Assembly (NCBI RefSeq): GCF_030246925.1
Contig: NZ_CP126740.1
Span: forward strand, 2,666,001-2,730,000
Direction of reading: 5' to 3'
Length of the DNA: 64,000 nt
DNA from: Microbacterium sp. zg-Y625
GTDB taxonomy: Bacteria > Actinomycetota > Actinomycetes > Actinomycetales > Microbacteriaceae
Under the pieces are notes generated by a model. It was not told the DNA's origin. It ran no database searches and worked only from the letters and a program-made list of their open reading frames with translations. A program made the position numbers and the translations under genes. Position 1 is the stretch's first letter, and the number at the start of each line of letters is the position of its first letter. This document shows, one piece after another, positions 1-64,000 of the stretch.

Positions 1-1087
1 GATCGGTGCGGCGCTGCGGCGTTCCGACCGGGGCATGCAGAACCGCATCCACGAGGCGACCACCGTGCTCGCGCAGTTCCCGAGCACGGTGCAGTCGTTG
101 CGGGAGGGCCGGATCGACATCGCCCACCTGCGGGTGATCGGCGAGGCGGGATCCCGGCTCACCGATCCGCAGACACGGGCGATCTTCGAGCAGGCAGCGC
201 TGGTGGTCGCGGAGCGCGAGACCGCGGGGCGCGCGAAGCCGATCATCACGATGCTCGCCCATCGCATCGACCCCGTTCCGTCGGCAGACCGGCACGCGAC
301 GGCGGCGGCCGGCCGCCGGGTCTGGGTGCGGGATCTCGACGACGGCATGGCAGAAGTGGTCGCGCTGTTGCCGGCGCCCCTCGCGCACGGCATCCGGGAC
401 CGCGTCACCCAGTACGCGCGCACGCTCCTCGAGCAGGCGAACAGCGGCGACGACCATGACTCCGCTCCTGCGGACACCCGCACGATGGACCAACGCCGCG
501 CAGACGTCTTCACCGACCTGCTGCTCACCGGCCATGCCAGCGCCGCGGAGTCCGACGGCACGCTCTGTGAGACCGACGCGATCGTGGCACGCATCCAGGT
601 GACCGTTCCGGCTGCGGCTCTCGCCGGACGAGAGGTGCCGGCGAGCCTCCAGGGCCACGGCCCGATCGACGCGGGCTCGGCCCGGCATTACGCGTCCGTG
701 GCCACGGCGTGGGACCGACTGTTCCTCGACACCGCAACCGGGAGCATCCAGGACACCGACCGGTATCGTCCCTCCCGCGCCCAGCGCCGACTGCTGCGCG
801 GCCGCGACGAGCACTGCCGGTTTCCCGGCTGCCGGGCGGCGGTGTGGGTGTGCGACATCGACCACACGATCGACTTCGCCCGCGGCGGCCCCACCCGGCC
901 GTGCAACCTCGCCCATCTGTGCAAACGGCATCACACGCTCAAACACCACACCGCGTGGTCGGTCGAACAGCGGCCCGATGGGATGCTGGTGTGGACCAGC
1001 CCCACCGGTCGTGTGTATTCCGACATCCCGCAGCGCGTTCTCGAGTTCAGCGCCGCGACCCGCAGCGGCGCACCGCCACCGTTCTAG
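1..1087 (+). CDS. HNH endonuclease, DUF222 (13E12-type) family, 5' end cut off by window
   Basis: The frame is open from base 2, so the true start lies upstream of the window; about 361 codons remain. The C-terminal zinc-finger-like HNH module is intact: HCRFPGC, then CDIDHTIDFARGGP, then LCKRHHTLKHH, matching the family Cys-Cys/Asp-His/Asn/His-His order. The N-terminal part seen here is the DUF222 region (LRRSDRGM, AERETAGRAKPII, WVRDLDDGMAEV). A full paralogue lies at 29994-31409 in the same orientation. Proteins of this family are abundant in Actinobacteria and annotated as HNH endonucleases, but their biological role is not established. Its stop codon overlaps that of the convergent small membrane protein gene. 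Confidence 0.93.
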   Translation, partial: IGAALRRSDRGMQNRIHEATTVLAQFPSTVQSLREGRIDIAHLRVIGEAGSRLTDPQTRAIFEQAALVVAERETAGRAKPIITMLAHRIDPVPSADRHATAAAGRRVWVRDLDDGMAEVVALLPAPLAHGIRDRVTQYARTLLEQANSGDDHDSAPADTRTMDQRRADVFTDLLLTGHASAAESDGTLCETDAIVARIQVTVPAAALAGREVPASLQGHGPIDAGSARHYASVATAWDRLFLDTATGSIQDTDRYRPSRAQRRLLRGRDEHCRFPGCRAAVWVCDIDHTIDFARGGPTRPCNLAHLCKRHHTLKHHTAWSVEQRPDGMLVWTSPTGRVYSDIPQRVLEFSAATRSGAPPPF

Positions 1088-1305
1088 GGAACTGCTTTGC
1101 GCTCAGCCTCGCGCAGCCGTAAGGCGATCGCGGCGTACCCCGACGACCACACCACCATGACAGCGGCGAATCCGCTGCCGGCGCCGACCAGCAGCGCCGA
1201 CTTCCCGTCGAGCAAGCCGGCGACGAAGATCGCGACGAGCAACGCAAGCACGAGGCCGGCTGCGATGCTGATCCGGCGCAGCACTGCGCGACGCCACGGC
1301 CCCAT
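1084..1305 (-). CDS. Small two-helix membrane protein, unknown function
   Basis: A 73-residue protein with two hydrophobic stretches, roughly residues 12-32 (ending VAIFVAGLLDG) and 38-60 (SALLVGAGSGFAAVMVVWS), a short charged N-terminus and a basic C-terminal tail. It should sit in the cytoplasmic membrane as a hairpin. I do not recognise a family and assign no function. Its stop overlaps the stop of the convergent HNH gene by two bases. The start is the only in-frame ATG and has no strong Shine-Dalgarno sequence, so the exact start is uncertain, although coding is plausible from the hydrophobic pattern. Confidence 0.6.
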   Translation of the reverse strand: MGPWRRAVLRRISIAAGLVLALLVAIFVAGLLDGKSALLVGAGSGFAAVMVVWSSGYAAIALRLREAERKAVP

Positions 1306-1409
1306 CGGAACGAGCGTTCTCAGCCATGGGTGACACCTTCACTGTGCGAGGACGACTGCCGCTCAGACGATACCGACAGCCGTTACCCGACGGCATCCCC
1401 GCCGCCCGG

Positions 1410-3239
1410 TCAGACGCCGCCGCCTCCGCCGCCTCCGCCGCCTCCGCCTGCGGAGCCACCGCCGGACGAGCCGCCCGACGTCGACGACGACGACATCGCG
1501 GCGCTCGACAGCGAGGCGATGCTCGACGAGAACGCGGCGGCGTTGAACGCCGCGGAGCCGTAGTACCACGAGGGGGTCACCCCGGCGTCTCCGTAGTGGA
1601 CCATCAGCTCATCAGCCCACTTCTTCTCCTGCCCGAAGACGACGGCATAGGGCAGCAGCGTCTCGTACAGGTGGATCATCTGCCGTGGGTCGCCGACGTC
1701 GACGGGGCGCCGCTCGGCACCCATCGGCGATTGCAGCATGCGGATGCGGTCCGCCTCCGCCCAGTCGATGAAGACCTTCAGGCCCGCCAGGTGGTCACGC
1801 AGCTCCGCACCGGCATCCGTCAACGGCCGGTGGAAGACCAAACCCATTCCGAAGGCCAGCACGATCCCCGCCACCACCATGAGCACCAGCGGCACCAACA
1901 CGTTGACGGATGCCGCGATTGCCAGCATCCCGGAGAGGATCACGAGCACCGTCCCGGCGAACAGCGCCGCCGCGGGCCACGTGCGCACGCGCCCGGGAAC
2001 CGACCGATACACCCCTCGCTTCTTGAGCTCGACTCCCGCCGCCTTGAGGATCTTCGAGGCCACGCCCGACAGCCGCGTGTCCTGCTTGCCGAACTCGAAG
2101 GTCGCACCGGGCCGCGCGCCCTTGCCGAACAGCCCGTCGAGCAACATGCGGCCGTCGCGGTCCGCCCGAGAGCGATCGACCAGCTCCACCTGCAGCTTCG
2201 ACCCGCCGAATGCGCGTTTCGATCCCTCCACGATGCGGAGGGACCCCACGATGGCCTGCTCGAGCACCTCCGCCGGTATGGCCTTCGACGTCTTGCCGAG
2301 CATGACGGCGCTCTCAAGCGCATCCACCCCCGGCGGGGGCGTGAACTCGGCGATGACCGTCGGGCGTCCGGGAGCGTCGCGCAACCAGCGCCGCCGGGTC
2401 CAGACCGCGAAACCGAACGCCCCGGCCAGCCCGAGCGCAGACGCTGCCTGCACCCAACCCCACCCCGACGCGAAGTACGACGAGTCGAACAGCACGAAGG
2501 TGTCGGGGTCGAATCCGACCGCGATGGTCATCGTCTCGTAGGGAGCAAGGCCTACGGCATCCGCCGTCACGATCACAGAGCCGTCCTCAGCAGTCACCGC
2601 CTGGATCTCGCACTGCTGCGTGGCGCCCTGTTCGCCGACATAGCAGGATTGGCGGCCCGTGAGCGCTCCGGCGAGATCGGCATCCATGTGGAGGGTCGCC
2701 GTCACCTCGCCGAACGGCTGCTCCCAGTCGAACCCGTTGACGTCCCAGTAGAACTCCTGGCCACCGTCCTCGAAGGTCCAGGTGACGTTCTCAAGGTCGT
2801 AGGTGAACACGAAGGTCTGCTCGCCACGCAGGTAGTCGTCGGCACGGGAGACCATCTCGAAGACGTCGTCTTCGCTGTCGCTCTCGGCCGGCCGCGCGGC
2901 GCCGGTCTCGTCGGTGATCGAGATCAGCGTCGGGTTGAGCGGCTGCCCGTTGTACGACGTCGGGATTGCACGCCTCACCCCGCGGTTCTGATCGACATCG
3001 GGGAACTCGGCGACGAACGTCTCGACGACGCGCAGCCGGCTGGTGCCGTCCTCTGCGCGGGTGAGGGTGTAGTCGGCGTCGAGACTGTCGAAGGTGAAGT
3101 CGTCGACGTCCGCAGAAGACGCGGCCCAGGTGACGACCTGTTCCGGCGCCGAGCCGGGAGCCGCCGATCCCGCTGTCGCCGCCAGGGCTGCCGCGACGAG
3201 AGCCACCACGATGCCGATCCGAGTCCGTAGGTGCACCAT
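1410..3239 (-). CDS. DUF2207 domain membrane protein with poly-glycine tail
   Basis: 609 residues. Residues 1-27 form a signal peptide. An extracellular beta-rich DUF2207 region follows to about residue 255 (typical RAIPTSYNG and YDLENVTW segments). One transmembrane helix lies near 262-282, a cytoplasmic domain at about 285-415, and a helical pair at 421-470. Residues 588-609 are an extreme Ser/Gly tail ending in eleven glycines and valine, a feature common in DUF2207 proteins. The family is widespread in Gram-positive bacteria; its function is unknown, and a surface or envelope role is an inference. It is transcribed alone, divergently from the rhamnogalacturonan lyase gene. The long overlapping plus-strand frame is a GC-rich shadow. 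Confidence 0.9.
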   Translation of the reverse strand: MVHLRTRIGIVVALVAAALAATAGSAAPGSAPEQVVTWAASSADVDDFTFDSLDADYTLTRAEDGTSRLRVVETFVAEFPDVDQNRGVRRAIPTSYNGQPLNPTLISITDETGAARPAESDSEDDVFEMVSRADDYLRGEQTFVFTYDLENVTWTFEDGGQEFYWDVNGFDWEQPFGEVTATLHMDADLAGALTGRQSCYVGEQGATQQCEIQAVTAEDGSVIVTADAVGLAPYETMTIAVGFDPDTFVLFDSSYFASGWGWVQAASALGLAGAFGFAVWTRRRWLRDAPGRPTVIAEFTPPPGVDALESAVMLGKTSKAIPAEVLEQAIVGSLRIVEGSKRAFGGSKLQVELVDRSRADRDGRMLLDGLFGKGARPGATFEFGKQDTRLSGVASKILKAAGVELKKRGVYRSVPGRVRTWPAAALFAGTVLVILSGMLAIAASVNVLVPLVLMVVAGIVLAFGMGLVFHRPLTDAGAELRDHLAGLKVFIDWAEADRIRMLQSPMGAERRPVDVGDPRQMIHLYETLLPYAVVFGQEKKWADELMVHYGDAGVTPSWYYGSAAFNAAAFSSSIASLSSAAMSSSSTSGGSSGGGSAGGGGGGGGGGGV

Positions 3240-3347
3240 GGGCTCAGCCTATTGCGGCGGCAGCGCGGCCACCCCCGGAGCGATCGCCGCGATCCCCTCA
3301 CCTCTTGACGTGACGCGTGGCGGCACGCGAGGATTGAGGCGATTGCT

Positions 3348-3364
3348 CGGGAAACGCTTTCCCG
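3348..3364. promoter_or_regulatory. LacI/CcpA-type operator upstream of the lyase gene
   Basis: The 17-base sequence CGGGAAACGCTTTCCCG has perfect 7-bp arms (CGGGAAA/TTTCCCG) around CGC, the shape of LacI-family operators. A possible -35 TTGACG lies at 3305-3310 with a weak -10 about 18 bases on, so a repressor bound here would block transcription of the lyase. No LacI gene is adjacent, so the repressor must be one of the window's distant LacI proteins or one outside the window. Confidence 0.65.
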
Positions 3365-3398
3365 CACCGCTGCGGGCCCCTGATCGAAGGAGATCATC

Positions 3399-6300
3399 TT
3401 GCGCCACGACGTCCCCCGACGCCGCCTTCCCCTCCTGGCGGGGAGCACCGCCCTCGCCCTCGCACTGGGCGGCATGACCGCGTCGCCCGCCGCCGCCGCC
3501 CCCGGCGACATCGACCTGTCGTTCGACTTCGGCGGCCCGTCCTCCCCCGTCGCCGACGGCTGGGTCGGCGTGCACCCGGGTACCGCGTACCGCGCCGATC
3601 TCGGGTTCGGCTTCACGACGGCCCCCGCGTCGAACGGCTTCCGTGACCGCGGCGGTGACGACCTCGTCGCCCGCGACTTCACCATCGGCAACACCCAGGC
3701 CTTCGCCGTCGACGTGCCGAACGGCTCGTACGAGATCACCACCTTCGCGGGCGACCTGACCGCCGGCAACGGCACGAGCTTCGACATCGAGGGCACGGCG
3801 TACGCAGGCCCCCGCACGCAGACGGGGACCATCCACGAGGCGTACTTCCCCGAGATCGCCGTCGCCGACGGCCAGCTCAACATCCGGGTCACCGGCGGCG
3901 ACGGACGCATCAACGGCATCCGCGTGCAGAGCCCGCTCGCCGCGCCCGGCGACCTGGCCGCATCCGCCGTCGACGGCGAGACGGTGACGCTGTCGTGGCA
4001 GCCGGTGGCGGATGCCACGGGCTACACGGTGCTGCGCACCGCGCCGGGCGGCGAGCTCACCGAGATCGGCACCGCCGCGGCTGGGGAGACCCCGTCGTTC
4101 GTCGACACCGGAGTCTCCCTCGGAGCGACGTACGAGTACGCCGTCGCCACCGTCAAGGGCGACCGCACCTCACGCCCCGGCGAGCGCCTCACCGTGTCGG
4201 TCGTCGACTCCGACGTCGCCGCCCCCGCCACCCCCACCGGCCTCACCACGGCGGCAATCGCCCGTGACAGCGTGACCCTGTCGTGGGATGCCGCCGATGA
4301 CGCCGTGCAATGGCAGGTGCTGCGCTCCACGCGCGAGGACATCGCGTTCGAGCAGGTCGCGGTGGTCACGGAGCCGTCGTACACCGACACCGACGTGCTG
4401 ACGACCCGCCCCTACCTGTACCGCGTCATCGCCCAGAACGCCGGCGGCGCCTCCGTGGCATCCGTTGTGCACGCCACCGACATCGCCACGACTCTGGTGC
4501 GCCAGGCCGAGTATCTCGACCGCGCACCGGTCGCCGTCGCCGCGGGCGACGAGGGCGTGTACCTCGGCTGGCGTCTACTGGGCCTCGACGCCCGCGACCT
4601 CGGCTTCCACGTCTACCGTGACGGCATCCGCATCACCGAGACGCCGATCAGCGACACGACCAACTTCACCGACGCCGACGGCACCGCAGAGTCGGCCTAC
4701 TTCGTCACCGCGTTGCAGGGCGACCGCGAGATCACCGTCACCGACGAGTTCGGCGTGTGGGACGAGCAGTACCTCGACGTTCCGCTCGACAAGCCCGCCG
4801 ACGACGTCCTGCCCGACGGCAACACCGTCTCGTACGCGCCCGGCGACGGCACGGTGGGTGATGTCGACGGGGACGGCGAGTACGAGCTCGTGTTCCTCTG
4901 GAACCCCTCTATCGCGAAGGACAACTCGCAGTCCGGCTACACCGGCAAGGTCTACGCCGAAGCCGTCGAGCTCGACGGCACGAGCCTGTGGCGCATCGAC
5001 CTCGGCGTCAACATCCGCGCCGGTGCGCACTACACGCAGCCGCAGGTGTTCGATCTCGACGGCGACGGCGCAGCCGAGATCGCCTTCAAGACGGCCGACG
5101 GCACGGTTGACGGCGTCGGCACGGTCATCGGCGACCCCGCCGCGGACCACCGCAACTCCGGCGGGTACATCCTCAGCGGCCCCGAGTACCTCACCGTCTT
5201 CGACGGCACCACCGGCGCCGCCGTCGACACCGTCGACTACATCCCCGGCCGCGGGAACGTCGCCTCGTGGGGCGACAACTACGGCAACCGCGTCGACCGC
5301 TTCCTCGCGGGGGTCGCCTACCTCGACGGCGAGCACCCGTCGCTCATCACGAGCCGCGGCTATTACACGCGCACGGTGATCGTCGCGTGGGACCTTGTCG
5401 ACGGCCGCCTCGTGGAGCGCTGGACGTTCGACTCGAACGACGTCGGCGCGGAGTACGAAGGCCAGGGGAACCACCAGTTCACCACCGCCGACGTCGACCG
5501 CGACGGCCTCGACGAGATCGTGTTCGGAGCGATGACGATCGACGACGACGGCACGGCGCTGTACAACACGCGCCTTCACCACGGTGACGCGCAGCACGTG
5601 GGCGATCTGGTGCTGGACCGCCCCGGCCTCGAGGTGTTCAGCGTGTTCGAGAGCCCCAGCGGCAACGGCAACACCGTCGCGGCGATGCGGGATGCCGAGA
5701 CCGGCGAGATCCTCTGGCGCACCGAGGGCTCCCGCGACACCGGTCGCGGCGTGGCGGCCGACATCGACCCGGCGCACCCCGGCGCGGAGGCCTGGAGCAT
5801 CGGCGGCGACTACGCCTGGAACTCCCGGGTCGGCACGCTCAAGTCCGCGGCGGGCGAGGTGCTCTCCACCGACATCCCGGCGGCGAACTTCGTGACCTGG
5901 TGGGACGGCGATCTCACCCGCGAGATCAGCGACCACGACTACGACGAGGCAGTCTCCGCGGGCGTGCCGACCATCTCGAAGTGGGATCCCGCCGCACAGC
6001 GCGAGGTGGAGATCCTGCGCATGGACGGCACCCTCACGGGCAACACCACGAAGGGCAACCCTGTGGTGCAGGCGGACCTCTTCGGCGATTGGCGCGAAGA
6101 GATCGCCGTGCGGCTCGCGGACGGCAGCGGCATCCGGATCTACACGACCACCGACGTCACCGAGGAGCGCATTCCCACGCTCATGCACGACTCGCAGTAC
6201 CGCATGGCGGTGGCGAACCAGAACTCGGCCTACAACCAGCCGCCCACGCCGTCGTTCTTCGTCGGTGCCGACATGGCCGAGCCGCCGCAGGCGTCGATCT

Positions 6301-7175
6301 CGTACGTCGGCGCCCCCGCTGAGGACGCCACGGCGCCCGTCATCTCGGGCCTGCCCACGGGAACGGTGACCGACGAGCAGCCGCTGCGACTGGCCGTCAT
6401 CGCCGACGACCCCGAGAGCGGCATCCGCTCCGTGACCGTGACCGTCGGCGACGAGCAGTTCGCGCCGGATGCCACCGTGGACCTCGCCGCGCTCGGCCGA
6501 TACGGCGACGTCGTGGTGACGGTCACCGCGACGAACCACGCCGGGCTCGTGTCCGAGGCGACGTCGACCCTCCTCGTACTCCCCGCCGATGGCGCGGCGA
6601 GCGCGCCGGGCCGCGGCACGCTGTCGAACACGAGCGGGTGGGCGCACGGGCTGCATGACGGCGACTTCGACGTCGTGATGAACCTGTGGTGGGGCACGCC
6701 CGGGAGCGTGCTTCGTCTGTACGAGAACGGCGAGCTCATCGCGACGCGCGTGCTCGGCGACACCGCGGGCATGGCGCAGACCACCGGCGTCTCGTTCGAG
6801 GGCAAGCCGAACGGCACCTACGTCTACACCGCCGAGCTCATCAACGCGCGGGGGGCGACGGCGACCACCTCCACCACGGTGCGCGTCGTGCACGCAGCGC
6901 CGGCGGCACCGGTCGTCTCGCACGACAACTGGGATCGCGACGGCTCGTTCACCGCGACGGCGAACCTGTGGTGGGGAACGAACGCCACGTCGTACCGGTT
7001 CGAGCTCGACGGCGTCGCCGTCGGGTCCGGCGAGCTGGCTGCGGCATCCCCCTCCGCCCAGACCGCGTCGGTGAAGCTCTCGGGCATCGCGCCGGGGACC
7101 CACACGCTCGTCGCGGTGTTCGTCAACGCGAACGGCGAGACGGCGTCCCAGCCGGTCAGCGTCACCGTCCGGTGA
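3399..7175 (+). CDS. Secreted multidomain rhamnogalacturonan lyase (PL11 family)
   Basis: 1258 residues starting at TTG with a good Shine-Dalgarno (GAAGGAGA) 6 bases before it. Residues 1-34 are a signal peptide. Next come a malectin-like N-terminal domain (FDFGGPSSPVADGWVGV, about 36-185), two fibronectin type III domains (about 186-272 and 273-362), and a PL11-type rhamnogalacturonan-I lyase propeller (about 363-960). The propeller carries many calcium-binding DxDGDG loops (DVDGDGEYELV, DLDGDGAAEIAF, DVDRDGLDEIVF) and the HHGDAQHVGD segment. An Ig-like domain follows, then two similar C-terminal repeats, each with NLWWGT. PL11 enzymes cleave the rhamnose-galacturonate backbone of pectin by beta-elimination outside the cell. 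The gene stands alone behind a LacI-type operator. Substrate assignment rests on family resemblance. Confidence 0.92.
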   Translation: MRHDVPRRRLPLLAGSTALALALGGMTASPAAAAPGDIDLSFDFGGPSSPVADGWVGVHPGTAYRADLGFGFTTAPASNGFRDRGGDDLVARDFTIGNTQAFAVDVPNGSYEITTFAGDLTAGNGTSFDIEGTAYAGPRTQTGTIHEAYFPEIAVADGQLNIRVTGGDGRINGIRVQSPLAAPGDLAASAVDGETVTLSWQPVADATGYTVLRTAPGGELTEIGTAAAGETPSFVDTGVSLGATYEYAVATVKGDRTSRPGERLTVSVVDSDVAAPATPTGLTTAAIARDSVTLSWDAADDAVQWQVLRSTREDIAFEQVAVVTEPSYTDTDVLTTRPYLYRVIAQNAGGASVASVVHATDIATTLVRQAEYLDRAPVAVAAGDEGVYLGWRLLGLDARDLGFHVYRDGIRITETPISDTTNFTDADGTAESAYFVTALQGDREITVTDEFGVWDEQYLDVPLDKPADDVLPDGNTVSYAPGDGTVGDVDGDGEYELVFLWNPSIAKDNSQSGYTGKVYAEAVELDGTSLWRIDLGVNIRAGAHYTQPQVFDLDGDGAAEIAFKTADGTVDGVGTVIGDPAADHRNSGGYILSGPEYLTVFDGTTGAAVDTVDYIPGRGNVASWGDNYGNRVDRFLAGVAYLDGEHPSLITSRGYYTRTVIVAWDLVDGRLVERWTFDSNDVGAEYEGQGNHQFTTADVDRDGLDEIVFGAMTIDDDGTALYNTRLHHGDAQHVGDLVLDRPGLEVFSVFESPSGNGNTVAAMRDAETGEILWRTEGSRDTGRGVAADIDPAHPGAEAWSIGGDYAWNSRVGTLKSAAGEVLSTDIPAANFVTWWDGDLTREISDHDYDEAVSAGVPTISKWDPAAQREVEILRMDGTLTGNTTKGNPVVQADLFGDWREEIAVRLADGSGIRIYTTTDVTEERIPTLMHDSQYRMAVANQNSAYNQPPTPSFFVGADMAEPPQASISYVGAPAEDATAPVISGLPTGTVTDEQPLRLAVIADDPESGIRSVTVTVGDEQFAPDATVDLAALGRYGDVVVTVTATNHAGLVSEATSTLLVLPADGAASAPGRGTLSNTSGWAHGLHDGDFDVVMNLWWGTPGSVLRLYENGELIATRVLGDTAGMAQTTGVSFEGKPNGTYVYTAELINARGATATTSTTVRVVHAAPAAPVVSHDNWDRDGSFTATANLWWGTNATSYRFELDGVAVGSGELAAASPSAQTASVKLSGIAPGTHTLVAVFVNANGETASQPVSVTVR

Positions 7176-7246
7176 CCCTGCGGGGGTCGCCCTCCGGCGA
7201 CCCCCGCACCCGGGCCGGCGACACCGGCGGCGCTACAGTGGTCCCC

Positions 7247-7672
7247 ATGACCGACCGTCGCCTCGCCGTGGATGCATGGGAGGCGCTGTTCCGGGCTCAG
7301 TACGAGGTGTTCCAGGAGATCAACGACGACTTCGACGGGTCAGAGCTCACCCAGGCGGAGTACGACGTGCTGCTGACGGTGACCCGGCGCGAATCGGGCG
7401 CGCGACTGCGCGAAGTCACCGCCAACATGCTCATCAGCCAGCCGAGCGTCTCGCGCCTGGTCGACCGCATGGTGTCACGGGGGCTCGTGACCAAGTGCGC
7501 CGACCCCAGCGACGGGCGCGGCGCCGTGCTGCAGGCGACACCGGAGGGCGCGGCGATGTTCCGCCGCCTGGCCACGCGCCACGGGCAGTCGATCGCCGCG
7601 CGCATGTCGGTGCTCGAGGACGACGAGCTGCGCCAGCTGCGCGACCTCGCGACCAAGCTCCGCGGAGTCTGA
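7247..7672 (+). CDS. MarR-family transcriptional regulator
   Basis: 141 residues from ATG at 7247; the longer open frame upstream overlaps the lyase and is not coding. The winged-helix region (about 30-105) has the expected pattern: AEYDVLLTVTR, then recognition helix SQPSVSRLVDRMVSRGLV, then wing CADPSDGRGAVLQATPEG. Proteins of this type are dimeric repressors that respond to small phenolic or toxic ligands. The gene is convergent with the ABC exporter genes, only 15 bases from the permease stop. Its targets cannot be read from the sequence, although the ABC exporter is a natural candidate. Confidence 0.92.
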   Translation: MTDRRLAVDAWEALFRAQYEVFQEINDDFDGSELTQAEYDVLLTVTRRESGARLREVTANMLISQPSVSRLVDRMVSRGLVTKCADPSDGRGAVLQATPEGAAMFRRLATRHGQSIAARMSVLEDDELRQLRDLATKLRGV

Positions 7673-7687
7673 CCGCAGGCGCCGCGC

Positions 7688-8422
7688 TCAGGGCGTCCGG
7701 CGCCGCAGTGTCAGCGGCGCGAGCACGAGGAAGCCGACAGCAAAGGCCACGACGACCAGCAGCGGACCCCACAGGTCGCTGCCCTCTTCGCCTGCGGTCA
7801 CCGCGTTGATCGCATCCACCGCGTAACTGAGGGGAAGCCAGTCGCTGATCGCGTACAGCACGTCGGGCATCTCATCGCGGGGCATCAGCAGCCCACCCAG
7901 GATGATCTGCGGAAAGACGAGCAGCGGCATGAACTGCACGGCTTGGAACTCGGTTCGGGCGAACGCGCTGGCGAGCAGCCCCAGCGCGGTGCCGAGGACG
8001 GCGTCGACCACGGCGACAAGGCCCAGCTGCCAGAGCGGACCTTCCACGCTCAGTCCGCACACCCCGACGGCGAACCACACCGTGACCACGGCCTGCAGCG
8101 CCGCCATCGCGCCGAATGCCAGGGCGTAGCCCAGGATGAAGTCCCCCTTGCCCAGCGGGGTCGCCATGAGCCGCTCCAGCGTTCCCGACCGACGCTCCCG
8201 CAACGTCGTCACCGATGTGACCAGGAACATCACCACGAACGGGAAGAGCGCCAGGATCGGGCCGCCGAAGGTGTCGAACACCCCTTCCCTGTCGGCGAAG
8301 AGCCAGGAGAACAGCCCGACCAGCAGACTCGGCGCCACCAGCATCAGCGCGATCGAACGGGGGTCGTGACTGAGCTGACGCAGCACCCGCGCCGCGGTGG
8401 CCAGCGTGCGCCCCGGGTTCAC
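7688..8422 (-). CDS. ABC-2 type exporter permease
   Basis: 244 residues, with six predicted membrane helices and the ABC-2 pattern (LRERRSGTLERLMATPLG after the second helix; FPQIILGGLLMPRDEMPDVLYAISDWLPLSYAVDA near the end), as in DrrB/YadH-type drug or polyketide exporters. The start is set to GTG at 8422, which overlaps the stop of the ATPase gene by four bases (GTGA); the longer open frame reads into the ATPase gene. It forms the membrane half of an exporter with the ATPase at 8419-9156. The exported compound is unknown. Confidence 0.9.
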   Translation of the reverse strand: MNPGRTLATAARVLRQLSHDPRSIALMLVAPSLLVGLFSWLFADREGVFDTFGGPILALFPFVVMFLVTSVTTLRERRSGTLERLMATPLGKGDFILGYALAFGAMAALQAVVTVWFAVGVCGLSVEGPLWQLGLVAVVDAVLGTALGLLASAFARTEFQAVQFMPLLVFPQIILGGLLMPRDEMPDVLYAISDWLPLSYAVDAINAVTAGEEGSDLWGPLLVVVAFAVGFLVLAPLTLRRRTP

Positions 8423-9156
8423 GCCGGGCCCCCGTGGCGGCCGCGCTCGATGAGCGTCAGGAAGGCAGCATCGGGGTCGGTCGCGCCAGTGGTCTGGAGG
8501 AGCCCCTGCGGCGTCGTCTGCGTGAGCACGCTTCCGTCGTGGATCAGCGCGACGTCGTCGCACCGCATCGCCTCATCCATCACGTGACTCGACACGATGA
8601 GCGTCGCACCGGCATCGGCCAGGCGCCGGAAGATCGCCCACAGGCTCTGCCGCAGCACCGGATCGAGTCCCACGGTGGGCTCGTCCAGCACCAGCACGTC
8701 GGGCGAGCCGAGCATGGCAACGGCGAGCGAGACCCGGCTGCGCTGCCCGCCCGACAAGCGACCTGCCGGCTGCGTGCGCTGGGCGGTCAGATCGACATCG
8801 GCCATCACGCGTGAGACATCGGATGCCGTCGCGCCGAGCAGCCGCGCGCCGTAGCGCAGGTTCTGCTCCACGGTGAGGTCGTCGTACACCGAGGCGCCCT
8901 GCGTCGCGTACGACACCCGGCGCCGCAGGGCGACGGAGCCTGCCGGCTCGCCCAGAACGGTGACGCTGCCTGCGGCCACGATCTGAACCCCCACGATCGC
9001 CCGCATGAGCGTCGTCTTGCCGCCACCGCTCGGCCCGAGAATGCCCGTGATGCGCCCGCGCGGGATGCGCATGTCGAGACCGTCGAACACCGTGGTGCGG
9101 CCGCGCTTCACGACCAGGCCCTGCACCTCCACTGCGGCATCCGGGTCCGTCCCCAT
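8419..9156 (-). CDS. ABC exporter ATPase (DrrA/CcmA-like)
   Basis: 245 residues with a complete nucleotide-binding domain: Walker A GPSGGGKTT near residue 41, Q-loop around YATQG, signature LSGGQRSR, Walker B VLVLDEPTVGLD, and switch histidine in IVSSHVMDEA. It energises the permease encoded immediately downstream with translational coupling. The pair resembles daunorubicin-type resistance exporters. A nearby MarR gene could control it, but no operator was identified. The start is the first ATG of the frame. Confidence 0.92.
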   Translation of the reverse strand: MGTDPDAAVEVQGLVVKRGRTTVFDGLDMRIPRGRITGILGPSGGGKTTLMRAIVGVQIVAAGSVTVLGEPAGSVALRRRVSYATQGASVYDDLTVEQNLRYGARLLGATASDVSRVMADVDLTAQRTQPAGRLSGGQRSRVSLAVAMLGSPDVLVLDEPTVGLDPVLRQSLWAIFRRLADAGATLIVSSHVMDEAMRCDDVALIHDGSVLTQTTPQGLLQTTGATDPDAAFLTLIERGRHGGPA

Positions 9157-9208
9157 TCCCCTATCGTGGCCCGTCCCCCGCCCAGGCGCGAGAGGTGCGA
9201 GGGGCGAG

Positions 9209-10210
9209 TCACCAGCGGTTGTGCACCTCTTCGGCGAAGCCCAGGATCTCGTCGAACGCGATCGTGTCGCCGTCCTCGGTGGTGAACGTGCCCGACCAGT
9301 GGCCGAAGCACTGGTCGGTGCGCGAGGAGAGCACGACGAGGTCGGTGCGGCTGACCTTGTCGTAGAACGGGGTTAACGTGGCATCCAGCCCACCGCCGGT
9401 GATGCGCCAGGGGCGACGCCACGTGGCGATGTCGTAATCCCAGGTGAGCTCTTCGTGGATCTTGTGCAGGCGTCCGTCGACGAGCATCGCGTTCTCGGTC
9501 GAGCCGGTGCCGTCGGTCCATTTGGCACCGACCTGGATGCCGATGACCCGGCCGCCGGACACGCCCGACCCGGCGCCCCAGTTCCACTGCACGTCGTACG
9601 GCCATCGGCCGCGGCCGTGGTCGAGCACCGCCCACGACTGGCCTGCCGGCACCTCCGAGGTCACACCGTCGACCACGACCGTGCCGACGGCGGGCCGCGC
9701 GACGTCCTTCACCGTGTACTGGAACCGCCGAGAGCTCCACGGCACCACCACCGCCAGACGCTCGTGTCCTTCCGGCAGCTGGGCGACGACGTCGAACGAG
9801 GCGCCCTCGATGCGCGCCCGCAGGCGCGTGCCGCCCGGGACCTCGTCGATATCGATCTCGAGGCCCTTCGCCCGCGCGCGGGACGACCCCTGCTCCAGCC
9901 GGGGTGCGAGGGTCACCCCGCGCGGCGGGATCACGGTCGCATCCGCCTGCCAGGTGCGTTCGGTCGCCCGGTCGAAGATCCAGACGCCGAGGACTGCGGC
10001 GTAGTCGATCGACGACACGGTGAGGGCGAGGATGTGCGTGGGGGTCGTGACGTTCCAGTACTCCCACCGCTTGTTGCGGCCCCATGAGCGGGTGTGCACG
10101 CGCGAGGCGTCGACGAGCGGCTGCCGCGCCCAGCCGACGGCATCGGGGTTGAGCACCCGGCCGTCGCCGGCGGTGAGTGAGACGGGTGCGGTCAGTTCGC
10201 GCAGGGTCAC
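9209..10210 (-). CDS. DUF2804 domain protein
   Basis: 333 residues, full-length for the DUF2804 family. Conserved-looking segments include WEYWNVTTPTHILALTVSSI, DHGRGRWPYDVQWNWG and a C-terminal FGHWSGTFTTEDG. The family is often annotated as hypothetical, and a hydroxyneurosporene-synthase/AttH-like beta fold is likely, but no reaction is known to me. It starts with GTG overlapping the GH2 stop (GTGA), so it is the last gene of the MFS-GH2-DUF2804 operon. It may act on, or be induced with, the same glycoside substrate. Confidence 0.88.
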   Translation of the reverse strand: MTLRELTAPVSLTAGDGRVLNPDAVGWARQPLVDASRVHTRSWGRNKRWEYWNVTTPTHILALTVSSIDYAAVLGVWIFDRATERTWQADATVIPPRGVTLAPRLEQGSSRARAKGLEIDIDEVPGGTRLRARIEGASFDVVAQLPEGHERLAVVVPWSSRRFQYTVKDVARPAVGTVVVDGVTSEVPAGQSWAVLDHGRGRWPYDVQWNWGAGSGVSGGRVIGIQVGAKWTDGTGSTENAMLVDGRLHKIHEELTWDYDIATWRRPWRITGGGLDATLTPFYDKVSRTDLVVLSSRTDQCFGHWSGTFTTEDGDTIAFDEILGFAEEVHNRW

Positions 10211-12030
10211 GCGGGCTCCTCTTCTGCGGCGGTGCGTGTGGATGCCGCGGCCTGCAGCCGCTCGTTCATCGCGCGCACGGCCGCCTCATCGACCTTCACA
10301 TACCGGCGGTCGTAAGTGACCATGCCGTTGACCTCGTCCTCGACGTCCGACAGCTGCGTGTACACGGTCGCCGCCAGCCCGCGGCCGATCGCGGGGACGA
10401 TCTCGGCGTCGTGCAGCCGTTCGAGGGCCGCCTGCAGCCGCGCCCGGGAGCGGTAGCGCCGGTAGCCGAAGGCCTCCGCCGTCCACGTGTGCTGCGGCAC
10501 CGCCAGGCTGTAGCCGCCGTACTCGGTGACGGCCTCCACTCGGCCGTCGCGCCGGCGCGGCATGCGCACCGGACGGAAGTACACGTGCCGGCTGTGCAGG
10601 TCGCCCGCGCCCTGGTCGTGCCAGCCGCTCGCATGGTCGATCGGCCGCGTGGGGTCGAGGTCCCGCACCCGCGCGGCGATGCGGGCGGCGTCGAACTGCC
10701 CCCACCCCTCGTTGAACGGCACCCACAGCGACAGCGACACGACGCTGCGCAGGTGCGCGATCATCTCGACGAGCTCGACTTCGAACCGCTCCCGACCAGC
10801 CGGGTCGGCGCGGGCGAACCGCGCGTAGCGGGTGTCGTCGAGTGCCGGCGCGCCGAACACCGGTGCGGTGATGACGGCCGGCCGATAGCGCCCGCCCCCG
10901 TTGACCGCGTCCTGCCACACCAGCATTCCGAGCCGGTCGCAGTGGTGGTACCAGCGGAGAGGTTCGACCTTGATGTGCTTGCGCAGCATCGTATAGCCGA
11001 GGCGCTGGGCGAGGCGGATGTCGTACTCCAGCGCGGCGTCGCTCGGGGCGGTGTACCCGCCGTCGGGCCAGTAGCCCTGATCCAGGAGCCCCACCGGCAG
11101 ATGCGGCTGACCGTTCAGCAGCAGCCGCGCGTGTCCACGGTCGTCGAGACCGACGCCGAATGAACGCATGCCGACGTAGCTGCGCACGTGGTCGTCGCCG
11201 AGCGCGACCTCGACGTCATAGAGGAAGGGATCATCCGGCGACCACGCCCGCACCGGCGCGGGCATCGTGACACGCGTGGTCTGCCCGACCGGCACCGTCG
11301 CCGTCGCGACCACCACACCCTCGGCCGAGACCGTGACCGCCGCCTCGACGCCGGCGCCGTGCTCGCTCTCGACGGTCACCTCCACCGCCGCGCCGGCAAG
11401 GTCGGGCGTGAGCACGAGACGGTCGACGGCGACGCGCGGCACGATCTCGAGCCACACCGTCTGCCAGATTCCCGACTGCGGCGTGTACCAGATGCCGCCG
11501 CGCCGGCTGGACTGCTTGCCGCGGGCGAGCCACGCGGCATCCGTCACGTCACGCACGGCGACGGTGATCTCGTGCGCGTCGCCCTCGGCCAGAGCGGCGG
11601 TCACGTCGAGCGTGAAGGGCAGGTAGCCGCCGGTGTGCCCGCCCACCTCGACCCCGTCGACGGCGACGCGGCAGGACTGGTCGACCGCGCCGAAGTGCAG
11701 CAGCACGCGCTCGTCGTCGCCGACGGGCCGCGGCACGGCGAACGTGCGGCGGTACCAGAGCGTCTCGTCGGCGCCGAGCGACCGCCCGACGCCCGACAGC
11801 GGCGTCTCGGGCGAGAACGGCACGACGATGTCGCCCTCCCAGGCCGATGGCGGTGCGGCCGGATCGGCGACGGCGAGGGGGTCGGATGCCCCGAACGGCG
11901 TCATCGCGTACGACCAGATCCCGTTGAGGTTCATCCAGTCTTCGCGCACCAGCTGGGGGCGCGGGTACTCCGGCAGGGGAGCATCGCGGTCGAGGCGTTC
12001 ACCCCACGGGGTCAGCATCGGCTCGCTCAT
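10207..12030 (-). CDS. Glycoside hydrolase family 2 (beta-galactosidase/beta-glucuronidase type)
   Basis: 607 residues; start ATG at 12030 overlaps the MFS stop (ATGA), with residues MSEPMLTPWGERL. The domains are a sugar-binding jelly roll (about 20-190, with EDWMNLNGIWSYAM), an Ig-like sandwich (about 195-290) and a TIM barrel. The catalytic pair is visible: acid/base Glu in PFNEGWGQFD and nucleophile Glu in TEYGGYSLAV. There is no signal peptide, so it acts in the cytoplasm on a glycoside imported by the adjacent MFS protein. GH2 specificity (galactoside, glucuronide, mannoside) cannot be fixed by eye. The longer frame reading to 13437 is an artefact of overlap. Confidence 0.93.
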   Translation of the reverse strand: MSEPMLTPWGERLDRDAPLPEYPRPQLVREDWMNLNGIWSYAMTPFGASDPLAVADPAAPPSAWEGDIVVPFSPETPLSGVGRSLGADETLWYRRTFAVPRPVGDDERVLLHFGAVDQSCRVAVDGVEVGGHTGGYLPFTLDVTAALAEGDAHEITVAVRDVTDAAWLARGKQSSRRGGIWYTPQSGIWQTVWLEIVPRVAVDRLVLTPDLAGAAVEVTVESEHGAGVEAAVTVSAEGVVVATATVPVGQTTRVTMPAPVRAWSPDDPFLYDVEVALGDDHVRSYVGMRSFGVGLDDRGHARLLLNGQPHLPVGLLDQGYWPDGGYTAPSDAALEYDIRLAQRLGYTMLRKHIKVEPLRWYHHCDRLGMLVWQDAVNGGGRYRPAVITAPVFGAPALDDTRYARFARADPAGRERFEVELVEMIAHLRSVVSLSLWVPFNEGWGQFDAARIAARVRDLDPTRPIDHASGWHDQGAGDLHSRHVYFRPVRMPRRRDGRVEAVTEYGGYSLAVPQHTWTAEAFGYRRYRSRARLQAALERLHDAEIVPAIGRGLAATVYTQLSDVEDEVNGMVTYDRRYVKVDEAAVRAMNERLQAAASTRTAAEEEPA

Positions 12031-13349
12031 GCGGCATCCACCCTTTGCGGCAGGCGCCGCAGCGCCAGCATCGGCACGACCACGAGCAGGGCGACGACGG
12101 CGGCCGCCGGGAAGATCCACGGGGTCGGCACCTGCTTGACGATGCCGAGGTCGACGTACGTCTCGTTCGCCCCGATGATGACCGCCGAGCCGATGAACGG
12201 TCCGATCACCATCGGGATCAGCACCACGAAGATCATGCGCAGCCCCTGCACCATGCCGACCCGGTCGCCGGGCGTCGCATCGCGCACGCTGGCCGAGAGC
12301 GCCGCGGTGGAGAGCATGAACCCGCCCATCATGATCGTGCCGAAGACGATGACGCTCAGCATGTCGCGGACGACGAACATGCCGACAAGCCCCACGATCA
12401 TGAAGGTCACCGCGGGAAGGATGGCCCGGGTCTTGCCGACCCGGTCCACCACCCGTCCGCCGACGATGCTGATGATGGCGGCGAGGGTCAGCACGCTGGC
12501 GAGCACGATCGGGTAGCCGTCGATGCGCAGGTACCGCTGGATGTAGATGATCAGGTACGGGAAGTACACCTGCGTGCTGGTGCCGATGATCGCCCACGCC
12601 ACCAGCAGCGTGTACAGCCGGGGGTGAAGCCGCACGGTCGAGGGCCGGAGCCCGTGCACGAGGGCACGCAGATATCCATCGGAGGACGACTGGATGCCGG
12701 GTGCGTCGCGCACCAGGAACCACGCGACGGCGCCCACGACGGCCGTGGCGATGCCGATGATCGCGAAGAAGAGCTTCCACTCCCCCGCCTGGGTGAGGCC
12801 GTCGAGCAGCCCGAAGACCAACAGCATCGCCATGAGCGGGAGCACCGACAACACCGCATCGACGCGGCCCCGGTCGGCGGGGGTCGTGGCATCTGTCACC
12901 CAGGCGTTGAACGCCGCGTCGTTCGCACCGGAGCCGAACACCGACATCACGCAGTCGAGCAGGATGATCGCGACCACGGCGGTGCCGACCACAAGAGCCG
13001 CCTGGGCGCCGGCCGAGGGCTGCACGAAGCCGAAGGTCGCGGTCGTCAGGCCCCACAGGATGTAGCCGATCGCGATGAAGGGGCGGCGGCGGCGCACCCG
13101 GTCGGACCAGGCGCCGACGAGCATGGTCGACAGTGTCGCGGCGACCGCCGAGGCCGCGACGAGCACCGCGATGACGGTGGGGTCGGTCGTGATCGTGTCG
13201 TAGACGAACACGTTGAGGTACATGTTCTCGACGGTCCAGGCGAGCTGGCCGACGAACCCGACGAGCACGACGACCCACCAGGTACGGCCGGCCACGCGCG
13301 GGAGACGGGCGCGGGTGGGAGCGGTGGCGGGGCTGACGGACATCGGCAT
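12027..13349 (-). CDS. MFS transporter, probable glycoside importer
   Basis: 440 residues with about twelve hydrophobic helices and the MFS loop motif GAWSDRVRRRRPFI between helices 2 and 3, repeated in weaker form as GGRVVDRVGKTRAI in the second half. It resembles the SLC45/GPH-like sugar transporters of Actinobacteria. First gene of an operon whose next genes are GH2 and DUF2804, so import of the GH2 substrate is the likely role. A -10-like TAGGAT lies on the minus strand at 13387-13382. Confidence 0.9.
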   Translation of the reverse strand: MPMSVSPATAPTRARLPRVAGRTWWVVVLVGFVGQLAWTVENMYLNVFVYDTITTDPTVIAVLVAASAVAATLSTMLVGAWSDRVRRRRPFIAIGYILWGLTTATFGFVQPSAGAQAALVVGTAVVAIILLDCVMSVFGSGANDAAFNAWVTDATTPADRGRVDAVLSVLPLMAMLLVFGLLDGLTQAGEWKLFFAIIGIATAVVGAVAWFLVRDAPGIQSSSDGYLRALVHGLRPSTVRLHPRLYTLLVAWAIIGTSTQVYFPYLIIYIQRYLRIDGYPIVLASVLTLAAIISIVGGRVVDRVGKTRAILPAVTFMIVGLVGMFVVRDMLSVIVFGTIMMGGFMLSTAALSASVRDATPGDRVGMVQGLRMIFVVLIPMVIGPFIGSAVIIGANETYVDLGIVKQVPTPWIFPAAAVVALLVVVPMLALRRLPQRVDAA

Positions 13350-13390
13350 CCTTGCTGACGGACCGGAATTCGGGTGCTCCGATCCTACGT

Positions 13391-13429
13391 GCGGCGCGCA
13401 GCGCGGCGGCGCGCAGCGCGGCGGCGCGG
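13391..13429. repeat. 15-bp tandem repeat, 2.6 copies
   Basis: The unit GCGGCGCGCAGCGCG occurs at 13391-13405 and exactly again at 13406-13420, with a partial third copy after it. It fills the gap between the sdaA stop and the MFS promoter. All-GC short repeats like this can form hairpins and change length by slippage. Confidence 0.8.
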
Positions 13430-13430
13430 G

Positions 13431-14921
13431 TCAGCACTCGATGACGTTGACGGCGAGCCCGCCTTCGCTGGTCTCCTTGTACTTCGTCGACATGTCGATG
13501 CCCGTCTGCCGCATCGTCTCGACGACGGCGTCGAGCGAGACGTAGTGCGTGCCGTCACCGCGCAGCGCGAGGCGCGAGGCGGTGACGGCGGTCGACGCGG
13601 CGATGGCGTTGCGCTCGATGCAGGGGATCTGCACGAGCCCGCCGACGGGGTCGCAGGTGAGCCCCAGGTGGTGCTCCATCGCGATCTCGGCGGCGTTCTC
13701 GATCTGCCGGTTGGTGCCTCCCATGACGGCGGTGAGCCCCGCGGCGGCCATCGCGCACGCGGATCCCACTTCGGCCTGGCATCCGCCTTCAGCGCCCGAG
13801 ATCGACGCGTTCGCCTTGAACAACGACCCCAGCGCCGTCGCGGTGAGCAGAAACCGGCGGATGCCGCGGCGGCGGTTGGCGTCGGCGAGCGCCGGATCGT
13901 CGTCTTCGGGGGCGAGCCCTCCGGCCGGCGCGTGGTAGCCGAGCAGCGCGCTGCCGACCAGTTCGCCATAGGGGGTGACGGCGTTGCCCGAGCCGAGGCC
14001 CGAGTCGGCGAGGAACCGCCACCAGTACATGCCGACGGCGGGGAGGATGCCGGCCGCGCCGTTGGTCGGGGCGGTCACGACCCGGCCGCCCGAGGCGTTC
14101 TCTTCGTTGACGGCGAGCGCGAACGCGCCGAGCCACTCGCCCGGGAGCTCGCGGCGTCCCTCGGACTCGGCCTCGTCGAGCTGCGCGCGGATCATGCCGG
14201 CACGGCGCTTGACCTTGAGCATGCCCGGGAGCACCCCGTCGGCCTGCAGCCCCGCGTCGACGCACGCCGCCATCGCGTCCCAGATCGCGTCGAGGCCGGC
14301 GGCCACCTCCGCCTCGTCGCGCAGGGCCTGCTCGTTGAGCCGCGCCGCCTCGGCGATCGTGATGCCGCGCTCGTCGCACAGGGCGATGAGCTGCTCGGCG
14401 CTGTCGTAGGCGAGGGGGAACGGCCGCGTGGTCACGCGCTGCTCCTCGCCCTCGCGGCGGATGAAGCCGCCGCCGACCGAGTAGTACGTCTCCTCCGCCA
14501 CAGTGGCGCCGGTGGCATCCATCGCCGTCAGTGTCAGGGCGTTCGGGTGCCCCGGAAGCCGCGTGCGCGGAAGGAAGGCGATGTCGGTCTTCGCGAACGG
14601 AACCGGATGGATACCGGCCAGCTGCAGCTGCGCGCCCTCGGGCCAGGCGGTCCAGGCGCGGCGTACGGTGTCGGGATCGACGCCCTCGGGGGCGTGCCCC
14701 TGCAGCCCGGCGACGACCGCGTCGGGGGTGCCGTGGCCGATGCCGGTGGCGCCGAGGGACCCGAAGAGGGTGCAGGTCACGCGTGCGACGCGCGACAGAG
14801 CGCCCGCCTCACGCAGGCGGGCGGCGAAGTCACGGCCCGCCCGCATGGGGCCGACGGTGTGGGAGCTCGAGGGTCCTACTCCGATGGAGAACAGCTCGAA
14901 CGCCGAGACGTACGCGCTCAC
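13431..14921 (-). CDS. sdaA: L-serine ammonia-lyase (serine dehydratase), iron-sulfur single-chain type
   Basis: 496 residues. It converts L-serine to pyruvate and ammonia in the cytoplasm using a [4Fe-4S] cluster. The N-terminal beta domain begins SAFELFSIGVGPSSSHTVGP, the standard signature. The alpha domain has the cysteine motifs GGCQAEVGSACAMAAAG, CDPVGGLVQIPCIERN and a C-terminal Cys as the final residue (VIEC), which in studied enzymes can act as an active-site plug. It appears monocistronic; the short gap to the Hsp20 gene holds a strong terminator. Confidence 0.97.
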   Translation of the reverse strand: MSAYVSAFELFSIGVGPSSSHTVGPMRAGRDFAARLREAGALSRVARVTCTLFGSLGATGIGHGTPDAVVAGLQGHAPEGVDPDTVRRAWTAWPEGAQLQLAGIHPVPFAKTDIAFLPRTRLPGHPNALTLTAMDATGATVAEETYYSVGGGFIRREGEEQRVTTRPFPLAYDSAEQLIALCDERGITIAEAARLNEQALRDEAEVAAGLDAIWDAMAACVDAGLQADGVLPGMLKVKRRAGMIRAQLDEAESEGRRELPGEWLGAFALAVNEENASGGRVVTAPTNGAAGILPAVGMYWWRFLADSGLGSGNAVTPYGELVGSALLGYHAPAGGLAPEDDDPALADANRRRGIRRFLLTATALGSLFKANASISGAEGGCQAEVGSACAMAAAGLTAVMGGTNRQIENAAEIAMEHHLGLTCDPVGGLVQIPCIERNAIAASTAVTASRLALRGDGTHYVSLDAVVETMRQTGIDMSTKYKETSEGGLAVNVIEC

Positions 14922-14938
14922 CCTTCGAGCCTACGCGC

Positions 14939-14970
14939 AGAAGCCCCGGACGGGCTCGTCCGGGGCTTCT
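14939..14970 (-). terminator. Strong hairpin terminator after hsp20
   Basis: Perfect 14-bp stem (AGAAGCCCCGGACG paired with CGTCCGGGGCTTCT) around GGCT, starting 12 bases after the hsp20 stop on the minus strand. No long U tract follows, as is usual in high-GC Actinobacteria. Confidence 0.9.
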
Positions 14971-14981
14971 GGCGGTGTGCG

Positions 14982-15440
14982 TCAGGACTGCGAGGCCTGC
15001 TCCTGCGAGCCGGACTCGCCCACCTGAAGGGTGGGGCCGGAGTCGTCGGTGGTCACCTCGACCTTGCGGGGCTTGGCCTTCTCGCTGACCGGGATCCTCA
15101 CGCTCAGCACACCGTTGCGGTAGGTCGCGGCGATGCGCTCGGTGTCGAGCCCCTGCCCGAGGCTCAGCTGGCGCAGGAAGCTGCCGGCCTCGCGCTCGCG
15201 GGTGATCCACTTCACGCCCTCGCCGACGTTGATCGTGCGCTCGGCGCGGATCGTCAGCAGCTGGCCGTCGACGTCGATGTCGACCGAGCCCGGGTCGATG
15301 CCGGGCAGGTCGGCCTCCAGTACGTAGTGGTCACCCTCGCGGTACAGGTCCATCGGCATCTGCCGCGGCCCGCGGCGGATGGGGTCCATGAGGGTGGTCG
15401 CGAAACGCTCCAGGTCACGGAGCGGGTCGTATGTCGCCAT
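14982..15440 (-). CDS. hsp20: Hsp20/alpha-crystallin small heat-shock protein
   Basis: 152 residues from ATG at 15440, preceded by a strong Shine-Dalgarno (GAAAGGAGACGAGA); the upstream in-frame ATG lacks one. The alpha-crystallin domain covers about 42-140 (MDLYREGDHYVLEADLPGID, YRNGVLSVRIPVSE), followed by a short acidic tail. It is an ATP-independent chaperone that holds unfolding proteins in the cytoplasm. Upstream are a perfect HspR (HAIR) operator and a CIRCE-like inverted repeat, so control by HspR, and perhaps also HrcA, is likely. Confidence 0.96.
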   Translation of the reverse strand: MATYDPLRDLERFATTLMDPIRRGPRQMPMDLYREGDHYVLEADLPGIDPGSVDIDVDGQLLTIRAERTINVGEGVKWITREREAGSFLRQLSLGQGLDTERIAATYRNGVLSVRIPVSEKAKPRKVEVTTDDSGPTLQVGESGSQEQASQS

Positions 15441-15493
15441 TCTCGTCTCCTTTCGAGCAGTGCCGGATGCCGGCATTCTTCAGGTCTCAAAAA

Positions 15494-15514
15494 CTTGAGT
15501 CACATCGACTCAAG
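15494..15514. promoter_or_regulatory. HAIR operator (HspR binding site)
   Basis: CTTGAGT at 15494-15500 and ACTCAAG at 15508-15514 with a 7-base spacer, an exact match to the actinobacterial HAIR consensus CTTGAGT-N7-ACTCAAG. It lies 54 bases upstream of the hsp20 start. Confidence 0.95.
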
Positions 15515-15526
15515 TGTGCGAATAGA

Positions 15527-15552
15527 TTAGCACTCGGCCGCGAGAGTGCAAG
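15527..15552. promoter_or_regulatory. CIRCE-like inverted repeat (possible HrcA site)
   Basis: TTAGCACTC is followed after 8 bases by GAGTGCAAG. The CIRCE consensus is TTAGCACTC-N9-GAGTGCTAA, so the left arm is exact, the right arm has two changes and the spacer is one base short. It sits just upstream of the HAIR element of hsp20. Confidence 0.55.
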
Positions 15553-15603
15553 AGGAGGCCCCGCGCGGCGGGGGCGGAGCCGCCGGTCGGCGCCCCCCGC
15601 GGC

Positions 15604-15662
15604 CTCGCCTGTCGCGGATGACGCTTTCCGGCCCCCGCAGGGGACGCAATGCGACGGGCCAG
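15604..15662 (+). repeat. 59-bp palindromic repeat, copy 1
   Basis: Begins CTCGCCTGTCGCGGAT and ends AATGCGACGGGCCAG, with an inner hairpin around CCCCCGCAGGGG. It shares length, arms and inner sequence with copies at 16841-16899 (inverted) and 42341-42399. It lies about 100 bp upstream of the endonuclease-like gene. Confidence 0.8.
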
Positions 15663-15761
15663 CGGGGCGGGGCGCTCTCCACAGGCGAGGATGTCACCGT
15701 GGCATCCTGAATTGCGCCACACCGCCCGATTCCCCGCCGCCGAAGGTGCAATCGTCGGCGG

Positions 15762-16781
15762 ATGCCACACCCCGGCCCCCTCCCGCCGAACCTTGATCCC
15801 TGGTTCAGCACCACCCAGGCCTGTACGCTCGGCGCGACGCCCGGAAGGTTGCGGGCCTCCGATCTCGAGGCGCCTTTCCACGGCGCGCGTGTCATCCTGG
15901 CCTGCGCCGGCCACGAGCCGGACGCCGCGGGCGCGACTCCCCCGCACGACCCCGCCCACCGCGACCGACAGCGCCGCGAGCGGCTCCTCGTGCGGGCCCG
16001 GGCGTTCGCGACCGTGATGCCCGACCACGCGTTCTTCACTGCGATGACCGCCGCGGTCATCTGGGGCCTGCCGCTGCCGCCCCGACCCCCAGGCCGGCCG
16101 GATCCCGAGCCGCTGCACGTCGCCGTCTTCGCGCCCCGGCGGCTGTTGCGGGCAGCGGGCGTGCGGGGGCACGAGACCACACCGATGCTCACGAGCATCC
16201 AGCAGCATCGCGGGCTCCCGGTAGCGACCCCGGCGTCCACGTGGGCGTCCCTCGGTCGGTTCCTGAGCGTCGCGCACCTCGTAGCCGTGGGCGACGCGAT
16301 CGTGCACCAGCCACGGCAGCGCGGTGGCGACAGAGGCGGCCCAGCGGCGGCGCTCGCAACGCTCGACGACCTGGCGTCGGCGGTGGCGGCCGGACGCCGC
16401 GTCGGCGTGGGACGGCTGCGCGAGGCCCTGCCGCGGATCCGCGTGGGCAGCATGTCTCCGGGCGAGACCGACCTGCGAGAGGCGCTCATACAAGCGGGCC
16501 TACCGGAGCCGGAGCTCGACGTCGACCTGGTGGATGCCACCGGAAGGCGCTTCGGCTGGACCGAGATCGCGTATCCACGGTGGCGGGTTCTCGTGGAGTA
16601 CGAGGGCGACCACCACCGCACCGACCGCGCGCAGTGGCACCGCGACGTGGCGAAGCACGCACGATGCCGCGACCTCGGATGGGATGTCGTACGGGTCACC
16701 GCAGGGGACGTGTACCCCCGACCGCGCCACGCCGTGGAGCGAGTGCGCCACGCCCTGATGCGCGCGGGCTGGCGTCCCTGA
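15762..16781 (+). CDS. Endonuclease-like protein (DUF559/PD-(D/E)XK-type C-terminus)
   Basis: 339 residues, cytoplasmic. The C-terminal third has a restriction-endonuclease-like pattern seen in DUF559/Vsr-type proteins: WTEIAYPRWRVLVEYEGDHH, then CRDLGWDVVRVTAGDV, with acidic residues at the places expected for a metal-binding core. The N-terminal part (GRLRASDLEAPFHGARV) resembles the winged-helix start of AbiEi-like actinobacterial proteins. Such proteins are common in Microbacteriaceae and their role is unknown. The gene is bracketed by inverted copies of a 59-bp palindromic repeat and lies next to tRNA-Arg, an arrangement that suggests mobility. The ATG start has no clear Shine-Dalgarno. 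Confidence 0.7.
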   Translation: MPHPGPLPPNLDPWFSTTQACTLGATPGRLRASDLEAPFHGARVILACAGHEPDAAGATPPHDPAHRDRQRRERLLVRARAFATVMPDHAFFTAMTAAVIWGLPLPPRPPGRPDPEPLHVAVFAPRRLLRAAGVRGHETTPMLTSIQQHRGLPVATPASTWASLGRFLSVAHLVAVGDAIVHQPRQRGGDRGGPAAALATLDDLASAVAAGRRVGVGRLREALPRIRVGSMSPGETDLREALIQAGLPEPELDVDLVDATGRRFGWTEIAYPRWRVLVEYEGDHHRTDRAQWHRDVAKHARCRDLGWDVVRVTAGDVYPRPRHAVERVRHALMRAGWRP

Positions 16782-16840
16782 CGCGCACCGCGGACGCGGA
16801 CGGGGCCGGCGGATGGGGGCCGCCGCGGGCTGGCCGCGCG

Positions 16841-16899
16841 CTCACCTGTCGCATTCGGTCGCTTCCCGCGGCGGGAAACCGTCATCCGCGACAGGCGAG
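16841..16899 (-). repeat. 59-bp palindromic repeat, copy 2 (inverted)
   Basis: Read on the minus strand it begins CTCGCCTGTCGCGGAT and ends AATGCGACAGGTGAG, with an inner TTCCCGCCGCGGGAA hairpin. It has the same 59-bp length as copy 1 and lies in opposite orientation on the other side of the endonuclease-like gene. Confidence 0.82.
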
Positions 16900-16920
16900 C
16901 GGGCCGGGGAGCGGGAAACA

Positions 16921-16950
16921 CGAAAGGCCCCGGCGAACCGGGGCCTTTCG
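16921..16950. terminator. Hairpin terminator between the endonuclease-like gene and tRNA-Arg
   Basis: Perfect 13-bp stem CGAAAGGCCCCGG/CCGGGGCCTTTCG around CGAA. It is 20 bases downstream of the tRNA 3' end on the minus strand and also downstream of the plus-strand gene, so it may serve both directions. Confidence 0.9.
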
Positions 16951-16969
16951 TTACTGTCTCAACACAGTG

Positions 16970-17042
16970 TGCGCCCGAAGAGACTCGAACTCCCAACCTT
17001 CTGATCCGTAGTCAGATGCTCTATCCATTGAGCTACGGGCGC
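16970..17042 (-). tRNA. tRNA-Arg (anticodon ACG)
   Basis: 73 nt on the minus strand. The acceptor stem is GCGCCCG/CGGGCGC with discriminator A, the D-arm is GCTCAATGGATAGAGC, the anticodon arm is TCTGA-CTACGGA-TCAGA giving anticodon ACG, and the T-arm contains GTTCGAGTC. No CCA is encoded. ACG would be read as ICG after deamination, decoding CGU, CGC and CGA. Confidence 0.97.
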
Positions 17043-17121
17043 ATGGCCTGAACTCTCGTGCGGGCCTCGTAAAGCTTACCCGACCCGAGGCGGTCGCGCG
17101 AATCGGGGCCGCTTCGGCGCG

Positions 17122-17736
17122 TCAGCCGCCCGCTGCGGCCCCTCCGTCGGGGTCGCCGGCGCTACGCTCGGCGGCGGCCTGAGTCCCCGCGCGGCGGTGC
17201 GCCCGAAGCTTGGGGAGGTCCACCATGCGCAGCGCCTGCATGCGCGCGAGGCGCATCCTGTCGTAGTCGGGCTCCAGGTCCGGCCTGGCCGCTTCGATCC
17301 GCAGCGTGCGGTCGATGTTCTTGGCGACTTCCGACCAGGCGGCATCCCTCGCGTCGTCGACGAGCTTGACGAGCTCTTCCGGATCCTCGGCGCGCTCTCG
17401 CAGCGCCTGAGCGACGTGCAGCGACTGGTTGCGCCGCTTGCGCAGGTTGCGCACGTCGCGGCTGCGGTAGTCGTGCGTCCCGTCCGAGTCGGTGTGGCGC
17501 CCCTTGGCCGCCTTGCGCTCCTTCTCGGCACGGTCAGCGTCGGCTTCCGCCTCGGCGGCGAGGCTCAGCAGGGTCTCGCGCGCGTCGGGCACGAAACGGT
17601 CGACGTCAAATCCCTCGGCCCCGGTGAGGATGTCGACGAGGATGCGGTTCTTCAAGGCCAGCCGCGTCGCCGCAGAGGCGATGTAGAGCCCCTCGGCGAC
17701 GATGTCGTCATGCTTCGGCTTCTTTCGCAGCGCCAC
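17122..17736 (-). CDS. Conserved hypothetical protein with charged helical region
   Basis: 204 residues from GTG at 17736, chosen because AAAGGGGG lies 4 bases before it; an in-frame ATG at 17751 is the alternative. No signal peptide or membrane helix. The middle (about 60-120) is highly charged and helical (AAEAEADADRAEKERKAAKG, RSRDVRNLRKRRNQSLHVAQ) and could be coiled coil. Similar short proteins occur in related genera, sometimes under misleading names such as asparagine synthase; nothing here supports that enzyme. Function unknown. Confidence 0.72.
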   Translation of the reverse strand: MALRKKPKHDDIVAEGLYIASAATRLALKNRILVDILTGAEGFDVDRFVPDARETLLSLAAEAEADADRAEKERKAAKGRHTDSDGTHDYRSRDVRNLRKRRNQSLHVAQALRERAEDPEELVKLVDDARDAAWSEVAKNIDRTLRIEAARPDLEPDYDRMRLARMQALRMVDLPKLRAHRRAGTQAAAERSAGDPDGGAAAGG

Positions 17737-17852
17737 GGCACCCCCTTTCATCGATCCTAGGGCGGCGGGTGCGACGGCATCCATTCGCGGACGACGACCG
17801 GCGGGGGAACGCGCGGCAGACCTTCACGAAAGGAGCGAGGGCGCCTGTCGCC

Positions 17853-18791
17853 TCAGATCGCGAAGATCCGCCAGCCCGCTTCGGCCACAGCGCCCGGCTC
17901 GATGACGAGCAGCCCCGGGTCGAAGTCGTAGCGGGGGGCGTTGAAGGCATCGGGGGCGCACGTCATGGGCTCGACCGCGAGGCCGCCGCGGTGCCCCGGC
18001 TGAGCCGGGCCCCCGGGGAGGTCGGCAGTGTGCACCTGCACCCATGGGCACGCGGCGTCCCACGCGATGCCGACACCGTGACCGGCGGCGTCGGTGACCC
18101 GCACGGCGGTGATCCCGTCGGCATCCGCCGTGAAAGCCGTGAACGCGTGGTCGATCTCGGTCGCGCCGATCTGCCGCGGCGTGCGGAAGTCGAACGCGGC
18201 ATCCACCGGCCCGAGGGTCGTCGGGATCAGACGGTCAGCCGTGACCGAGAGCACCTCGGATGCCGGCAGCTCGAGCGTCCACTCGTCGACCGTGCCTTCC
18301 CCCGCCACGAGATAGGGGTGGGGTCCGGTGCCGAAGGGCGCGGCATCGGCCGAGAGGTTCTGCGCGCGCACCGTCTGGGTGAGCCCCTCGTCGCCGAGCG
18401 CGAAGGTGGTGGTCACCCGCACCCGCCAGGGGTAGCCGGTCTGCGGCTCGATGGTCGCCTCGAGCGTGACGTGGTCGGAGCCCTTGTCGACGGCTTCGAA
18501 GTCGAGCCACGCGGCCAGCCCGTGCAGGGCGTGTCCGCGGTCGGGTTCGGTCAACGGCAGCTGGCGCTCCTCGCCCCCGAACGCGTAGCGGCCGTCGACG
18601 ACACGGTTCGGCCAGGGCGCGAGGGTCGTGCCGCGGTACGCCGGGCGCACCTCGTCGGCGTCGAAGGGCACCACGAGGTTCCTGCCGCTGTGCGTGAACG
18701 ATCGCAGCGACGCCCCGACGCTAGCGACCACCGCCTCGCAGCGGCCGTGGCGGAGGGTGTGCTGGATGCCGGATGCCGGAATGTGCGCCAT
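17853..18791 (-). CDS. Aldose 1-epimerase family protein (GalM-like)
   Basis: 312 residues from ATG at 18791, two bases after the araA stop, so co-transcribed with the kinase and araA. The galactose-mutarotase fold is recognisable: TLAPWPNRVVDGRYAFGG, a catalytic-type His in RGHALHGLAAW and another in GTGPHPYLVAG, and Glu in GGLAVEPMTCAPDAFN. The enzyme interconverts alpha and beta anomers of free sugars; in this operon L-arabinose is the likely substrate, although galactose is also possible given the GH42 gene. Confidence 0.92.
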   Translation of the reverse strand: MAHIPASGIQHTLRHGRCEAVVASVGASLRSFTHSGRNLVVPFDADEVRPAYRGTTLAPWPNRVVDGRYAFGGEERQLPLTEPDRGHALHGLAAWLDFEAVDKGSDHVTLEATIEPQTGYPWRVRVTTTFALGDEGLTQTVRAQNLSADAAPFGTGPHPYLVAGEGTVDEWTLELPASEVLSVTADRLIPTTLGPVDAAFDFRTPRQIGATEIDHAFTAFTADADGITAVRVTDAAGHGVGIAWDAACPWVQVHTADLPGGPAQPGHRGGLAVEPMTCAPDAFNAPRYDFDPGLLVIEPGAVAEAGWRIFAI

Positions 18792-18793
18792 GA

Positions 18794-20296
18794 TCAGATC
18801 CCCTGCGCCAAGCGGTAGTACGCCGCGTTCCAGCGCAGCTCCTTCTGGAAGCCGCGCACCGTGGTGTCCTCGTCGATGACGAGCAGCTCGGTCTTCGCGA
18901 TCTCGGCGAAGTCGCGGAACACCTCGATGCCGACCGCCGTGGTCATCACGGTGTGGTGGGCGGCGCCGGCGGCCAGCCAGCATCCGGCGCTCGTGGCGAA
19001 GTCGGGGGCGGGCTTCCACACCGCGCGTCCCACCGGCAGGCTCGGCAGATCCGGCGCCTCGACGTTCTCGACGACGTTGGCGACGAGACGGAAGCGGTCG
19101 CGCATGTCGGACATCGCCACGACGACGGCGGGACCGGGGTCGGCGGTGAAGACCAGGCGCACCGGGTCCTCCTTGCCTCCGATGCCGAGCGGATGCACCT
19201 CGAGCCGCGGCTTCGCGGTCGTCAGCGACGGCGACACCTCGAGCATGTGGGCGCCGAGGATCTTCTCGTCACCGGCCACGAGGTCGTAGGTGTAGTCCTC
19301 CATGAGGCTCGCGCCACCGGGCAGGCCCGCGCCCATGACGTTGGCGACCCGCACCAGGATCGCGGTCTTCCAGTCGCCCTCGGCGCCGAAGCCGTAGCCC
19401 TCGGCCATGAGGCGCTGCACCGCGAGGCCGGGGAGCTGCTTCAGTGCGCCGAGGTCCTCGAACGACGTCGTGAAGGCGCCGAAGCCACCGGCTTCGAGGA
19501 AGCTCCGCAGCCCGACCTCGATCGCGGCGCCGTCGCGCAGCGACTGGTGACGCTCGGCCCCCGGACGCAGCTCGTCGGCGACGTCGTAGAGCTCGAGATA
19601 CTCGGCCACGAGGGCGTCGATCTGGGCGTCGGATGCCGCAGCGACGGCATCCGCCAGCTCGTTCACACCCCACGTGTTCACCTGCACACCGAAGCGCAGC
19701 TCGGCCTCGGTCTTGTCGCCTTCGGTGACCGCGACGTAGCGCATGTTGTCGCCGAAGCGGGCGAGCTTGAGGGTGCGGGCGGCCTGCCATCCGGCGGCGG
19801 CGCGCTGCCACTGCTCGATCTGCTCGCGCACGGCCGGGTTCGACACGTGCCCGACGACGGTCTTGCGCGCGACGTTCAGCCGGGTCTGGATGTACCCGAA
19901 CTCGCGGTCGCCGTGGGCGGCCTGGTTGAGGTTCATGAAGTCGAAGTCGATGTCGGCCCAGGGCAGCTCGACGTTGGCCTGCGTGTGCAGGTGCAGCAGC
20001 GGCTTCTGCAGCGCGTCGAGGCCGGCGATCCACATCTTGGCGGGGCTGAAGGTGTGCATCCACGCGATGATGCCGATGACGTCGTCGCGGCCGTTCACCT
20101 CGAGGGCGAGGCGGCGGATGCTGTCGGAGTCCTTCAGCACGGGCTTCCAGACCACGCGCACGGGCAGGTCGGAGAGCCCCGCGACGACGGCCTGCGACTG
20201 GGCGGCGACCTGGCGGAGGGTCTCCTCGCCGTACAGGTTCTGACTGCCGGTGACGAACCAGACCTCGTAGGCGTCGAGGGAGGTGGAGAGGGCCAT
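18794..20296 (-). CDS. araA: L-arabinose isomerase
   Basis: 500 residues, the same length as Escherichia coli AraA. It converts L-arabinose to L-ribulose with a divalent metal ion. It starts with the typical [20 protein letters not shown]. The metal-site neighbourhoods are present: [27 protein letters not shown] and [10 protein letters not shown]. It lies 21 bases after the FGGY kinase stop and two bases before the epimerase start, within an operon controlled by a TGTTACCGGTAACA palindrome. The L-ribulose-5-phosphate epimerase gene of the pathway is 36 kb away at 56368. Confidence 0.98.
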
Positions 20297-20317
20297 GGTG
20301 TTCCTTCGGTAGCGGGT

Positions 20318-21955
20318 TCAGAGGGCGGCGACCGCGGCGGCTTCGATGGCGAGGCCGGCGCGGTAGCGGTCGAGGTAGGCGGCGAATCCGGCGACGTCTT
20401 CGGGGTCGGGCTCGGCGACGGTGACGTCGGCTCCGGCGAAGACGTGGCGGTCGAGGTAGGTCGCGAGGTCGGTGGCGGGCGCGTGGCCCAGGTAGGCGGC
20501 CAGCACGGCGATGCCCCAGGCGCCGCCCTCGGCCGCGGTGTCGCCCACGGCGACGGGGGCGCCGAGTGCGCCGGCGAGGAAGCGCTGGGCGACGCCCGCG
20601 GTGCGGAACATGCCCCCGTGGGCGAACATGCGATCGAGCGCCACACCCTCGTCGTCGAGCACCCGCATGCCGAGGGCGAGGGTGCCGAAGACGCCGTAGA
20701 GCTGGGCACGCATGGCGTTGGCGAGCGTGAACGTGCTGTCGGGAGTGCGGACGAACAGCGGCCTCCCCTCGTCGAGCCCGGCGATGGGCTCGCCGGCGAG
20801 GTGGTTGTAGGCGAGGAGGCCGCCCGCGTCGGCGTCTCCGGCCAGCGCCTCGCGGAAGAGGGTGTCGTACACGGCATCCACCTCGAGGGGCGTGCCCGCA
20901 GCCTCGGCGAACCGGGCGAACATGGCCGCCCAGGCCGCCAGCTCGCTGGCGCCGTTGTTGCAGTGCACCATCGCGACGGGGTCGCCGGCGGGGGTCGTCA
21001 CGAGGTCGAGCTCGTGGTGGGCCTGCGCCAGAGGCCGCTCGAGGACGACCATCGCGAAGATGCTGGTGCCGGCGCTGACGTTGCCGGTGCGCGGGGCGAC
21101 CGCGTTCGTGGCGACCATGCCGGTGCCGGCATCGCCCTCGGGCGGGCAGAGCGGGATGCCGGGGCGGAGGGTGCCTGCGGGGTCGAGGAGGGCCGCGCCC
21201 TCGGGGGTGAGATCGCCGGCGGGCGCGCCCGCGACGAGCACCTCGGGGAGGAGGGCCGCGAGGTCGAGACCGGTGCCGAGACCGGCGAAGCGCGCCAGCA
21301 GCTCGGGGTCGTATCCCCGCGTCGCCGGGTCGATGGGGAACATGCCCGACGCATCGCCGACGCCGAGCACCCTGCGGCCGGTCAGGCGCCAGTGCACGTA
21401 GCCGGCGAGGGTCGTGAAGAAGTCCAGCTGCGGCACGTGGGGCTCGTCGTCGAGCACGGCCTGGTAGAGGTGGGCGATCGACCAGCGGTGCGGGATGTTG
21501 ACCTCGAACAGCTCGGTGAGCGCGGCCACGGCCGGGCCGGTGTTCGTATTGCGCCAGGTGCGGAAGGGCACCAGAAGCTCCCCCGCGGCGTCGAAGGCCA
21601 GGTAGCCGTGCATCATCGCCGAGACGCCGATCGCACCGAACGTGTCGGGCACGACACCGTAGCGGGCCTGCACATCGGCGACGAGGTCGGCGTACGCGCT
21701 CTGCAGCCCCGACCAGACATCCTCGAGCGAGTAGGTCCACAGGCGCTCCTCGAAGCGGTTCTCCCACGCATGGCTGCCGACGGCGAGCACATCGGTGGGG
21801 TTCTCGCCGACGAGGCACGCCTTGATGCGGGTCGAGCCCAGCTCGATGCCGAGCGACGTGCGGCCGCTGCGGATGGCCTCGGCGATCGTGGTGAGCGTGG
21901 CGGCCGAGCCGGTCGCGGCGGTGGCCTCACCGGCATCATCGGGCGTGCGGGTCAC
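20318..21955 (-). CDS. FGGY-family carbohydrate kinase, probable L-ribulokinase
   Basis: 545 residues, GTG start at 21955 behind GGAGGACC. It has both FGGY halves: N-terminal GIELGSTRIKACLVGE (phosphate loop), GVSAMMHGYLAFD, and C-terminal GGMFRTAGVAQRFLAGALG with AAEGGAWGIAVLAAY. Position directly before araA indicates phosphorylation of L-ribulose to L-ribulose 5-phosphate. It does not look like classical AraB of Proteobacteria but like the alternative actinobacterial kinase found with araA, so substrate is inferred from context. Confidence 0.9.
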   Translation of the reverse strand: MTRTPDDAGEATAATGSAATLTTIAEAIRSGRTSLGIELGSTRIKACLVGENPTDVLAVGSHAWENRFEERLWTYSLEDVWSGLQSAYADLVADVQARYGVVPDTFGAIGVSAMMHGYLAFDAAGELLVPFRTWRNTNTGPAVAALTELFEVNIPHRWSIAHLYQAVLDDEPHVPQLDFFTTLAGYVHWRLTGRRVLGVGDASGMFPIDPATRGYDPELLARFAGLGTGLDLAALLPEVLVAGAPAGDLTPEGAALLDPAGTLRPGIPLCPPEGDAGTGMVATNAVAPRTGNVSAGTSIFAMVVLERPLAQAHHELDLVTTPAGDPVAMVHCNNGASELAAWAAMFARFAEAAGTPLEVDAVYDTLFREALAGDADAGGLLAYNHLAGEPIAGLDEGRPLFVRTPDSTFTLANAMRAQLYGVFGTLALGMRVLDDEGVALDRMFAHGGMFRTAGVAQRFLAGALGAPVAVGDTAAEGGAWGIAVLAAYLGHAPATDLATYLDRHVFAGADVTVAEPDPEDVAGFAAYLDRYRAGLAIEAAAVAAL

Positions 21956-21979
21956 GGGTCCTCCATTGGTCTGGCTAGA

Positions 21980-21993
21980 TGTTACCGGTAACA
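21980..21993. promoter_or_regulatory. Arabinose-operon operator (perfect palindrome)
   Basis: TGTTACCGGTAACA is a perfect 14-bp palindrome with the central CCGG typical of LacI-family sites, 25 bases upstream of the kinase start. The same palindrome with one change is found before araD (56348-56361). Confidence 0.85.
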
Positions 21994-22003
21994 GCCCGCC
22001 CTG

Positions 22004-22993
22004 TCATGGGGTCGACGTCGAGGCGCGCGCGACCAGGGTCGGCGGCGCCGGGAGGTCGGGGAGGTCCGGGGCTTCGACGCCCAGCACCTCGCCGATGCAG
22101 CGACGCGCCTCGCCGACGATGTCCAGCCGCACGGTGGTGAGGGCGGGGCGGTAGAACGCGGCATCCGGATTGTCGTCGAAGCCCGTGACACTCACGTCGC
22201 CCGGCACGTCGACCCCGAGGTCGGCCAGGGCGGCCATGAGGCCGAGCGCCATCTGGTCGTTGGCGACGACTACTGCCGTCGGGCCGGCGGGTGCCTGCAC
22301 CGCCGCGACGACCTCCGCCGCGCGCCGGGCGCCGTCGGCCGCCGACCAGTCGCCCTCCCAGCGCGGGCCGGGAGTCAGCCCGGCTTCGGCCAGCGCGCGC
22401 TCCACGCCCTCGCCGCGCGCGGCCGCCTCGCGCCAGTCCGCCGGGCCGGCGAGGTGCGCGATGCGCGTGTGGCCCAGATCGACGAGGTGGCGCACCGCGG
22501 CGGCGGCACCCTCGCGCTGGCGCGCGGCGCCCGGCCCGCCGTGCAGCTCCGCGACCGGAAGACCAACGGTGGCGAGCGCGTCGAGGGTGCGGGCGTGGGG
22601 GGCGACGACGACGATCCCATCGACGCCCTGCGCGAGCAGGTGGTCGGCGGCCGCGGTGACCGATGCCGCGTCCGCCGCATCGGCATAGGCCGTGGCGATC
22701 CAGCGGCCCGCCGTGCGCGCCGCGGTCTCGAGCGCCGCGATGCCGACGGCGGGACCGTACAGCGTGGCATCCGACGCGATCACCCCGAGGGTGCGGGTGG
22801 TGGCGGTCCCGAGCGAGCGTGCCGCGTTGTTCACCCGGTAGCCGAGGGCGGCCATCGCCTCGAGCACCCGCCCGCGGGTCTCGTCGCGGATGTGCGGGTG
22901 GTCGTTGAGGACACGGGAGACGGTCTGCGACGACACCCCCGCGCGCGCGGCCACGTCGCGCACGCCCACCCGGGTGGCACCGCGTGTCGTCAT
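22004..22993 (-). CDS. LacI-family repressor, probable arabinose regulator
   Basis: 329 residues; ATG at 22993 overlaps the permease stop (ATGA). The N-terminal helix-turn-helix and hinge read VGVRDVAARAGVSSQTVSRV, and the periplasmic-binding-like ligand domain follows, including VVANDQMALGLMAALADLG and VSVTGFDDNPDAAFYRPALT. It is the last gene of the GH42-transporter operon, and the ara operator lies 10 bases past its stop. Repression of kinase-araA-epimerase and of araD through TGTTACCGGTAACA is a reasonable inference. Confidence 0.93.
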   Translation of the reverse strand: MTTRGATRVGVRDVAARAGVSSQTVSRVLNDHPHIRDETRGRVLEAMAALGYRVNNAARSLGTATTRTLGVIASDATLYGPAVGIAALETAARTAGRWIATAYADAADAASVTAAADHLLAQGVDGIVVVAPHARTLDALATVGLPVAELHGGPGAARQREGAAAAVRHLVDLGHTRIAHLAGPADWREAAARGEGVERALAEAGLTPGPRWEGDWSAADGARRAAEVVAAVQAPAGPTAVVVANDQMALGLMAALADLGVDVPGDVSVTGFDDNPDAAFYRPALTTVRLDIVGEARRCIGEVLGVEAPDLPDLPAPPTLVARASTSTP

Positions 22994-23913
22994 CCCTTGA
23001 CCCCTCCCGTTCCCAGCCCAGACTGCCAGTAACGCTGCAGGAACAGGAACGCGATGACGAGGGGGAGGATCGACACGAACGAGCCGGTGATGACGGTGGA
23101 GAACACCGCCTGCGATCCACCGCCTGCCGATGCCGCCGACTGCAGCTGGGCGAGGCCCACCGTGATCGGGTACAGCTCCGAGGTGTTGAGCATGATCAGC
23201 GGCAGGAAGTAGTTGTTCCAGGTGCCCACGAGCGAGAACAGGAACACCGTGACCAGGCCCGGCCCCAGCAGCCGCAGCCCCACCTGCCAGAAGATGCGGA
23301 ACTCCCCCGCCCCGTCGACCCGCGCCGCCTCGACGAGGCTGTCGGGGATCGCATCGGCCGCGTACACGCGCATGAGGTAGACGCCGAACGGACTCACCAG
23401 CGACGGGATGATGATCGACCACGGGGTGTCCGTGAGCCCGGCCCGCGCGAACAGCAGGTAGGTCGGCAGCGCGAGGGCGGTGAGCGGGATCATGACGGCC
23501 CCGAGCGTGATGCTGAACAGCGCCTTCTGACCCGGGAACTCGTACTTGGCGAACGCGTACCCGGCCATCGCCGAGAGCACGGTGGCACCCACCGCCGAGA
23601 CCACCGCGTAGACCACCGTGTTCAGCAGCCACCGCGCGAAGAGGCCGCCGCGCACCGTGAACAGCTCCACGAGGTTGTCGCCGAGCGAGAACTCCGGCGC
23701 GAACCACAGCCCGAAGGTGGAGAAGAGCGCCGAGGTGTCCTTGGTGGATGCCACGAGCAGCCACCACAGCGGCAGCACGAAGTACAGCACGCACAGCCAC
23801 AGCAGCACGGTCAGCAGCCAGCTGCGCCGCTTCGCGGGCACGTAGCGGCGCAGGCGCCGCGGGGTGCGCGCGGGCCGGCCGGTGACGACGGCGCGGGTTT
23901 CGAGGGAGGTCAT
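22990..23913 (-). CDS. Sugar ABC transporter permease (CUT1, MalG/LacG-like)
   Basis: 307 residues from ATG at 23913 (AAGGGA five bases before it); a GTG one codon upstream is possible. Six membrane helices and the ATPase-docking EAA loop near the C-terminal third (EAARVDGAGEFRIFWQVGLRLLGPG). Second permease of an oligosaccharide importer with the genes at 23913-24902 and 24968-26323. No ATPase gene is present, so a shared MsiK-type ATPase encoded elsewhere is expected. Confidence 0.94.
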   Translation of the reverse strand: MTSLETRAVVTGRPARTPRRLRRYVPAKRRSWLLTVLLWLCVLYFVLPLWWLLVASTKDTSALFSTFGLWFAPEFSLGDNLVELFTVRGGLFARWLLNTVVYAVVSAVGATVLSAMAGYAFAKYEFPGQKALFSITLGAVMIPLTALALPTYLLFARAGLTDTPWSIIIPSLVSPFGVYLMRVYAADAIPDSLVEAARVDGAGEFRIFWQVGLRLLGPGLVTVFLFSLVGTWNNYFLPLIMLNTSELYPITVGLAQLQSAASAGGGSQAVFSTVITGSFVSILPLVIAFLFLQRYWQSGLGTGGVKG

Positions 23914-24902
23914 CACAGTCCCTTCCGCTCACGCTGCTCGCGGCGCTGCTCACCCAGTTGCACGACGTACGACACCACGGCGATCACGAGCCCCAGCAGG
24001 AACGCGATGGCAGCGGCGTAGTTGAGCTCCCGGTTGATGAACGCGAGGTTGTAGGCGTAGTAGTTCGGCGTGAACGAGTTCGTGATGGCATCCGGCGCGA
24101 TCGCGTTGAGCAGGCTCGGCTCGTTGAACAGCTGGAACGAGCCGATCACGGAGAAGATCACCGTCAGCAGGATCGCGGGGCGGATCGAGGGGATCTTGAT
24201 GCTCCAGGCGATGCGGAACTGCCCGGCGCCCTCGATCTCGGCGGCTTCGTACAGCTCCGCGGGAATGGCCCGGAGGGCGGCGTACATGATGATCATGTTG
24301 TAGCCGATGAACTCCCACGTGACGATGTTCATCATCGAGCCGAGGATGTTCCCCGGCGAGAGGAAGTCCGGGGTCCCCCAGCCGACCCCCCGCGCCACCT
24401 GGGCGAGGGGGCCGAAGTCGGGCCCGTACAGGTACCCCCACATCAGGGTGGCGATCACGGCGGGGACGGCGTAGGGCATGAAGATCAGCAGGCGGATGCT
24501 GCGGGATCCCCGCGCCCGCCCGGTGTCGAGAGCCAGGGCGAAGAACAGCGCGAGGCCGAGCATGATCGGCACCTGGATCACCAGGAACAGCGCGACGCGG
24601 CCGAGACCGCCCCAGAAGCTGGGGTCGGCGAACGCCCGCGCGTAGTTGGCGAGCCCCGCGAACTGCTCGCCGCCGATCAGCCTGCTCTCGAAGAGGCTGA
24701 GATACCCGGCGTAGACCAGCGGGACGACGAGCATCGTGAGGAAGATGACGAAGAACGGAAGGATGAACAGGTACGCGGCGCGATGCTGGCGGCGCGTCGT
24801 GAGACTGTGTCGCCGGCGCTGAGGGGCGACGCGGGAGGGACGGGCGACGCGGTCCGCGGCGACGGCGTCAGTCGTGGTGCTGGTGGACGGGGAGTGCGAC
24901 AT
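23913..24902 (-). CDS. Sugar ABC transporter permease (CUT1, MalF/LacF-like)
   Basis: 329 residues from ATG at 24902; the longer open frame reads back into the binding-protein gene. A basic cytoplasmic N-terminus of about 50 residues precedes six helices. The EAA loop is EAAEIEGAGQFRIAWSIKIP. It pairs with the downstream permease, with which it overlaps by one base (TGATG). The 65-base gap to the binding-protein gene contains a hairpin. Confidence 0.94.
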   Translation of the reverse strand: MSHSPSTSTTTDAVAADRVARPSRVAPQRRRHSLTTRRQHRAAYLFILPFFVIFLTMLVVPLVYAGYLSLFESRLIGGEQFAGLANYARAFADPSFWGGLGRVALFLVIQVPIMLGLALFFALALDTGRARGSRSIRLLIFMPYAVPAVIATLMWGYLYGPDFGPLAQVARGVGWGTPDFLSPGNILGSMMNIVTWEFIGYNMIIMYAALRAIPAELYEAAEIEGAGQFRIAWSIKIPSIRPAILLTVIFSVIGSFQLFNEPSLLNAIAPDAITNSFTPNYYAYNLAFINRELNYAAAIAFLLGLVIAVVSYVVQLGEQRREQRERKGL

Positions 24903-24927
24903 TGCTGCTCCTTGCTCTGCGTACCGG

Positions 24928-24959
24928 CGGGTGCCCGGCCGACGAGGACCGGGCACCCG
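24928..24959 (-). other. Intercistronic hairpin after the sugar-binding protein gene
   Basis: 11-bp perfect stem CGGGTGCCCGG/CCGGGCACCCG with a 10-base loop, between the binding-protein stop and the first permease start. Such hairpins commonly stabilise or partly terminate the message so that more binding protein than permease is made. Confidence 0.8.
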
Positions 24960-24967
24960 TCCGGACG

Positions 24968-26323
24968 TCACTCGACGGTGAAGCCCTGGCTCTCGGCGTA
25001 GGAGACGAGCTGGTCCTGCCAGGCATCCAGCGCGTCGGAGATGTCGCCCTTGTCGGCGATCACCGTGCCCATGGTCTCCTCGTAACTGGAGTAGACGTAG
25101 TCCATGAACGGCAGCCACTCGAAGTCGGTGTCCACGGTCTCGGAGATCTCGGCGAACAGGGCGTTGACCTCCTGGCCCCCGTAGAACTCCGACTTCTGGT
25201 CGACGAAGGCGGGGTCCTCCAGCACGGACACCTGCGGCGGGAACAGGAACTGCTCCGTCGCCAGGCTCATCGCGGACGCCTCGTCGTGGTTGATGAACTG
25301 CGCGAGCATGTACGCCGCGATGGGGTTCTCGCTCGTGGCGAGGACCGCATCGGAGGAGCCGCCCCAGTTGCCCGAGACGTTCTCGCCCTCGCTCCACTGC
25401 GGAAGCGGCGCCGCCCGCCAGAGCCCTGAGGTGCCTTCGGCGGTGCCCTGCAGGAACACCGGCCCCCAGGCGGCCGTCAGCCATCCGGCGTACTTGCCGT
25501 TGGCAAGCGCCTGGTACCACTCGTCGTTGAAGTCGACGTCGGTCGAGATGAGGTCGGCCTGGATCAGCTCGGTCCAGTAGTCCGCGACCTGCTTCGCCTC
25601 ATCGCTGTTGACGTCGATGGTGACGGTCTCGGCGCCGTCGTATCCGAACGGCTTGACGCCTGCCTGCCAGAAGAAGCCGATCATCTGGCCCGCCTGCGTC
25701 GCCCCGACGTTGGAGATGTACGAGCCGGTGGCATCCTTCACCGCCTGCGCGGCCGTGGCGTACTCCTCCCACGTGGCCGGGGGCTCGGTGATGCCCGCCG
25801 CGGCGAGGATGTCCTCGCGGTAGAGGTTCCCCATCGGCCCGACATCCTGCGGGATCCCCCACACCTCGTCACCGGGCGACACCTGGTTCCACGCCCACTC
25901 GACGTAGTCTCCGGAGATGTCGTCCGCGCCGTACGGCGCGAGGTCCAGCAGCGACTCGCTGAGCACGAACGAGGGGATGTACTGGTACTCCACCTGCGCG
26001 ACGTCGGGCGCCCCCTCCCCCGCCTCGAGGGCGCTGCGCAGCTTCTGGTAGTGAGCCAAGCCCTGCCCGACGTTCTCGACCGTGACGTCGATCTCGGGGT
26101 ACGCCTCCTCGAACATGGCCACCTCGAGCTCGATGTCGGGCACCCAGGTCCAGAAGGTCAGCTGGGTCGGCGTCTGCATCGCCTCGTCGATCTGCTCCTG
26201 CGTGATCTCGTCCTGCGTGCCGCCACCGCCGCCGTCGGACCCGCCGGTGCAGCCGGTGAGCACCAGCCCCAGCACGACGGTCCCGCCGACCAGCGACGCT
26301 GCTGTACTGCGCGACTTCCTCAT
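24968..26323 (-). CDS. Sugar-binding lipoprotein of ABC transporter (family 1)
   Basis: 451 residues. Signal peptide ending in the lipobox LVLTGC (Cys25), so it is lipid-anchored outside the membrane. The mature protein opens with a Gly/Ser linker. The family 1 extracellular binding pattern is present (LTFWTWVPDIELEVAMFEEA, AWGPVFLQGTAEGTSGLWRA). It captures the oligosaccharide for the two permeases downstream. Located directly after GH42, the cargo is probably a galacto- or arabinogalacto-oligosaccharide; the sequence does not fix this. Confidence 0.94.
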   Translation of the reverse strand: MRKSRSTAASLVGGTVVLGLVLTGCTGGSDGGGGGTQDEITQEQIDEAMQTPTQLTFWTWVPDIELEVAMFEEAYPEIDVTVENVGQGLAHYQKLRSALEAGEGAPDVAQVEYQYIPSFVLSESLLDLAPYGADDISGDYVEWAWNQVSPGDEVWGIPQDVGPMGNLYREDILAAAGITEPPATWEEYATAAQAVKDATGSYISNVGATQAGQMIGFFWQAGVKPFGYDGAETVTIDVNSDEAKQVADYWTELIQADLISTDVDFNDEWYQALANGKYAGWLTAAWGPVFLQGTAEGTSGLWRAAPLPQWSEGENVSGNWGGSSDAVLATSENPIAAYMLAQFINHDEASAMSLATEQFLFPPQVSVLEDPAFVDQKSEFYGGQEVNALFAEISETVDTDFEWLPFMDYVYSSYEETMGTVIADKGDISDALDAWQDQLVSYAESQGFTVE

Positions 26324-26365
26324 GGTTCCTCCTGTGGTTGATCGGATCGCTCGATCCCTTGGCGC

Positions 26366-28465
26366 TCACCGCATCAGGAATGCCCTCGTCGACCAGGCGG
26401 GCAGTGAGACATCGGTGCCGTCGGCGAGGATCTCGCCGCTGACGGCGTCGGAGACGGATGCCGCCAGCGTCACCGTCTGCGGCTCCCACCCCCAGTTGAA
26501 GACGAACCAGGCGCGGCCGCCGTCCGGCAGCGCGCCCGACGAGACCGTGACCGGCAGCGCGCGATCGGGCGCCAGCTCGTCGGCGATCGGCGCGGGGACC
26601 GCCCAGCGCACGAGGTCCGCTGCCAGCGCGGGCGAGGGCACCGTGCCCACCACCGTGATGCGGCCGCCGCCGTGCGGGTGCGTTGTGACGGCGGCGAAAT
26701 CGCCGAACCGGCGGTGGTCGTACTCCGCCAGCGGCTCGGCGCCGCTGGGGATCAGCCCATCGACCCAGAGCCGCGCCGTCGCGTCGGCGCCCGGGAACAC
26801 CCCGGTGCCGCGCACGGGCACCTCAGCGGACAGGTTGGAGAACTCCTCGTAGCTCACCCCGGCCGCCTCGGCCAGCCGCGCGGGGGCGACCTCCGTGCGG
26901 GCGCGGGCCTCCTCGTCGCCATAGCCGGTGCGGATGCCGATGACGAGGTGTCCGCCTGAGTGGGCGTAGTCGCGCAGCAGGTCGAGGTCGGCGTCGGATG
27001 CCGCGTAGAAGCCCGGCGCGATCAGCACCGGGAAACGGGCCGCCAGCGCCTGCGCCCCCAGGCTCAGTGCCTGGTCGGCGTGCAGCACGCGCGCCTGCGC
27101 ACCGCCGTCGATCACGCCGCGGTGGAAGGCGTCGAAGATGCGCTGGTAGGACTGACGGTCGGGTCCGCCGTCGGCATCCGCCAGCGGGGGGAAGAACTCC
27201 AGGGCGTAGCGACTGTCGTTGGACCAGATCATCGCGACGTCGGCGTCGGGCTCGAACCCGTCGAGGGCGTTTCCGATGGCGGCGAGGGTCGCGCCGAGCC
27301 CGGCGATCTCGCGGTAGACCCGGCCGGGCCGCAGGCTGTGCGGCAGCACGCCGCCCCAGTAGGTCTCGGTGCCGTACGGCAGCGTGTGCCAGTGCCAGTA
27401 CTCGATCATCGCGGCGCCGCGCGAGATGAGCGCGAGGGCGGCCTGCGCGAGCTGCCCCGGGTACGGCGGCAGGTTGAGTTCCGACCCGCCGATCGATTGC
27501 GCGTCGGTCTCGGTCACGAGGAACCGCGCCTGCTTCGAGGAGTAGATGCGGTCCGCCTGGCGGAAGAGCGCCGCGACACCGGTCGTCGTCCAGGGCGTCA
27601 CCGGCTCGCAGTCGAGGGTCGCGTCGAGGTGGTCCTGCATCGCGTAGTACGGGTTGCCCGCGGTGACGTCCAGCGCCCGCACCACGGCCTCGTCGTCCAC
27701 CGCGGGGCGCGCGTAGGCGAGGCAGGTCGTGACGAACTGACCCTCGCGGGCGTACTCGCGCACGATGTCCGCCTGCCACGCGATGAAATCGGTCGTCAGC
27801 TGCGACTGGTAGCGGCGCCACGCCAGGTCGTACTGCGGCAGCGAGTTGCCGTCCGGGGCCCACAGCTCCGACCAGTCCGCCAGCCGGTGCGACCAGTACG
27901 TCAGCCCCCATTCCCGGTTGAGGGTCTCCACGTCGCCGTAGGTCGCCTTCAGATGCCGGATGAACCCCTGGAACACGCCGTGGTTGTGGAAGAGCAGCAG
28001 CCCGGGCTCGTTGTCGACCTGGTATCCGATGACGGCGGGGTGGTCGGCGTAGCGGGCGATGACGGCGCGGATGACCCGTTCCGCGTGGAAGCGGAACGCC
28101 GGGTGCGAGTAGTCGACCTCCTGGCGCGAACCCCACGGCACGGGATGGCCCGTGCGGGTCTCTGCGGCGATCTCGGGGTGCGCCTGCTGCAGCCACGGCG
28201 GCACCGCGTAGGTGGGGGTGCCGAGGATCACCGAGATGCCGCGCTCGTGGGCGCCGTCGAGCACGGGGAGCAGCCACTCCAGATCGAACTCGCCGTCGCG
28301 CGGCTCCCACGTCGACCACACCGACTCCCCCACCCGGATGACGGTGAAACCGGCATCCTTCATGAGGTCGAGGTCCGTCGTCGTGCGGTCGTCGCGGTGG
28401 TACTCGGCGTAGTACGCGGCACCGAACAGGATGCCGCGCGGCGCGTGCGGCAGGGGGGTCGTCAT
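26366..28465 (-). CDS. GH42 beta-galactosidase
   Basis: 699 residues from ATG at 28465, the usual GH42 length. The TIM barrel begins LFGAAYYAEYHRDDRTTTDL. The catalytic acid/base is Glu in GYQVDNEPGLLLFHN and the nucleophile is Glu in LVTETDAQSIGG. The trimerisation and C-terminal beta domains follow. No signal peptide, so it hydrolyses imported galactosides in the cytoplasm. Some GH42 enzymes also cleave alpha-L-arabinopyranosides, which would connect it to the arabinose genes. First gene of an operon with the ABC transporter and LacI; two operators precede it. Confidence 0.95.
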   Translation of the reverse strand: MTTPLPHAPRGILFGAAYYAEYHRDDRTTTDLDLMKDAGFTVIRVGESVWSTWEPRDGEFDLEWLLPVLDGAHERGISVILGTPTYAVPPWLQQAHPEIAAETRTGHPVPWGSRQEVDYSHPAFRFHAERVIRAVIARYADHPAVIGYQVDNEPGLLLFHNHGVFQGFIRHLKATYGDVETLNREWGLTYWSHRLADWSELWAPDGNSLPQYDLAWRRYQSQLTTDFIAWQADIVREYAREGQFVTTCLAYARPAVDDEAVVRALDVTAGNPYYAMQDHLDATLDCEPVTPWTTTGVAALFRQADRIYSSKQARFLVTETDAQSIGGSELNLPPYPGQLAQAALALISRGAAMIEYWHWHTLPYGTETYWGGVLPHSLRPGRVYREIAGLGATLAAIGNALDGFEPDADVAMIWSNDSRYALEFFPPLADADGGPDRQSYQRIFDAFHRGVIDGGAQARVLHADQALSLGAQALAARFPVLIAPGFYAASDADLDLLRDYAHSGGHLVIGIRTGYGDEEARARTEVAPARLAEAAGVSYEEFSNLSAEVPVRGTGVFPGADATARLWVDGLIPSGAEPLAEYDHRRFGDFAAVTTHPHGGGRITVVGTVPSPALAADLVRWAVPAPIADELAPDRALPVTVSSGALPDGGRAWFVFNWGWEPQTVTLAASVSDAVSGEILADGTDVSLPAWSTRAFLMR

Positions 28466-28497
28466 CGAGCGGGCTCCATTGTCTGCATCGTCGGACT

Positions 28498-28533
28498 GCG
28501 TCGTCGGCGGCGTCGTCCGCGGCGTCGTCGGCG
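28498..28533. repeat. 12-bp tandem repeat, three copies
   Basis: GCGTCGTCGGCG, GCGTCGTCCGCG and GCGTCGTCGGCG stand head to tail in the 5' leader of the GH42 gene, between its operators and start codon. Confidence 0.8.
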
Positions 28534-28536
28534 GCT

Positions 28537-28554
28537 GATGTTTCCGATAACATC
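28537..28554. promoter_or_regulatory. LacI-type operator 1 in the GH42/lacI divergent region
   Basis: GATGTTTCCGATAACATC: arms GATGTT and AACATC around a TCCGAT centre. It shares the consensus ATGTTATCGGNAACAT (other strand) with operator 2, and the centres are 33 bp apart, about three helical turns. Confidence 0.82.
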
Positions 28555-28570
28555 GGTCGTGGCGTCCACT

Positions 28571-28586
28571 ATGTTGCCGATAACAT
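28571..28586. promoter_or_regulatory. LacI-type operator 2 in the GH42/lacI divergent region
   Basis: ATGTTGCCGATAACAT, arms ATGTT/AACAT around GCCGAT. It is closer to the divergent lacI gene and probably also mediates its autoregulation. Confidence 0.82.
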
Positions 28587-28633
28587 CGGGTTGTCAAGGA
28601 CGACGAGCAACATCCCGAGAGGAACACCGGCGC

Positions 28634-29659
28634 ATGACACCCCACAGAGCGCCGTCCGGGGCGCCCCCTTCCCGGCCCGCCACGATCTACGACGTCGCCA
28701 CCGCGGCCGGGGTGTCGCACCAGACCGTCAGCCGGCTGCTGAAGGGCTATGAAGGCATCCGTCCCGAGACGCGCGCGAGGGTCGAGCAGGCTCTGGCCGC
28801 GCTGGACTACCGGCCGAACCTCTCCGCGCGCAGCCTCAAGTCCGGCCGGTCGCACCGCATCGGCGCCCTCACCCACGAGACGTCGCAGGTCGGGCCGAGT
28901 CGCATCGCCGAGGGGGCGAGCGCCGCCGCCCGCGAGGCGGGCTACATCCTCGATCTCGTCTCCCTCGACATGCGCAATCCGCATGCGATCGAGGAGTCGC
29001 TCGAGCTGCTCACGCAGCACTCCCTCGCCGGGGTGCTGGCGTTCGCGTCGAACGACGAGATGGTGCATGCCTTCGGCGAGGTGGACTTCCGGGTGCCGGT
29101 CTACCTCGAGGCCGAGACCGACGACCCGACGAGCTTCTCCGAGACGGCGATCGCCGCGCTCGTCGATCACCTCGCCGCGCTCGGGCATCGCCGGCTGCTG
29201 CACATCGCGGGGCCACCGAACTGGTCGGCGGCGCGCGGGCGGCAGCACGCCTACGAATCGGCGGTGGAACGCGGCGGTCTGACGTCGGTGGGCGTGCTGC
29301 ACGGCGACTGGTCGGCCGGTTCGGGGCACCGCGCGCTCGCGGAGCTCGACGAGATCCCGCCCGCGACAGCGGTGGTGGCGGCCAACGACCAGATGGCGCT
29401 CGGCGCCATGCTGGCCCTCAAAGAGCGGGGCCTGCGCATTCCCGTCGACATCAGCGTGGTGGGCGTGGATGACATCCCCGAGGCGGCGTACTTCGACCCG
29501 CCGCTGACGACGGTGCAGAACGACTTCGACGCCACCGGCCGCACCGCCGTGCAGCGATTGATCGCGCGGATCGAGGGCACGGCGGCGGCGGCCTCGTTGC
29601 CGCGCGAGCCCCTGTTGGTGGCGCGTCGGTCGTCGGGATTGGCGCCTGTAGGCCACTGA
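28634..29659 (+). CDS. LacI-family repressor of the GH42 operon
   Basis: 341 residues from ATG at 28634, with GAGGAA about 12 bases upstream. The helix-turn-helix (TIYDVATAAGVSHQTVSRLL) and hinge (YRPNLSARSLKSGRS) are followed by the ligand-binding core (VVAANDQMALGAMLALKERG, VVGVDDIPEAAYFDPPLTTV). It is divergent from GH42, with two ATGTTATCGGNAACAT operators in the shared 168-bp region, so it most likely represses both directions until a galactoside-type inducer binds. Confidence 0.95.
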   Translation: MTPHRAPSGAPPSRPATIYDVATAAGVSHQTVSRLLKGYEGIRPETRARVEQALAALDYRPNLSARSLKSGRSHRIGALTHETSQVGPSRIAEGASAAAREAGYILDLVSLDMRNPHAIEESLELLTQHSLAGVLAFASNDEMVHAFGEVDFRVPVYLEAETDDPTSFSETAIAALVDHLAALGHRRLLHIAGPPNWSAARGRQHAYESAVERGGLTSVGVLHGDWSAGSGHRALAELDEIPPATAVVAANDQMALGAMLALKERGLRIPVDISVVGVDDIPEAAYFDPPLTTVQNDFDATGRTAVQRLIARIEGTAAAASLPREPLLVARRSSGLAPVGH

Positions 29660-29993
29660 AGCAGGCCCGGCTCCCTCGCGTCGCTCGTCTCCGCGCGCTT
29701 CGGTCGCCGCGGTTGGGGCGGCGCGGTTCGGGCGGCGCGGTTCGGGCGCCGCCTTCGGGCGCCGCGGGTCGGGCCGCCTGCTTCGGTCGCCGCGGTTGGC
29801 CCCTCTGGGGGCGCGCATCAGGCCGTTTGCGACGACCGAGCGACCCGGGATCCACCACGCGGGTGGCGACTGCTCCTGTGTGATCCCGGCCGTCTCCTCC
29901 ACAACCTGGAACGGCCGCGAGTTATCCACAATGCCCGTTTGGCCTGGGATTTGTGGGCGCTCAATGTCGGAGGGGGTCGGCAGAATCAGGGGT
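29660..29993. repeat. 334-bp intergenic region with GC-rich direct repeats
   Basis: No gene seen. GCTTCGGTCGCCGCGGTTGG occurs at 29697-29716 and again exactly at 29780-29799. Between them a 14-bp unit (GGCGGCGCGGTTCG) is tandemly repeated at about 29717-29745, along with GCC-rich hairpins. The right third holds a perfect DnaA-box sequence and leads into the HNH gene. Confidence 0.75.
29922..29930. promoter_or_regulatory. Perfect DnaA-box sequence
   Basis: TTATCCACA, identical to the consensus DnaA box, 64 bases upstream of the DUF222-HNH start. A single box need not be functional. Confidence 0.45.
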
Positions 29994-31409
29994 ATGAACA
30001 GCTCCCCGGTCACCGGCTCGATCGCCACCTCTATCGCCACCGCCTCGCGCGGCGCGGTGATCTCCGGGGCGGAGGAGACTCGCCGGGCGATCGCCGCGCT
30101 GCAGGCGGAAGAGCTGCAGTGGTTCGCGCGGGCCGAAGCGATCGCGGCCGAGGAGACCGCCCGCATTCCGTCGAGTGAGGGGCGGGAGCGGGAGATGCCC
30201 CGGCGCGGGATGGCCGCCGAGCTCGCGGCGGTGCTGCGCCGGTCGGATCGGGGCATGCAGGAACGCATGCGCGACGCCGCCGTGCTGCTGGACGGGTTCC
30301 CCGCGACGCTGGCCGCGCTGCAGGCCGGGCGGATCGACGTGGCGCACGTGCGGGTGATCCAGGATGCCGGGGCGCGCATCACCGACCCCGACGCGCGGGC
30401 CCGGTTCGAACAGGCCGCGCTGGTGGTCGCGGAGCGGGAGACGCCAGGGCGGGCGAAGCCGATCATCCTGATGCTCGCGCAGCGCCTCGACCCCGTGCCG
30501 CTGGAAGAACGGCACACCGAAGCAGTTGCCGGACGGCGGGTGTGGGTGCGGGACCTCGACGACGGCATGGCCGAACTCGCCGCGATCCTGCCGGCGCCGC
30601 TGGCGTACGCGATCAAGGAGCGACTCACCGCGCACGCGCGGGAGATCATCGCGGCGGCACGGGGGGCACGCTCTGGGTCTTCGACGGGCACCGACCCGAG
30701 CGAGAACGGCGTTGGCGCCGGTGGTGCCGGCGTCGGAGCAGATCGTGTCGCGGGCGATGACGTCGCCGAGACAGATGTCATCGCGACCGACCGGCGGACG
30801 ACCGATCAGGTCCGCGCGGACGTGCTCACCGATCTCCTCTTGACCGGCCACGCGAGCGCCCCGGTGTCTGCCGGCAGCATGCCCGAGACCGCGGCGATCA
30901 CCGCGCACGTGCAGATCACCATCCCCGCAGCGACCCTCACCGGGGACGGCACCGAACCCGCCGAACTCGTCGGATACGGGCCCATCGACCCCGACACCGC
31001 CCGGCACCTCGCGGCGACCACCCCCGTCTGGGAGCGGCTGTTCACCTCCCCCACCACCGGGGCGGTGCTGCAAGTCGACACCTACCGGCCGAGCGTGCAG
31101 ATGCGACGGCTCCTCGACGCCCGCGACGAGCACTGCCGGTTCCCCGGATGCCGCAGACCCGCCCGACACTGCGACGGCGACCACACCATCGACGCCGCCC
31201 ACGGCGGACCCACCCGCGTCACCAACCTCGCCAACCTCTGCCCCGGCCGACATCACCCGGTGAAACACAAAACCGCATGGAGCGTGGTGCAAAAACCCGA
31301 CGGCATCCTCGAATGGACCAGCCCCACCGGGCGCGTCTACACCGACATACCGAGACGGGTACTCGAATTCAGGGCCCTTGCCGCGGCGGAAGAACCCGCA
31401 CCGTTCTGA
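29994..31409 (+). CDS. HNH endonuclease, DUF222 (13E12-type) family, full length
   Basis: 471 residues from ATG at 29994. DUF222 occupies about residues 20-330 and is interrupted near 220-265 by a low-complexity Gly/Ala/Asp linker. The HNH module follows: HCRFPGC, CDGDHTIDAAHGGP, NLANLCPGRHHPVKH. Compared with the copy at the window start there is one extra residue between LC and HH. The N-terminus missing from the first copy can be read here (EETRRAIAALQAEELQWF). DNA cleavage is expected from the HNH fold; the biological role of the family is unknown. It stands alone between sugar operons and may be a selfish or recombination-prone gene. Confidence 0.93.
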   Translation: MNSSPVTGSIATSIATASRGAVISGAEETRRAIAALQAEELQWFARAEAIAAEETARIPSSEGREREMPRRGMAAELAAVLRRSDRGMQERMRDAAVLLDGFPATLAALQAGRIDVAHVRVIQDAGARITDPDARARFEQAALVVAERETPGRAKPIILMLAQRLDPVPLEERHTEAVAGRRVWVRDLDDGMAELAAILPAPLAYAIKERLTAHAREIIAAARGARSGSSTGTDPSENGVGAGGAGVGADRVAGDDVAETDVIATDRRTTDQVRADVLTDLLLTGHASAPVSAGSMPETAAITAHVQITIPAATLTGDGTEPAELVGYGPIDPDTARHLAATTPVWERLFTSPTTGAVLQVDTYRPSVQMRRLLDARDEHCRFPGCRRPARHCDGDHTIDAAHGGPTRVTNLANLCPGRHHPVKHKTAWSVVQKPDGILEWTSPTGRVYTDIPRRVLEFRALAAAEEPAPF

Positions 31410-31412
31410 ACG

Positions 31413-31432
31413 CCACCGGCGCCCGCCGGTGG
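31413..31432. terminator. Bidirectional hairpin between the HNH gene and lacI
   Basis: CCACCGGC/GCCGGTGG 8-bp stem with a four-base loop, directly after the HNH stop and before the stop of the convergent lacI gene. Confidence 0.75.
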
Positions 31433-31461
31433 GCGGTCGACCCGGCCGCATCGATGCCTGG

Positions 31462-32481
31462 TCAGACCGGGCGGGTGCTCGCCCGAAGGATCAGCTGCGG
31501 CAGCCGCGGAGCGGGATACTGCGGCGACTGGTCGTCCTGCAGGATCGCCAGCACGGCCGCCATGGCATCCTGCCCCAACCCCACGAAGTCCTGCCGCATC
31601 GTCGTCAGCGGCGGGGAGAGATGGGCCGCTTCGGGGATGTCGTCGAACCCGACCACGCTGACGTCTTCGGGCACCCGCAGCCCCGCCACCGACAACGCGT
31701 GCAGCAGACCCACCGCCATCTGGTCGCTCGCGACGAACACCGCACCCGGCACACCGTCGACGAGCAGACGCTGCCCGGCGCGGAATCCGGAACCGGGGGA
31801 CCAGTCGCCGCGCACGAGATCCCCGGCCGCGGCGCCGGCCTCGACGAGCTCGTCCCGCCAGCCGCGCAGGCGCTCTTCGGCATCCATGGAGCCTTCCGGA
31901 CCGGCGATGTGCCGGATGTCGCGGTGCCCCAGATCCAGCAGGTGCGACACCGCCGCGCGCGCACCCCGGTACTGGTCGATCGTCACCCGCTGGGCCCGCC
32001 CGCGACTGTCCGATGCCACTGCCACGAGCGGTACCCCCAGCTCCCAGCCGTCGAAGGCGGCCAGCGCGGCGCCCTCGTCGACGACCAGCACCATCGCCTC
32101 GACCGCCTGGCGGATGAGCATCTCGGCCGCCGACCGCAGCGAGGGCACCTCGGCGTCGGCCAGGCTCATGGTGATCACGGCGTAGCCGGCATCCCGCGCC
32201 GATTCGTTGACGGCGCGCACCGTGCTGGCCGGGCCGAAGTCGGGCAACCCCGTGGCGACGAGCCCGATGGTGCGCGATCGCCGGGTGACGAGGGCGCGAG
32301 CCGCCTGCGACGGCACATAGCGCAGCTCGGCGATGGCCTCCTCGACGCGCTCCCGGGTCGCGGGGCGTACGTTCGGCAGATCGTTGAGCACGCGGGAGAC
32401 GGTCTGATGCGAGACGCCGGCCACGCGCGCGACATCGAAGATCGTCGCGACGCGTCCCCGGTCACCGCCGTTGCCGCTCAC
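31462..32481 (-). CDS. LacI-family repressor of the galactofuranose transporter operon
   Basis: 339 residues, GTG start. Helix-turn-helix TIFDVARVAGVSHQTVSRVL and hinge YVPSQAARALVTRRSR, then the ligand domain (FVASDQMAVGLLHALSVAG, SVVGFDDIPEAAHLSPPLTT). It is the last gene behind the ytfQRT-yjfF-type genes on the same strand, 87 bases from yjfF. The tandem TGTTAGCGCTCAC sites upstream of the binding-protein gene are its probable targets. Confidence 0.94.
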   Translation of the reverse strand: MSGNGGDRGRVATIFDVARVAGVSHQTVSRVLNDLPNVRPATRERVEEAIAELRYVPSQAARALVTRRSRTIGLVATGLPDFGPASTVRAVNESARDAGYAVITMSLADAEVPSLRSAAEMLIRQAVEAMVLVVDEGAALAAFDGWELGVPLVAVASDSRGRAQRVTIDQYRGARAAVSHLLDLGHRDIRHIAGPEGSMDAEERLRGWRDELVEAGAAAGDLVRGDWSPGSGFRAGQRLLVDGVPGAVFVASDQMAVGLLHALSVAGLRVPEDVSVVGFDDIPEAAHLSPPLTTMRQDFVGLGQDAMAAVLAILQDDQSPQYPAPRLPQLILRASTRPV

Positions 32482-32568
32482 CTGCTCCGCTGGCTCCCCT
32501 CGTGCGCCGTCATCGTCCGCGCCTCGCCCCCATTATCCCGGGAGCGCGCGGCGGCTCCGCACTCGAGG

Positions 32569-33597
32569 TCATCGTCGCCGGGCCGTCAGCACGCGCTGCA
32601 GCACGATGAACACCAGCAGCAGCGCACCGATGAAGATCCTCGTCCACCACGACGACAGCGTCCCCTCGAACGAGATGATCGTCTGGATGATGCCGAGCAC
32701 CAGCACCCCCAGCACCGACCCCAGGACGTATCCGTAGCCTCCGGCGAGCAGGGTGCCGCCGATGACGACCGCCGCGATCGCGTCGAGCTCGGTGCCGACG
32801 GCCGTGAGGGGATACCCCGACAGCGTGTAGAAGGTGAACAGCACCCCCGCGATGCCGGAGCAGAGGCCGCTGATCAGGTAGACGAGCACCTTCGTCCGCG
32901 CCACCGGCAGCCCCATCAGCAGCCCGCTCTGCTCGCTGCCGCCCAGCGCATAGACCGTACGCCCGAACCGGGTGCGATGCAGCACCCACACCGCGACGAC
33001 GACAAGGGCGAGCGCGATGATCACGCTCGGGGTGATCGACAGACCGCCGCCGAGGGGGATGCGCCCGACGCCGAACGCGATGAACGCGGGGTCGGTGATC
33101 GAGATCGAGCTCTGGCTGATGATGTAGCAGAGCCCGCGGGCGAGGAACATGGCAGCCAGGGTCGCGATGAAGGGCTGCACCTTGAAGTAGTGCACCATGA
33201 TCCCCACCAGCAGCCCCAGGGTGCTCGTGGCGAGGAGGATCAACGGCACGACGGCGGCAGCCGGCCACCCCGACTGCAGCAGGCTGGCGGCGATCATCGT
33301 GGACAGCGCCACGACCGCCCCCACCGACAGGTCGATGCCCCCGGTGAGGATGACGAACGTCATGCCCACCGCCAGCACGATCAGATACGCGTTGTCGACG
33401 AGCAGGTTCAGCAGCACCTGTCCCGAGAAGAACCCTTGATAGCGAAGCCCCCCGCCGATGAACACCGCCGCGAACAGGATGAGGGTGACGAGCACGGGAC
33501 CGTACCGCGGGCTGGTGAAGGTGCCCCGGATGCCGCCCGTCGCGCGCCGCAGGGGGCTCTGCGCCGGGGCGGGCGTGGGGGCGAGGGAGATGGTCAT
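32569..33597 (-). CDS. yjfF: Sugar ABC permease, YjfF type
   Basis: 342 residues, about ten hydrophobic helices in the RbsC/CUT2 permease pattern (VGMTFVILTGGIDLSVGAVV, VVIGGTLLAGGYGYVLGSVL). Second permease of a galactofuranose-type importer, overlapping the ytfT stop (ATGA). In E. coli the YtfQRT-YjfF system imports galactofuranose; specificity here is inferred from the conserved gene order and the YtfQ-like binding protein. Confidence 0.9.
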   Translation of the reverse strand: MTISLAPTPAPAQSPLRRATGGIRGTFTSPRYGPVLVTLILFAAVFIGGGLRYQGFFSGQVLLNLLVDNAYLIVLAVGMTFVILTGGIDLSVGAVVALSTMIAASLLQSGWPAAAVVPLILLATSTLGLLVGIMVHYFKVQPFIATLAAMFLARGLCYIISQSSISITDPAFIAFGVGRIPLGGGLSITPSVIIALALVVVAVWVLHRTRFGRTVYALGGSEQSGLLMGLPVARTKVLVYLISGLCSGIAGVLFTFYTLSGYPLTAVGTELDAIAAVVIGGTLLAGGYGYVLGSVLGVLVLGIIQTIISFEGTLSSWWTRIFIGALLLVFIVLQRVLTARRR

Positions 33598-34640
33598 GCC
33601 GCTGCCACCCCCCTGCCCGATCGCAGTGCGAGTCGTCGCCGGAAAGTGCGGAACGCGTCACTGGTGGTGGGCGACTGCAGCAGGCACACCACCGTCACCA
33701 CGGCGGCCTTGAACACCATCGTCGCGATCGGCGGGATGCCGACGGTGTAGACGGTGGTGACCAGCGTCTGGATGACGAGGGCGCCGATGAGGGTTCCGGT
33801 GAGCGAATAGCGTCCACCCGCAAGCGACGTGCCTCCGATGACGACGGCGAGGATGGCGTCGAGTTCGATGAACAGGCCCGCGTTGTTGGCGTCGGCGGCC
33901 ATCGTGTTGGCGGTGAGGATGAGCCCTGCGACCGCGGCGCAGAGGGCGCAGAAGGTGTAGACGGCGAAGAGCAGCGCCCGCGCCCGCACACCGGCCTGGC
34001 GGCTCGCCTCGGGGTTGATGCCGACCGCTTCGATGAGCATGCCCAGGGCCGTCCGCCGGGTGAGGACCGCCGCCAGCAGGAACACGAACGCCGCGACGAA
34101 GACGGCGATGGGGATGCCGAGCCAGAACCCCGCCCCCAGCGCCTTGAACGGCGGGCTGTTGACGGTGAGGATCTGCCCCTCGGTGATGAGCATGGCGATG
34201 CCGCGCCCGGCCGTCATGAGCACGAGGGTGGCGATGATCGGCTGGATGCCCAGGGCCGAGACCAGGAAGCCGTTCCACAGCCCGCAGACGAGCCCCACCG
34301 CCAGCGCGGTGAGCACCGCGACGACGACCGTGCCCGGGGCCGTGGGATCGGAGGAGCCGAGGAGGATGCTGCAGGCGACGGCGCCCGCGATGGCGCACAC
34401 GGCCCCCACCGACAGGTCGATCCCCCGGGTCGCGATCACGAGCGTCATGCCCACGGCGATGATGAGCGTCGGGGCACCGTTGCGGAGGATGTCGATGAGC
34501 GAGCCGTAGAGGTTGCCGTCTCGCACCGTGATGGTGAAGAACCCGGGGAACGCCACGACGTTGATGAGGAAGAGGACGAAGAGCATCACCAGCGGCCAGA
34601 ACAGGCGACTGGAGACGAAGCGGGCGAGGGCGGCGTTCAT
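33594..34640 (-). CDS. ytfT: Sugar ABC permease, YtfT type
   Basis: 348 residues, CUT2-type permease with about nine to ten helices; signature VGMTLVIATRGIDLSVGAVC and VVIGGTSLAGGRYSLTGTLI. It overlaps the ATPase stop by four bases (ATGA) and forms the membrane channel with the YjfF-type protein. Confidence 0.9.
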   Translation of the reverse strand: MNAALARFVSSRLFWPLVMLFVLFLINVVAFPGFFTITVRDGNLYGSLIDILRNGAPTLIIAVGMTLVIATRGIDLSVGAVCAIAGAVACSILLGSSDPTAPGTVVVAVLTALAVGLVCGLWNGFLVSALGIQPIIATLVLMTAGRGIAMLITEGQILTVNSPPFKALGAGFWLGIPIAVFVAAFVFLLAAVLTRRTALGMLIEAVGINPEASRQAGVRARALLFAVYTFCALCAAVAGLILTANTMAADANNAGLFIELDAILAVVIGGTSLAGGRYSLTGTLIGALVIQTLVTTVYTVGIPPIATMVFKAAVVTVVCLLQSPTTSDAFRTFRRRLALRSGRGVAAA

Positions 34641-36217
34641 GCATTGTCTCCACGGTCGGTGTTCTGCAGTTCGGACCGGTCGCCCTCGGCGATGAGGGCC
34701 AGCAGGCCCTCGACGGTGAGGTCGTCGTTGGCGAGGTCCGCGACCTTCTGCCTGTCGCGCATCACGACGATGCGGTGGCTCAGGCGCAGCACCTCCTCGA
34801 GCTCGGCGCTGATGTACACGACGCTCATGCCGTTCTCGGCCAGGCCGACGACGAGCTTCTGGATCTCCGCCTTGGCGCCGATGTCGATGCCGCGGGTGGG
34901 TTCGTCCAGGATCAGCAGCCGCGGCGCCACCGCCAGCCAGCGCGCCAGCAGCACCTTCTGCTGATTGCCGCCCGAGAGATTGCGCACAAGGGCATCGGGG
35001 TCGGCGGGGCGGATGTTGAGCGCCTGGATGTAGCTCTCCGCGAGCTCCTGCTGCCGACGGTGCGGGATGGGCCGGAACCAGCCGCGGTCGGCCTGGAGGG
35101 CGAGCACGATGTTGTCGCGCACGGTCAGCTCGTCGACGATCCCCTCGCTGCGGCGGTTCTCGCTGGAGTAGGCGATGCGCTCCGACAGCGCCTGGCGCGG
35201 GGTGCGCAGGCGCCCGGTCTCGCCGCGCACCGCCAGCTCGCCGGTGTCGGCCCGGTCAACGCCCCCCAGCAGCCGCGCGATCTCGGTGCGCCCGGAGCCG
35301 AGGAGTCCGGCGAACCCGACGACCTCCCCCTCGTGGATCGTGAGGTCCATCGGCGCGACGGCGCCCTTGCGCCCGAGCCCGCGGGCCCGGAGGAAGACCG
35401 TCGCGTTGCCGGCATCGGCATCCTCCTTCACCTGCTGCTCCAGGTCTTCGAGGGTCGCGATCTCCTTGCCGATCATCTTGTGCACCAGGTCGATGCGCAG
35501 AAGATCCGGCGTGAGGTACTCCCCCACCAGGCGCCCGTTGCGCAGCACCGTCAGGCGGTCGGCGATCTCGTACACCTGGTCGAGGAAGTGCGAGACGAAG
35601 AGGATCGCCACGCCGCCGTCCTTCAGCGAGCGGATGATGCGGAAGAGCTCCGCCACCTCGTCGGCGTCGAGGCTCGAGGTCGGCTCGTCGAGGATCAGCA
35701 CGCGGGCGTCGATGTTGATCGCCCGGGCGACGGCCACGAGCTGCTGGATCGCCAGCGAGTGCGACCCCAGGAGCGACCCGGGGTCGACGGCGAGCCCCAG
35801 CCCGTCGAGCACCTCGGCCGCCCGCGCCTTCATCCGGCGGGTGTCGATCGCACCCAGCCGCCGAGGCTCCCGCCCCAGCATGATGTTCTCGGCGACGGTC
35901 AGGTTCGGCAGCAGATTCACCTCCTGGTAGACGGTCGAGATGCCGGCCGCCTGCGCCTGGGCCGTGGTGTGGAAGAGCACTTCCTCGCCTCCGAGGCGGA
36001 TGACACCGGAGTCGACCTGATAGACCCCGGTCAGCGCCTTGATGAGGGTGGACTTGCCGGCGCCGTTCTCTCCCATGAGCGAGTGCACCTCACCGGGGAA
36101 CATGCGGAACGAGACGGCATCCAGTGCCCGCACGCCGGGGAACGAGATCGAGATGTCGGTCATCTCGACCACGGGCGGGCCGCCGGCGGGCGCTGCGGGG
36201 CGGGTCGGATCGGTCAT
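34637..36217 (-). CDS. ytfR: Sugar ABC transporter ATPase, tandem-domain YtfR type
   Basis: 526 residues from ATG at 36217; an upstream in-frame start lies within the hairpin-bearing gap and is less likely. Two fused nucleotide-binding domains: Walker A GENGAGKST at about 49-57, Walker B VLILDEPTSSLD; the second half has a degenerate Walker A (GLLGSGRTE), a full signature NLSGGNQQKV and LLILDEPTRGID. This asymmetry is normal for CUT2 ATPases such as RbsA. It drives uptake by the two downstream permeases. Confidence 0.94.
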   Translation of the reverse strand: MTDPTRPAAPAGGPPVVEMTDISISFPGVRALDAVSFRMFPGEVHSLMGENGAGKSTLIKALTGVYQVDSGVIRLGGEEVLFHTTAQAQAAGISTVYQEVNLLPNLTVAENIMLGREPRRLGAIDTRRMKARAAEVLDGLGLAVDPGSLLGSHSLAIQQLVAVARAINIDARVLILDEPTSSLDADEVAELFRIIRSLKDGGVAILFVSHFLDQVYEIADRLTVLRNGRLVGEYLTPDLLRIDLVHKMIGKEIATLEDLEQQVKEDADAGNATVFLRARGLGRKGAVAPMDLTIHEGEVVGFAGLLGSGRTEIARLLGGVDRADTGELAVRGETGRLRTPRQALSERIAYSSENRRSEGIVDELTVRDNIVLALQADRGWFRPIPHRRQQELAESYIQALNIRPADPDALVRNLSGGNQQKVLLARWLAVAPRLLILDEPTRGIDIGAKAEIQKLVVGLAENGMSVVYISAELEEVLRLSHRIVVMRDRQKVADLANDDLTVEGLLALIAEGDRSELQNTDRGDNA

Positions 36218-36255
36218 GCTGTTCTCCGTCGAACGGGCCGGGTGACGTGCGACCA

Positions 36256-36291
36256 GCGAGGGGCGGCTGCCCGGCGGCATCCGCCCCTCGC
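36256..36291 (-). other. Intercistronic hairpin between binding protein and ATPase genes
   Basis: 11-bp perfect stem GCGAGGGGCGG/CCGCCCCTCGC with a 14-base loop, just past the binding-protein stop. It probably raises the binding-protein to transporter ratio by message stabilisation or partial termination. Confidence 0.82.
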
Positions 36292-36301
36292 GTGTCCCAC
36301 G

Positions 36302-37297
36302 TCAGTACTGACGGTCGGGCAGCGCCTCGACGGCCTGCTCCTGGGTGAAGGTCGTCTCCTCCGTGATGATGCGCTTCTCGACCTCGCCACCCTCGTTGAG
36401 GGTGGTGATGATGTCGACGAGCTGCTTTCCGAGAAGCGGCGAGCACTCCACGATGAAGTTGATCTTGCCGTCGGCCAGCGCCTGCATGCCGTCCTTCACG
36501 GCGTCGACGGTGACGATCTTGATGTCCTCCCCAGGCACCATTCCCGCCGCCTCGATCGCCTCGATCGCGCCGAGACCCATGTCGTCGTTGTGCGCGTACA
36601 CGAGGTCGATGTCGGGGTTGGACTTGAGCATCGCCTCCATGACCTGCTTGCCGCCGGCCCGCGTGAAGTCGCCGGTCTGGCTCGCGATGACGGTGAGGTT
36701 GGGGTTGTCGGCGATCACGTCGGCGAAGCCCTCGGCCCGGTCGAGCGCGGGAGCGGCGCCCGTGGTGCCCTCCAGCTGCACGATGTTCACCGGCTCGGTG
36801 GCGTCGGCATACTCGTCCACCACCCACTGGCCGGCCTTCTCGCCCTCGGCGATGAAGTCCGAACCGAGGAACGAGACGTACAGCGACTCGTCCTGCGAAT
36901 CCACGGCGCGGTCGGTGAGGACGACGGGGATGCCGGCGGCTTTGGCCTCGTTGAGCACCGCGTCCCAGCCGGTCTCGACGACCGGAGAGAAGGCGATGTA
37001 GTCGACGCCCTGCTGGATGTAGGAGCGGATCGCCTTGATCTGGTTCTCCTGCTTCTGCTGGGCGTCGGAGAACTTGAGCTCGATGCCGGCGTCTTCGAAG
37101 GCCGCCTGGATGTCCTTGGTGTTGGCGGTGCGCCAGCCGGATTCGGCGCCGACCTGGGCGAAACCGACCACGAGTTCCTCGACGGGCTTCGGTTCCCCCG
37201 ACCCGGCGGCCGTGCCACCGTCACCACCGCTGGCGCAGCCTGCGAGCCCGAGCAGCATGCCTACTGCTGCCGTGACCGCGATGAGCTTCTTCTTCAT
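36302..37297 (-). CDS. ytfQ: Galactofuranose-type sugar-binding lipoprotein, YtfQ family
   Basis: 331 residues from ATG at 37297 with GGAGGTTCGTGCA before it. Lipobox LLGLAGC (Cys23). The mature part is a type I periplasmic-binding fold (VVGFAQVGAESGWRTANT, AFSPVVETGWDAVLNEAK, VYAHNDDMGLGAIEAIEAAG, ITEETTFTQEQA) closely resembling YtfQ, which binds galactofuranose. First gene of the importer operon; transcription starts downstream of two overlapping LacI-type operators about 80 bases before the start. Confidence 0.93.
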   Translation of the reverse strand: MKKKLIAVTAAVGMLLGLAGCASGGDGGTAAGSGEPKPVEELVVGFAQVGAESGWRTANTKDIQAAFEDAGIELKFSDAQQKQENQIKAIRSYIQQGVDYIAFSPVVETGWDAVLNEAKAAGIPVVLTDRAVDSQDESLYVSFLGSDFIAEGEKAGQWVVDEYADATEPVNIVQLEGTTGAAPALDRAEGFADVIADNPNLTVIASQTGDFTRAGGKQVMEAMLKSNPDIDLVYAHNDDMGLGAIEAIEAAGMVPGEDIKIVTVDAVKDGMQALADGKINFIVECSPLLGKQLVDIITTLNEGGEVEKRIITEETTFTQEQAVEALPDRQY

Positions 37298-37376
37298 TGC
37301 ACGAACCTCCTTGTTCCTGCCTCGGCGCACCCGTGCGCCGCGCTGTGATGAGCGCCCGATTCGGGTCGTGCCGAGA

Positions 37377-37403
37377 TGTTAGCGCTCACTGTTAGCGCTC
37401 ACA
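37377..37403. promoter_or_regulatory. Tandem LacI-type operators upstream of ytfQ
   Basis: TGTTAGCGCTCACT (37377-37390) and TGTTAGCGCTCACA (37390-37403) are direct repeats offset by 13 bases, each with an AGCGCT core. Each site is a hybrid of two half-sites, TGTTAGC on one side and GCTCACA on the other. Confidence 0.85.
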
Positions 37404-37457
37404 AGAGGGATTTCCGGCCGATTCGGCAACGAACCGGTAACCGTCGTGGCGTGCGAG

Positions 37458-37979
37458 TCAGGGGGCGCTTGCCAACCGGGCGCCGAGCACCTGGGCGAGC
37501 GCCGCGACGTCGACGGCGCGGCTCGTGTCGACGCGGATGGCATCGGACGTGAGCGGCTCGGCATGCCGCCAGGCGCCCCAGTCGGCCGCGCTCCCCCTGT
37601 CAGCGTGGACGACGTGACCGATCCGCGCCTCGTACCGGGCGCGCGCCAGCTCGACGGGGACATCGCACCAGACCTCCGCGTGCTGCGACCGGCCACATCG
37701 CGCGAGGCCCGCGGCGGCGAAGGCGCGATCTCGGTCGGCGAGCCAGAACGACTCCAGGATCACCGGGCCGGAGAGCCCTGCCGCCACCTCCCACAGGAGG
37801 TCCGCCGCGAGCGGACCGAGGCGAGCCAGCGGGAACGTGGCGGGCACGGCATCCGCCAGCGCCTCCTTGAGGTCGTCCTTCGACACGACCGGCAGGCCCA
37901 GCTCGGCGCCGAGCCTGCGCGCGAGGGTCGACTTGCCCGCGCCGGGCACTCCGTTGACCAGGATCACGCCGTCGCCCAT
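37458..37979 (-). CDS. P-loop small-molecule kinase-like ATPase
   Basis: 173 residues from ATG at 37979. Walker A GVPGAGKST at about residues 10-18; ESFW and a lid-like ARARYEARIGHV segment suggest an AAA_33/gluconate-kinase-like nucleotide kinase fold. Longer frames upstream enter the FtsX gene and are not coding. Substrate unknown. It stands alone, about 50 bases downstream of the ABC permease stop and possibly co-transcribed with it. Confidence 0.85.
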   Translation of the reverse strand: MGDGVILVNGVPGAGKSTLARRLGAELGLPVVSKDDLKEALADAVPATFPLARLGPLAADLLWEVAAGLSGPVILESFWLADRDRAFAAAGLARCGRSQHAEVWCDVPVELARARYEARIGHVVHADRGSAADWGAWRHAEPLTSDAIRVDTSRAVDVAALAQVLGARLASAP

Positions 37980-38029
37980 CGCCCCGCCTCCGCTCCCCTG
38001 CCCGACCACTGCAGGGTAGCGGGCCAGAC

Positions 38030-40900
38030 TCAGGCGATCGCGGTGCGGCGGGTGAGGTCCGGATGCCGGGGCGGCACGAGCCAGGACGCGAGCGCGATCG
38101 CCAGCGGCAGGCCGACGGCGAGCAGCGTGAGCCAGACCCACGGCAGGTCGGTCAGCTGCGGCGGGTTGTAGTTGTTCCCGCTGGCGAGCACGAGGCCCCA
38201 CACCGGCAGGATGCCGGCGACGGCTCCGGTCATCGCTCCCATCCCGGCGATCACGAGTGCCTGCCAGAACGCGATGCCGCGTCGCAGGCGCCGGCTGCCC
38301 CCGACGGCCGCGAGCGTCGCGTCGTCGGGGCGGCGTTCCACCCGTGCGAGCCCGAGAGCCACGGCGCTCGCGGCGACGACGAGCACGGCGGTCGCGCCGA
38401 GGATCAGCCACAGCCAGCCGGCAGGGGCGGGCGGACCGCTCTCCAGGTGCGGGTACATGTAGACGTCAGGGTGCGCGCGGGAGGAACTCTCGGCGTCCGC
38501 CCGCAGGCGATCCAGCTGCGTCACCGACGGCGGCTGGGGGTATGCGGCGACCAGCGTGAGGCCGCCCCGGAGGACGCCGATGTCGTCGGCCGTCTGCGGC
38601 GAGATGACCACTCCCCACGGCAGTGCCTGCGGGAGGTCGATGGCGGCGACGTCGACTTCGTGGCCGTCGCCGGCGTCAGGGTTCCAGCGGTCGGACGAGT
38701 CGCTCTCGACCTGCTCGAGCGTCACGGTGTTCAGCACCACGCGACCGTCAGGGCTCACGAACCGGGGGTCGCTGACGATCGCCGCGCCGCTCCCGAAGGC
38801 CGACCGGACGGAGTCCGGCACGGGCACCCCCAGCACCGCCTCGAGATCGGATGCCGCGACGACGCCGAGCGCGTGGTGGTAGCCGACAGCTGCCCGGGAC
38901 GGGAAGACGCAGTTCGGGTCGGGGTCTGCGTCGCTGCAGGCGACGTAATCCTGCAGCAGCGGCGAAACCAGCGTGCCATCCGTCGGCTTCAGCCGTCCCC
39001 GCTCGTCATACTCGCCGGGCCAGCCCTGCGACCAGACACTCCCGACGGCCGACGGACCGCTGCGCTCGAGCAGCGCCCGACCGCGTTCGTGTGCCTCCTC
39101 CAGTAGGGGGCCCGGATCACCGCCGGACTCACTCGGGTACGCGGTCATCGCCACGCTGCCGAGCGGCCCCTGATGCACCCAGCCGCGTTCGGTGGAACCG
39201 AGGCTCACACCCACGCCGCCGAGGGCCGCGGAGGAGAGGAAGGCGACGGCGGCGATCGCGGCGAACGCGGGGACGATCCTCCCCGGGTTCGCCGCCGCAT
39301 CGCGGCTGGCGATGCGGGACGCGATGCCGAGGGGCGACAGGACGCGGGTGAGCAGCGTCAGCAGCCAGTGGCCGGCGAGGATGACGCCGACCTGCAGCAG
39401 CAGCGGGCCGGCGATGATTCCGATGGTGCCCGCGACCCACAGCGGATGCGGCGTGCCGTCGGCGACGACGGGATCGACCGTGGCGAGCACCGTCCCCGAC
39501 ACCGCAGTGAGACCGACGCCCGCCGCCAGCAGCAGCGAGCCCCACAGCGGCCGGTCGGTGCGCACGCGCACCGGGCGCCGCGCGCCGCGCAGCGCAGCGA
39601 TGACCTCGCCGCGGGTGGCGGCGCGCGCCGGCATCAGCGCGGCGAGCGTGCCGACGATCGCGGCGAACGCGACGACACCGACGAGCGCCGGCCACGGGAC
39701 GTGCAGCCCCCAGAACGCGGCAGCCGAACCGTCGTCGAGCAGGTGCAGGAACAGGATGCCGAGCCCGATGCCGAGTCCGGAGCCGATGACGCCGCCGACC
39801 AGACCCAGCACGGTGCCCTGCAGCAGCACGATACGGAACACGTCTCCGCGACCGGCGCCGACGCTCGCGGCGACAGCGAGCGCGCGCTGCTGTCGCCGGG
39901 CGCTGACGGAGAACGCGGCACCCGCCAGCAGCACCACGAGGTAGCCGCTGAACGCTGCGGCAGCAGCCACGATCGCCACGATCGACCAGACCGAGGCGGC
40001 GGACGAGCCCGGCGCCGCACCGGCCCCCGGGTTGGCGTACAGGTGCCGGTCGAGCACGACGAGGCCTTCGCTGTTGAGCTCTGCCACGTCGTCGGCGGTG
40101 GGACTCCACTCCGGGAGGAACCAGCGCGTGGACGTCACGTCCACCTGCAGGGCCCGGAGTGACGCGGTCGCCGGCAGGAAGACGAGCTCGGCGGCATCCG
40201 GGTCCTCGGCCTGCGTCATGACTCCCGTGATTGTGAAGGATGCCGCAGGCTCGGTGAGCACCAGGTCGTCGCCGACCCGAGCGCCGAGGCGTTGAAGGGC
40301 GCCGGGCGAGACCATCGCCTCGCCAGAGCCCCGCGGCGCGCGGCCGTCGTGGAGTTCGAAGCGTCCGTCGAGGACGGGGTCCCACGCGTCGCCGATGACG
40401 GCGGCGAGCGAGCCGGTGCCGCCCGCGGTCTCTGCGGTGACGGCGCCGAAGCCGATCTCGATCGGGTCGAGTCCGGCCGGCAGCAGCGGCGCGGCGCTCT
40501 CCGGCATCGGCTGCTCCGCGTTCGCCGGGATGCCGGTCATGTCGTCGCGGTCGAGTTCCCACCATGTGGGCTCGTCGAGGTACTGGCGCAGTGACGGATC
40601 GGGGCCGTTCACGATCGCGACCCAGCTATCGGCCTGGCCGAGCTCCGCGGTGAGCGTCTCCTCGGTCGTGGGCACGTGGCTCACGGCGAAGACTATGCCG
40701 CCGGAGACGAGCGCCATCGGCAGCGCGATGAGCGCCACCACGAGCAGGCTCGATGCCCACGCCCGGCGCACCTGCCGCGAGGCGAGGCGCAGGTCGGCGC
40801 GCAGGCGCGGCCACGGTGAGCGACGCTCGGTGGGCGGTCGCTCGGCGGGTTCGGCGGAGGGCGGCTCCGCGAGGTCGGGGGCCGGGGCGGTGACGGTCAT
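38030..40900 (-). CDS. FtsX-like ABC transporter permease (MacB-type, duplicated)
   Basis: 956 residues from ATG at 40900 (ATGA overlap with the ATPase). A first helix at about 48-70, a large extracytoplasmic domain to about 335, then three helices with an FtsX pattern (ALAVAASVGAGRGDVFRIVL); after further helices a second extracytoplasmic domain and a second FtsX block (DATLAAVGGSRRLRRGIAFW). This is the two-module layout of MacB/LolCE-like systems, which move lipids, peptides or drugs by a mechanical cycle rather than by a channel. Substrate unknown. Confidence 0.92.
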   Translation of the reverse strand: MTVTAPAPDLAEPPSAEPAERPPTERRSPWPRLRADLRLASRQVRRAWASSLLVVALIALPMALVSGGIVFAVSHVPTTEETLTAELGQADSWVAIVNGPDPSLRQYLDEPTWWELDRDDMTGIPANAEQPMPESAAPLLPAGLDPIEIGFGAVTAETAGGTGSLAAVIGDAWDPVLDGRFELHDGRAPRGSGEAMVSPGALQRLGARVGDDLVLTEPAASFTITGVMTQAEDPDAAELVFLPATASLRALQVDVTSTRWFLPEWSPTADDVAELNSEGLVVLDRHLYANPGAGAAPGSSAASVWSIVAIVAAAAAFSGYLVVLLAGAAFSVSARRQQRALAVAASVGAGRGDVFRIVLLQGTVLGLVGGVIGSGLGIGLGILFLHLLDDGSAAAFWGLHVPWPALVGVVAFAAIVGTLAALMPARAATRGEVIAALRGARRPVRVRTDRPLWGSLLLAAGVGLTAVSGTVLATVDPVVADGTPHPLWVAGTIGIIAGPLLLQVGVILAGHWLLTLLTRVLSPLGIASRIASRDAAANPGRIVPAFAAIAAVAFLSSAALGGVGVSLGSTERGWVHQGPLGSVAMTAYPSESGGDPGPLLEEAHERGRALLERSGPSAVGSVWSQGWPGEYDERGRLKPTDGTLVSPLLQDYVACSDADPDPNCVFPSRAAVGYHHALGVVAASDLEAVLGVPVPDSVRSAFGSGAAIVSDPRFVSPDGRVVLNTVTLEQVESDSSDRWNPDAGDGHEVDVAAIDLPQALPWGVVISPQTADDIGVLRGGLTLVAAYPQPPSVTQLDRLRADAESSSRAHPDVYMYPHLESGPPAPAGWLWLILGATAVLVVAASAVALGLARVERRPDDATLAAVGGSRRLRRGIAFWQALVIAGMGAMTGAVAGILPVWGLVLASGNNYNPPQLTDLPWVWLTLLAVGLPLAIALASWLVPPRHPDLTRRTAIA

Positions 40901-41628
40901 CGGGCGTCGCTCAGGAGCGACTCGGCGCCGGCGCGGCGGGATTCGTCGACGACCCGGCCGTCGCGCAGGAACACGATGCGATCGGCCCACGCCGCGTGGC
41001 GCGGCTCGTGAGTCACGAGGATGCCGGCGGCACCGGCATCCACTCGCGAGCGCAGCATCTTCATCACGGCCTCTCCCGTCACCGAGTCGAGGGCACCGGT
41101 GGGTTCGTCCGCGAGGATCAGCCGGCGGCCGCCGACGACGGCACGGGCGATCGCGACGCGCTGCTGCTGTCCGCCGGAGAGGTCGTCGGGGTAGGCGTCG
41201 AGCTTGTCCTCGAGACCGACTGCGGCGAGCGCGTCCTTGCCGGCCCGGCGCGCCACCCGGGCCCGGAAGCCGTCGAGCTCCAGCGGCAGCGTGACGTTCT
41301 CCATCGCCGTGAGGGTGGGGATGAGGTTGAAGTCCTGGAAGACGAAGCCCAGCGACTGGCGCCGCAGTCGGGCGAGGTCGCGTGGGGATGCCGTGGAGAG
41401 GTAGGTGCCCTCGACGATGACCTCCCCGGTGGTGGGCTGCTGCAGGCCTCCGGCGATCGACAGCAGCGTCGACTTGCCCGAGCCCGATGCCCCCATCACG
41501 GCGACGAGTTCGCCGCGGGCCACGTCCAGGTCGACGCCGGCCAGTGCGCTGACGGCGGTCTCTCCCACGCCGTACTGCTGCGTGACTCCGACCAGGCGCA
41601 GCACCGACTCGGTGCGCGCACGGGTCAT
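40897..41628 (-). CDS. ABC transporter ATPase (LolD/MacB type)
   Basis: 243 residues. Walker [10 protein letters not shown] at about 46, signature [14 protein letters not shown], Walker [14 protein letters not shown] (the ADEPTGALD form is typical of LolD/MacB), and H-loop VTHEPRHA. Operon PadR-ATPase-permease: it overlaps PadR and the permease by four bases each. Confidence 0.94.
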
Positions 41629-42239
41629 CGCGCCGCCGCCGCCGTGGTCGCGGCGGCCTTCGCAGGCCGCCCCCGCTTGGGCTTGTCGGTCGACAGCTCC
41701 AGCGCCATCGCGTGGCGCGGGTGCATCGCGAGGCGCTGCTCGGTGTGGTCGAGCCAGCGCACCTCGGCCTCGGCGGTGAAGATCATGGCATCCACGACGA
41801 GCGACCAGGCGAGCTCTTCGGGACCATCCGGGTCGGCACCGGCGTACTTCGCGCGCTGCAGCTCCTGCAGCTGCGCGAGCGACGCGCGCCGCTGGGTCTG
41901 GATCACTTCGGTGACGTCCACACCCGGGAGGGTGGCCGCGACGGCGAGCTTGATCGCGAGCTCGTCACGGGTGCCCTGGCCGCGCTCGACCGGGGCGGCG
42001 AGCCAGGCGCGCACCTCGGCCCGACCGGCATCCGTGATCTGCCAGTACACGTGCCCCTGCTCGTCGATATCGCCCTTCTCCACGAGCCCGTCGCGCTCCA
42101 GGCGATCGAGGGTGTTGTAGATCTGGCCGACGTTCAGCGGCCAGGTCGATCCGGTGCGACGGTCGAACTCCGCCCGCAGCTGGTAGCCGTAGCACGGCCC
42201 CTGGTCGAGGATCGCCAGCAGGCTCTGTCGTACCGACAT
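41625..42239 (-). CDS. PadR-family transcriptional regulator
   Basis: 204 residues from ATG at 42239. The PadR winged helix is at the N-terminus (LLAILDQGPCYGYQLRAEF, QIYNTLDRLERDGLVEKG, YWQITDAGRAEVRAWL), followed by a helical dimerisation domain (about 105-175) and a basic AT-hook-like tail (KPKRGRPAK). First gene of the operon with the FtsX-type exporter, whose expression it should repress. Two palindromic ATAC/GTAT-rich dyads just upstream fit PadR autoregulation. Confidence 0.94.
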   Translation of the reverse strand: MSVRQSLLAILDQGPCYGYQLRAEFDRRTGSTWPLNVGQIYNTLDRLERDGLVEKGDIDEQGHVYWQITDAGRAEVRAWLAAPVERGQGTRDELAIKLAVAATLPGVDVTEVIQTQRRASLAQLQELQRAKYAGADPDGPEELAWSLVVDAMIFTAEAEVRWLDHTEQRLAMHPRHAMALELSTDKPKRGRPAKAAATTAAAAR

Positions 42240-42256
42240 CGTGTCTCCCGTCACTG

Positions 42257-42293
42257 CATACCGCGTATGTGATTTCTGAGTATATACATACTC
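42257..42293. promoter_or_regulatory. Probable PadR operator, two dyads
   Basis: CATACCGCGTATG (42257-42269) and GAGTATATACATACTC (42278-42293) are perfect inverted repeats 18 and 39 bases upstream of the PadR start. PadR sites are typically ATAC/GTAT dyads. The AT-rich stretch stands out in this GC-rich DNA. Confidence 0.78.
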
Positions 42294-42340
42294 GGTATCG
42301 CTCTCGTGCGCCCCTCGCCCCCGCCCCTCGCCTCCCGCCC

Positions 42341-42399
42341 CTCGCCTGTCGCGGATTGCGGTTACCCGATCGCGCAAGCCGCAGAATGCGACAGGCGAG
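42341..42399 (+). repeat. 59-bp palindromic repeat, copy 3
   Basis: Perfect 12-bp outer arms CTCGCCTGTCGC/GCGACAGGCGAG, with inner GGAT at the left and GAAT at the right, as in the two copies around the endonuclease-like gene. It lies between the divergent PadR and DUF1992 genes with no endonuclease gene beside it. Confidence 0.82.
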
Positions 42400-42449
42400 C
42401 GGCCCCGGCAGAATCACGCCGCGTTAGCGTGGAAGGGCGGGAGGTGGAG

Positions 42450-43070
42450 ATGAGCGAGGATCCTCGACTGGACGCCGCGCGGTACCGCGTCGAGAAGCTG
42501 CAGCGTGAGATGGATGCCGAGGCGGAGGGCGATGCCCCCGCGGAGCCGGAAGCCGCACCGCCGGAGGCCGACCAGGTGCGCTCGAGCCCGGGCGGCTCGA
42601 TGGCGACCGACCGCGCCGCCTTCGTCGAGACCTCGATCCAGCAGGCCATCCGCCGCGGCGACTTCGACGACCTCCCCGGGGCGGGCAAGCCTCTCGAAGG
42701 CCTGGGTGCGCAGCACGACCCGGACTGGTGGATCCGCCGCAAGATCCAGACCGAGAAGCTCACCGGTCTCGGACCGCCGTCCCTCATGCTGCGCACCGAG
42801 CACGCCGAGTTCAGCGAGCGCGCCGACGCGTTCTTCCGGGAGCAGGAGGTGCGCGACTACGTCGCGGACTTCAACCGCCGCGTGATCGAAGCGCGACGCC
42901 AGCTGCAGGGTGGCCCGCCGGTCGTGACGCCCCTGCACGACGTCGAGGAGGAGGTGGCCGCCTGGCACGAGCGCCGCGCGGCGCGGCACGCGGCGGCATC
43001 CGCCACCGCCGAGCCCGAGACCCCGCGCCAGCGCCGGCGCCGGCGCTGGTTGCGACGCTCACGTCCCTGA
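42450..43070 (+). CDS. DUF1992 (DnaJ C28-like) domain protein
   Basis: 206 residues from ATG at 42450 with GGGAGGTGGAG before it. The conserved core is FVETSIQQAIRRGDFDDLPG followed by GKPLEG, about residues 57-85, and the Trp-Trp motif DPDWWIRRKI. Ends in a strongly basic tail (RQRRRRRWLRRSR). DUF1992 is found in bacteria and in eukaryotic DNAJC28; its function is unknown. Confidence 0.9.
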   Translation: MSEDPRLDAARYRVEKLQREMDAEAEGDAPAEPEAAPPEADQVRSSPGGSMATDRAAFVETSIQQAIRRGDFDDLPGAGKPLEGLGAQHDPDWWIRRKIQTEKLTGLGPPSLMLRTEHAEFSERADAFFREQEVRDYVADFNRRVIEARRQLQGGPPVVTPLHDVEEEVAAWHERRAARHAAASATAEPETPRQRRRRRWLRRSRP

Positions 43071-43201
43071 CCCGCGCCGCACTCGGTCGATGCGAGTGGC
43101 CCCTTCCACCCCGCAATGGGCACGTATGCGACGACCGAAGCCACGGCACCGCCCCGGCGCCGGCACGGCGACCGCAGCCCGGGAAGGTAATCTTGCGGGC
43201 G

Positions 43202-43744
43202 ATGACTTCCCCCGCTTCTCCCGACTCCCCCTACATCGTGGCCACCGACGGCGCCTGCAAGGGCAACCCCGGACCGACCGGATGGGCGTGGGTCGCCGCC
43301 GACGGGCACTGGGCCGCAGGCGCGATCCCGCAGGGCACGAACAACGTCGGCGAGCTGATGGGCCTGCTGAAGGCGATCACCGACCACCCGGACGTGGCGA
43401 ACCTGCACATCCAGGCCGACTCCAAGTACGCCATCGACACCTACCAGTCCTGGATGGACGGCCACCGCCGTCGCGGCTGGAAGACCTCCACGGGCTCCCC
43501 CACCAAGAACCGCGACCTGCTCGAGCAGCTCATCGTCGCCCGCGACGCCCGCCGCGCGGCGGGCCTTCCCGACGTCGTGCTCGAGCACGTACGCGGCCAC
43601 CGTGGGCACGTCCTCAACGAGTGGGCCGACGAGCGCGCGGTGCGCGCGGCCGAGCACGCAGCCAAAGGCGTCGCGAGCGCCTGGTCCTCGCTCGGCGGCA
43701 AGGACAAGCTCGACGTCGCCGCCGCCCCGGCGAAGAAGCGCTGA
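43202..43744 (+). CDS. rnhA: Ribonuclease HI
   Basis: 180 residues from ATG at 43202. All catalytic acidic residues are visible: Asp16 in ATDGACKGNPGP, Glu51 in NVGELMGLL, Asp73 in QADSKYAI, Asp143 in NEWADERA, plus His133 in RGHRGH. It cleaves the RNA strand of RNA-DNA hybrids. There is an extra tail of about 25 residues after the domain. No hybrid-binding domain is fused. Confidence 0.95.
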   Translation: MTSPASPDSPYIVATDGACKGNPGPTGWAWVAADGHWAAGAIPQGTNNVGELMGLLKAITDHPDVANLHIQADSKYAIDTYQSWMDGHRRRGWKTSTGSPTKNRDLLEQLIVARDARRAAGLPDVVLEHVRGHRGHVLNEWADERAVRAAEHAAKGVASAWSSLGGKDKLDVAAAPAKKR

Positions 43745-43772
43745 CAGCCGAGCGGATGCCGCGGCATCCGCG

Positions 43773-44363
43773 TCACCACGTCGACACGTACGGCGACACC
43801 TCCTGGTCGACGGCCTTCCGTGCGAGCGGCAGCCCGCGATCGACCGCCTGCACGATGCGGGCGTGCACCTCCGGCGAGCGCAGCGCGTACCCGTCGAAGT
43901 CCGCGGCGCTGGCATAGACGCCCACCGGCAGCGTCAGCGCCTGGAAGAACCCGAACAGCGGTCGCAGCTGATGCTCCAGAATCAGCGCATGCCGGTCGCC
44001 GCCGCCGGTGGCCGCGAGCAGCACGGGGGTCCCGACCAGCGCGTACTGGTCGACGAAGTCGAACAGGTGCTTGAAGAGCCCGGTGAACGACGCCCGGTAG
44101 ACGGGCGACGCGACCACGAGCAGGTCGGCCGTCTCGATGTCATGGAGGGCCTGCTGCGCCGGCGCGCCCAGCTGCTCCCGGGTGAGCGCACCGGCGAACG
44201 ATCCGCCGAGCTCGGCGACCTCGATGATGCGGGAGCTCGCCGGCACCCGCGTCGCGACGGCATCCACGATCGCCGAGAGCAGCACCGTGGTCTTGCTCGG
44301 CGCCTGCAGGGCACCCGACACGCCCACCACGCGCAGCGGCGACGCGGGGTCCGGCGCGCTCAC
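43773..44363 (-). CDS. NAD(P)H-dependent FMN reductase (SsuE/MsuE-like)
   Basis: 196 residues, GTG start overlapping the upstream stop (GTGA). Flavodoxin-like fold: VVGVSGALQAPSKTTVLLSA is the phosphate-binding loop, LLVVASPVYRASFTGLFKHLFDFVD the flavin-side segment, and LAATGGGDRHALILEHQLRPL the typical SsuE-family stretch. It supplies reduced FMN to monooxygenases. Last gene of the sulfurtransferase-PanE-like-reductase operon; the luciferase-like proteins encoded at 46354-50948 are plausible clients. Confidence 0.93.
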   Translation of the reverse strand: MSAPDPASPLRVVGVSGALQAPSKTTVLLSAIVDAVATRVPASSRIIEVAELGGSFAGALTREQLGAPAQQALHDIETADLLVVASPVYRASFTGLFKHLFDFVDQYALVGTPVLLAATGGGDRHALILEHQLRPLFGFFQALTLPVGVYASAADFDGYALRSPEVHARIVQAVDRGLPLARKAVDQEVSPYVSTW

Positions 44364-45358
44364 CGGCGCGACCGCTGTGCGCCGACGAGGTCGAAGCCGA
44401 ACTCCGCCGGCAGCGGCAGCTCGCCCGGAGCGCCGCCACGGTGCGCCAGGCCTCCGAGCGCGCGGGCGACGGCCGCGTTCAGCGGCGCGGCGACGCCGAC
44501 GAGCCGCGCCAGCAGCGCGACCTCGCCGCTCAGGTGGTCGACCTCGCTCGAGGTGCCATGCGCGAAGCTCTGCCAGACCGCGCCGTGCCGCGGGTCATGC
44601 CCGGCGACCTCGCCGACCTGCAGCCGCACGCCGTCCCGGGCGGGAGCGACGGCCAGTCCGGCAGCGGCGAAGACCGCACGGGCTTCGGCGGCGAGGGCGG
44701 CGGCGGCATGCTCCGCCTGCTCGATCGTCGCGTCGAAGACGTCCACCACGTTGCCGAGACTCGCGACCAGCTTGCGGCGCTTGGCGGCGGCGATGTCGGG
44801 CTCGACGGATGCCGCGAAACCCGCCGCCGCGAGCGCCAGCCGGTGCCGTTCCTCCTGCGAGGGCAGCGGCCGCGGGTAGCCGCCGAGCCACGCCGCGCCG
44901 ACGATCGGATGGGCGGCCGCGACCACCACGCCGGGCTCGACGAGGGCGACCGGTGCGCCGATCGAGACCCCGACCACCGTGTCGAACCGGCGAAGGGCGG
45001 TGCGCTCCGCGGCCAGGCCGTTCTGCAGGGTGAGGATCGGCAGGTCCGCCACGACCCCGCGGCCATCGACGAGCGGGATCCAGGCGATCGCGGCGAGGGT
45101 CTCGTCGACGTGCTGCGCCCGCACGGCGAGGACGAGGGTGTCGGCGGCCGTCGGTCGGGCGACGGCGAGGGAGCCGACAACCTCGACCGGCACCGCCTGG
45201 TCACCGTGGGGCCTGCGGACGCAGACACCCTCGCGGGCGATCGCGGCGCGGGCGGGTTCCTCGCGCGCCACCAGCACGACGGGAACCTGGGCGAGCGTCC
45301 ATTGCGCGGCCAACAGCCCCCCGACTGCACCCGCGCCGACGACGATGTAGCGGCTCAT
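44360..45358 (-). CDS. 2-dehydropantoate 2-reductase family (PanE/ApbA-like) oxidoreductase
   Basis: 332 residues from ATG at 45358, overlapping the sulfurtransferase stop (ATGA). The N-terminal Rossmann motif is VVGAGAVGGLLAAQW; LTLQNGLAAE is the usual ketopantoate-reductase segment; Lys in AAAKRRKLVASLGN corresponds to the catalytic lysine region. It reduces a 2-oxo acid with NADPH. In this sulfur/flavin gene setting the true substrate may not be ketopantoate. Confidence 0.9.
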   Translation of the reverse strand: MSRYIVVGAGAVGGLLAAQWTLAQVPVVLVAREEPARAAIAREGVCVRRPHGDQAVPVEVVGSLAVARPTAADTLVLAVRAQHVDETLAAIAWIPLVDGRGVVADLPILTLQNGLAAERTALRRFDTVVGVSIGAPVALVEPGVVVAAAHPIVGAAWLGGYPRPLPSQEERHRLALAAAGFAASVEPDIAAAKRRKLVASLGNVVDVFDATIEQAEHAAAALAAEARAVFAAAGLAVAPARDGVRLQVGEVAGHDPRHGAVWQSFAHGTSSEVDHLSGEVALLARLVGVAAPLNAAVARALGGLAHRGGAPGELPLPAEFGFDLVGAQRSRR

Positions 45359-46203
45359 GAACGCCCGCCCGGCTGCGACCCGAGCGCCACGGGGCGGTCG
45401 GGATGGTTGGACCACTGGCTCCAGGAGCCCGGGTAGAGGTGCGGCTGGTACCCCGCGAGGGTGAGCGCGAAGGCCGTGTGCGCGGCGGTGACACCCGACC
45501 CGCAGTACACCCCCACCGGTGCGCCGTCCGTCACGCCGAGGGCCGCGAAGCGTTCCCGCAGCGCCGCAGGGTCGAGGAAGCGGCCCTCGGCGTCGACGTT
45601 GCCGCCCGTGGGGGCGTTGAGGGCTCCTGGAATGTGGCCCGCCCGCGGGTCGATCGGCTCCGAGTCGCCGCGGTACCGCTCCTCGGAGCGGACGTCCAGC
45701 AGCACCCCGCGCTCGGGGAGGGCGGCGGCTGCGGCCATGGTCAGTCGGGGCAGGATGCCACGGCGCAGTGTGACAGTGCCGGGGACCGGCACGACACTGC
45801 CCTCTTCGAGCGGATGCCCGGCAGCCGTCCAGCCCGAGAGCGCACCGTCGAGGATGCGCACGTCGGCGATGCCGGCGTCGGTCAGAAGCCACCAGGCGCG
45901 TGCGGCGGCGAAGGACGACAGGTCGTCGTAGACGACCACGGTGTCGCCGTCGTCGATGCCCCACCGCCGCGCCGCCTCGCCCAGTTCGGCGATCGATGGC
46001 AACGGGTGGCGACCGTCGGTCGGCTCCCCTCGTCCGGCGAGCTCGCGGTCGAGGTCGACGTAGACCGCGGTGGGGATGTGCCCGGCGCGGTACTCCGCCC
46101 GCCCGTCGGGGCGATCCAGGCGCCACCGGACGTCGAGGATCCGCACCGGCTGGCCGGCCGCAATCAGGTCGGCGAGGGCGTCGGCAGTGATGAGCGGGGA
46201 CAT
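45355..46203 (-). CDS. sseA: Tandem-rhodanese sulfurtransferase (3-mercaptopyruvate type)
   Basis: 282 residues with two rhodanese domains. The C-terminal one carries the active-site loop YCGSGVTA with Cys234; the CG(S/A)GVT loop is the mark of 3-mercaptopyruvate sulfurtransferases rather than thiosulfate enzymes. The N-terminal domain is inactive (YDDLSS at the loop). First gene of an operon with the PanE-like reductase and FMN reductase, indicating sulfur metabolism. Confidence 0.93.
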   Translation of the reverse strand: MSPLITADALADLIAAGQPVRILDVRWRLDRPDGRAEYRAGHIPTAVYVDLDRELAGRGEPTDGRHPLPSIAELGEAARRWGIDDGDTVVVYDDLSSFAAARAWWLLTDAGIADVRILDGALSGWTAAGHPLEEGSVVPVPGTVTLRRGILPRLTMAAAAALPERGVLLDVRSEERYRGDSEPIDPRAGHIPGALNAPTGGNVDAEGRFLDPAALRERFAALGVTDGAPVGVYCGSGVTAAHTAFALTLAGYQPHLYPGSWSQWSNHPDRPVALGSQPGGRS

Positions 46204-46353
46204 GGTTCTCCCGGAGTCTGGGTCGCTCGCGACGGGCGCGGCGTACGTGGCGGTGTGGCCAGGCTAGGCAAACCCCGGCATGCGCGTCACGCGCCGCAGA
46301 CAAGTGTGTCGATGGCTTTCGCCGTGTGACGCCCCGTGTCGGGGGAATGCCGC

Positions 46354-48603
46354 GTGGATGCCTCGGGGAAGCATTCCCGCCCCCTGAGTGTTGCCGGGGG
46401 TGTGGACTACGGACATGACCTGCTCTTCGGCACTTTCCTCACCCCTGCCGCGGCGAACCCGCAGCACGTGGTGCAGCTGACCCAGCTGAGCGAGCAGCTC
46501 GGCTACGACCTGGCCACCTTCCAGGACCACCCGTACCAGCCGCGGTTCCTCGACACCTGGACCCTGATGTCGTACGCCGCCGCCGCGACCTCGACCATCC
46601 AGATCTCCCCCAACGTGGCGAACCTGCCGCTGCGGCCGGCGCCGGTGCTGGCGCGCGCCGCGGCATCGCTCGACCTGCTCTCCGGCGGCCGGTTCAATCT
46701 GGGCCTGGGATCGGGGGCGTTCTGGGACGCGATTGAGGCGATGGGGGTGCCACGGCTCACGCCCGGCGAGTCCGTCGAAGCCCTGAGCGAAGCGATCGAT
46801 CTCATCCGGGAGCTCTGGGCGGTCGGCGAGCGCGGTGCCGTCCACGGCGGCGACCACTACCCCGTCCACGGCGCCAAGCGGGGACCCGCCCCCGCCCACG
46901 AGGTGCCCATCTGGCTCGGCGCGTACAAGCCGCGGATGCTGCGCCTCACGGGCCGCAAGGCCGACGGCTGGCTGCCGTCGCTGTCGTACATGCAGCCGGC
47001 CGACCTCGCCGCCGCCAACGCGCGCATCGACGACGCTGCTGCCGCCGCCGGGCGTCACCCGGGCGAGGTGCGGCGCCTGCTGAACATCTCGGGCGGCGAG
47101 AGCGCCGACCAGCTCGTGGAGTTCGCCCTGCAGGACGGGATGTCGGCGTTCATCGTCAGCAGCGACAACCCCGCATTCCTGGAACGGTTCGCGTCGGAGA
47201 CGATCCCCGTCGTGCGCGAGGCGGTCGCCGCCGAACGTGCCCGCACGGGCAGCGCCGCGCCGGGCCGCAGCGCCCGCGCGATCGCGCAGCGCCGGGAGGG
47301 CATCGCCTACGACGACCTGCCGGCATCGCTGCGCGAGACGGCGATCGAACCCGGCGATTTCGCGTACCGCACGGTCCGCTCCACCTATATGCGCGGCGGC
47401 TCGCCCGGCATCGTGCTGCGGCCCCGCGATGTCGGAGAGGTGGCGGATGCCGTCGCGTTCGCCCACCGGCATCGGCACCTCCCCGTCGGCATCCGCAGCG
47501 GCGGGCACGGCGTCAGCGGCCGCAGCACCAACGACGGCGGCATCGTCGTGGACCTCGGGGCGCTCTCGCAGATCGAGGTACTCGACCCCGAGACCCGCCG
47601 GGTGCGCATCGGCCCGGGTGCGCGGTGGATGCAGGTCGCCCGCGCGCTCGAACCGCACGGGTGGGCCATCTCCAGCGGCGACTACGGCGGCGTCGGCGTC
47701 GGCGGACTCGCCACCGCCGGCGGCATCGGGTTCCTCGCGCGCGAGCACGGGCTGACGATCGACCGGATGGTGGCGGCCGACGTGCTGCTCGCCGACGGAT
47801 CCGTCGTGCGCGCGAGCGCCCAGGAGAACCCGGACCTGTTCTGGGCTGTGCGCGGCGCCGGCGCGAACGTCGGAGTCGTCACGTCGTTCGAGTTCGAGGC
47901 GATGCCGGTGGGCGACCTCGGCTGGGTGCAGCTGACCTTCGACGCCACCGATATGGCCGGGTTCGTGCGCGGCTTCGGCGCGACGATGCAGGCTGCCCCG
48001 CGCGACGTCACGCTGTTCGCGATCCTCAGCGCCGCCCGTGGTGGACAGCCTCCCCTCGCGCAGGTGTACGGCGTCGTCGACAACCCCGACCCCGACACGA
48101 TCATCGACCGGCTGCAGCCGTTCGCGCAGCTGGCGCCGCTGGTCGGCCAGTCCGTCCAGCTGTCGACGTACGCCACGGTCATGGCCAATGCCGCCGACGC
48201 CGTGCACGACGGCCAGGGCGAGCCCCGGTTCCGCTCCGGCCTGTTGCGCGACCTCGATGAGTCCGCCGACGCCATCGCGGCGCTGGTCGCCTCGGGCGCG
48301 AGCCCGTGGTTCCAGATCCGCTCGGTCGGCGGCGCGGTCGCCGATGTGGCCCCCGAAGCGACCGCGTACGCCCACCGCGACGCGGCCTTCTCGGTGACCG
48401 CGATCGGCCGCGGCCCGGTCTTCGACGAGCTGTGGGACGCCCTCGCGACGCACTTCGACGGGCTGTACCTCAGCTTCGAGTCGCGCACCGACCCGGCCAT
48501 CGTCGCGCAGGCCTTCCCGCCCGACACGCTGGCGCGGCTGCGCGAGGTGAAGCGCCGCTACGACCCCGAAGCGCTCTTCCGCGACAACTTCCCCGTCGCC
48601 TGA
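46354..48603 (+). CDS. Fused LLM flavin-dependent monooxygenase and FAD-linked (BBE-type) oxidase
   Basis: About 750 residues joining two flavoenzymes. The first part (to about residue 290) is a luciferase-like (LLM, F420/FMN) barrel: GHDLLFGTFLTPAAANPQHV, FQDHPYQPRFLDTWTLMSY, LDLLSGGRFNLGLGSG. After a Ser/Ala/Arg linker comes a PCMH FAD-binding domain with the attachment His in GIRSGGHGVSGRS and the FAD segment GGVGVGGLATAGGIG, ending in the BBE motif RRYDPEALFRDNF. The second covalent Cys of berberine-bridge enzymes is absent. Start is uncertain: GTG at 46354 follows GGGGGAA, while GTG at 46402 matches where homologues usually begin. Probably a two-step oxidation of an unknown substrate. 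Confidence 0.9.
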   Translation: MDASGKHSRPLSVAGGVDYGHDLLFGTFLTPAAANPQHVVQLTQLSEQLGYDLATFQDHPYQPRFLDTWTLMSYAAAATSTIQISPNVANLPLRPAPVLARAAASLDLLSGGRFNLGLGSGAFWDAIEAMGVPRLTPGESVEALSEAIDLIRELWAVGERGAVHGGDHYPVHGAKRGPAPAHEVPIWLGAYKPRMLRLTGRKADGWLPSLSYMQPADLAAANARIDDAAAAAGRHPGEVRRLLNISGGESADQLVEFALQDGMSAFIVSSDNPAFLERFASETIPVVREAVAAERARTGSAAPGRSARAIAQRREGIAYDDLPASLRETAIEPGDFAYRTVRSTYMRGGSPGIVLRPRDVGEVADAVAFAHRHRHLPVGIRSGGHGVSGRSTNDGGIVVDLGALSQIEVLDPETRRVRIGPGARWMQVARALEPHGWAISSGDYGGVGVGGLATAGGIGFLAREHGLTIDRMVAADVLLADGSVVRASAQENPDLFWAVRGAGANVGVVTSFEFEAMPVGDLGWVQLTFDATDMAGFVRGFGATMQAAPRDVTLFAILSAARGGQPPLAQVYGVVDNPDPDTIIDRLQPFAQLAPLVGQSVQLSTYATVMANAADAVHDGQGEPRFRSGLLRDLDESADAIAALVASGASPWFQIRSVGGAVADVAPEATAYAHRDAAFSVTAIGRGPVFDELWDALATHFDGLYLSFESRTDPAIVAQAFPPDTLARLREVKRRYDPEALFRDNFPVA

Positions 48604-48616
48604 CTCCTCCCCGCCC

Positions 48617-48714
48617 AGCTCCCGTCACCCGCCGAGCTCTCGTCACCCGCGCCGCTCGAGTGTCACGAATGGCGGATGCCGCGGCGCGCGACCGTGCGGA
48701 CGCGACACTCGAGC
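48617..48714. repeat. Composite direct and inverted repeat between convergent genes
   Basis: AGCTCCCGTCACCCGC (48617-48632) and AGCTCTCGTCACCCGC (48635-48650) are direct repeats 18 bases apart. Then GCTCGAGTGTC (48654-48664) and its perfect inverse GACACTCGAGC (48704-48714) enclose 39 bases. It may act as a two-way terminator between the LLM fusion gene and the AhpD-like gene. Confidence 0.75.
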
Positions 48715-48730
48715 AGCCCAGCGACGCGGG

Positions 48731-49324
48731 CTAGGCGAGGGCGACGGGGTCCCCGAGCGAGAGCATCAGCCGGTTCGCCCAGTTGAAGAACGCAGCGCCG
48801 TGCACGACGTCGGCGATCGCGAGCTCGTCCAGGCCCACCTCCCGCAGCCGCCGCACGTGGTCGACGGTCAGCGCCGACGGCGTGCGGGTGAGCGCGACCG
48901 ATGCCGCGACGATCGCGTTCCAGCGTTCGCCGAGGTCGGCCTCGACGCCCTCGTCCAGCAGGCGCTGCACCTCATCGGGGCGGCTGGAGTGGTGCGCGGC
49001 GAACCGGGAGTGCACCGACGCGCAGAAGACGCACCCGTTGACGCGGGACGCGGCGGTCGCGGCGAGCTCGCGCTCGGCACGCGGCAACCCGCCGTCGGTG
49101 TTGTAGAAGATGTCCTTGTCGACGCGGGTGCGTGCCCCCAGGATCTCGGGATCGCGCACGAGCAGCCGGAAGTAGTCGCTCGATGCGCGGCCGCGGTCGA
49201 CGAGGCCGGCGTGATCCCGCTCGTCGAGGTCCGCGACCGCCTTCGGCTCGAGGTGCGGGGTCCAGCCGACCTGGTCACGCGTGAACCGGTCGGGGACGGT
49301 GGCGATCGGGGTCTCGATGGTCAT
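48731..49324 (-). CDS. AhpD-like alkylhydroperoxidase domain protein (Avi_7169 family type)
   Basis: 197 residues. Carboxymuconolactone decarboxylase/AhpD fold with the redox motif NGCVFCASVHSRFAAHH (Cys-x-x-Cys and the following His). Last gene of the transporter-LLM operon, overlapping the preceding gene (ATGA). From memory this matches a protein type that regularly accompanies a second CMD protein, an LLM monooxygenase and a peptide-type ABC importer. Likely protects against or processes a peroxide formed by the LLM enzyme; exact reaction unknown. Confidence 0.88.
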   Translation of the reverse strand: MTIETPIATVPDRFTRDQVGWTPHLEPKAVADLDERDHAGLVDRGRASSDYFRLLVRDPEILGARTRVDKDIFYNTDGGLPRAERELAATAASRVNGCVFCASVHSRFAAHHSSRPDEVQRLLDEGVEADLGERWNAIVAASVALTRTPSALTVDHVRRLREVGLDELAIADVVHGAAFFNWANRLMLSLGDPVALA

Positions 49325-49923
49325 GCTGCGGCCTCCTCGGCGATGGTGCGCAGGCCCGTGACGACCCGCTGCTGGAACGACAGGAACGCCACCAGCTGCG
49401 ACAGCGTGATGACGGCGTCGACCGACCAGCCGGCATCCGTCAGTGCGGCGAGCGCCGCGGCGTCCGCCTCGCGCGGGCGCACCACCAGCAGGTGCGCGTG
49501 CCCGAGGGCGGCGGCCAGCTGGTCGCCCACCGCCGCGCGCAGCTCGGCGGGCGCCTGCCAGCGCAGGCCCTCGGTGCTCTCGGCCTGCAGGCCGGGCTCC
49601 CGGTAGCGGCCGAAGGGGCCGGGGGCGGTGGCTTCGGCGGCGGCATCAGCCACCACCAGCGCGCGGTCGGGATCCACACGGTATGCGTGGTCCGCGTAGA
49701 ACCGGGCGGTGGCGTCGTCGCCGGTGAGGCGGGTGGCGAATGCAGCGATCAGCAGGCGCTCCGCGAGCGGCACCTGGGTGTCGTCTCGGGGCGCGAACAG
49801 CGCGGCGAAGCTCTCCTGCGCCTGCTCCCGGGTGACGGGACGCTGCCGGCGCAGGGCGTCGAGCGCGGAGCCGGGCGCGACGCCGGCGAGCTCATCGATG
49901 ACATCGGGCGGGAAGGCGGTCAT
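49321..49923 (-). CDS. CMD domain protein (Avi_7170 family type)
   Basis: 200 residues from ATG at 49923 (ATGA overlap with the LLM gene). The carboxymuconolactone-decarboxylase-like helical fold is suggested by RLLIAAFATRLTGDDATARFY and VDAVITLSQLVAFLSFQQRV, but the Cys-x-x-Cys of AhpD is missing, so it is not a thiol peroxidase by itself. Probably partners with the redox-active protein encoded next. Confidence 0.87.
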   Translation of the reverse strand: MTAFPPDVIDELAGVAPGSALDALRRQRPVTREQAQESFAALFAPRDDTQVPLAERLLIAAFATRLTGDDATARFYADHAYRVDPDRALVVADAAAEATAPGPFGRYREPGLQAESTEGLRWQAPAELRAAVGDQLAAALGHAHLLVVRPREADAAALAALTDAGWSVDAVITLSQLVAFLSFQQRVVTGLRTIAEEAAA

Positions 49924-50948
49924 ACGGTGCTCCATTCGTGGCGGGCGGGGACGGATGCCGGGGTCGCCCACCCGAGTGCGGGCGCGACCTCGGTGGCGAA
50001 CAGTTCGATCGAGCGCAGCACCAGATCGTGGGGCGCGTCGACGGAGTGCACCTGGAAGGCGACCTCGTCGGCGCGGGCGAGCACCGGGTCGGCGGCGAGC
50101 GATGCAGCGACGTCGTCGGGGGTGCCGACATGGGTGTCCGTTGCGCGGATGAGTCCGGGCAGGTCGTCGGGGAGCGTGTGGCCGGCCCGGCGCAGGCCCA
50201 CCGCGGCGCGGGTGAGCCCGGTCTCGGCCAGGCGCAGCGCCTCGTCGCGGTCGTCGGCGACGAAGACGGTGCGCGACGCCGTGATGCGCGGGGTCGCTCC
50301 GGCGGGGAGAGCCGCGAGGTACGCATCGACGATCGGTTGCTGCAGATCGGCCAGCGACGCATCCGGGCGGCCCTCGGGCCGCGGCTGCGTGCGCGAGAGC
50401 AGCAGACCGTCGCCGGCGGCTCCCGCCCGCGTGCCGCCAGGGGGCGAGAACGTCGCCTGCCAGAGCCGGTCGCGCAGCGTTCCGGCAGACGGGTACAGCC
50501 GCGCGCCGCCGCCCAGGTCGCCCCCGGCGAGCGCCGCGTGGAGAACCGCGAGCTTGCGCTCGTACTGCGGGGTCTTCTCGGCCGGCTCGATGCCGAACGG
50601 CACGAACGACGACGGCGCGCCGCCACTGCCGAGGCCGAGGTCCACGCGGCCGCCCGAGAGCAGGTCGGCGACGACGGCATCCTCGGCCACGCGCACCGGG
50701 TCCTCCAGGGTGAGGGTGACCACGCCGGTTCCGAGACGGATGCCGGAGGTGCGCGCGGCCGCGGCGGCGAGGAAGACGAAGGGCGACGGCAGCCCGCCCT
50801 CCTCGGCGCGGAAGTGATGCTGCGCCACCCAGGCGCGGCCGATGCCGAAGCGCTCCGCATGCTGGATCTGCTCCAGGGCGAGGCGGAAGCGCTCGGCGGG
50901 GCCGGCCTCGTCGAGCAGGCGGGTGAACAGGGCGAGACGCTGCGTCAT
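49920..50948 (-). CDS. Luciferase-like FMN-dependent monooxygenase (KPN_01858 family type)
   Basis: 342 residues. TIM-barrel LLM enzyme with an N-terminal segment HAERFGIGRAWVAQHHFRAE, TSGIRLGTGVVTLTLEDPVR and LLSGGRVDLGLGSGGAPSSF. It would use reduced FMN and oxygen to oxidise a compound brought in by the ABC transporter encoded in the same operon. It overlaps the ATPase stop and the CMD gene start by four bases each. The FMN reductase at 43773-44363 could supply the flavin. Confidence 0.92.
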   Translation of the reverse strand: MTQRLALFTRLLDEAGPAERFRLALEQIQHAERFGIGRAWVAQHHFRAEEGGLPSPFVFLAAAAARTSGIRLGTGVVTLTLEDPVRVAEDAVVADLLSGGRVDLGLGSGGAPSSFVPFGIEPAEKTPQYERKLAVLHAALAGGDLGGGARLYPSAGTLRDRLWQATFSPPGGTRAGAAGDGLLLSRTQPRPEGRPDASLADLQQPIVDAYLAALPAGATPRITASRTVFVADDRDEALRLAETGLTRAAVGLRRAGHTLPDDLPGLIRATDTHVGTPDDVAASLAADPVLARADEVAFQVHSVDAPHDLVLRSIELFATEVAPALGWATPASVPARHEWSTV

Positions 50949-52609
50949 GCCGGTACTCCTTCAGTGGGGACGGCCGCCGGTGGCGGGGACTGCCGAGTGC
51001 CGCCGGGAATGGCGGCCAGCAGCCGTGCGGTGTCTTCGGTCTGCGGATCGGTGAAGATCCGCTCGGTGGTGCCGCTCTCCACGATCCGGCCGGCGCGCAG
51101 CACCGAGACGGTGTCGCTGATGCGGCGGACGACGGCGAGGTCGTGGGAGATGAACAGATAGGTGACGCCGAGGCCCTGCTGCAGCTCCTCGAGCAGCCGC
51201 AGGATCTGCGCCTGTACGGTGACATCCAGCGCCGAGACCGCCTCGTCGAGCACGACGACGCGGGGTTCCAGCACGAGGGCGCGGGCGATGGCGACCCGCT
51301 GCCGCTGTCCGCCGGACAGCTCGCGGGGACGGCGGGCCGCCACGTCTGCCGGCAGCGCCACCCGCTCGAGCATCTCGGCCACGCGCCGCTGCCGTGCACC
51401 GCGATCCCCAAGGCGGTAATTCACCAGCGGCTCGGCGACGATCGCGCCGACGCTCTGGCGCGGGTCGAGTGAGGCGAAGGGGTTCTGGTAGACCATCTGC
51501 ACGTCACGGCGGAATGCCGCGGCATCCGCTCGGCGCAGCCGTGCCACCTCATGTCCGGCGACGACGGCGCTGCCGGCGGTGGGCCGCTGGAAGCCCATGA
51601 TGATGCGGGCGAGGGTGGTCTTTCCCGACCCGGACTCCCCCACGATCGCGTGGGTGGTGCCCGGCGCCACGGTGAACGACACGTCGTCGACGGCCCGCAG
51701 CGGGTCACGCCGCCGCCCGCGCGGGAAGTGCTGCGACAGCCCCGTCACGGTGATCGCGGGTGGTTCTCCGGCGGCGCCCGATGCGACGGTCACGTGCTCG
51801 CGCGGCGGCCGCACCGCGGTGTCGAACGAGGGCGCGTCGGCGAGCAGACGCCGGGTGTACGCGCTCTGCGGGTCCTGCAGCACGCGGGCGGTCTCGCCGG
51901 CTTCCTGCAGGCGCCCGCCCTGCAGCACCGCGATGCGGTGCGAGCGGTCGGCGGCGACGGCGAGGTCGTGGGTGACCATGAGCACCGCGGTGCCGTGCTC
52001 GCGGCGGAGGTCGTCGATGAGGTCGAGGATGGTCTTCTGCACCGTCACGTCCAGGGCGCTGGTGGCCTCGTCGGCGATCAGCAGCGCCGGCTGCAGCGCG
52101 ATGGCCGCAGCGATGAGGGCGCGCTGCTTCATCCCGCCCGACAGCTCGTGCGGATACTGCCGCGCCCGCAGGTCGGGCTCGGGGATGCCGACGCGATCGA
52201 GCAGCTCCACCACCCGGCGGCGGCGGGCGGTCTCGTCCTTCCACCGGTGCACGCGCAGCACCTCCGCCACGCTGTCGCCGATGCGGGCGACGGGGTTGAG
52301 AGAGCTGTGCGGGTCCTGCGGGATCCAGCCGATGCGCGTGCCGCGGACGGCCCGGAACTGCCGGTCGGTCCACCCCGTGACATCGAGGTCGCCGAGGGCC
52401 ACCCGCCCCGCGGTGATGCGTCCGTTGGCGGCGAGCAGGCCCGTCGCCGCCTGCGCCAGCGTCGTCTTGCCCGAGCCGGATTCGCCGACGACGGCGAGCA
52501 CCTCGCCCTGGCCGAGCGCGAGGTCCACGCCCTGCAGCGCCGTCACCGGGGCGCCGGCCACCTCGTACGCGACGTCGAGTCCCGACACCTGCAGCACCTC
52601 ACGGGCCAT
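50945..52609 (-). CDS. Peptide/nickel-type ABC ATPase with two fused domains (DppDF-like)
   Basis: 554 residues from ATG at 52609, overlapping the permease stop by one base (TGATG). Two nucleotide-binding domains: first Walker A GESGSGKTT at 42-50 with signature LSGGMKQR and LLIADEATSALD; second Walker A GESGSGKTT near 320 with signature LSGGQRQR and VVVLDEAVSALD. Both keep the catalytic Glu. Each half carries the oligopeptide-transporter C-terminal TDPQ/QDPQ-type extension (LQDPQSAYTRRLL, FTDPQTEDTARLL). Confidence 0.94.
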   Translation of the reverse strand: MAREVLQVSGLDVAYEVAGAPVTALQGVDLALGQGEVLAVVGESGSGKTTLAQAATGLLAANGRITAGRVALGDLDVTGWTDRQFRAVRGTRIGWIPQDPHSSLNPVARIGDSVAEVLRVHRWKDETARRRRVVELLDRVGIPEPDLRARQYPHELSGGMKQRALIAAAIALQPALLIADEATSALDVTVQKTILDLIDDLRREHGTAVLMVTHDLAVAADRSHRIAVLQGGRLQEAGETARVLQDPQSAYTRRLLADAPSFDTAVRPPREHVTVASGAAGEPPAITVTGLSQHFPRGRRRDPLRAVDDVSFTVAPGTTHAIVGESGSGKTTLARIIMGFQRPTAGSAVVAGHEVARLRRADAAAFRRDVQMVYQNPFASLDPRQSVGAIVAEPLVNYRLGDRGARQRRVAEMLERVALPADVAARRPRELSGGQRQRVAIARALVLEPRVVVLDEAVSALDVTVQAQILRLLEELQQGLGVTYLFISHDLAVVRRISDTVSVLRAGRIVESGTTERIFTDPQTEDTARLLAAIPGGTRQSPPPAAVPTEGVPA

Positions 52610-53523
52610 CAGCGCCTCCCCCGCTCGGCCGCCGCGGCGCTCAGCCGGTTGGCGCTGAGCACCACCACCACGACGACGAGGCCGGGGAGGGTCGTCAGCC
52701 ACCAGGCGGTGGCGATGTAGTTTCGACCTTCCGCGATCATGAGCCCCCACTCCGGCGTGGGCGGCGGCGCCCCGTAGCCGAGAAACCCCAGCGCCGAGAT
52801 CGCCAGGATCGCCGCGCCGAAGTTCAGCGCCGCGAGGGCCAGCACGGGGGTGAGGGAGTTGGGGAGGATGTGCCGGCGCAGCACCGTCCAGAAACCGCCG
52901 CCGCTGGCGTAGGCGGCCTCGACGTAATCGGTGCCGCGCACCCGCAGCACCTCCGAGCGGCTCAGCCGCGCGAAGCTCGCGATCGAGCCGATGCCCACTG
53001 CGATCGCGGCCTGCACCGTGCCGAAGCCGAGGATGATGATGAAGCTGAGCGCGAGCAGCAGCCCCGGGATCGCCAGCAGCACGTCGACGACCCGCATGAG
53101 CACGTCGTCGACGAACCCGCCCAGCGACCCGGCCACGACCCCGAGCAGCGTCCCCCCGGTCAACCCGACGGCGACGGCCACCAGCGCTCCGGAGAGCGAC
53201 TGCACGGCGCCGTGCACGACGCGGGCGAACATGTCGCGCCCGGTGGCATCCGTCCCGAAGGGATGCAGCGCGCTGGGTGCCTGCAGCGCGGCCGCGGCAT
53301 CCCCCGCGATCGGATCGAGGGGCGTGAACAGGCCCGGGGCGATGGCCCAGGCCACGACGACCGCCAGCACACCCCAGGCCAGCACGACGCCCGGGCGGAT
53401 GCGCCGCAGCCGCTCGCGCCGGCGGATGCCGCGCGACGTCGAGGCCGGGGTGTCGGGACGGGAGTGGACGGATGCCGCGTCGTCGACGAGATCGCCGATC
53501 CCGGCGAGGGTCTGCGTGCTCAT
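52609..53523 (-). CDS. Peptide-type ABC permease (DppC-like)
   Basis: 304 residues from ATG at 53523 (ATGA overlap). About 50 cytoplasmic residues, then a first helix (VVLAWGVLAVVVAWAIAPGL), the motif HPFGTDATGRDMFARVVHGA and a C-terminal transport domain with the EAA loop (YVEAAYASGGGFWTVLRRHI). The second channel subunit of the importer encoded by this operon. Confidence 0.93.
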   Translation of the reverse strand: MSTQTLAGIGDLVDDAASVHSRPDTPASTSRGIRRRERLRRIRPGVVLAWGVLAVVVAWAIAPGLFTPLDPIAGDAAAALQAPSALHPFGTDATGRDMFARVVHGAVQSLSGALVAVAVGLTGGTLLGVVAGSLGGFVDDVLMRVVDVLLAIPGLLLALSFIIILGFGTVQAAIAVGIGSIASFARLSRSEVLRVRGTDYVEAAYASGGGFWTVLRRHILPNSLTPVLALAALNFGAAILAISALGFLGYGAPPPTPEWGLMIAEGRNYIATAWWLTTLPGLVVVVVVLSANRLSAAAAERGRR

Positions 53524-54467
53524 GCGGGGACTCCTTCTCGGGCGCGCGCGGCCAGCCGTGGGTCGAGCACCGGATACAGCAGGTCGACGGCGAGGTTCAC
53601 CACGACGAAGGACGCCGCCGCCAGCACCACGACAGCCAGGAGCACCGGGATGTCCTGCTGGCCCACCGCCTGCTCGGTGATGCGGCCGATGCCGGGGCGA
53701 CCGAAGACCGTCTCGGTCAGCACCGCGCCGCCGATGAGGTCGCCCAGGAGCAGCCCCGCCATCGTGAGGGTGGGGAGGATCGCGTTCTTGGCGACGTTGC
53801 GCCCGAGGATCCACGCCGGCGTCGCTCCCCGGGCGCGGACCACGGCGACGAACGGCTGCGCCGCCACGTCGTCGATGCTGCGCACCAGGATCTGCGCGAG
53901 CGGGGCCGACAGCGGCACCGCGAGCGTGATCACGGGGAGGATGAGCCCCTCGATCGGGCCGGGCGCGATGACCGACACCCAGCCGAGCTGGAAGCTCACC
54001 ACCTGCACGAGCATGATGCCGAGCCAGAACGTGGGGATCGAGACGACCAGCGGCGGCACCGACCGCAGCAGATCGCGCAGCCACCGCAGCCGCGGCAGGC
54101 TGGAGCCGAAGGCGATGAGGCCGGCCAGCAGCACCGCCACGACCAGCGCGATGCCGCCGAGGGCGAGGGTGTGCGGCACGGCTTCGGCCAGCAGCTGGCG
54201 CACCGGGGTGCCGGTCTGCAGCGAGTAGCCGAAGTCGCCGCCGGCGAACCCGAGCAGGGTGTGCACGTACTGCACCGGCAGCGGGGTGTCCACGCCGAAG
54301 CGCTCGCGCACGTCGGCGATCTGCTGCGGCGACAGCCCGAGCTCGGGGTTCTCGTACTTGATCATGATCGCGTCGCCGGGAAGCGCCTGCAGCAGCAGGA
54401 ACGCCCCGGTGAACGCGGCCAGCAGCACGATGGCCGCCTGACCCGTACGGCGGGCGAGGTAGCGCAT
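53520..54467 (-). CDS. Peptide-type ABC permease (DppB-like)
   Basis: 315 residues starting RYLARRTGQAAIVLLAAFTG with the usual first helix, then LPGDAIMIKYENPELGLSPQ and the EAA-type loop (VVRARGATPAWILGRNVAKN). It forms the channel with the DppC-like subunit. The start overlaps the binding-protein stop by one base (TGATG). Confidence 0.93.
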   Translation of the reverse strand: MRYLARRTGQAAIVLLAAFTGAFLLLQALPGDAIMIKYENPELGLSPQQIADVRERFGVDTPLPVQYVHTLLGFAGGDFGYSLQTGTPVRQLLAEAVPHTLALGGIALVVAVLLAGLIAFGSSLPRLRWLRDLLRSVPPLVVSIPTFWLGIMLVQVVSFQLGWVSVIAPGPIEGLILPVITLAVPLSAPLAQILVRSIDDVAAQPFVAVVRARGATPAWILGRNVAKNAILPTLTMAGLLLGDLIGGAVLTETVFGRPGIGRITEQAVGQQDIPVLLAVVVLAAASFVVVNLAVDLLYPVLDPRLAARAREGVPA

Positions 54468-56122
54468 CAGTCCGCGAGCCAGATCTCGTAGAAGCTCGGC
54501 CGTGCGACGGACTCGAAGGTGACGCCGTGCACGCGCTCGGCCGCGCCGTACACCTGGGGCTCCTCGAACAGGGGCACGACGTAGGCCTGGTCTGCCAGGT
54601 AGCGCTGGGCCTGCTGGCTCTCGACGATGCGCTGGTCGGGGTCGGCCTCGGATGCCACGGCCTGCAGCAGCTCCTCGAGCCGCGGGTCGCCGATGGTGCC
54701 GTCGTCGTAGTCGAGGTTCAGCAGGGCGTTGCGGTTCTGAGAGAAGAACTGGCTCTTGATGACGTCGAGGTCGGCGCGGGCCACCATCGAGTGGTACACC
54801 TGCACCTGCTCGACGTCGCGCACGGCCTCAGCGGCGGAGCCGGCATCCGCCTTCAGGATCTTCAGATCCACGCCGATCTTCTTCAGCTGCTGGCTGATGA
54901 GGGTCAGCGCCTCGAACGAGCGCGGCTGGGGCGCCGACTCGTTCACGACGAGGGTGAGCTGCGTGCCGTCCTTCTCGCGGATGCCGTGGGCGCCCTCGAT
55001 CCAGCCCGCCTCTTCCAGGAGCGCAGCCGCCCCCTCCGGGTCGTACCCGAACGCGTCCGAGGTGTCGAGGTAGCCCTGCGCGCTGCTGCTGAGGATCGAG
55101 GTGGCCAGCGGATAGCGCTCGCTGTAGATGGTGTCGACCACCTCTTGCCGGTCGATGCCGGCGACGAGGGCCTGGCGCACGCGGATGTCGGAGAGGATCT
55201 GGCCCCGCGGGCGCAGACTCAGGTGGTTGTTGACGCCGCCGGTCTGCGGCGCGTAGACCGCGAAGCCTGCGGCATCCACCTGGGCCTCGTCCTGCGCCTC
55301 GACGTAGCGGATGTAGTCGGCCTGCCCCGAGAGGAGCGCACCCACGCGCACGCTGTCCTCGGGGGTGACCTGGATCTGCACCGCATCCAGGTGCGCCCGT
55401 CCCTGGTGGGCGCGGTCCGGCGGCGCCCAGTCGTAGTCGTCGCGGGCGGTCAGGGTGAGGGCCGAGCCGATCTCCTCATCGGTGATCGTGAACGGACCCG
55501 AGCCGATCACCTCGGCGGAATTGCCGGGCGCGAACTGCTCGAGGGTGAAGTCCAGGGTGTCCGCCGACAGCAGGGCGGAGTTGTTCGTCGACGTGGCCTG
55601 CAGGAACCCGGGAGCCGGCGCGGAGAAGTGGAAGGTGACCGTGTCGGCATCCACCACCTCGCTGCGCTCGTAGTTGTTGATGGCCTCCGAGACGGTGAGT
55701 CCCCGCTCCGGGTCGCCGAGGCCGTAGAGGTCGAAGTTCTTCGCGACGACCTCGGCGTCAAGCGGCGTGCCGTCGGAGAACGTCACGCCGTCGCGCAGGT
55801 CGAACGTGTACTCGGTGGCGTCTTCGTTCACCTCCCAATCGGTGGCGATCCAGGGCTTCAGCTCGAGCGACTCGGGGTCCTGCCACACGAGGCGATCGAA
55901 GACGTTGTTGACGATGCCGCCGTTGGGGTAGAAGCCCGCCGACGGCGGATAGAGCGTCGTGTGCGCCTGGTGCTCGAGGTACACCAGCGTGCCGCCGTCG
56001 ACCGGCTCCCCGGAGCCGGCGGCGGCAGGGCCGGAGGTCGCCGGCGCGCAGGCGGTGAGGGCGAGCAGTGCCAGCGCCGCGGTGGCGGCGACCGCGGAGC
56101 GGGTCGGGAAGGTGGCGGACAT
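54467..56122 (-). CDS. Family 5 extracellular solute-binding lipoprotein (KPN_01854 family type)
   Basis: 551 residues. Lipobox LLALTAC (Cys25). The family 5 peptide/nickel-binding fold is shown by IVNNVFDRLVWQDPESLELK, LRDGVTFSDGTPLDAEVVAK and VRQALVAGIDRQEVVDTIYS. First gene of a seven-gene operon running to 48731 in which all junctions overlap. The ligand is unknown; the coupled LLM and CMD enzymes suggest a small organic molecule that is oxidised after import, not a nutrient peptide. Confidence 0.93.
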   Translation of the reverse strand: MSATFPTRSAVAATAALALLALTACAPATSGPAAAGSGEPVDGGTLVYLEHQAHTTLYPPSAGFYPNGGIVNNVFDRLVWQDPESLELKPWIATDWEVNEDATEYTFDLRDGVTFSDGTPLDAEVVAKNFDLYGLGDPERGLTVSEAINNYERSEVVDADTVTFHFSAPAPGFLQATSTNNSALLSADTLDFTLEQFAPGNSAEVIGSGPFTITDEEIGSALTLTARDDYDWAPPDRAHQGRAHLDAVQIQVTPEDSVRVGALLSGQADYIRYVEAQDEAQVDAAGFAVYAPQTGGVNNHLSLRPRGQILSDIRVRQALVAGIDRQEVVDTIYSERYPLATSILSSSAQGYLDTSDAFGYDPEGAAALLEEAGWIEGAHGIREKDGTQLTLVVNESAPQPRSFEALTLISQQLKKIGVDLKILKADAGSAAEAVRDVEQVQVYHSMVARADLDVIKSQFFSQNRNALLNLDYDDGTIGDPRLEELLQAVASEADPDQRIVESQQAQRYLADQAYVVPLFEEPQVYGAAERVHGVTFESVARPSFYEIWLAD

Positions 56123-56347
56123 GGTGCGTCGCTTTCTCTCGGTGCGCCGGCGGCGATGTCACAGCCGGTGCGGCGGGGTGGAGGTCAGCGTAGGCAGGAG
56201 GGCCGAAGCATGGCTCGGGCCCCGCGCGAATGTGTCGGCCTGTGTCGGCGAGGGGCCGAAGGGCCGCCTGGGCGCGTGCCGAGGCGCCGCCGTATGGCGA
56301 AATGTGACAGGGCGCGGGCGTGCTCCCGGAGTGGGGCGATCGCCGAT

Positions 56348-56361
56348 GTCACCGGTAACAT
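56348..56361. promoter_or_regulatory. Arabinose-type operator upstream of araD
   Basis: TGTCACCGGTAACA, within the longer dyad GATGTCACCGGTAACATC (56345-56362), six bases before the araD start. It differs by one base from the palindrome before the araA operon. Confidence 0.85.
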
Positions 56362-56367
56362 CCCCCC

Positions 56368-57087
56368 ATGGCCAGCCTCACTCCTCCCCTTTCCGACGAC
56401 ACCGAGGTCGCGATCGCCCGGGTGCGTGCGGAGGTCGCGGCGTTGCACGCGGAGCTGGTGCGGTACGGGCTGGTGGTGTGGACGGGCGGGAACGTGTCGG
56501 GTCGGGTGCCGGGGGCGGAGTTGTTCGTGATCAAGCCGTCGGGGGTGTCGTATGACGCCCTCGCGCCGGAGAACATGATCCTCTGCGACCTGGACGGCAA
56601 CGTCGTCCCGGGGACGCCGGGCAGCGACCGGGCCCCGTCGAGCGACACCGCGGCGCACGCGTATGTGTACCGGAACATGCCGGAGGTGGGCGGGGTGGTG
56701 CACACGCACTCGCCGTACGCGACGGCGTGGGCGGCGCGCGGTGAGGCGATCCCGTGCGTGATCACGGCGATGGCGGACGAGTTCGGCGGGGAGGTGCCGG
56801 TGGGTCCGTTCGCGATCATCGGGGACGACTCGATCGGCCGGGGGATCGTGGAGACGTTGACCGGGCATCGGTCGCGGGCGGTGCTGATGCAGAACCACGG
56901 CCCGTTCACGATCGGTGCCAGTGCGAAGGATGCTGTGAAGGCCGCGGTGATGGTGGAGGACGTGGCCCGCACGGTGCACCTGGCCCGGCAGGGCGGCGCG
57001 GTGATCCCGATCCCGCAGGACGCGATCGACCGCCTCTACGACCGGTACCAGAACGTCTACGGGCAGACCACCGACGACCGCCGGTAG
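56368..57087 (+). CDS. araD: L-ribulose-5-phosphate 4-epimerase
   Basis: 239 residues. Class II aldolase/AraD fold with GGNVSGR (substrate phosphate), the zinc histidines in HTHSPYATAWAARG and in MQNHGPFTIG. It converts L-ribulose 5-phosphate to D-xylulose 5-phosphate, the last step of arabinose catabolism, completing the pathway begun by the genes at 18794-21955. It is transcribed alone and overlain by an operator of the same sequence as the araA operon. L-fuculose-phosphate aldolase is the main alternative in this fold; the operator match favours AraD. Confidence 0.94.
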   Translation: MASLTPPLSDDTEVAIARVRAEVAALHAELVRYGLVVWTGGNVSGRVPGAELFVIKPSGVSYDALAPENMILCDLDGNVVPGTPGSDRAPSSDTAAHAYVYRNMPEVGGVVHTHSPYATAWAARGEAIPCVITAMADEFGGEVPVGPFAIIGDDSIGRGIVETLTGHRSRAVLMQNHGPFTIGASAKDAVKAAVMVEDVARTVHLARQGGAVIPIPQDAIDRLYDRYQNVYGQTTDDRR

Positions 57088-57104
57088 CCCCCCCTCCGGG
57101 GCTA
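57085..57104 (+). terminator. Hairpin terminator overlapping the araD stop codon
   Basis: TAGCCCC/GGGGCTA 7-bp stem with a six-base loop; its first three bases are the araD stop codon. Confidence 0.7.
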
Positions 57105-57265
57105 ACCGACGACGGCCCTGTTGTCAATCCCCTCCCCCCTCCGAGAGCGCATGGGGACGCTTCGAGTGGAGGCATTGACCATGGATTCCCCTACGCCGTC
57201 TCACCGTCCCCCTCATCCGTCCCCGCGGAACCACGGGCGTCCCGCCCCCCGATTCGAGTGACGCC

Positions 57266-57559
57266 ATGGAATACACGCCGGCTACCGGGCGCATCCGGGT
57301 GGAGCCGCTGGGACGTGGCGCCTGGAGACTGTGCGACCGCGCCCAAGAGGATGCCGGGCTGGCCCTGCTCGCCTACGTCGAATACACCTACGAAGGCGAC
57401 TACGAGGCGATCTGGGTCGCCGCGGGCACCGCAGCCAGCAGGCATCCGACCCTCGACGCGGTGATCGGCACCGCGATGGCGTCCCTGCGTCCCGCTGCGG
57501 AGTCACGGCGCACCAAGCCGATCCCCATCGCGCATCGGTCGCCGTTCGCCGCACGCTGA
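57266..57559 (+). CDS. Small hypothetical protein
   Basis: 97 residues, soluble, no signal peptide. The region GRGAWRLCDRAQ, ALLAYVEYTYEGDYEAIWVA and HPTLDAVIGTAM looks like a compact alpha/beta domain. I do not recognise a named family, though similar short proteins occur in Microbacteriaceae. It precedes a DUF7882-like gene on the same strand. The ATG has no good Shine-Dalgarno. Confidence 0.65.
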   Translation: MEYTPATGRIRVEPLGRGAWRLCDRAQEDAGLALLAYVEYTYEGDYEAIWVAAGTAASRHPTLDAVIGTAMASLRPAAESRRTKPIPIAHRSPFAAR

Positions 57560-57619
57560 GCGCGTGGCGCCGGTGGCGCGCGATTGGTGCGCCGTGATCG
57601 AGCCATCTACGGTTGTCAT

Positions 57620-57940
57620 GTGGGAAAACTCGTCTACGGCAGCGGCAACCGGTCCTTTGACATCGAAGACCGGACGCTGGCACACCTGCGGGTCGTGATC
57701 ATGAACAAGCTCCGCCGCGGGGAGCCGTTCATGTTCCACCACACCGAGCCGCACGTGTCCTGCAGCGTCTGGATGCACCCCGCCGTCCCGATGGTCTTCC
57801 ACTTCCACGGGAGCAGGCAGCCCGCCATCAACCGCGAATGGGTGGAAGCGCTCATGCAGGAGGCCAGCAGCGCCAACGGCCTGAGAATCGTCCCGGAGCC
57901 GGCGCCCGGGTCGCTCATCCCGACAGAGTCGGCCGGCTGA
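57620..57940 (+). CDS. Small DUF7882-like protein
   Basis: 106 residues from GTG at 57620. The pattern is VGKLVYGSGNRSFDIEDRTL, then AHLRVVIMNKLRRGEPFMF, then SVWMHPAVPMVFHFHG and NREWVEALMQEASSANGLRI. The paralogue at 63399-63746 has the same layout (DRLLAHIKVVIATKLRR, TTLWLQPSIPLRFVF). Relatives are often misannotated as ATP-dependent DNA ligase; the protein is far too short and has no ligase motif. Function unknown. Confidence 0.85.
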   Translation: MGKLVYGSGNRSFDIEDRTLAHLRVVIMNKLRRGEPFMFHHTEPHVSCSVWMHPAVPMVFHFHGSRQPAINREWVEALMQEASSANGLRIVPEPAPGSLIPTESAG

Positions 57941-58026
57941 TCCACCTGCAGCGCGGTGGATAGTGCAGCCGCTGCCCGATGTAAAGCCCTCGGCGACGCC
58001 TGTCCAGCATGCCTACGGTGTGGGAT

Positions 58027-58230
58027 ATGACCGCCGACGACATGACAGATGAACAGAAGCGCCGCGATCAGCTGCTCGCCGCGCCCGACGCCGTCGAGTC
58101 CGATGCCGACCCGCGCATCGACGTGACCCATCGTGACGGAGTCACCCGCATCGACATCCGCGACGACGCCGCCGTGCGCCCCGGCGGGCCGGACCTCGAC
58201 CAGGAGGCGGACGAGGTCGACCCGTCGTGA
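58027..58230 (+). CDS. Small acidic hypothetical protein
   Basis: 67 residues, very acidic (start MTADDMTDEQKRRDQLLAAP), no membrane segment. It overlaps the start of the CinA-type gene by four bases (GTGA), so the two are translationally coupled. No family recognised. Confidence 0.7.
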   Translation: MTADDMTDEQKRRDQLLAAPDAVESDADPRIDVTHRDGVTRIDIRDDAAVRPGGPDLDQEADEVDPS

Positions 58231-58685
58231 GCATGATCGACGACCTCGCGCAGGCGGCGGCCGACCGGGGACTGTGGGTGGCGACGGCCGAGTCCCTCAC
58301 GAGCGGGCTGCTGGCCAGCCGAGTGGGTGCCGGTTCCGGCGCCAGCGAGTGGTTCGCCGGCGGAGTGGTGGCGTACCGCACCGAGGTGAAGGAGAACCTC
58401 CTCGGCTTGACGCCCGGCACCGACCCCTGCTCCGCGGCGTGCGCGGAGCAGCTGGCGACCGGGGTGCGAGACCTCATGGATGCCGACCTCGCCGTGTCGA
58501 CGACGGGAGTGGGCGGACCGGACCCCGAGGACGGCCACGAACCCGGAACGGTCTTCATCGGCTGGGCGACGCGGGAGAGCGCAGGTCACCGCGCACTGCA
58601 GCTCGAGGGCGGACCGGAGGCGGTTCTCGAAGCGACGGTGGATGCCGCGCTCTCGCAGCTTCTGGCGCAGATCGACGCCGACTGA
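58227..58685 (+). CDS. pncC: Nicotinamide-nucleotide amidohydrolase (CinA C-terminal domain type)
   Basis: 152 residues, GTG start overlapping the preceding stop. It is the stand-alone CinA amidase domain: TAESLTSGLLASRVGAGSGA, GGVVAYRTEVKENLLG and STTGVGGPD. It converts NMN to nicotinate mononucleotide and ammonia for NAD recycling. The N-terminal CinA domain is absent, as in PncC proteins. Confidence 0.94.
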   Translation: MSMIDDLAQAAADRGLWVATAESLTSGLLASRVGAGSGASEWFAGGVVAYRTEVKENLLGLTPGTDPCSAACAEQLATGVRDLMDADLAVSTTGVGGPDPEDGHEPGTVFIGWATRESAGHRALQLEGGPEAVLEATVDAALSQLLAQIDAD

Positions 58686-58786
58686 CCCCCCGCGGTGCGA
58701 GCCACCCTCGAACCCGTGCTAAGGTTATTCAACCCCGTTCGGGAACCGCGTGCCAGTCCGCGTCACGAAGACGCCAGGCACCACAC

Positions 58787-59133
58787 ATGAAAGTTTCTAT
58801 TTTTTGTCTTCTGTCACCCGCTGCGACACCGTCGCGCAGCACCCGCTCGATTGGCGCCAAGCCGATCGCGATGTGTTCGTCGCCACTCTCGGCGGCGAGT
58901 ACGCCGGATTCGCCGCGCGTGCGGCATCCGGTTTCACCGCCCACGGCCCCCTGGGCCAGGACCTCGGTTCTCACGCAACCATCGACAGCGCACAGCGCGC
59001 CGTCGTAGAGTGGCGAGAGAGCCCGTCTCCCACGATCTCCGCGGCACACCCGCGGCTCACCCGTCCGCGTCGCATACGTCGGCACGGCACCATCGGTCGC
59101 ACTTGCGGCCCGAAAAGTAGAAGGAAAGACACG
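58787..59133 (+). other. Conserved small-protein ORF reading in frame into cspA (possible leader or frameshifted gene)
   Basis: The frame of cspA stays open back to 58750. It contains a segment, [20 protein letters not shown] ... [14 protein letters not shown] (about 58874-59013), that resembles the small protein encoded at 63011-63232 (FWVANTDGRYLGAVERLRSG ... ALAEARDAV). No stop separates it from cspA. The nearest ATG (58787) is one frame off and is joined to it by a run of six T (58800-58805), so a frameshift, a TTG start at 58804 or a leader role are all possible. An extended -10 (TGCTAAGGT) lies at 58717-58725. Confidence 0.45.
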
Positions 59134-59337
59134 ATGGCCACTGGCACCGTGAAATGGTTCAACTCCGAGAAGGGCTACGGCTTCATCGCACCCGATGACG
59201 GCTCTGCCGACCTGTTCGCGCACTACAGCGCGATCGCCGGCAACGGCTTCAAGGAGCTCCGCGAGACGCAGAAGGTCGAATACGACGCCGAGCAGGGCCC
59301 CAAGGGCATGCAGGCTGCGAACATCCGCGCACTCTGA
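59134..59337 (+). CDS. cspA: Cold-shock protein
   Basis: 67 residues from ATG at 59134 with GAAGGAAAG upstream. RNP1 KGYGFIAP and RNP2-like DLFAHYSAI of the cold-shock fold are present. It binds single-stranded RNA/DNA and acts as an RNA chaperone. The leader from the likely promoter near 58720 is about 400 nt, long as in many cold-shock messages. Ends at a strong terminator. Confidence 0.97.
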
Positions 59338-59345
59338 GTTTCTCT

Positions 59346-59380
59346 CGAAGGCCGGCACGCTCATGGCGTGCCGGCCTTCG
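59346..59380 (+). terminator. Strong cspA terminator
   Basis: Perfect 15-bp stem CGAAGGCCGGCACGC/GCGTGCCGGCCTTCG with a five-base loop, nine bases after the cspA stop. Confidence 0.92.
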
Positions 59381-59553
59381 TGCGTTCCACCGCCCTTATC
59401 ACATTCCGCAAGCCGCATGGACCAGCGCGTAGTGTGAAGCCCAGCAGGTGGCACACGCCGTCAGCCCACGCCAGGTCCCCCGAGGCCTCCGAGGAAGCAG
59501 GTGCTCTCATCTCCGCAACGGCCACCGCCACAAAGACCTCCACCGCCTCAACC

Positions 59554-60651
59554 ATGGGGCCCATCCGACAGACCTACGCAGGGACCAAGGAGTTCCCGCC
59601 CATCACGCGGGCGTACACCGATGTGTCGCAGGCCGTGAAGGAAAAGGGTCTGTTGCAGCGTGCGCGCGGGTTCTATGCGCTCGTCGGCCTCGCGATCCTC
59701 GCCGGCTTCGCCGGCTGCATCGTCGCCTTCTTCTCGCTGGGGGACAGCTGGTGGCAGCTGGCCGTCGCCGCGGCATCCGGCATCCTGTTCACTCAGGTCG
59801 CGTTCCTCGCCCACGAGGCGGCGCACCGCCAGATCTTCGCGTCGGGACCCGCCAACGACCGCCTGGCCCGCTTCATCGGCCCGGCCATCGTCGGAATGAG
59901 CGTGTCGTGGTGGTCGACGAAGCACACCCGCCACCACGCCAACCCCAACCGCGTGGGCAAGGACCCCGACATCGAGATCGACACGATCTCGTTCCTCGAC
60001 GAGGATGCCGCGTCGGCACGGGGCGTGCGACGCATGATCACCAAGCGTCAGGGCTGGTTGTTCTTCCCGCTGCTGACCCTCGAAGGCCTGAACCTCTACG
60101 CGCTGGCGTTCCGCCACCTGCTGTTCAACCGGGAGCCGATCAAGGGCCGGTTCCGCGAGATCGCGCTGCTGCTGGTGCGGCACGCTGTGGTCTGGACGCC
60201 GATCTTCGTCTTCCTGCCGCTCGGCATGGCGATCGCCTTCTTCTTCGTGCAGGTCGCTGTCTTCGGCGTCTACATGGGCGCCTCGTTCGCGCCGAACCAC
60301 AAGGGCATGCCCGTCATCGCCAAGGACGCGAAGCTGGACTTCTTCAGCAAGCAGGTGCGCACCTCGCGCAACATCCGCGGCGGCTGGTGGGCGACGTGGC
60401 TCATGGGTGGCCTCAACTACCAGATCGAGCACCACCTGTTCCCGAACATGCCGCGGCCGCACCTCGCCAAGGCCCGCCCGATCGTGATGAAGGCCTGTGA
60501 AGAGCTCAACGTGCCCTACACCGAGACCAGCCTGATCCAGTCGTACGCCATCGTCATCGACTACCTCAACCGAGTGGGCCTCGCAGCGCGCGACCCGTTC
60601 GACTGCCCCATGGCGACGACCGCCCGTCGGGGACTCGGACCGGCCGCCTGA
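59554..60651 (+). CDS. Membrane fatty-acid desaturase
   Basis: 365 residues from ATG at 59554. The three histidine boxes of diiron desaturases are present: HEAAH (87-91), HTRHH (124-128) and QIEHH near 292. Four membrane helices lie between them. It inserts a double bond into acyl chains in the membrane, raising fluidity. The ATG lacks a Shine-Dalgarno; a GAGGAAGCAGGTG stretch upstream points to an ATC at 59509 or a GTG at 59434 as possible alternative starts. It follows cspA, which fits a cold-adaptation pair. Confidence 0.93.
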   Translation: MGPIRQTYAGTKEFPPITRAYTDVSQAVKEKGLLQRARGFYALVGLAILAGFAGCIVAFFSLGDSWWQLAVAAASGILFTQVAFLAHEAAHRQIFASGPANDRLARFIGPAIVGMSVSWWSTKHTRHHANPNRVGKDPDIEIDTISFLDEDAASARGVRRMITKRQGWLFFPLLTLEGLNLYALAFRHLLFNREPIKGRFREIALLLVRHAVVWTPIFVFLPLGMAIAFFFVQVAVFGVYMGASFAPNHKGMPVIAKDAKLDFFSKQVRTSRNIRGGWWATWLMGGLNYQIEHHLFPNMPRPHLAKARPIVMKACEELNVPYTETSLIQSYAIVIDYLNRVGLAARDPFDCPMATTARRGLGPAA

Positions 60652-60709
60652 GGCGACGCCGCCGCCGGAGGGGGTGCGCCCGAGCGCACAGGGTCGTAAC
60701 GTCGCCGAC

Positions 60710-61717
60710 ATGAGCGACGTCACGATCTTCGCCCCCTCCCCCATCCTCACCGTCACGGTCGAGGACCACCCGTCGGGGGACGAGATCCACGTCCACGCCG
60801 GCGGCCAGGGCGTCTGGCAGGCGCGCATGCTGCTGCGGCTCGGCCGCACCGTCTCCATGTGCTGCACCCTCACGGGTGAGACCGGCCGCGTACTGCGGCG
60901 GCTGCTCGAGGACGAGGGAATCGTCGTCGTCCCGGTGCGCCGCGACGGGCGCGGTTCGGCCTATGTGCACGACCGCCGCGGCGGACAGCGCGTCGTGATC
61001 GCCGACGAAGGCGGCGACCCCCTCGGCCGCCACGAGCTCGACGAGCTGTACGGCGCCACGCTGGCGGAGGGTCTCGAGTCGCGCCTGGTGATCCTCAGCG
61101 GACCGGGTCGCGACGACATCCTCCCCGCCGACACCTACCGCCGGCTCGCTGCGGACCTGCGCGAAGGCGGGGCCGCGGTCGTGGTCGACCTGGCCGGGTC
61201 ACGCCTCGCGGCCGCCCTCGCCGGCGGAGTCGACGTGCTGAAGGTGAGCGACGAGGAGCTGCTGGCCGACCGGTTGATCTCGGACAGGTCGGTGGGCGCG
61301 GTCAGAAGGGCCATGCGCGCCCTGCGCGAGCGCGGAGCGCGGACCGTCGTCGTCTCCCGCGCCGAAGAGCCGCTGCTGCTGCTGGACGCACGGGGCTTTC
61401 TCGAAGTGAGCACGCCGCAGCTGCAGGTGGCCGATGACCACGGCGCCGGCGACTCGCTGACGGCAGGGCTGGCGGCGGGGATGGCTGCCGGCGACACCCC
61501 GCGCGACGCGGTGCGACTGGGCGCGGCGGCCGGAGCCCTCAACGTGACGCGCCACGGGCTCGGCACCGGCGACCCGGCCGCGATCGCGGCTCTGCTCGAG
61601 ACGGTGGTCGTGCGCGATGCCAACGGGAGCGAAGAAGCGCTCCCCGAGCAGCCCGTCATGGGCCGGGTGAGCCCGCACGGCCTCGCGGCCCTGGCGGAGC
61701 CGGAGGAGGAGAGGTGA
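60710..61717 (+). CDS. PfkB-family sugar kinase (1-phosphofructokinase-like)
   Basis: 335 residues from ATG at 60710. The N-terminal glycine-rich motif is HAGGQGVWQARMLLRLG and the C-terminal PfkB signature is DDHGAGDSLTAGLAAGMAAG with the catalytic Asp in GAGD. It resembles FruK/LacC kinases and would phosphorylate a sugar phosphate. Substrate unknown. It overlaps the surE start by four bases. Confidence 0.9.
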   Translation: MSDVTIFAPSPILTVTVEDHPSGDEIHVHAGGQGVWQARMLLRLGRTVSMCCTLTGETGRVLRRLLEDEGIVVVPVRRDGRGSAYVHDRRGGQRVVIADEGGDPLGRHELDELYGATLAEGLESRLVILSGPGRDDILPADTYRRLAADLREGGAAVVVDLAGSRLAAALAGGVDVLKVSDEELLADRLISDRSVGAVRRAMRALRERGARTVVVSRAEEPLLLLDARGFLEVSTPQLQVADDHGAGDSLTAGLAAGMAAGDTPRDAVRLGAAAGALNVTRHGLGTGDPAAIAALLETVVVRDANGSEEALPEQPVMGRVSPHGLAALAEPEEER

Positions 61718-62454
61718 CGCGGGCGCTCATCACCAACGACGACGGCATCGACGCTCCCGGCCTGCACGCGCTGGCACGCCGCGCGCGCGCAGCCGGCCTG
61801 GACGTCACCGTAGCCGCCCCCGCCCAGCAGTCCAGCGGCGCGAGTGCGTCGATCATGGCCGAAGACCGCGACGGGCGCATCGCCGTCGAACGGCGCACCC
61901 TGGTCGGCCTGGAGGACCTTCCCGCCTTCGCCGTGCACGGCGGCCCCGGACTCATTGCGCTGATCGCCGCACACGGTGCGTTCGGCGAGCCCCCGGAGGT
62001 CGTGCTCTCCGGGGTCAACCACGGCGCGAACGTCGGCCGGGCGATCATCCACTCGGGCACGGTGGGAGCAGCGCTGACCGGCGGGCTGAACCGCGCCCGG
62101 GCGATCGCCGTCTCATTGGACGTCGGTATGCGCCCGGTGGAGTTCCATTGGGAGGTCGCCGCCGAGGCCGCCCTGAACCTGCTTCCCCAACTGCTCGAGC
62201 GGCCACCGGGAACCGTGCTGAACGTGAACGCGCCGAACAGCGCCTCGCATCGCGGCATCCGGGAATCCACGCTCGCCCCCTTCGGCATCGTGCAGACGAC
62301 GTTGAGCGAGCGCGAGGAGCATCACATCCGCCTGGCGGTCGAGGATCTCCCCCATGCGCCGGAGCCCGGGACGGATGCCGCGCACCTCGCCGACGGCTGG
62401 GTGACGGTCACCGGACTGGAGTCGGTGACGGGCGTGCCGCTCGGACTGCGCTGA
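61714..62454 (+). CDS. surE: 5'/3'-nucleotidase SurE
   Basis: 246 residues. The metal site NDDGIDAPG is at residues 8-16 and the second motif is SGVNHGANVGRAIIHSGTVG, both standard for SurE. It dephosphorylates nucleoside monophosphates and is linked to stationary-phase survival. Translationally coupled to the PfkB kinase gene; convergent with and only three bases from the MarR gene. Confidence 0.95.
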   Translation: MTRALITNDDGIDAPGLHALARRARAAGLDVTVAAPAQQSSGASASIMAEDRDGRIAVERRTLVGLEDLPAFAVHGGPGLIALIAAHGAFGEPPEVVLSGVNHGANVGRAIIHSGTVGAALTGGLNRARAIAVSLDVGMRPVEFHWEVAAEAALNLLPQLLERPPGTVLNVNAPNSASHRGIRESTLAPFGIVQTTLSEREEHHIRLAVEDLPHAPEPGTDAAHLADGWVTVTGLESVTGVPLGLR

Positions 62455-62457
62455 CGC

Positions 62458-62991
62458 TCAGCGCAGCGCGTCGACGGACGCGAGGAGCTCGACGCGGTCG
62501 AGTTCGTCGAGCCGCTCGGCCAGCCGGCCGATGACAAGGGCGCCGATCTCGGCCTGTTCTTCGGTGAGAGAGTCGATGACCTCGACGATCGCGCTGTGGT
62601 GGGCGGAGTATGCCGCGTCGACGACGCGGATCGCCTCGGCCGTGGGCACCAGGTAGTGGGCGCGGCGATCGCGCGGGTGCTGCACGCGCTCCACCAGGCC
62701 GCGGCCGACGAGGCGCTCGACGACGTTGGTGATCGTCGCGCTGGAGGTCCGCAGCATGACGAGCAGATCCTTCGGGCTGATGTCCCGCTCGTCGCGGTAG
62801 CCCTGCACCAGGTATCTCAACGCCGTGAGGTCGACGCCCCGCAGACCCGCGCGCTGATGCGCACGCTGCGCCTGCGCGCGTTCGCCGCGGCGCATCCGCA
62901 GGATGGCGTCGCTCAGGGTGCTCCCCGCAGCCGTCGCGGGCGGGTCGGCGTAGAGGTGCTCGTTCTCATGGCGCACGACGCTCTGGGGCAT
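62458..62991 (-). CDS. MarR-family transcriptional regulator
   Basis: 177 residues. Winged helix with LTALRYLVQGYRDERDISPK, recognition helix SSATITNVVERLVGRGLVER and wing HPRDRRAHYLVPTAEG-like (VQHPRDRRAHYLVPTAEAIR). A 45-residue N-terminal extension precedes it. It is followed upstream on the same strand by a small gene and a shared divergent promoter with an ATTACA-N7-TGTAAT dyad, a possible target. Confidence 0.9.
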   Translation of the reverse strand: MPQSVVRHENEHLYADPPATAAGSTLSDAILRMRRGERAQAQRAHQRAGLRGVDLTALRYLVQGYRDERDISPKDLLVMLRTSSATITNVVERLVGRGLVERVQHPRDRRAHYLVPTAEAIRVVDAAYSAHHSAIVEVIDSLTEEQAEIGALVIGRLAERLDELDRVELLASVDALR

Positions 62992-63010
62992 GTCTTCTCC
63001 GGGGTTCGGA

Positions 63011-63232
63011 CTACCTGGCTTCGGAGGTGACCGCGTCGCGGGCTTCGGCGAGGGCGGCGAACCATCCCACCTCTACCCCCGTCTCATCGCGGGCACTGAA
63101 TCCGCCCGAACGCAGCCGCTCGACTGCGCCGAGGTAGCGACCGTCCGTGTTCGCGACCCAGAACCCCGGCTCGACCTGGAACCAGGCGGCACGCGCCTGC
63201 GTCGAGGGTGCTGCATCGATGATCACGGACAT
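63011..63232 (-). CDS. Small conserved protein, paralogous to the ORF upstream of cspA
   Basis: 73 residues from ATG at 63232, with GAGGAGAGTCGAC before it, a strong ribosome binding site. The core FWVANTDGRYLGAVERLRSG ... WFAALAEARDAV aligns by eye with the segment encoded at about 58874-59013. Soluble, no recognised family. Probably co-transcribed with the MarR gene 20 bases downstream. Confidence 0.8.
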   Translation of the reverse strand: MSVIIDAAPSTQARAAWFQVEPGFWVANTDGRYLGAVERLRSGGFSARDETGVEVGWFAALAEARDAVTSEAR

Positions 63233-63292
63233 GTCGACTCTCCTCAGTGTAGTGCTCTCGATGTGAGGCACAGTCGATTACACACCATCTGT

Positions 63293-63311
63293 ATTACATA
63301 CGTGGTGTAAT
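63293..63311. promoter_or_regulatory. Palindromic operator candidate in the small-protein divergent region
   Basis: ATTACA-N7-TGTAAT, with an additional ATTACAC half-site at 63277-63283. The right arm shares its last base with a consensus -35. MarR-type regulators bind such 15-20-bp dyads. Confidence 0.6.
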
Positions 63312-63340
63312 TGACATCGGGTGTCACACTTCGCTATAGA
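63311..63340 (+). promoter_or_regulatory. Sigma-A-like promoter for the DUF7882-like gene
   Basis: TTGACA (63311-63316), 18-base spacer, TATAGA (63335-63340). The region is AT-rich for this genome and lies about 60 bases before the GTG start at 63399. Confidence 0.75.
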
Positions 63341-63398
63341 AGTAGGACACAAATTGCGTCGTGCACACCCCGCACGGCCGACAAGCGAGGAGCAGAAA

Positions 63399-63746
63399 GT
63401 GGGACTTCTTTACTACGGTGCGGACACGACCGCCACCGAGATCCCTGACCGTCTGCTGGCCCACATCAAGGTGGTCATCGCGACGAAGCTTCGCCGCAAC
63501 GAGAGCTTCACGCTCTCCTGGCGGCATCCGGACAATACCGCCGCCGGGCGGACAACCCTGTGGCTGCAGCCGTCGATCCCGCTGCGTTTCGTGTTCGAGA
63601 ATCCCGAGCCCGAGACGCTCGACCCCGAGCTGCTGCGCGAGCTCGCGACGATGGCGAACTCGTCGGCGGGCGTCTCGCTCTCGTGGCAAGCCGAGACCGC
63701 CCCCGCAGCCGCCGTCGTGGAGCTCCGCCAGCCCGTCGCCGCCTGA
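63399..63746 (+). CDS. Small DUF7882-like protein, second copy
   Basis: 115 residues from GTG at 63399 with GAGGAGCAGAAA before it. Pattern VGLLYYGADTTATEIPDRLL, AHIKVVIATKLRRNESFTL, TTLWLQPSIPLRFVF and LATMANSSAGVSLS. It is a paralogue of the protein at 57620-57940. It has its own strong promoter overlapping a palindromic dyad. Function unknown; the ligase name sometimes given to relatives is not supported. Confidence 0.87.
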   Translation: MGLLYYGADTTATEIPDRLLAHIKVVIATKLRRNESFTLSWRHPDNTAAGRTTLWLQPSIPLRFVFENPEPETLDPELLRELATMANSSAGVSLSWQAETAPAAAVVELRQPVAA

Positions 63747-63758
63747 TCCCCCGCCTCA

Positions 63759-63876
63759 CGCCGAGTGAGTATTCGCAACGCCGAGTGAGTATTCGCGTCG
63801 CCGAGTGAGTATTCGCGTCGAGTACTCACTCGGCGTGCCGAATACTCACTCGAGCGCGTGAATACTCACGCGAGGG
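63759..63876. repeat. Six-unit, 20-bp-period inverted repeat array
   Basis: CGCCGAGTGAGTATTCGC occurs exactly at 63759, 63779 and 63799; then three inverse units follow at about 63819, 63837 and 63857 with core GAATACTCAC (GAGTACTCAC in the first). Together they form one large imperfect palindrome with about 55-bp arms between two convergent genes. Confidence 0.9.
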
Positions 63877-63885
63877 CGGACGGGC

Positions 63886-64000
63886 TCAGTCGGCAGCGAC
63901 GATGACGTCGTAGCCCCGGTCAGTGAGCCGGGCTCGCTGCTCCGCGGTCGCCTCGCCGTCGGTGATGACCGTGTCGAAGAGCCGCTCCGGCCCCACCACC
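63886..64000 (-). CDS. DeoR-family regulator, C-terminal end only (cut by window)
   Basis: The last 37 codons of a minus-strand gene ending at 63886: RLFDTVITDGEATAEQRARL followed by TDRGYDVIVAAD. This is the typical C-terminus of DeoR/GlpR-type sugar-phosphate-sensing repressors (D-x-x-I-T-D ... G-x-x-V-x-V-A). The DNA-binding part lies outside the window. Confidence 0.75.
   Translation of the reverse strand, partial: VVGPERLFDTVITDGEATAEQRARLTDRGYDVIVAAD

Follow-up and report, generated by a model that had tools for sequence, protein, structure and literature searches.

A nuclease-like gene bracketed by 59-bp palindromes in Microbacterium hints at an overlooked type of partnership between genes and repeats

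To our knowledge, the RAYT transposases are the main known case of dispersed palindromes that have a gene of their own. In these REP/RAYT systems (TnpA-REP, REPtrons), as at the locus described here, a gene is bracketed by dispersed palindromes, and gene and repeats go together, as is also described in PMC8266576. According to PMC3733652, REPs often lie between convergent or unidirectional genes, have a length of 20–40 (here 59 bp), and include one large class with no known enzyme. The present locus differs in its protein, which combines AbiEi-like and Vsr/EDxHD-like predicted folds in a genome where Y1_Tnp is absent, and in its repeats, for which the evidence points to duplex half-sites and not to single-stranded hairpins.

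Three further systems share parts of the arrangement. The AbiEi family (Streptococcus AbiEi, mycobacterial Rv2827c) has the fold predicted for the first ~227 residues here. Rv2827c is described as having a pair of 23-bp inverted repeats separated by 13 bp, which add up to 59 bp, as here, and two such repeat pairs 4 bp apart, which add up to 63 bp, or six helical turns (PMC7319586). Unlike the AbiEi antitoxins, the protein here carries a fused nuclease, its genome shows no match to the AbiEii family, and the putative sites flank the gene on either side and are dispersed as well. The predicted nuclease fold is like that of Vsr and of the EDxHD homing endonuclease I-Bth0305I, a dimer with a reported target of nearly 60 bp (PMC3943268). 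Unlike those two, the protein here has an AbiEi-like DNA-binding part, and its gene lies between complete putative sites, a position that a free-standing homing endonuclease gene might also have. MTES_1575 has been called a Vsr-type domain (PMC3710099), and the MTES_1575/DUF559 descriptions consulted concern giant proteins in which HEPN and helicase domains are fused, without mention of linked repeats. Our open-access literature searches turned up no description of a pairing of this nuclease gene with palindromes; since subscription papers and preprints were mostly outside the scope of the search, one may exist elsewhere.

The bracketed gene and its predicted protein

The window is the whole stretch of DNA analyzed, 64,000 nucleotides from Microbacterium sp. 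zg-Y625 (NZ_CP126740.1). The first-pass annotation had placed two 59-bp repeats, one inverted, around a nuclease-like ORF, and both were recovered exactly where it put them (Table 1). Their pairing is the longest inverted repeat in the region 14000–18500. The start codon lies 99 nt beyond the end of the left palindrome, and the gap between the right one and the tRNA gene measures 69 bp, not the 71 bp given earlier. Shared outer arms had been ascribed to the two copies; the left copy ends in GCGACGGGCCAG, which means that the arm on its right is degraded. Folding is strong for the right copy (z -4.5), and the fold of the left copy was equalled by 24 of 200 shuffles. Near the unit, only the tRNA exceeds the Rfam gathering score.

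Table 1 Features of the window, with positions counted from its first letter.
Feature	Coordinates	Strand	Remarks
Hsp20 gene	14982-15476	-	other neighbor of the unit
Left (5') 59-bp palindrome	15604..15662	+	partly degraded; pair-model score 21
Nuclease-like gene, 339 aa	15762..16781	+	predicted AbiEi-like fold and Vsr/EDxHD-like nuclease domain
Right (3') 59-bp palindrome	16841..16899	-	intact; pair-model score 40
tRNA-Arg (acg)	16969..17042	-	neighbor of the unit
59-bp palindrome, third arm type	29782..29840	-	pair model
Dispersed 59-bp copy, same arms as the unit	42341..42399	+	pair model
59-bp palindrome, second arm family	48655..48713	+	pair model
Further palindrome	63788-63846		pair-model score 14.6

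In the structural models, residues ~3–227 adopt an AbiEi-like DNA-binding fold and residues ~230–337 a Vsr/EDxHD-like nuclease fold, whose conserved acidic and histidine residues (E235, E279, E281, D283, H285) are invariant across 85 sequences. The C-terminus gave weak Pfam matches to MTES_1575 REase and DUF559, both below cut-off, and a defence library returned a weak match of the protein to AbiEi (E 0.021). The gene is under purifying selection. No match to the HUH Y1 transposase (PF01797, Y1_Tnp) or to the AbiEii toxin family (PF08843) was detected in the same genome, and control searches detected them in 5 and 4 of 14 genomes, respectively. One homologue (L121, in G205) has an internal stop codon; G205 is palindrome-poor, with four pair-model matches among the top matches and none under stricter filters.

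Palindromes near homologues and across genomes

To profile the surroundings of the gene family, 80 named homologue loci from Microbacterium and related genera, the best kept of 391 relatives, were scored with a pair-score model (threshold 12) whose training palindromes come partly from these loci. Near flanks gave 177 matches in 78 kb and far flanks 1 in 236 kb, with 0 within genes and 4 in reversed near flanks as controls. An arm-free palindrome scan of 91 homologue loci, a gene set that partly overlaps the 80, yielded 55 palindromes of length 59 from 90 kb of near flank, as opposed to 0 from 45 kb of far flank and 1 from 90 kb of genes, with odd lengths close to 59 more prominent than even ones; it also found 17 dispersed ones in 390 kb of the close relative G031 and 5 in the 64-kb window. 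At the 80 loci, near flanks of 79 kb in all contained 48 palindromes of this length and far flanks of 267 kb contained 2. Fifty palindromes, chosen out of 58 by omitting by eye eight that were near-duplicates or of doubtful register, align without gaps over 59 columns. The invariance of G8, C10, G50 and C52 in that alignment is partly selected, at least three of these four having been required, and in a wider palindrome set G8 stands at 0.90 and C10 at 0.87.

The collection comprises 132 distinct genes, 126 of them with full flanks, and in the latter sites occur on both sides (n = 64), on the 5' side only (n = 17), on the 3' side only (n = 18) or not at all (n = 27). For 46 of 85 genes, the distance from the end of the nearest 5' site to the start codon is 98–115 nt, and 66 of 85 have their nearest 3' site beginning less than 60 nt past the stop codon. 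Across 295 genomes, tallied under stricter filters with at most 18 candidates scored per genome and both strands counted, at least eight model matches were present in 118 of 233 gene-positive genomes and in 11 of 62 gene-negative ones. Eight of those 11 turned out to have divergent homologues and three did not; a divergent homologue was also present in one of five checked genomes that lack both gene and repeats. Against the link, 37 of the 233 gene-positive genomes have no model match. The earlier proposal, that the palindromes are associated with this family of nuclease-like genes in a way reminiscent of REP/RAYT although the protein is unrelated to RAYT, is borne out by the near-flank enrichment, and on these sequence counts the association is not chance.

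What the same annotation had not mentioned is that the repeats extend beyond this gene: further 59-bp palindromes of the same model lie elsewhere in the window (Table 1). The arm pattern CTCGCCTGTCGC-N35-GCGACAGGCGAG, with at most three mismatches, occurs at 25 places in the 3.26-Mb genome (G000), and its backward-read control at none there; it is matched in 13 of 295 genomes of the genus, with 17 matches in G031. We examined the positions of 45 copies from the window, G000 loci and G031 stretches, a set that includes the unit's own and orthologous G000/G031 copies and was placed with a crude gene caller: 37 are intergenic, 7 lie in genes and 1 at an edge. Convergent genes flank 20 of the 38 copies outside genes (background 33 of 168; Fisher p 1e-4) and divergent genes only 1 (background 46 of 168; Fisher p 4e-4), that one being the nuclease gene's own 5' site. 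This preference for convergent gaps resembles that of REPs (PMC3733652) and is unlike a regulon.

Arm sequences and the form of the sites

The arms of the palindromes follow their gene. Left and right arms agree at 10 or more of 12 positions in 47% of 66 genes with sites on both sides, compared with 0.9% of 3000 random gene pairs, and the gene's own 3' set is the single best arm match in 37 of the 66. Around homologues in other places, the palindromes are equally long but differ in their arms. Among 22 loci from other genera, left and right arms are shared in 16 (far controls 0 of 22), and together with 13 divergent Microbacterium loci the count is 27 of 35 (far controls 0 of 35), with lengths of 46–67. 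In six other genomes we compared 20 stretches, which hold the strongest copies because they were drawn from the top matches, with some of the genes of each genome. Dispersed copies in four of the six (G067, G153, G112, G115) bear the arms of a gene in the same genome, the exceptions being L263 in G153 and one weak match in L270; for G288 and G137, none of the genes compared is flanked by a site with the dispersed arms. The first-pass annotation had counted wide occurrence without a link to the gene family against its own proposal. The repeats are indeed widespread without the gene, but their arms track a local gene in those four genomes. Arm and protein distances correlate across 37 loci to a similar degree for the N-terminal and C-terminal parts (Mantel r 0.37 and 0.33), so the DNA-binding part is not singled out.

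Both flanks of the copy at 42341 are present in G031, where the copy is absent. The palindrome at 48655 shares 46 of 59 positions with a palindrome located downstream of L015, the second homologue in the genome, and 33–38 of 59 with the three copies of the first family; one genome has two gene-site pairs side by side. The arms at 29782 are matched by neither of the two homologues found in the genome, and this palindrome is possibly the remnant of a lost gene. Similar arms adjoin the G067 homologue L079.

Start-to-start spacings of neighboring copies fall at 70–110 bp in 105 of 126 cases (51 loci), and 95 of the 105 deviate by no more than 1.5 bp from a multiple of 10.5 (uniform expectation 34%), with clusters at 73/74, 83–85, 94–96 and 104–106. 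Within one copy, the outer conserved motifs are 42 bp, or four turns, apart. Pairing between the two halves is not in excess: at positions 13–23 it is 0.53 within copies and 0.52 when shuffled (22 copies, out of 25 in G000 and 17 in G031), and at positions 13–29 of 48 loci with three or more copies it is 0.499 within copies versus 0.508 across, an indirect result, read against shuffled and across-copy pairing and not against a known REP family, that holds although the search score favors pairing. Hairpin pairing is therefore not kept, and the symmetry would be that of two equal half-sites. We also considered a hairpin or RNA reading from the strong covariation among 50 palindromes of different genes (0.632 versus 0.195 shuffled), but the copies of a single gene show no excess pairing, and we take the covariation between genes to be a change of specificity from gene to gene. 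Whole-turn spacing and the lack of a within-copy excess thus argue for duplex binding sites, and the resemblance to REPs noted earlier needs refining, as the sites behave like protein-binding sites on duplex DNA and not like folded hairpins.

Proposed mechanism and competing explanations

We think it reasonably likely that the gene encodes an AbiEi-type operator-binding nuclease and that the 59-bp palindromes are its cognate duplex sites. The protein would join an AbiEi-type DNA-binding part to a Vsr/EDxHD-type nuclease domain, and its site on double-stranded DNA would consist of two inverted ~23-bp half-sites around a ~13-bp spacer. The palindromes occur at either end of the gene, frequently as rows whose whole-turn spacing would set several protein copies on one face of the helix. 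Bound there, the protein would probably autoregulate its gene, like published AbiEi-type antitoxins. The same sites have spread, REP-like, into intergenic regions, chiefly between convergent genes. On our hypothesis, their spread and maintenance would result from nicking or cutting by the fused nuclease at or beside a site, followed by repair that copies from another place carrying one. More tentatively, and with some doubt on our part, this may be a selfish operator system in which an AbiEi-type regulator that acquired a Vsr-like nuclease copies its own duplex sites to fresh intergenic positions, and in which site and protein change specificity together, giving many private gene-repeat pairs within one bacterial order. 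If dispersed palindromes are indeed paired with a second protein, unrelated to RAYT, partnerships of this kind would have arisen more than once and could operate on duplex DNA. The natural gene-site pairs, which number dozens, also lend themselves to learning how AbiEi-type proteins recognize DNA, and they would account for families of repeats between Microbacterium genes.

Part of this evidence could be read as regulation or defence, i.e., an autoregulated AbiEi-type nuclease, perhaps anti-phage, with dispersed copies that would make up a regulon or act as titration sites and would not owe their spread to the nuclease. The AbiEi-like fold, the weak defence-library match and the repression through inverted repeats described for published AbiEi-family proteins agree with it, yet the copies avoid divergent gaps and favor convergent ones, sites lie downstream of the gene too, and the genome has no AbiEii match, which together make it a somewhat unlikely account. 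Convergent gaps would also suit ordinary bidirectional terminators repeated by happenstance, an idea that is scarcely credible given the gene-specific arms, fixed length, whole-turn rows and hairpin pairing that is not kept. A RAYT-like enzyme that processes the palindromes as single-stranded mobile hairpins, as TnpA-REP does REPs, would fit a gene bracketed by dispersed, mostly intergenic repeats, the existence of gene-repeat pairs and the strong fold of the right copy. It is decidedly unlikely in a genome without Y1_Tnp, where halves match no better within copies than between them, many shuffles fold as well as the left copy, and length and whole-turn spacing point to duplex DNA.

That palindromes and gene move whole as a small transposon, as the first-pass annotation had suggested, is unlikely as well. 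The empty sites it called for do exist: among the 30 best Hsp20 loci, G294, G025 and G254 have Hsp20 and tRNA-Arg close together with no gene or palindrome, and homology to G294 breaks off at 15555, 48 bp short of the left palindrome, to pick up again at 16905, 6 bp past the right one, although the left junction is not exact. Hsp20 adjoins the gene at 28 of 171 loci (overlapping locus sets that include divergent homologues of further species). On the gene tree, where some arms read 'none' since their genes were merged with named duplicates, the Hsp20 neighborhood (19 of 90 rows) is scattered, with 15 changes, at least 9 of them on well-supported branches, or 14 with contig-end cases set aside, against a shuffled mean of 17.5. 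One pair, G115/G064, shares gene and palindromes alone within ~690 bp of flank. On the other side, the Hsp20 orientation is the same in all 28 loci, flanks beyond the unit are common to most of the 45 close pairs listed among 67 (same-genome repeats included), and no near-identical copies were found among 15 within-genome pairs (39–59% identity). The annotation had also named an unchanged location in all relatives as evidence against mobility, and in G031 (71–73% protein identity) the gene with its palindromes occupies the corresponding position; as most copies are also gene-free, a recently moving unit is not supported. The gene is mostly vertical, and the scattered Hsp20 neighborhood with mostly shared flanks indicates that relocation or exchange happens, slowly, gain and loss not being separated.

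Several routes of movement were considered and set aside. Clean insertion junctions were sought at 2517100, 2641310/2641415 and 2708341, where G000 has copies and G031 none, but the intergenic sequence is quite different at all three places and no junction is readable. A tRNA as target is at odds with the 3 of 132 loci that have one within 700 bp, and for carriage by phages or plasmids the evidence amounts to a single phage record, a partial one, and four records of plasmids, each below 60% identity. The gap between Hsp20 and tRNA-Arg (window 15476-16969) is itself variable, being short in G294, G025 and G254 and holding another stretch in G067.
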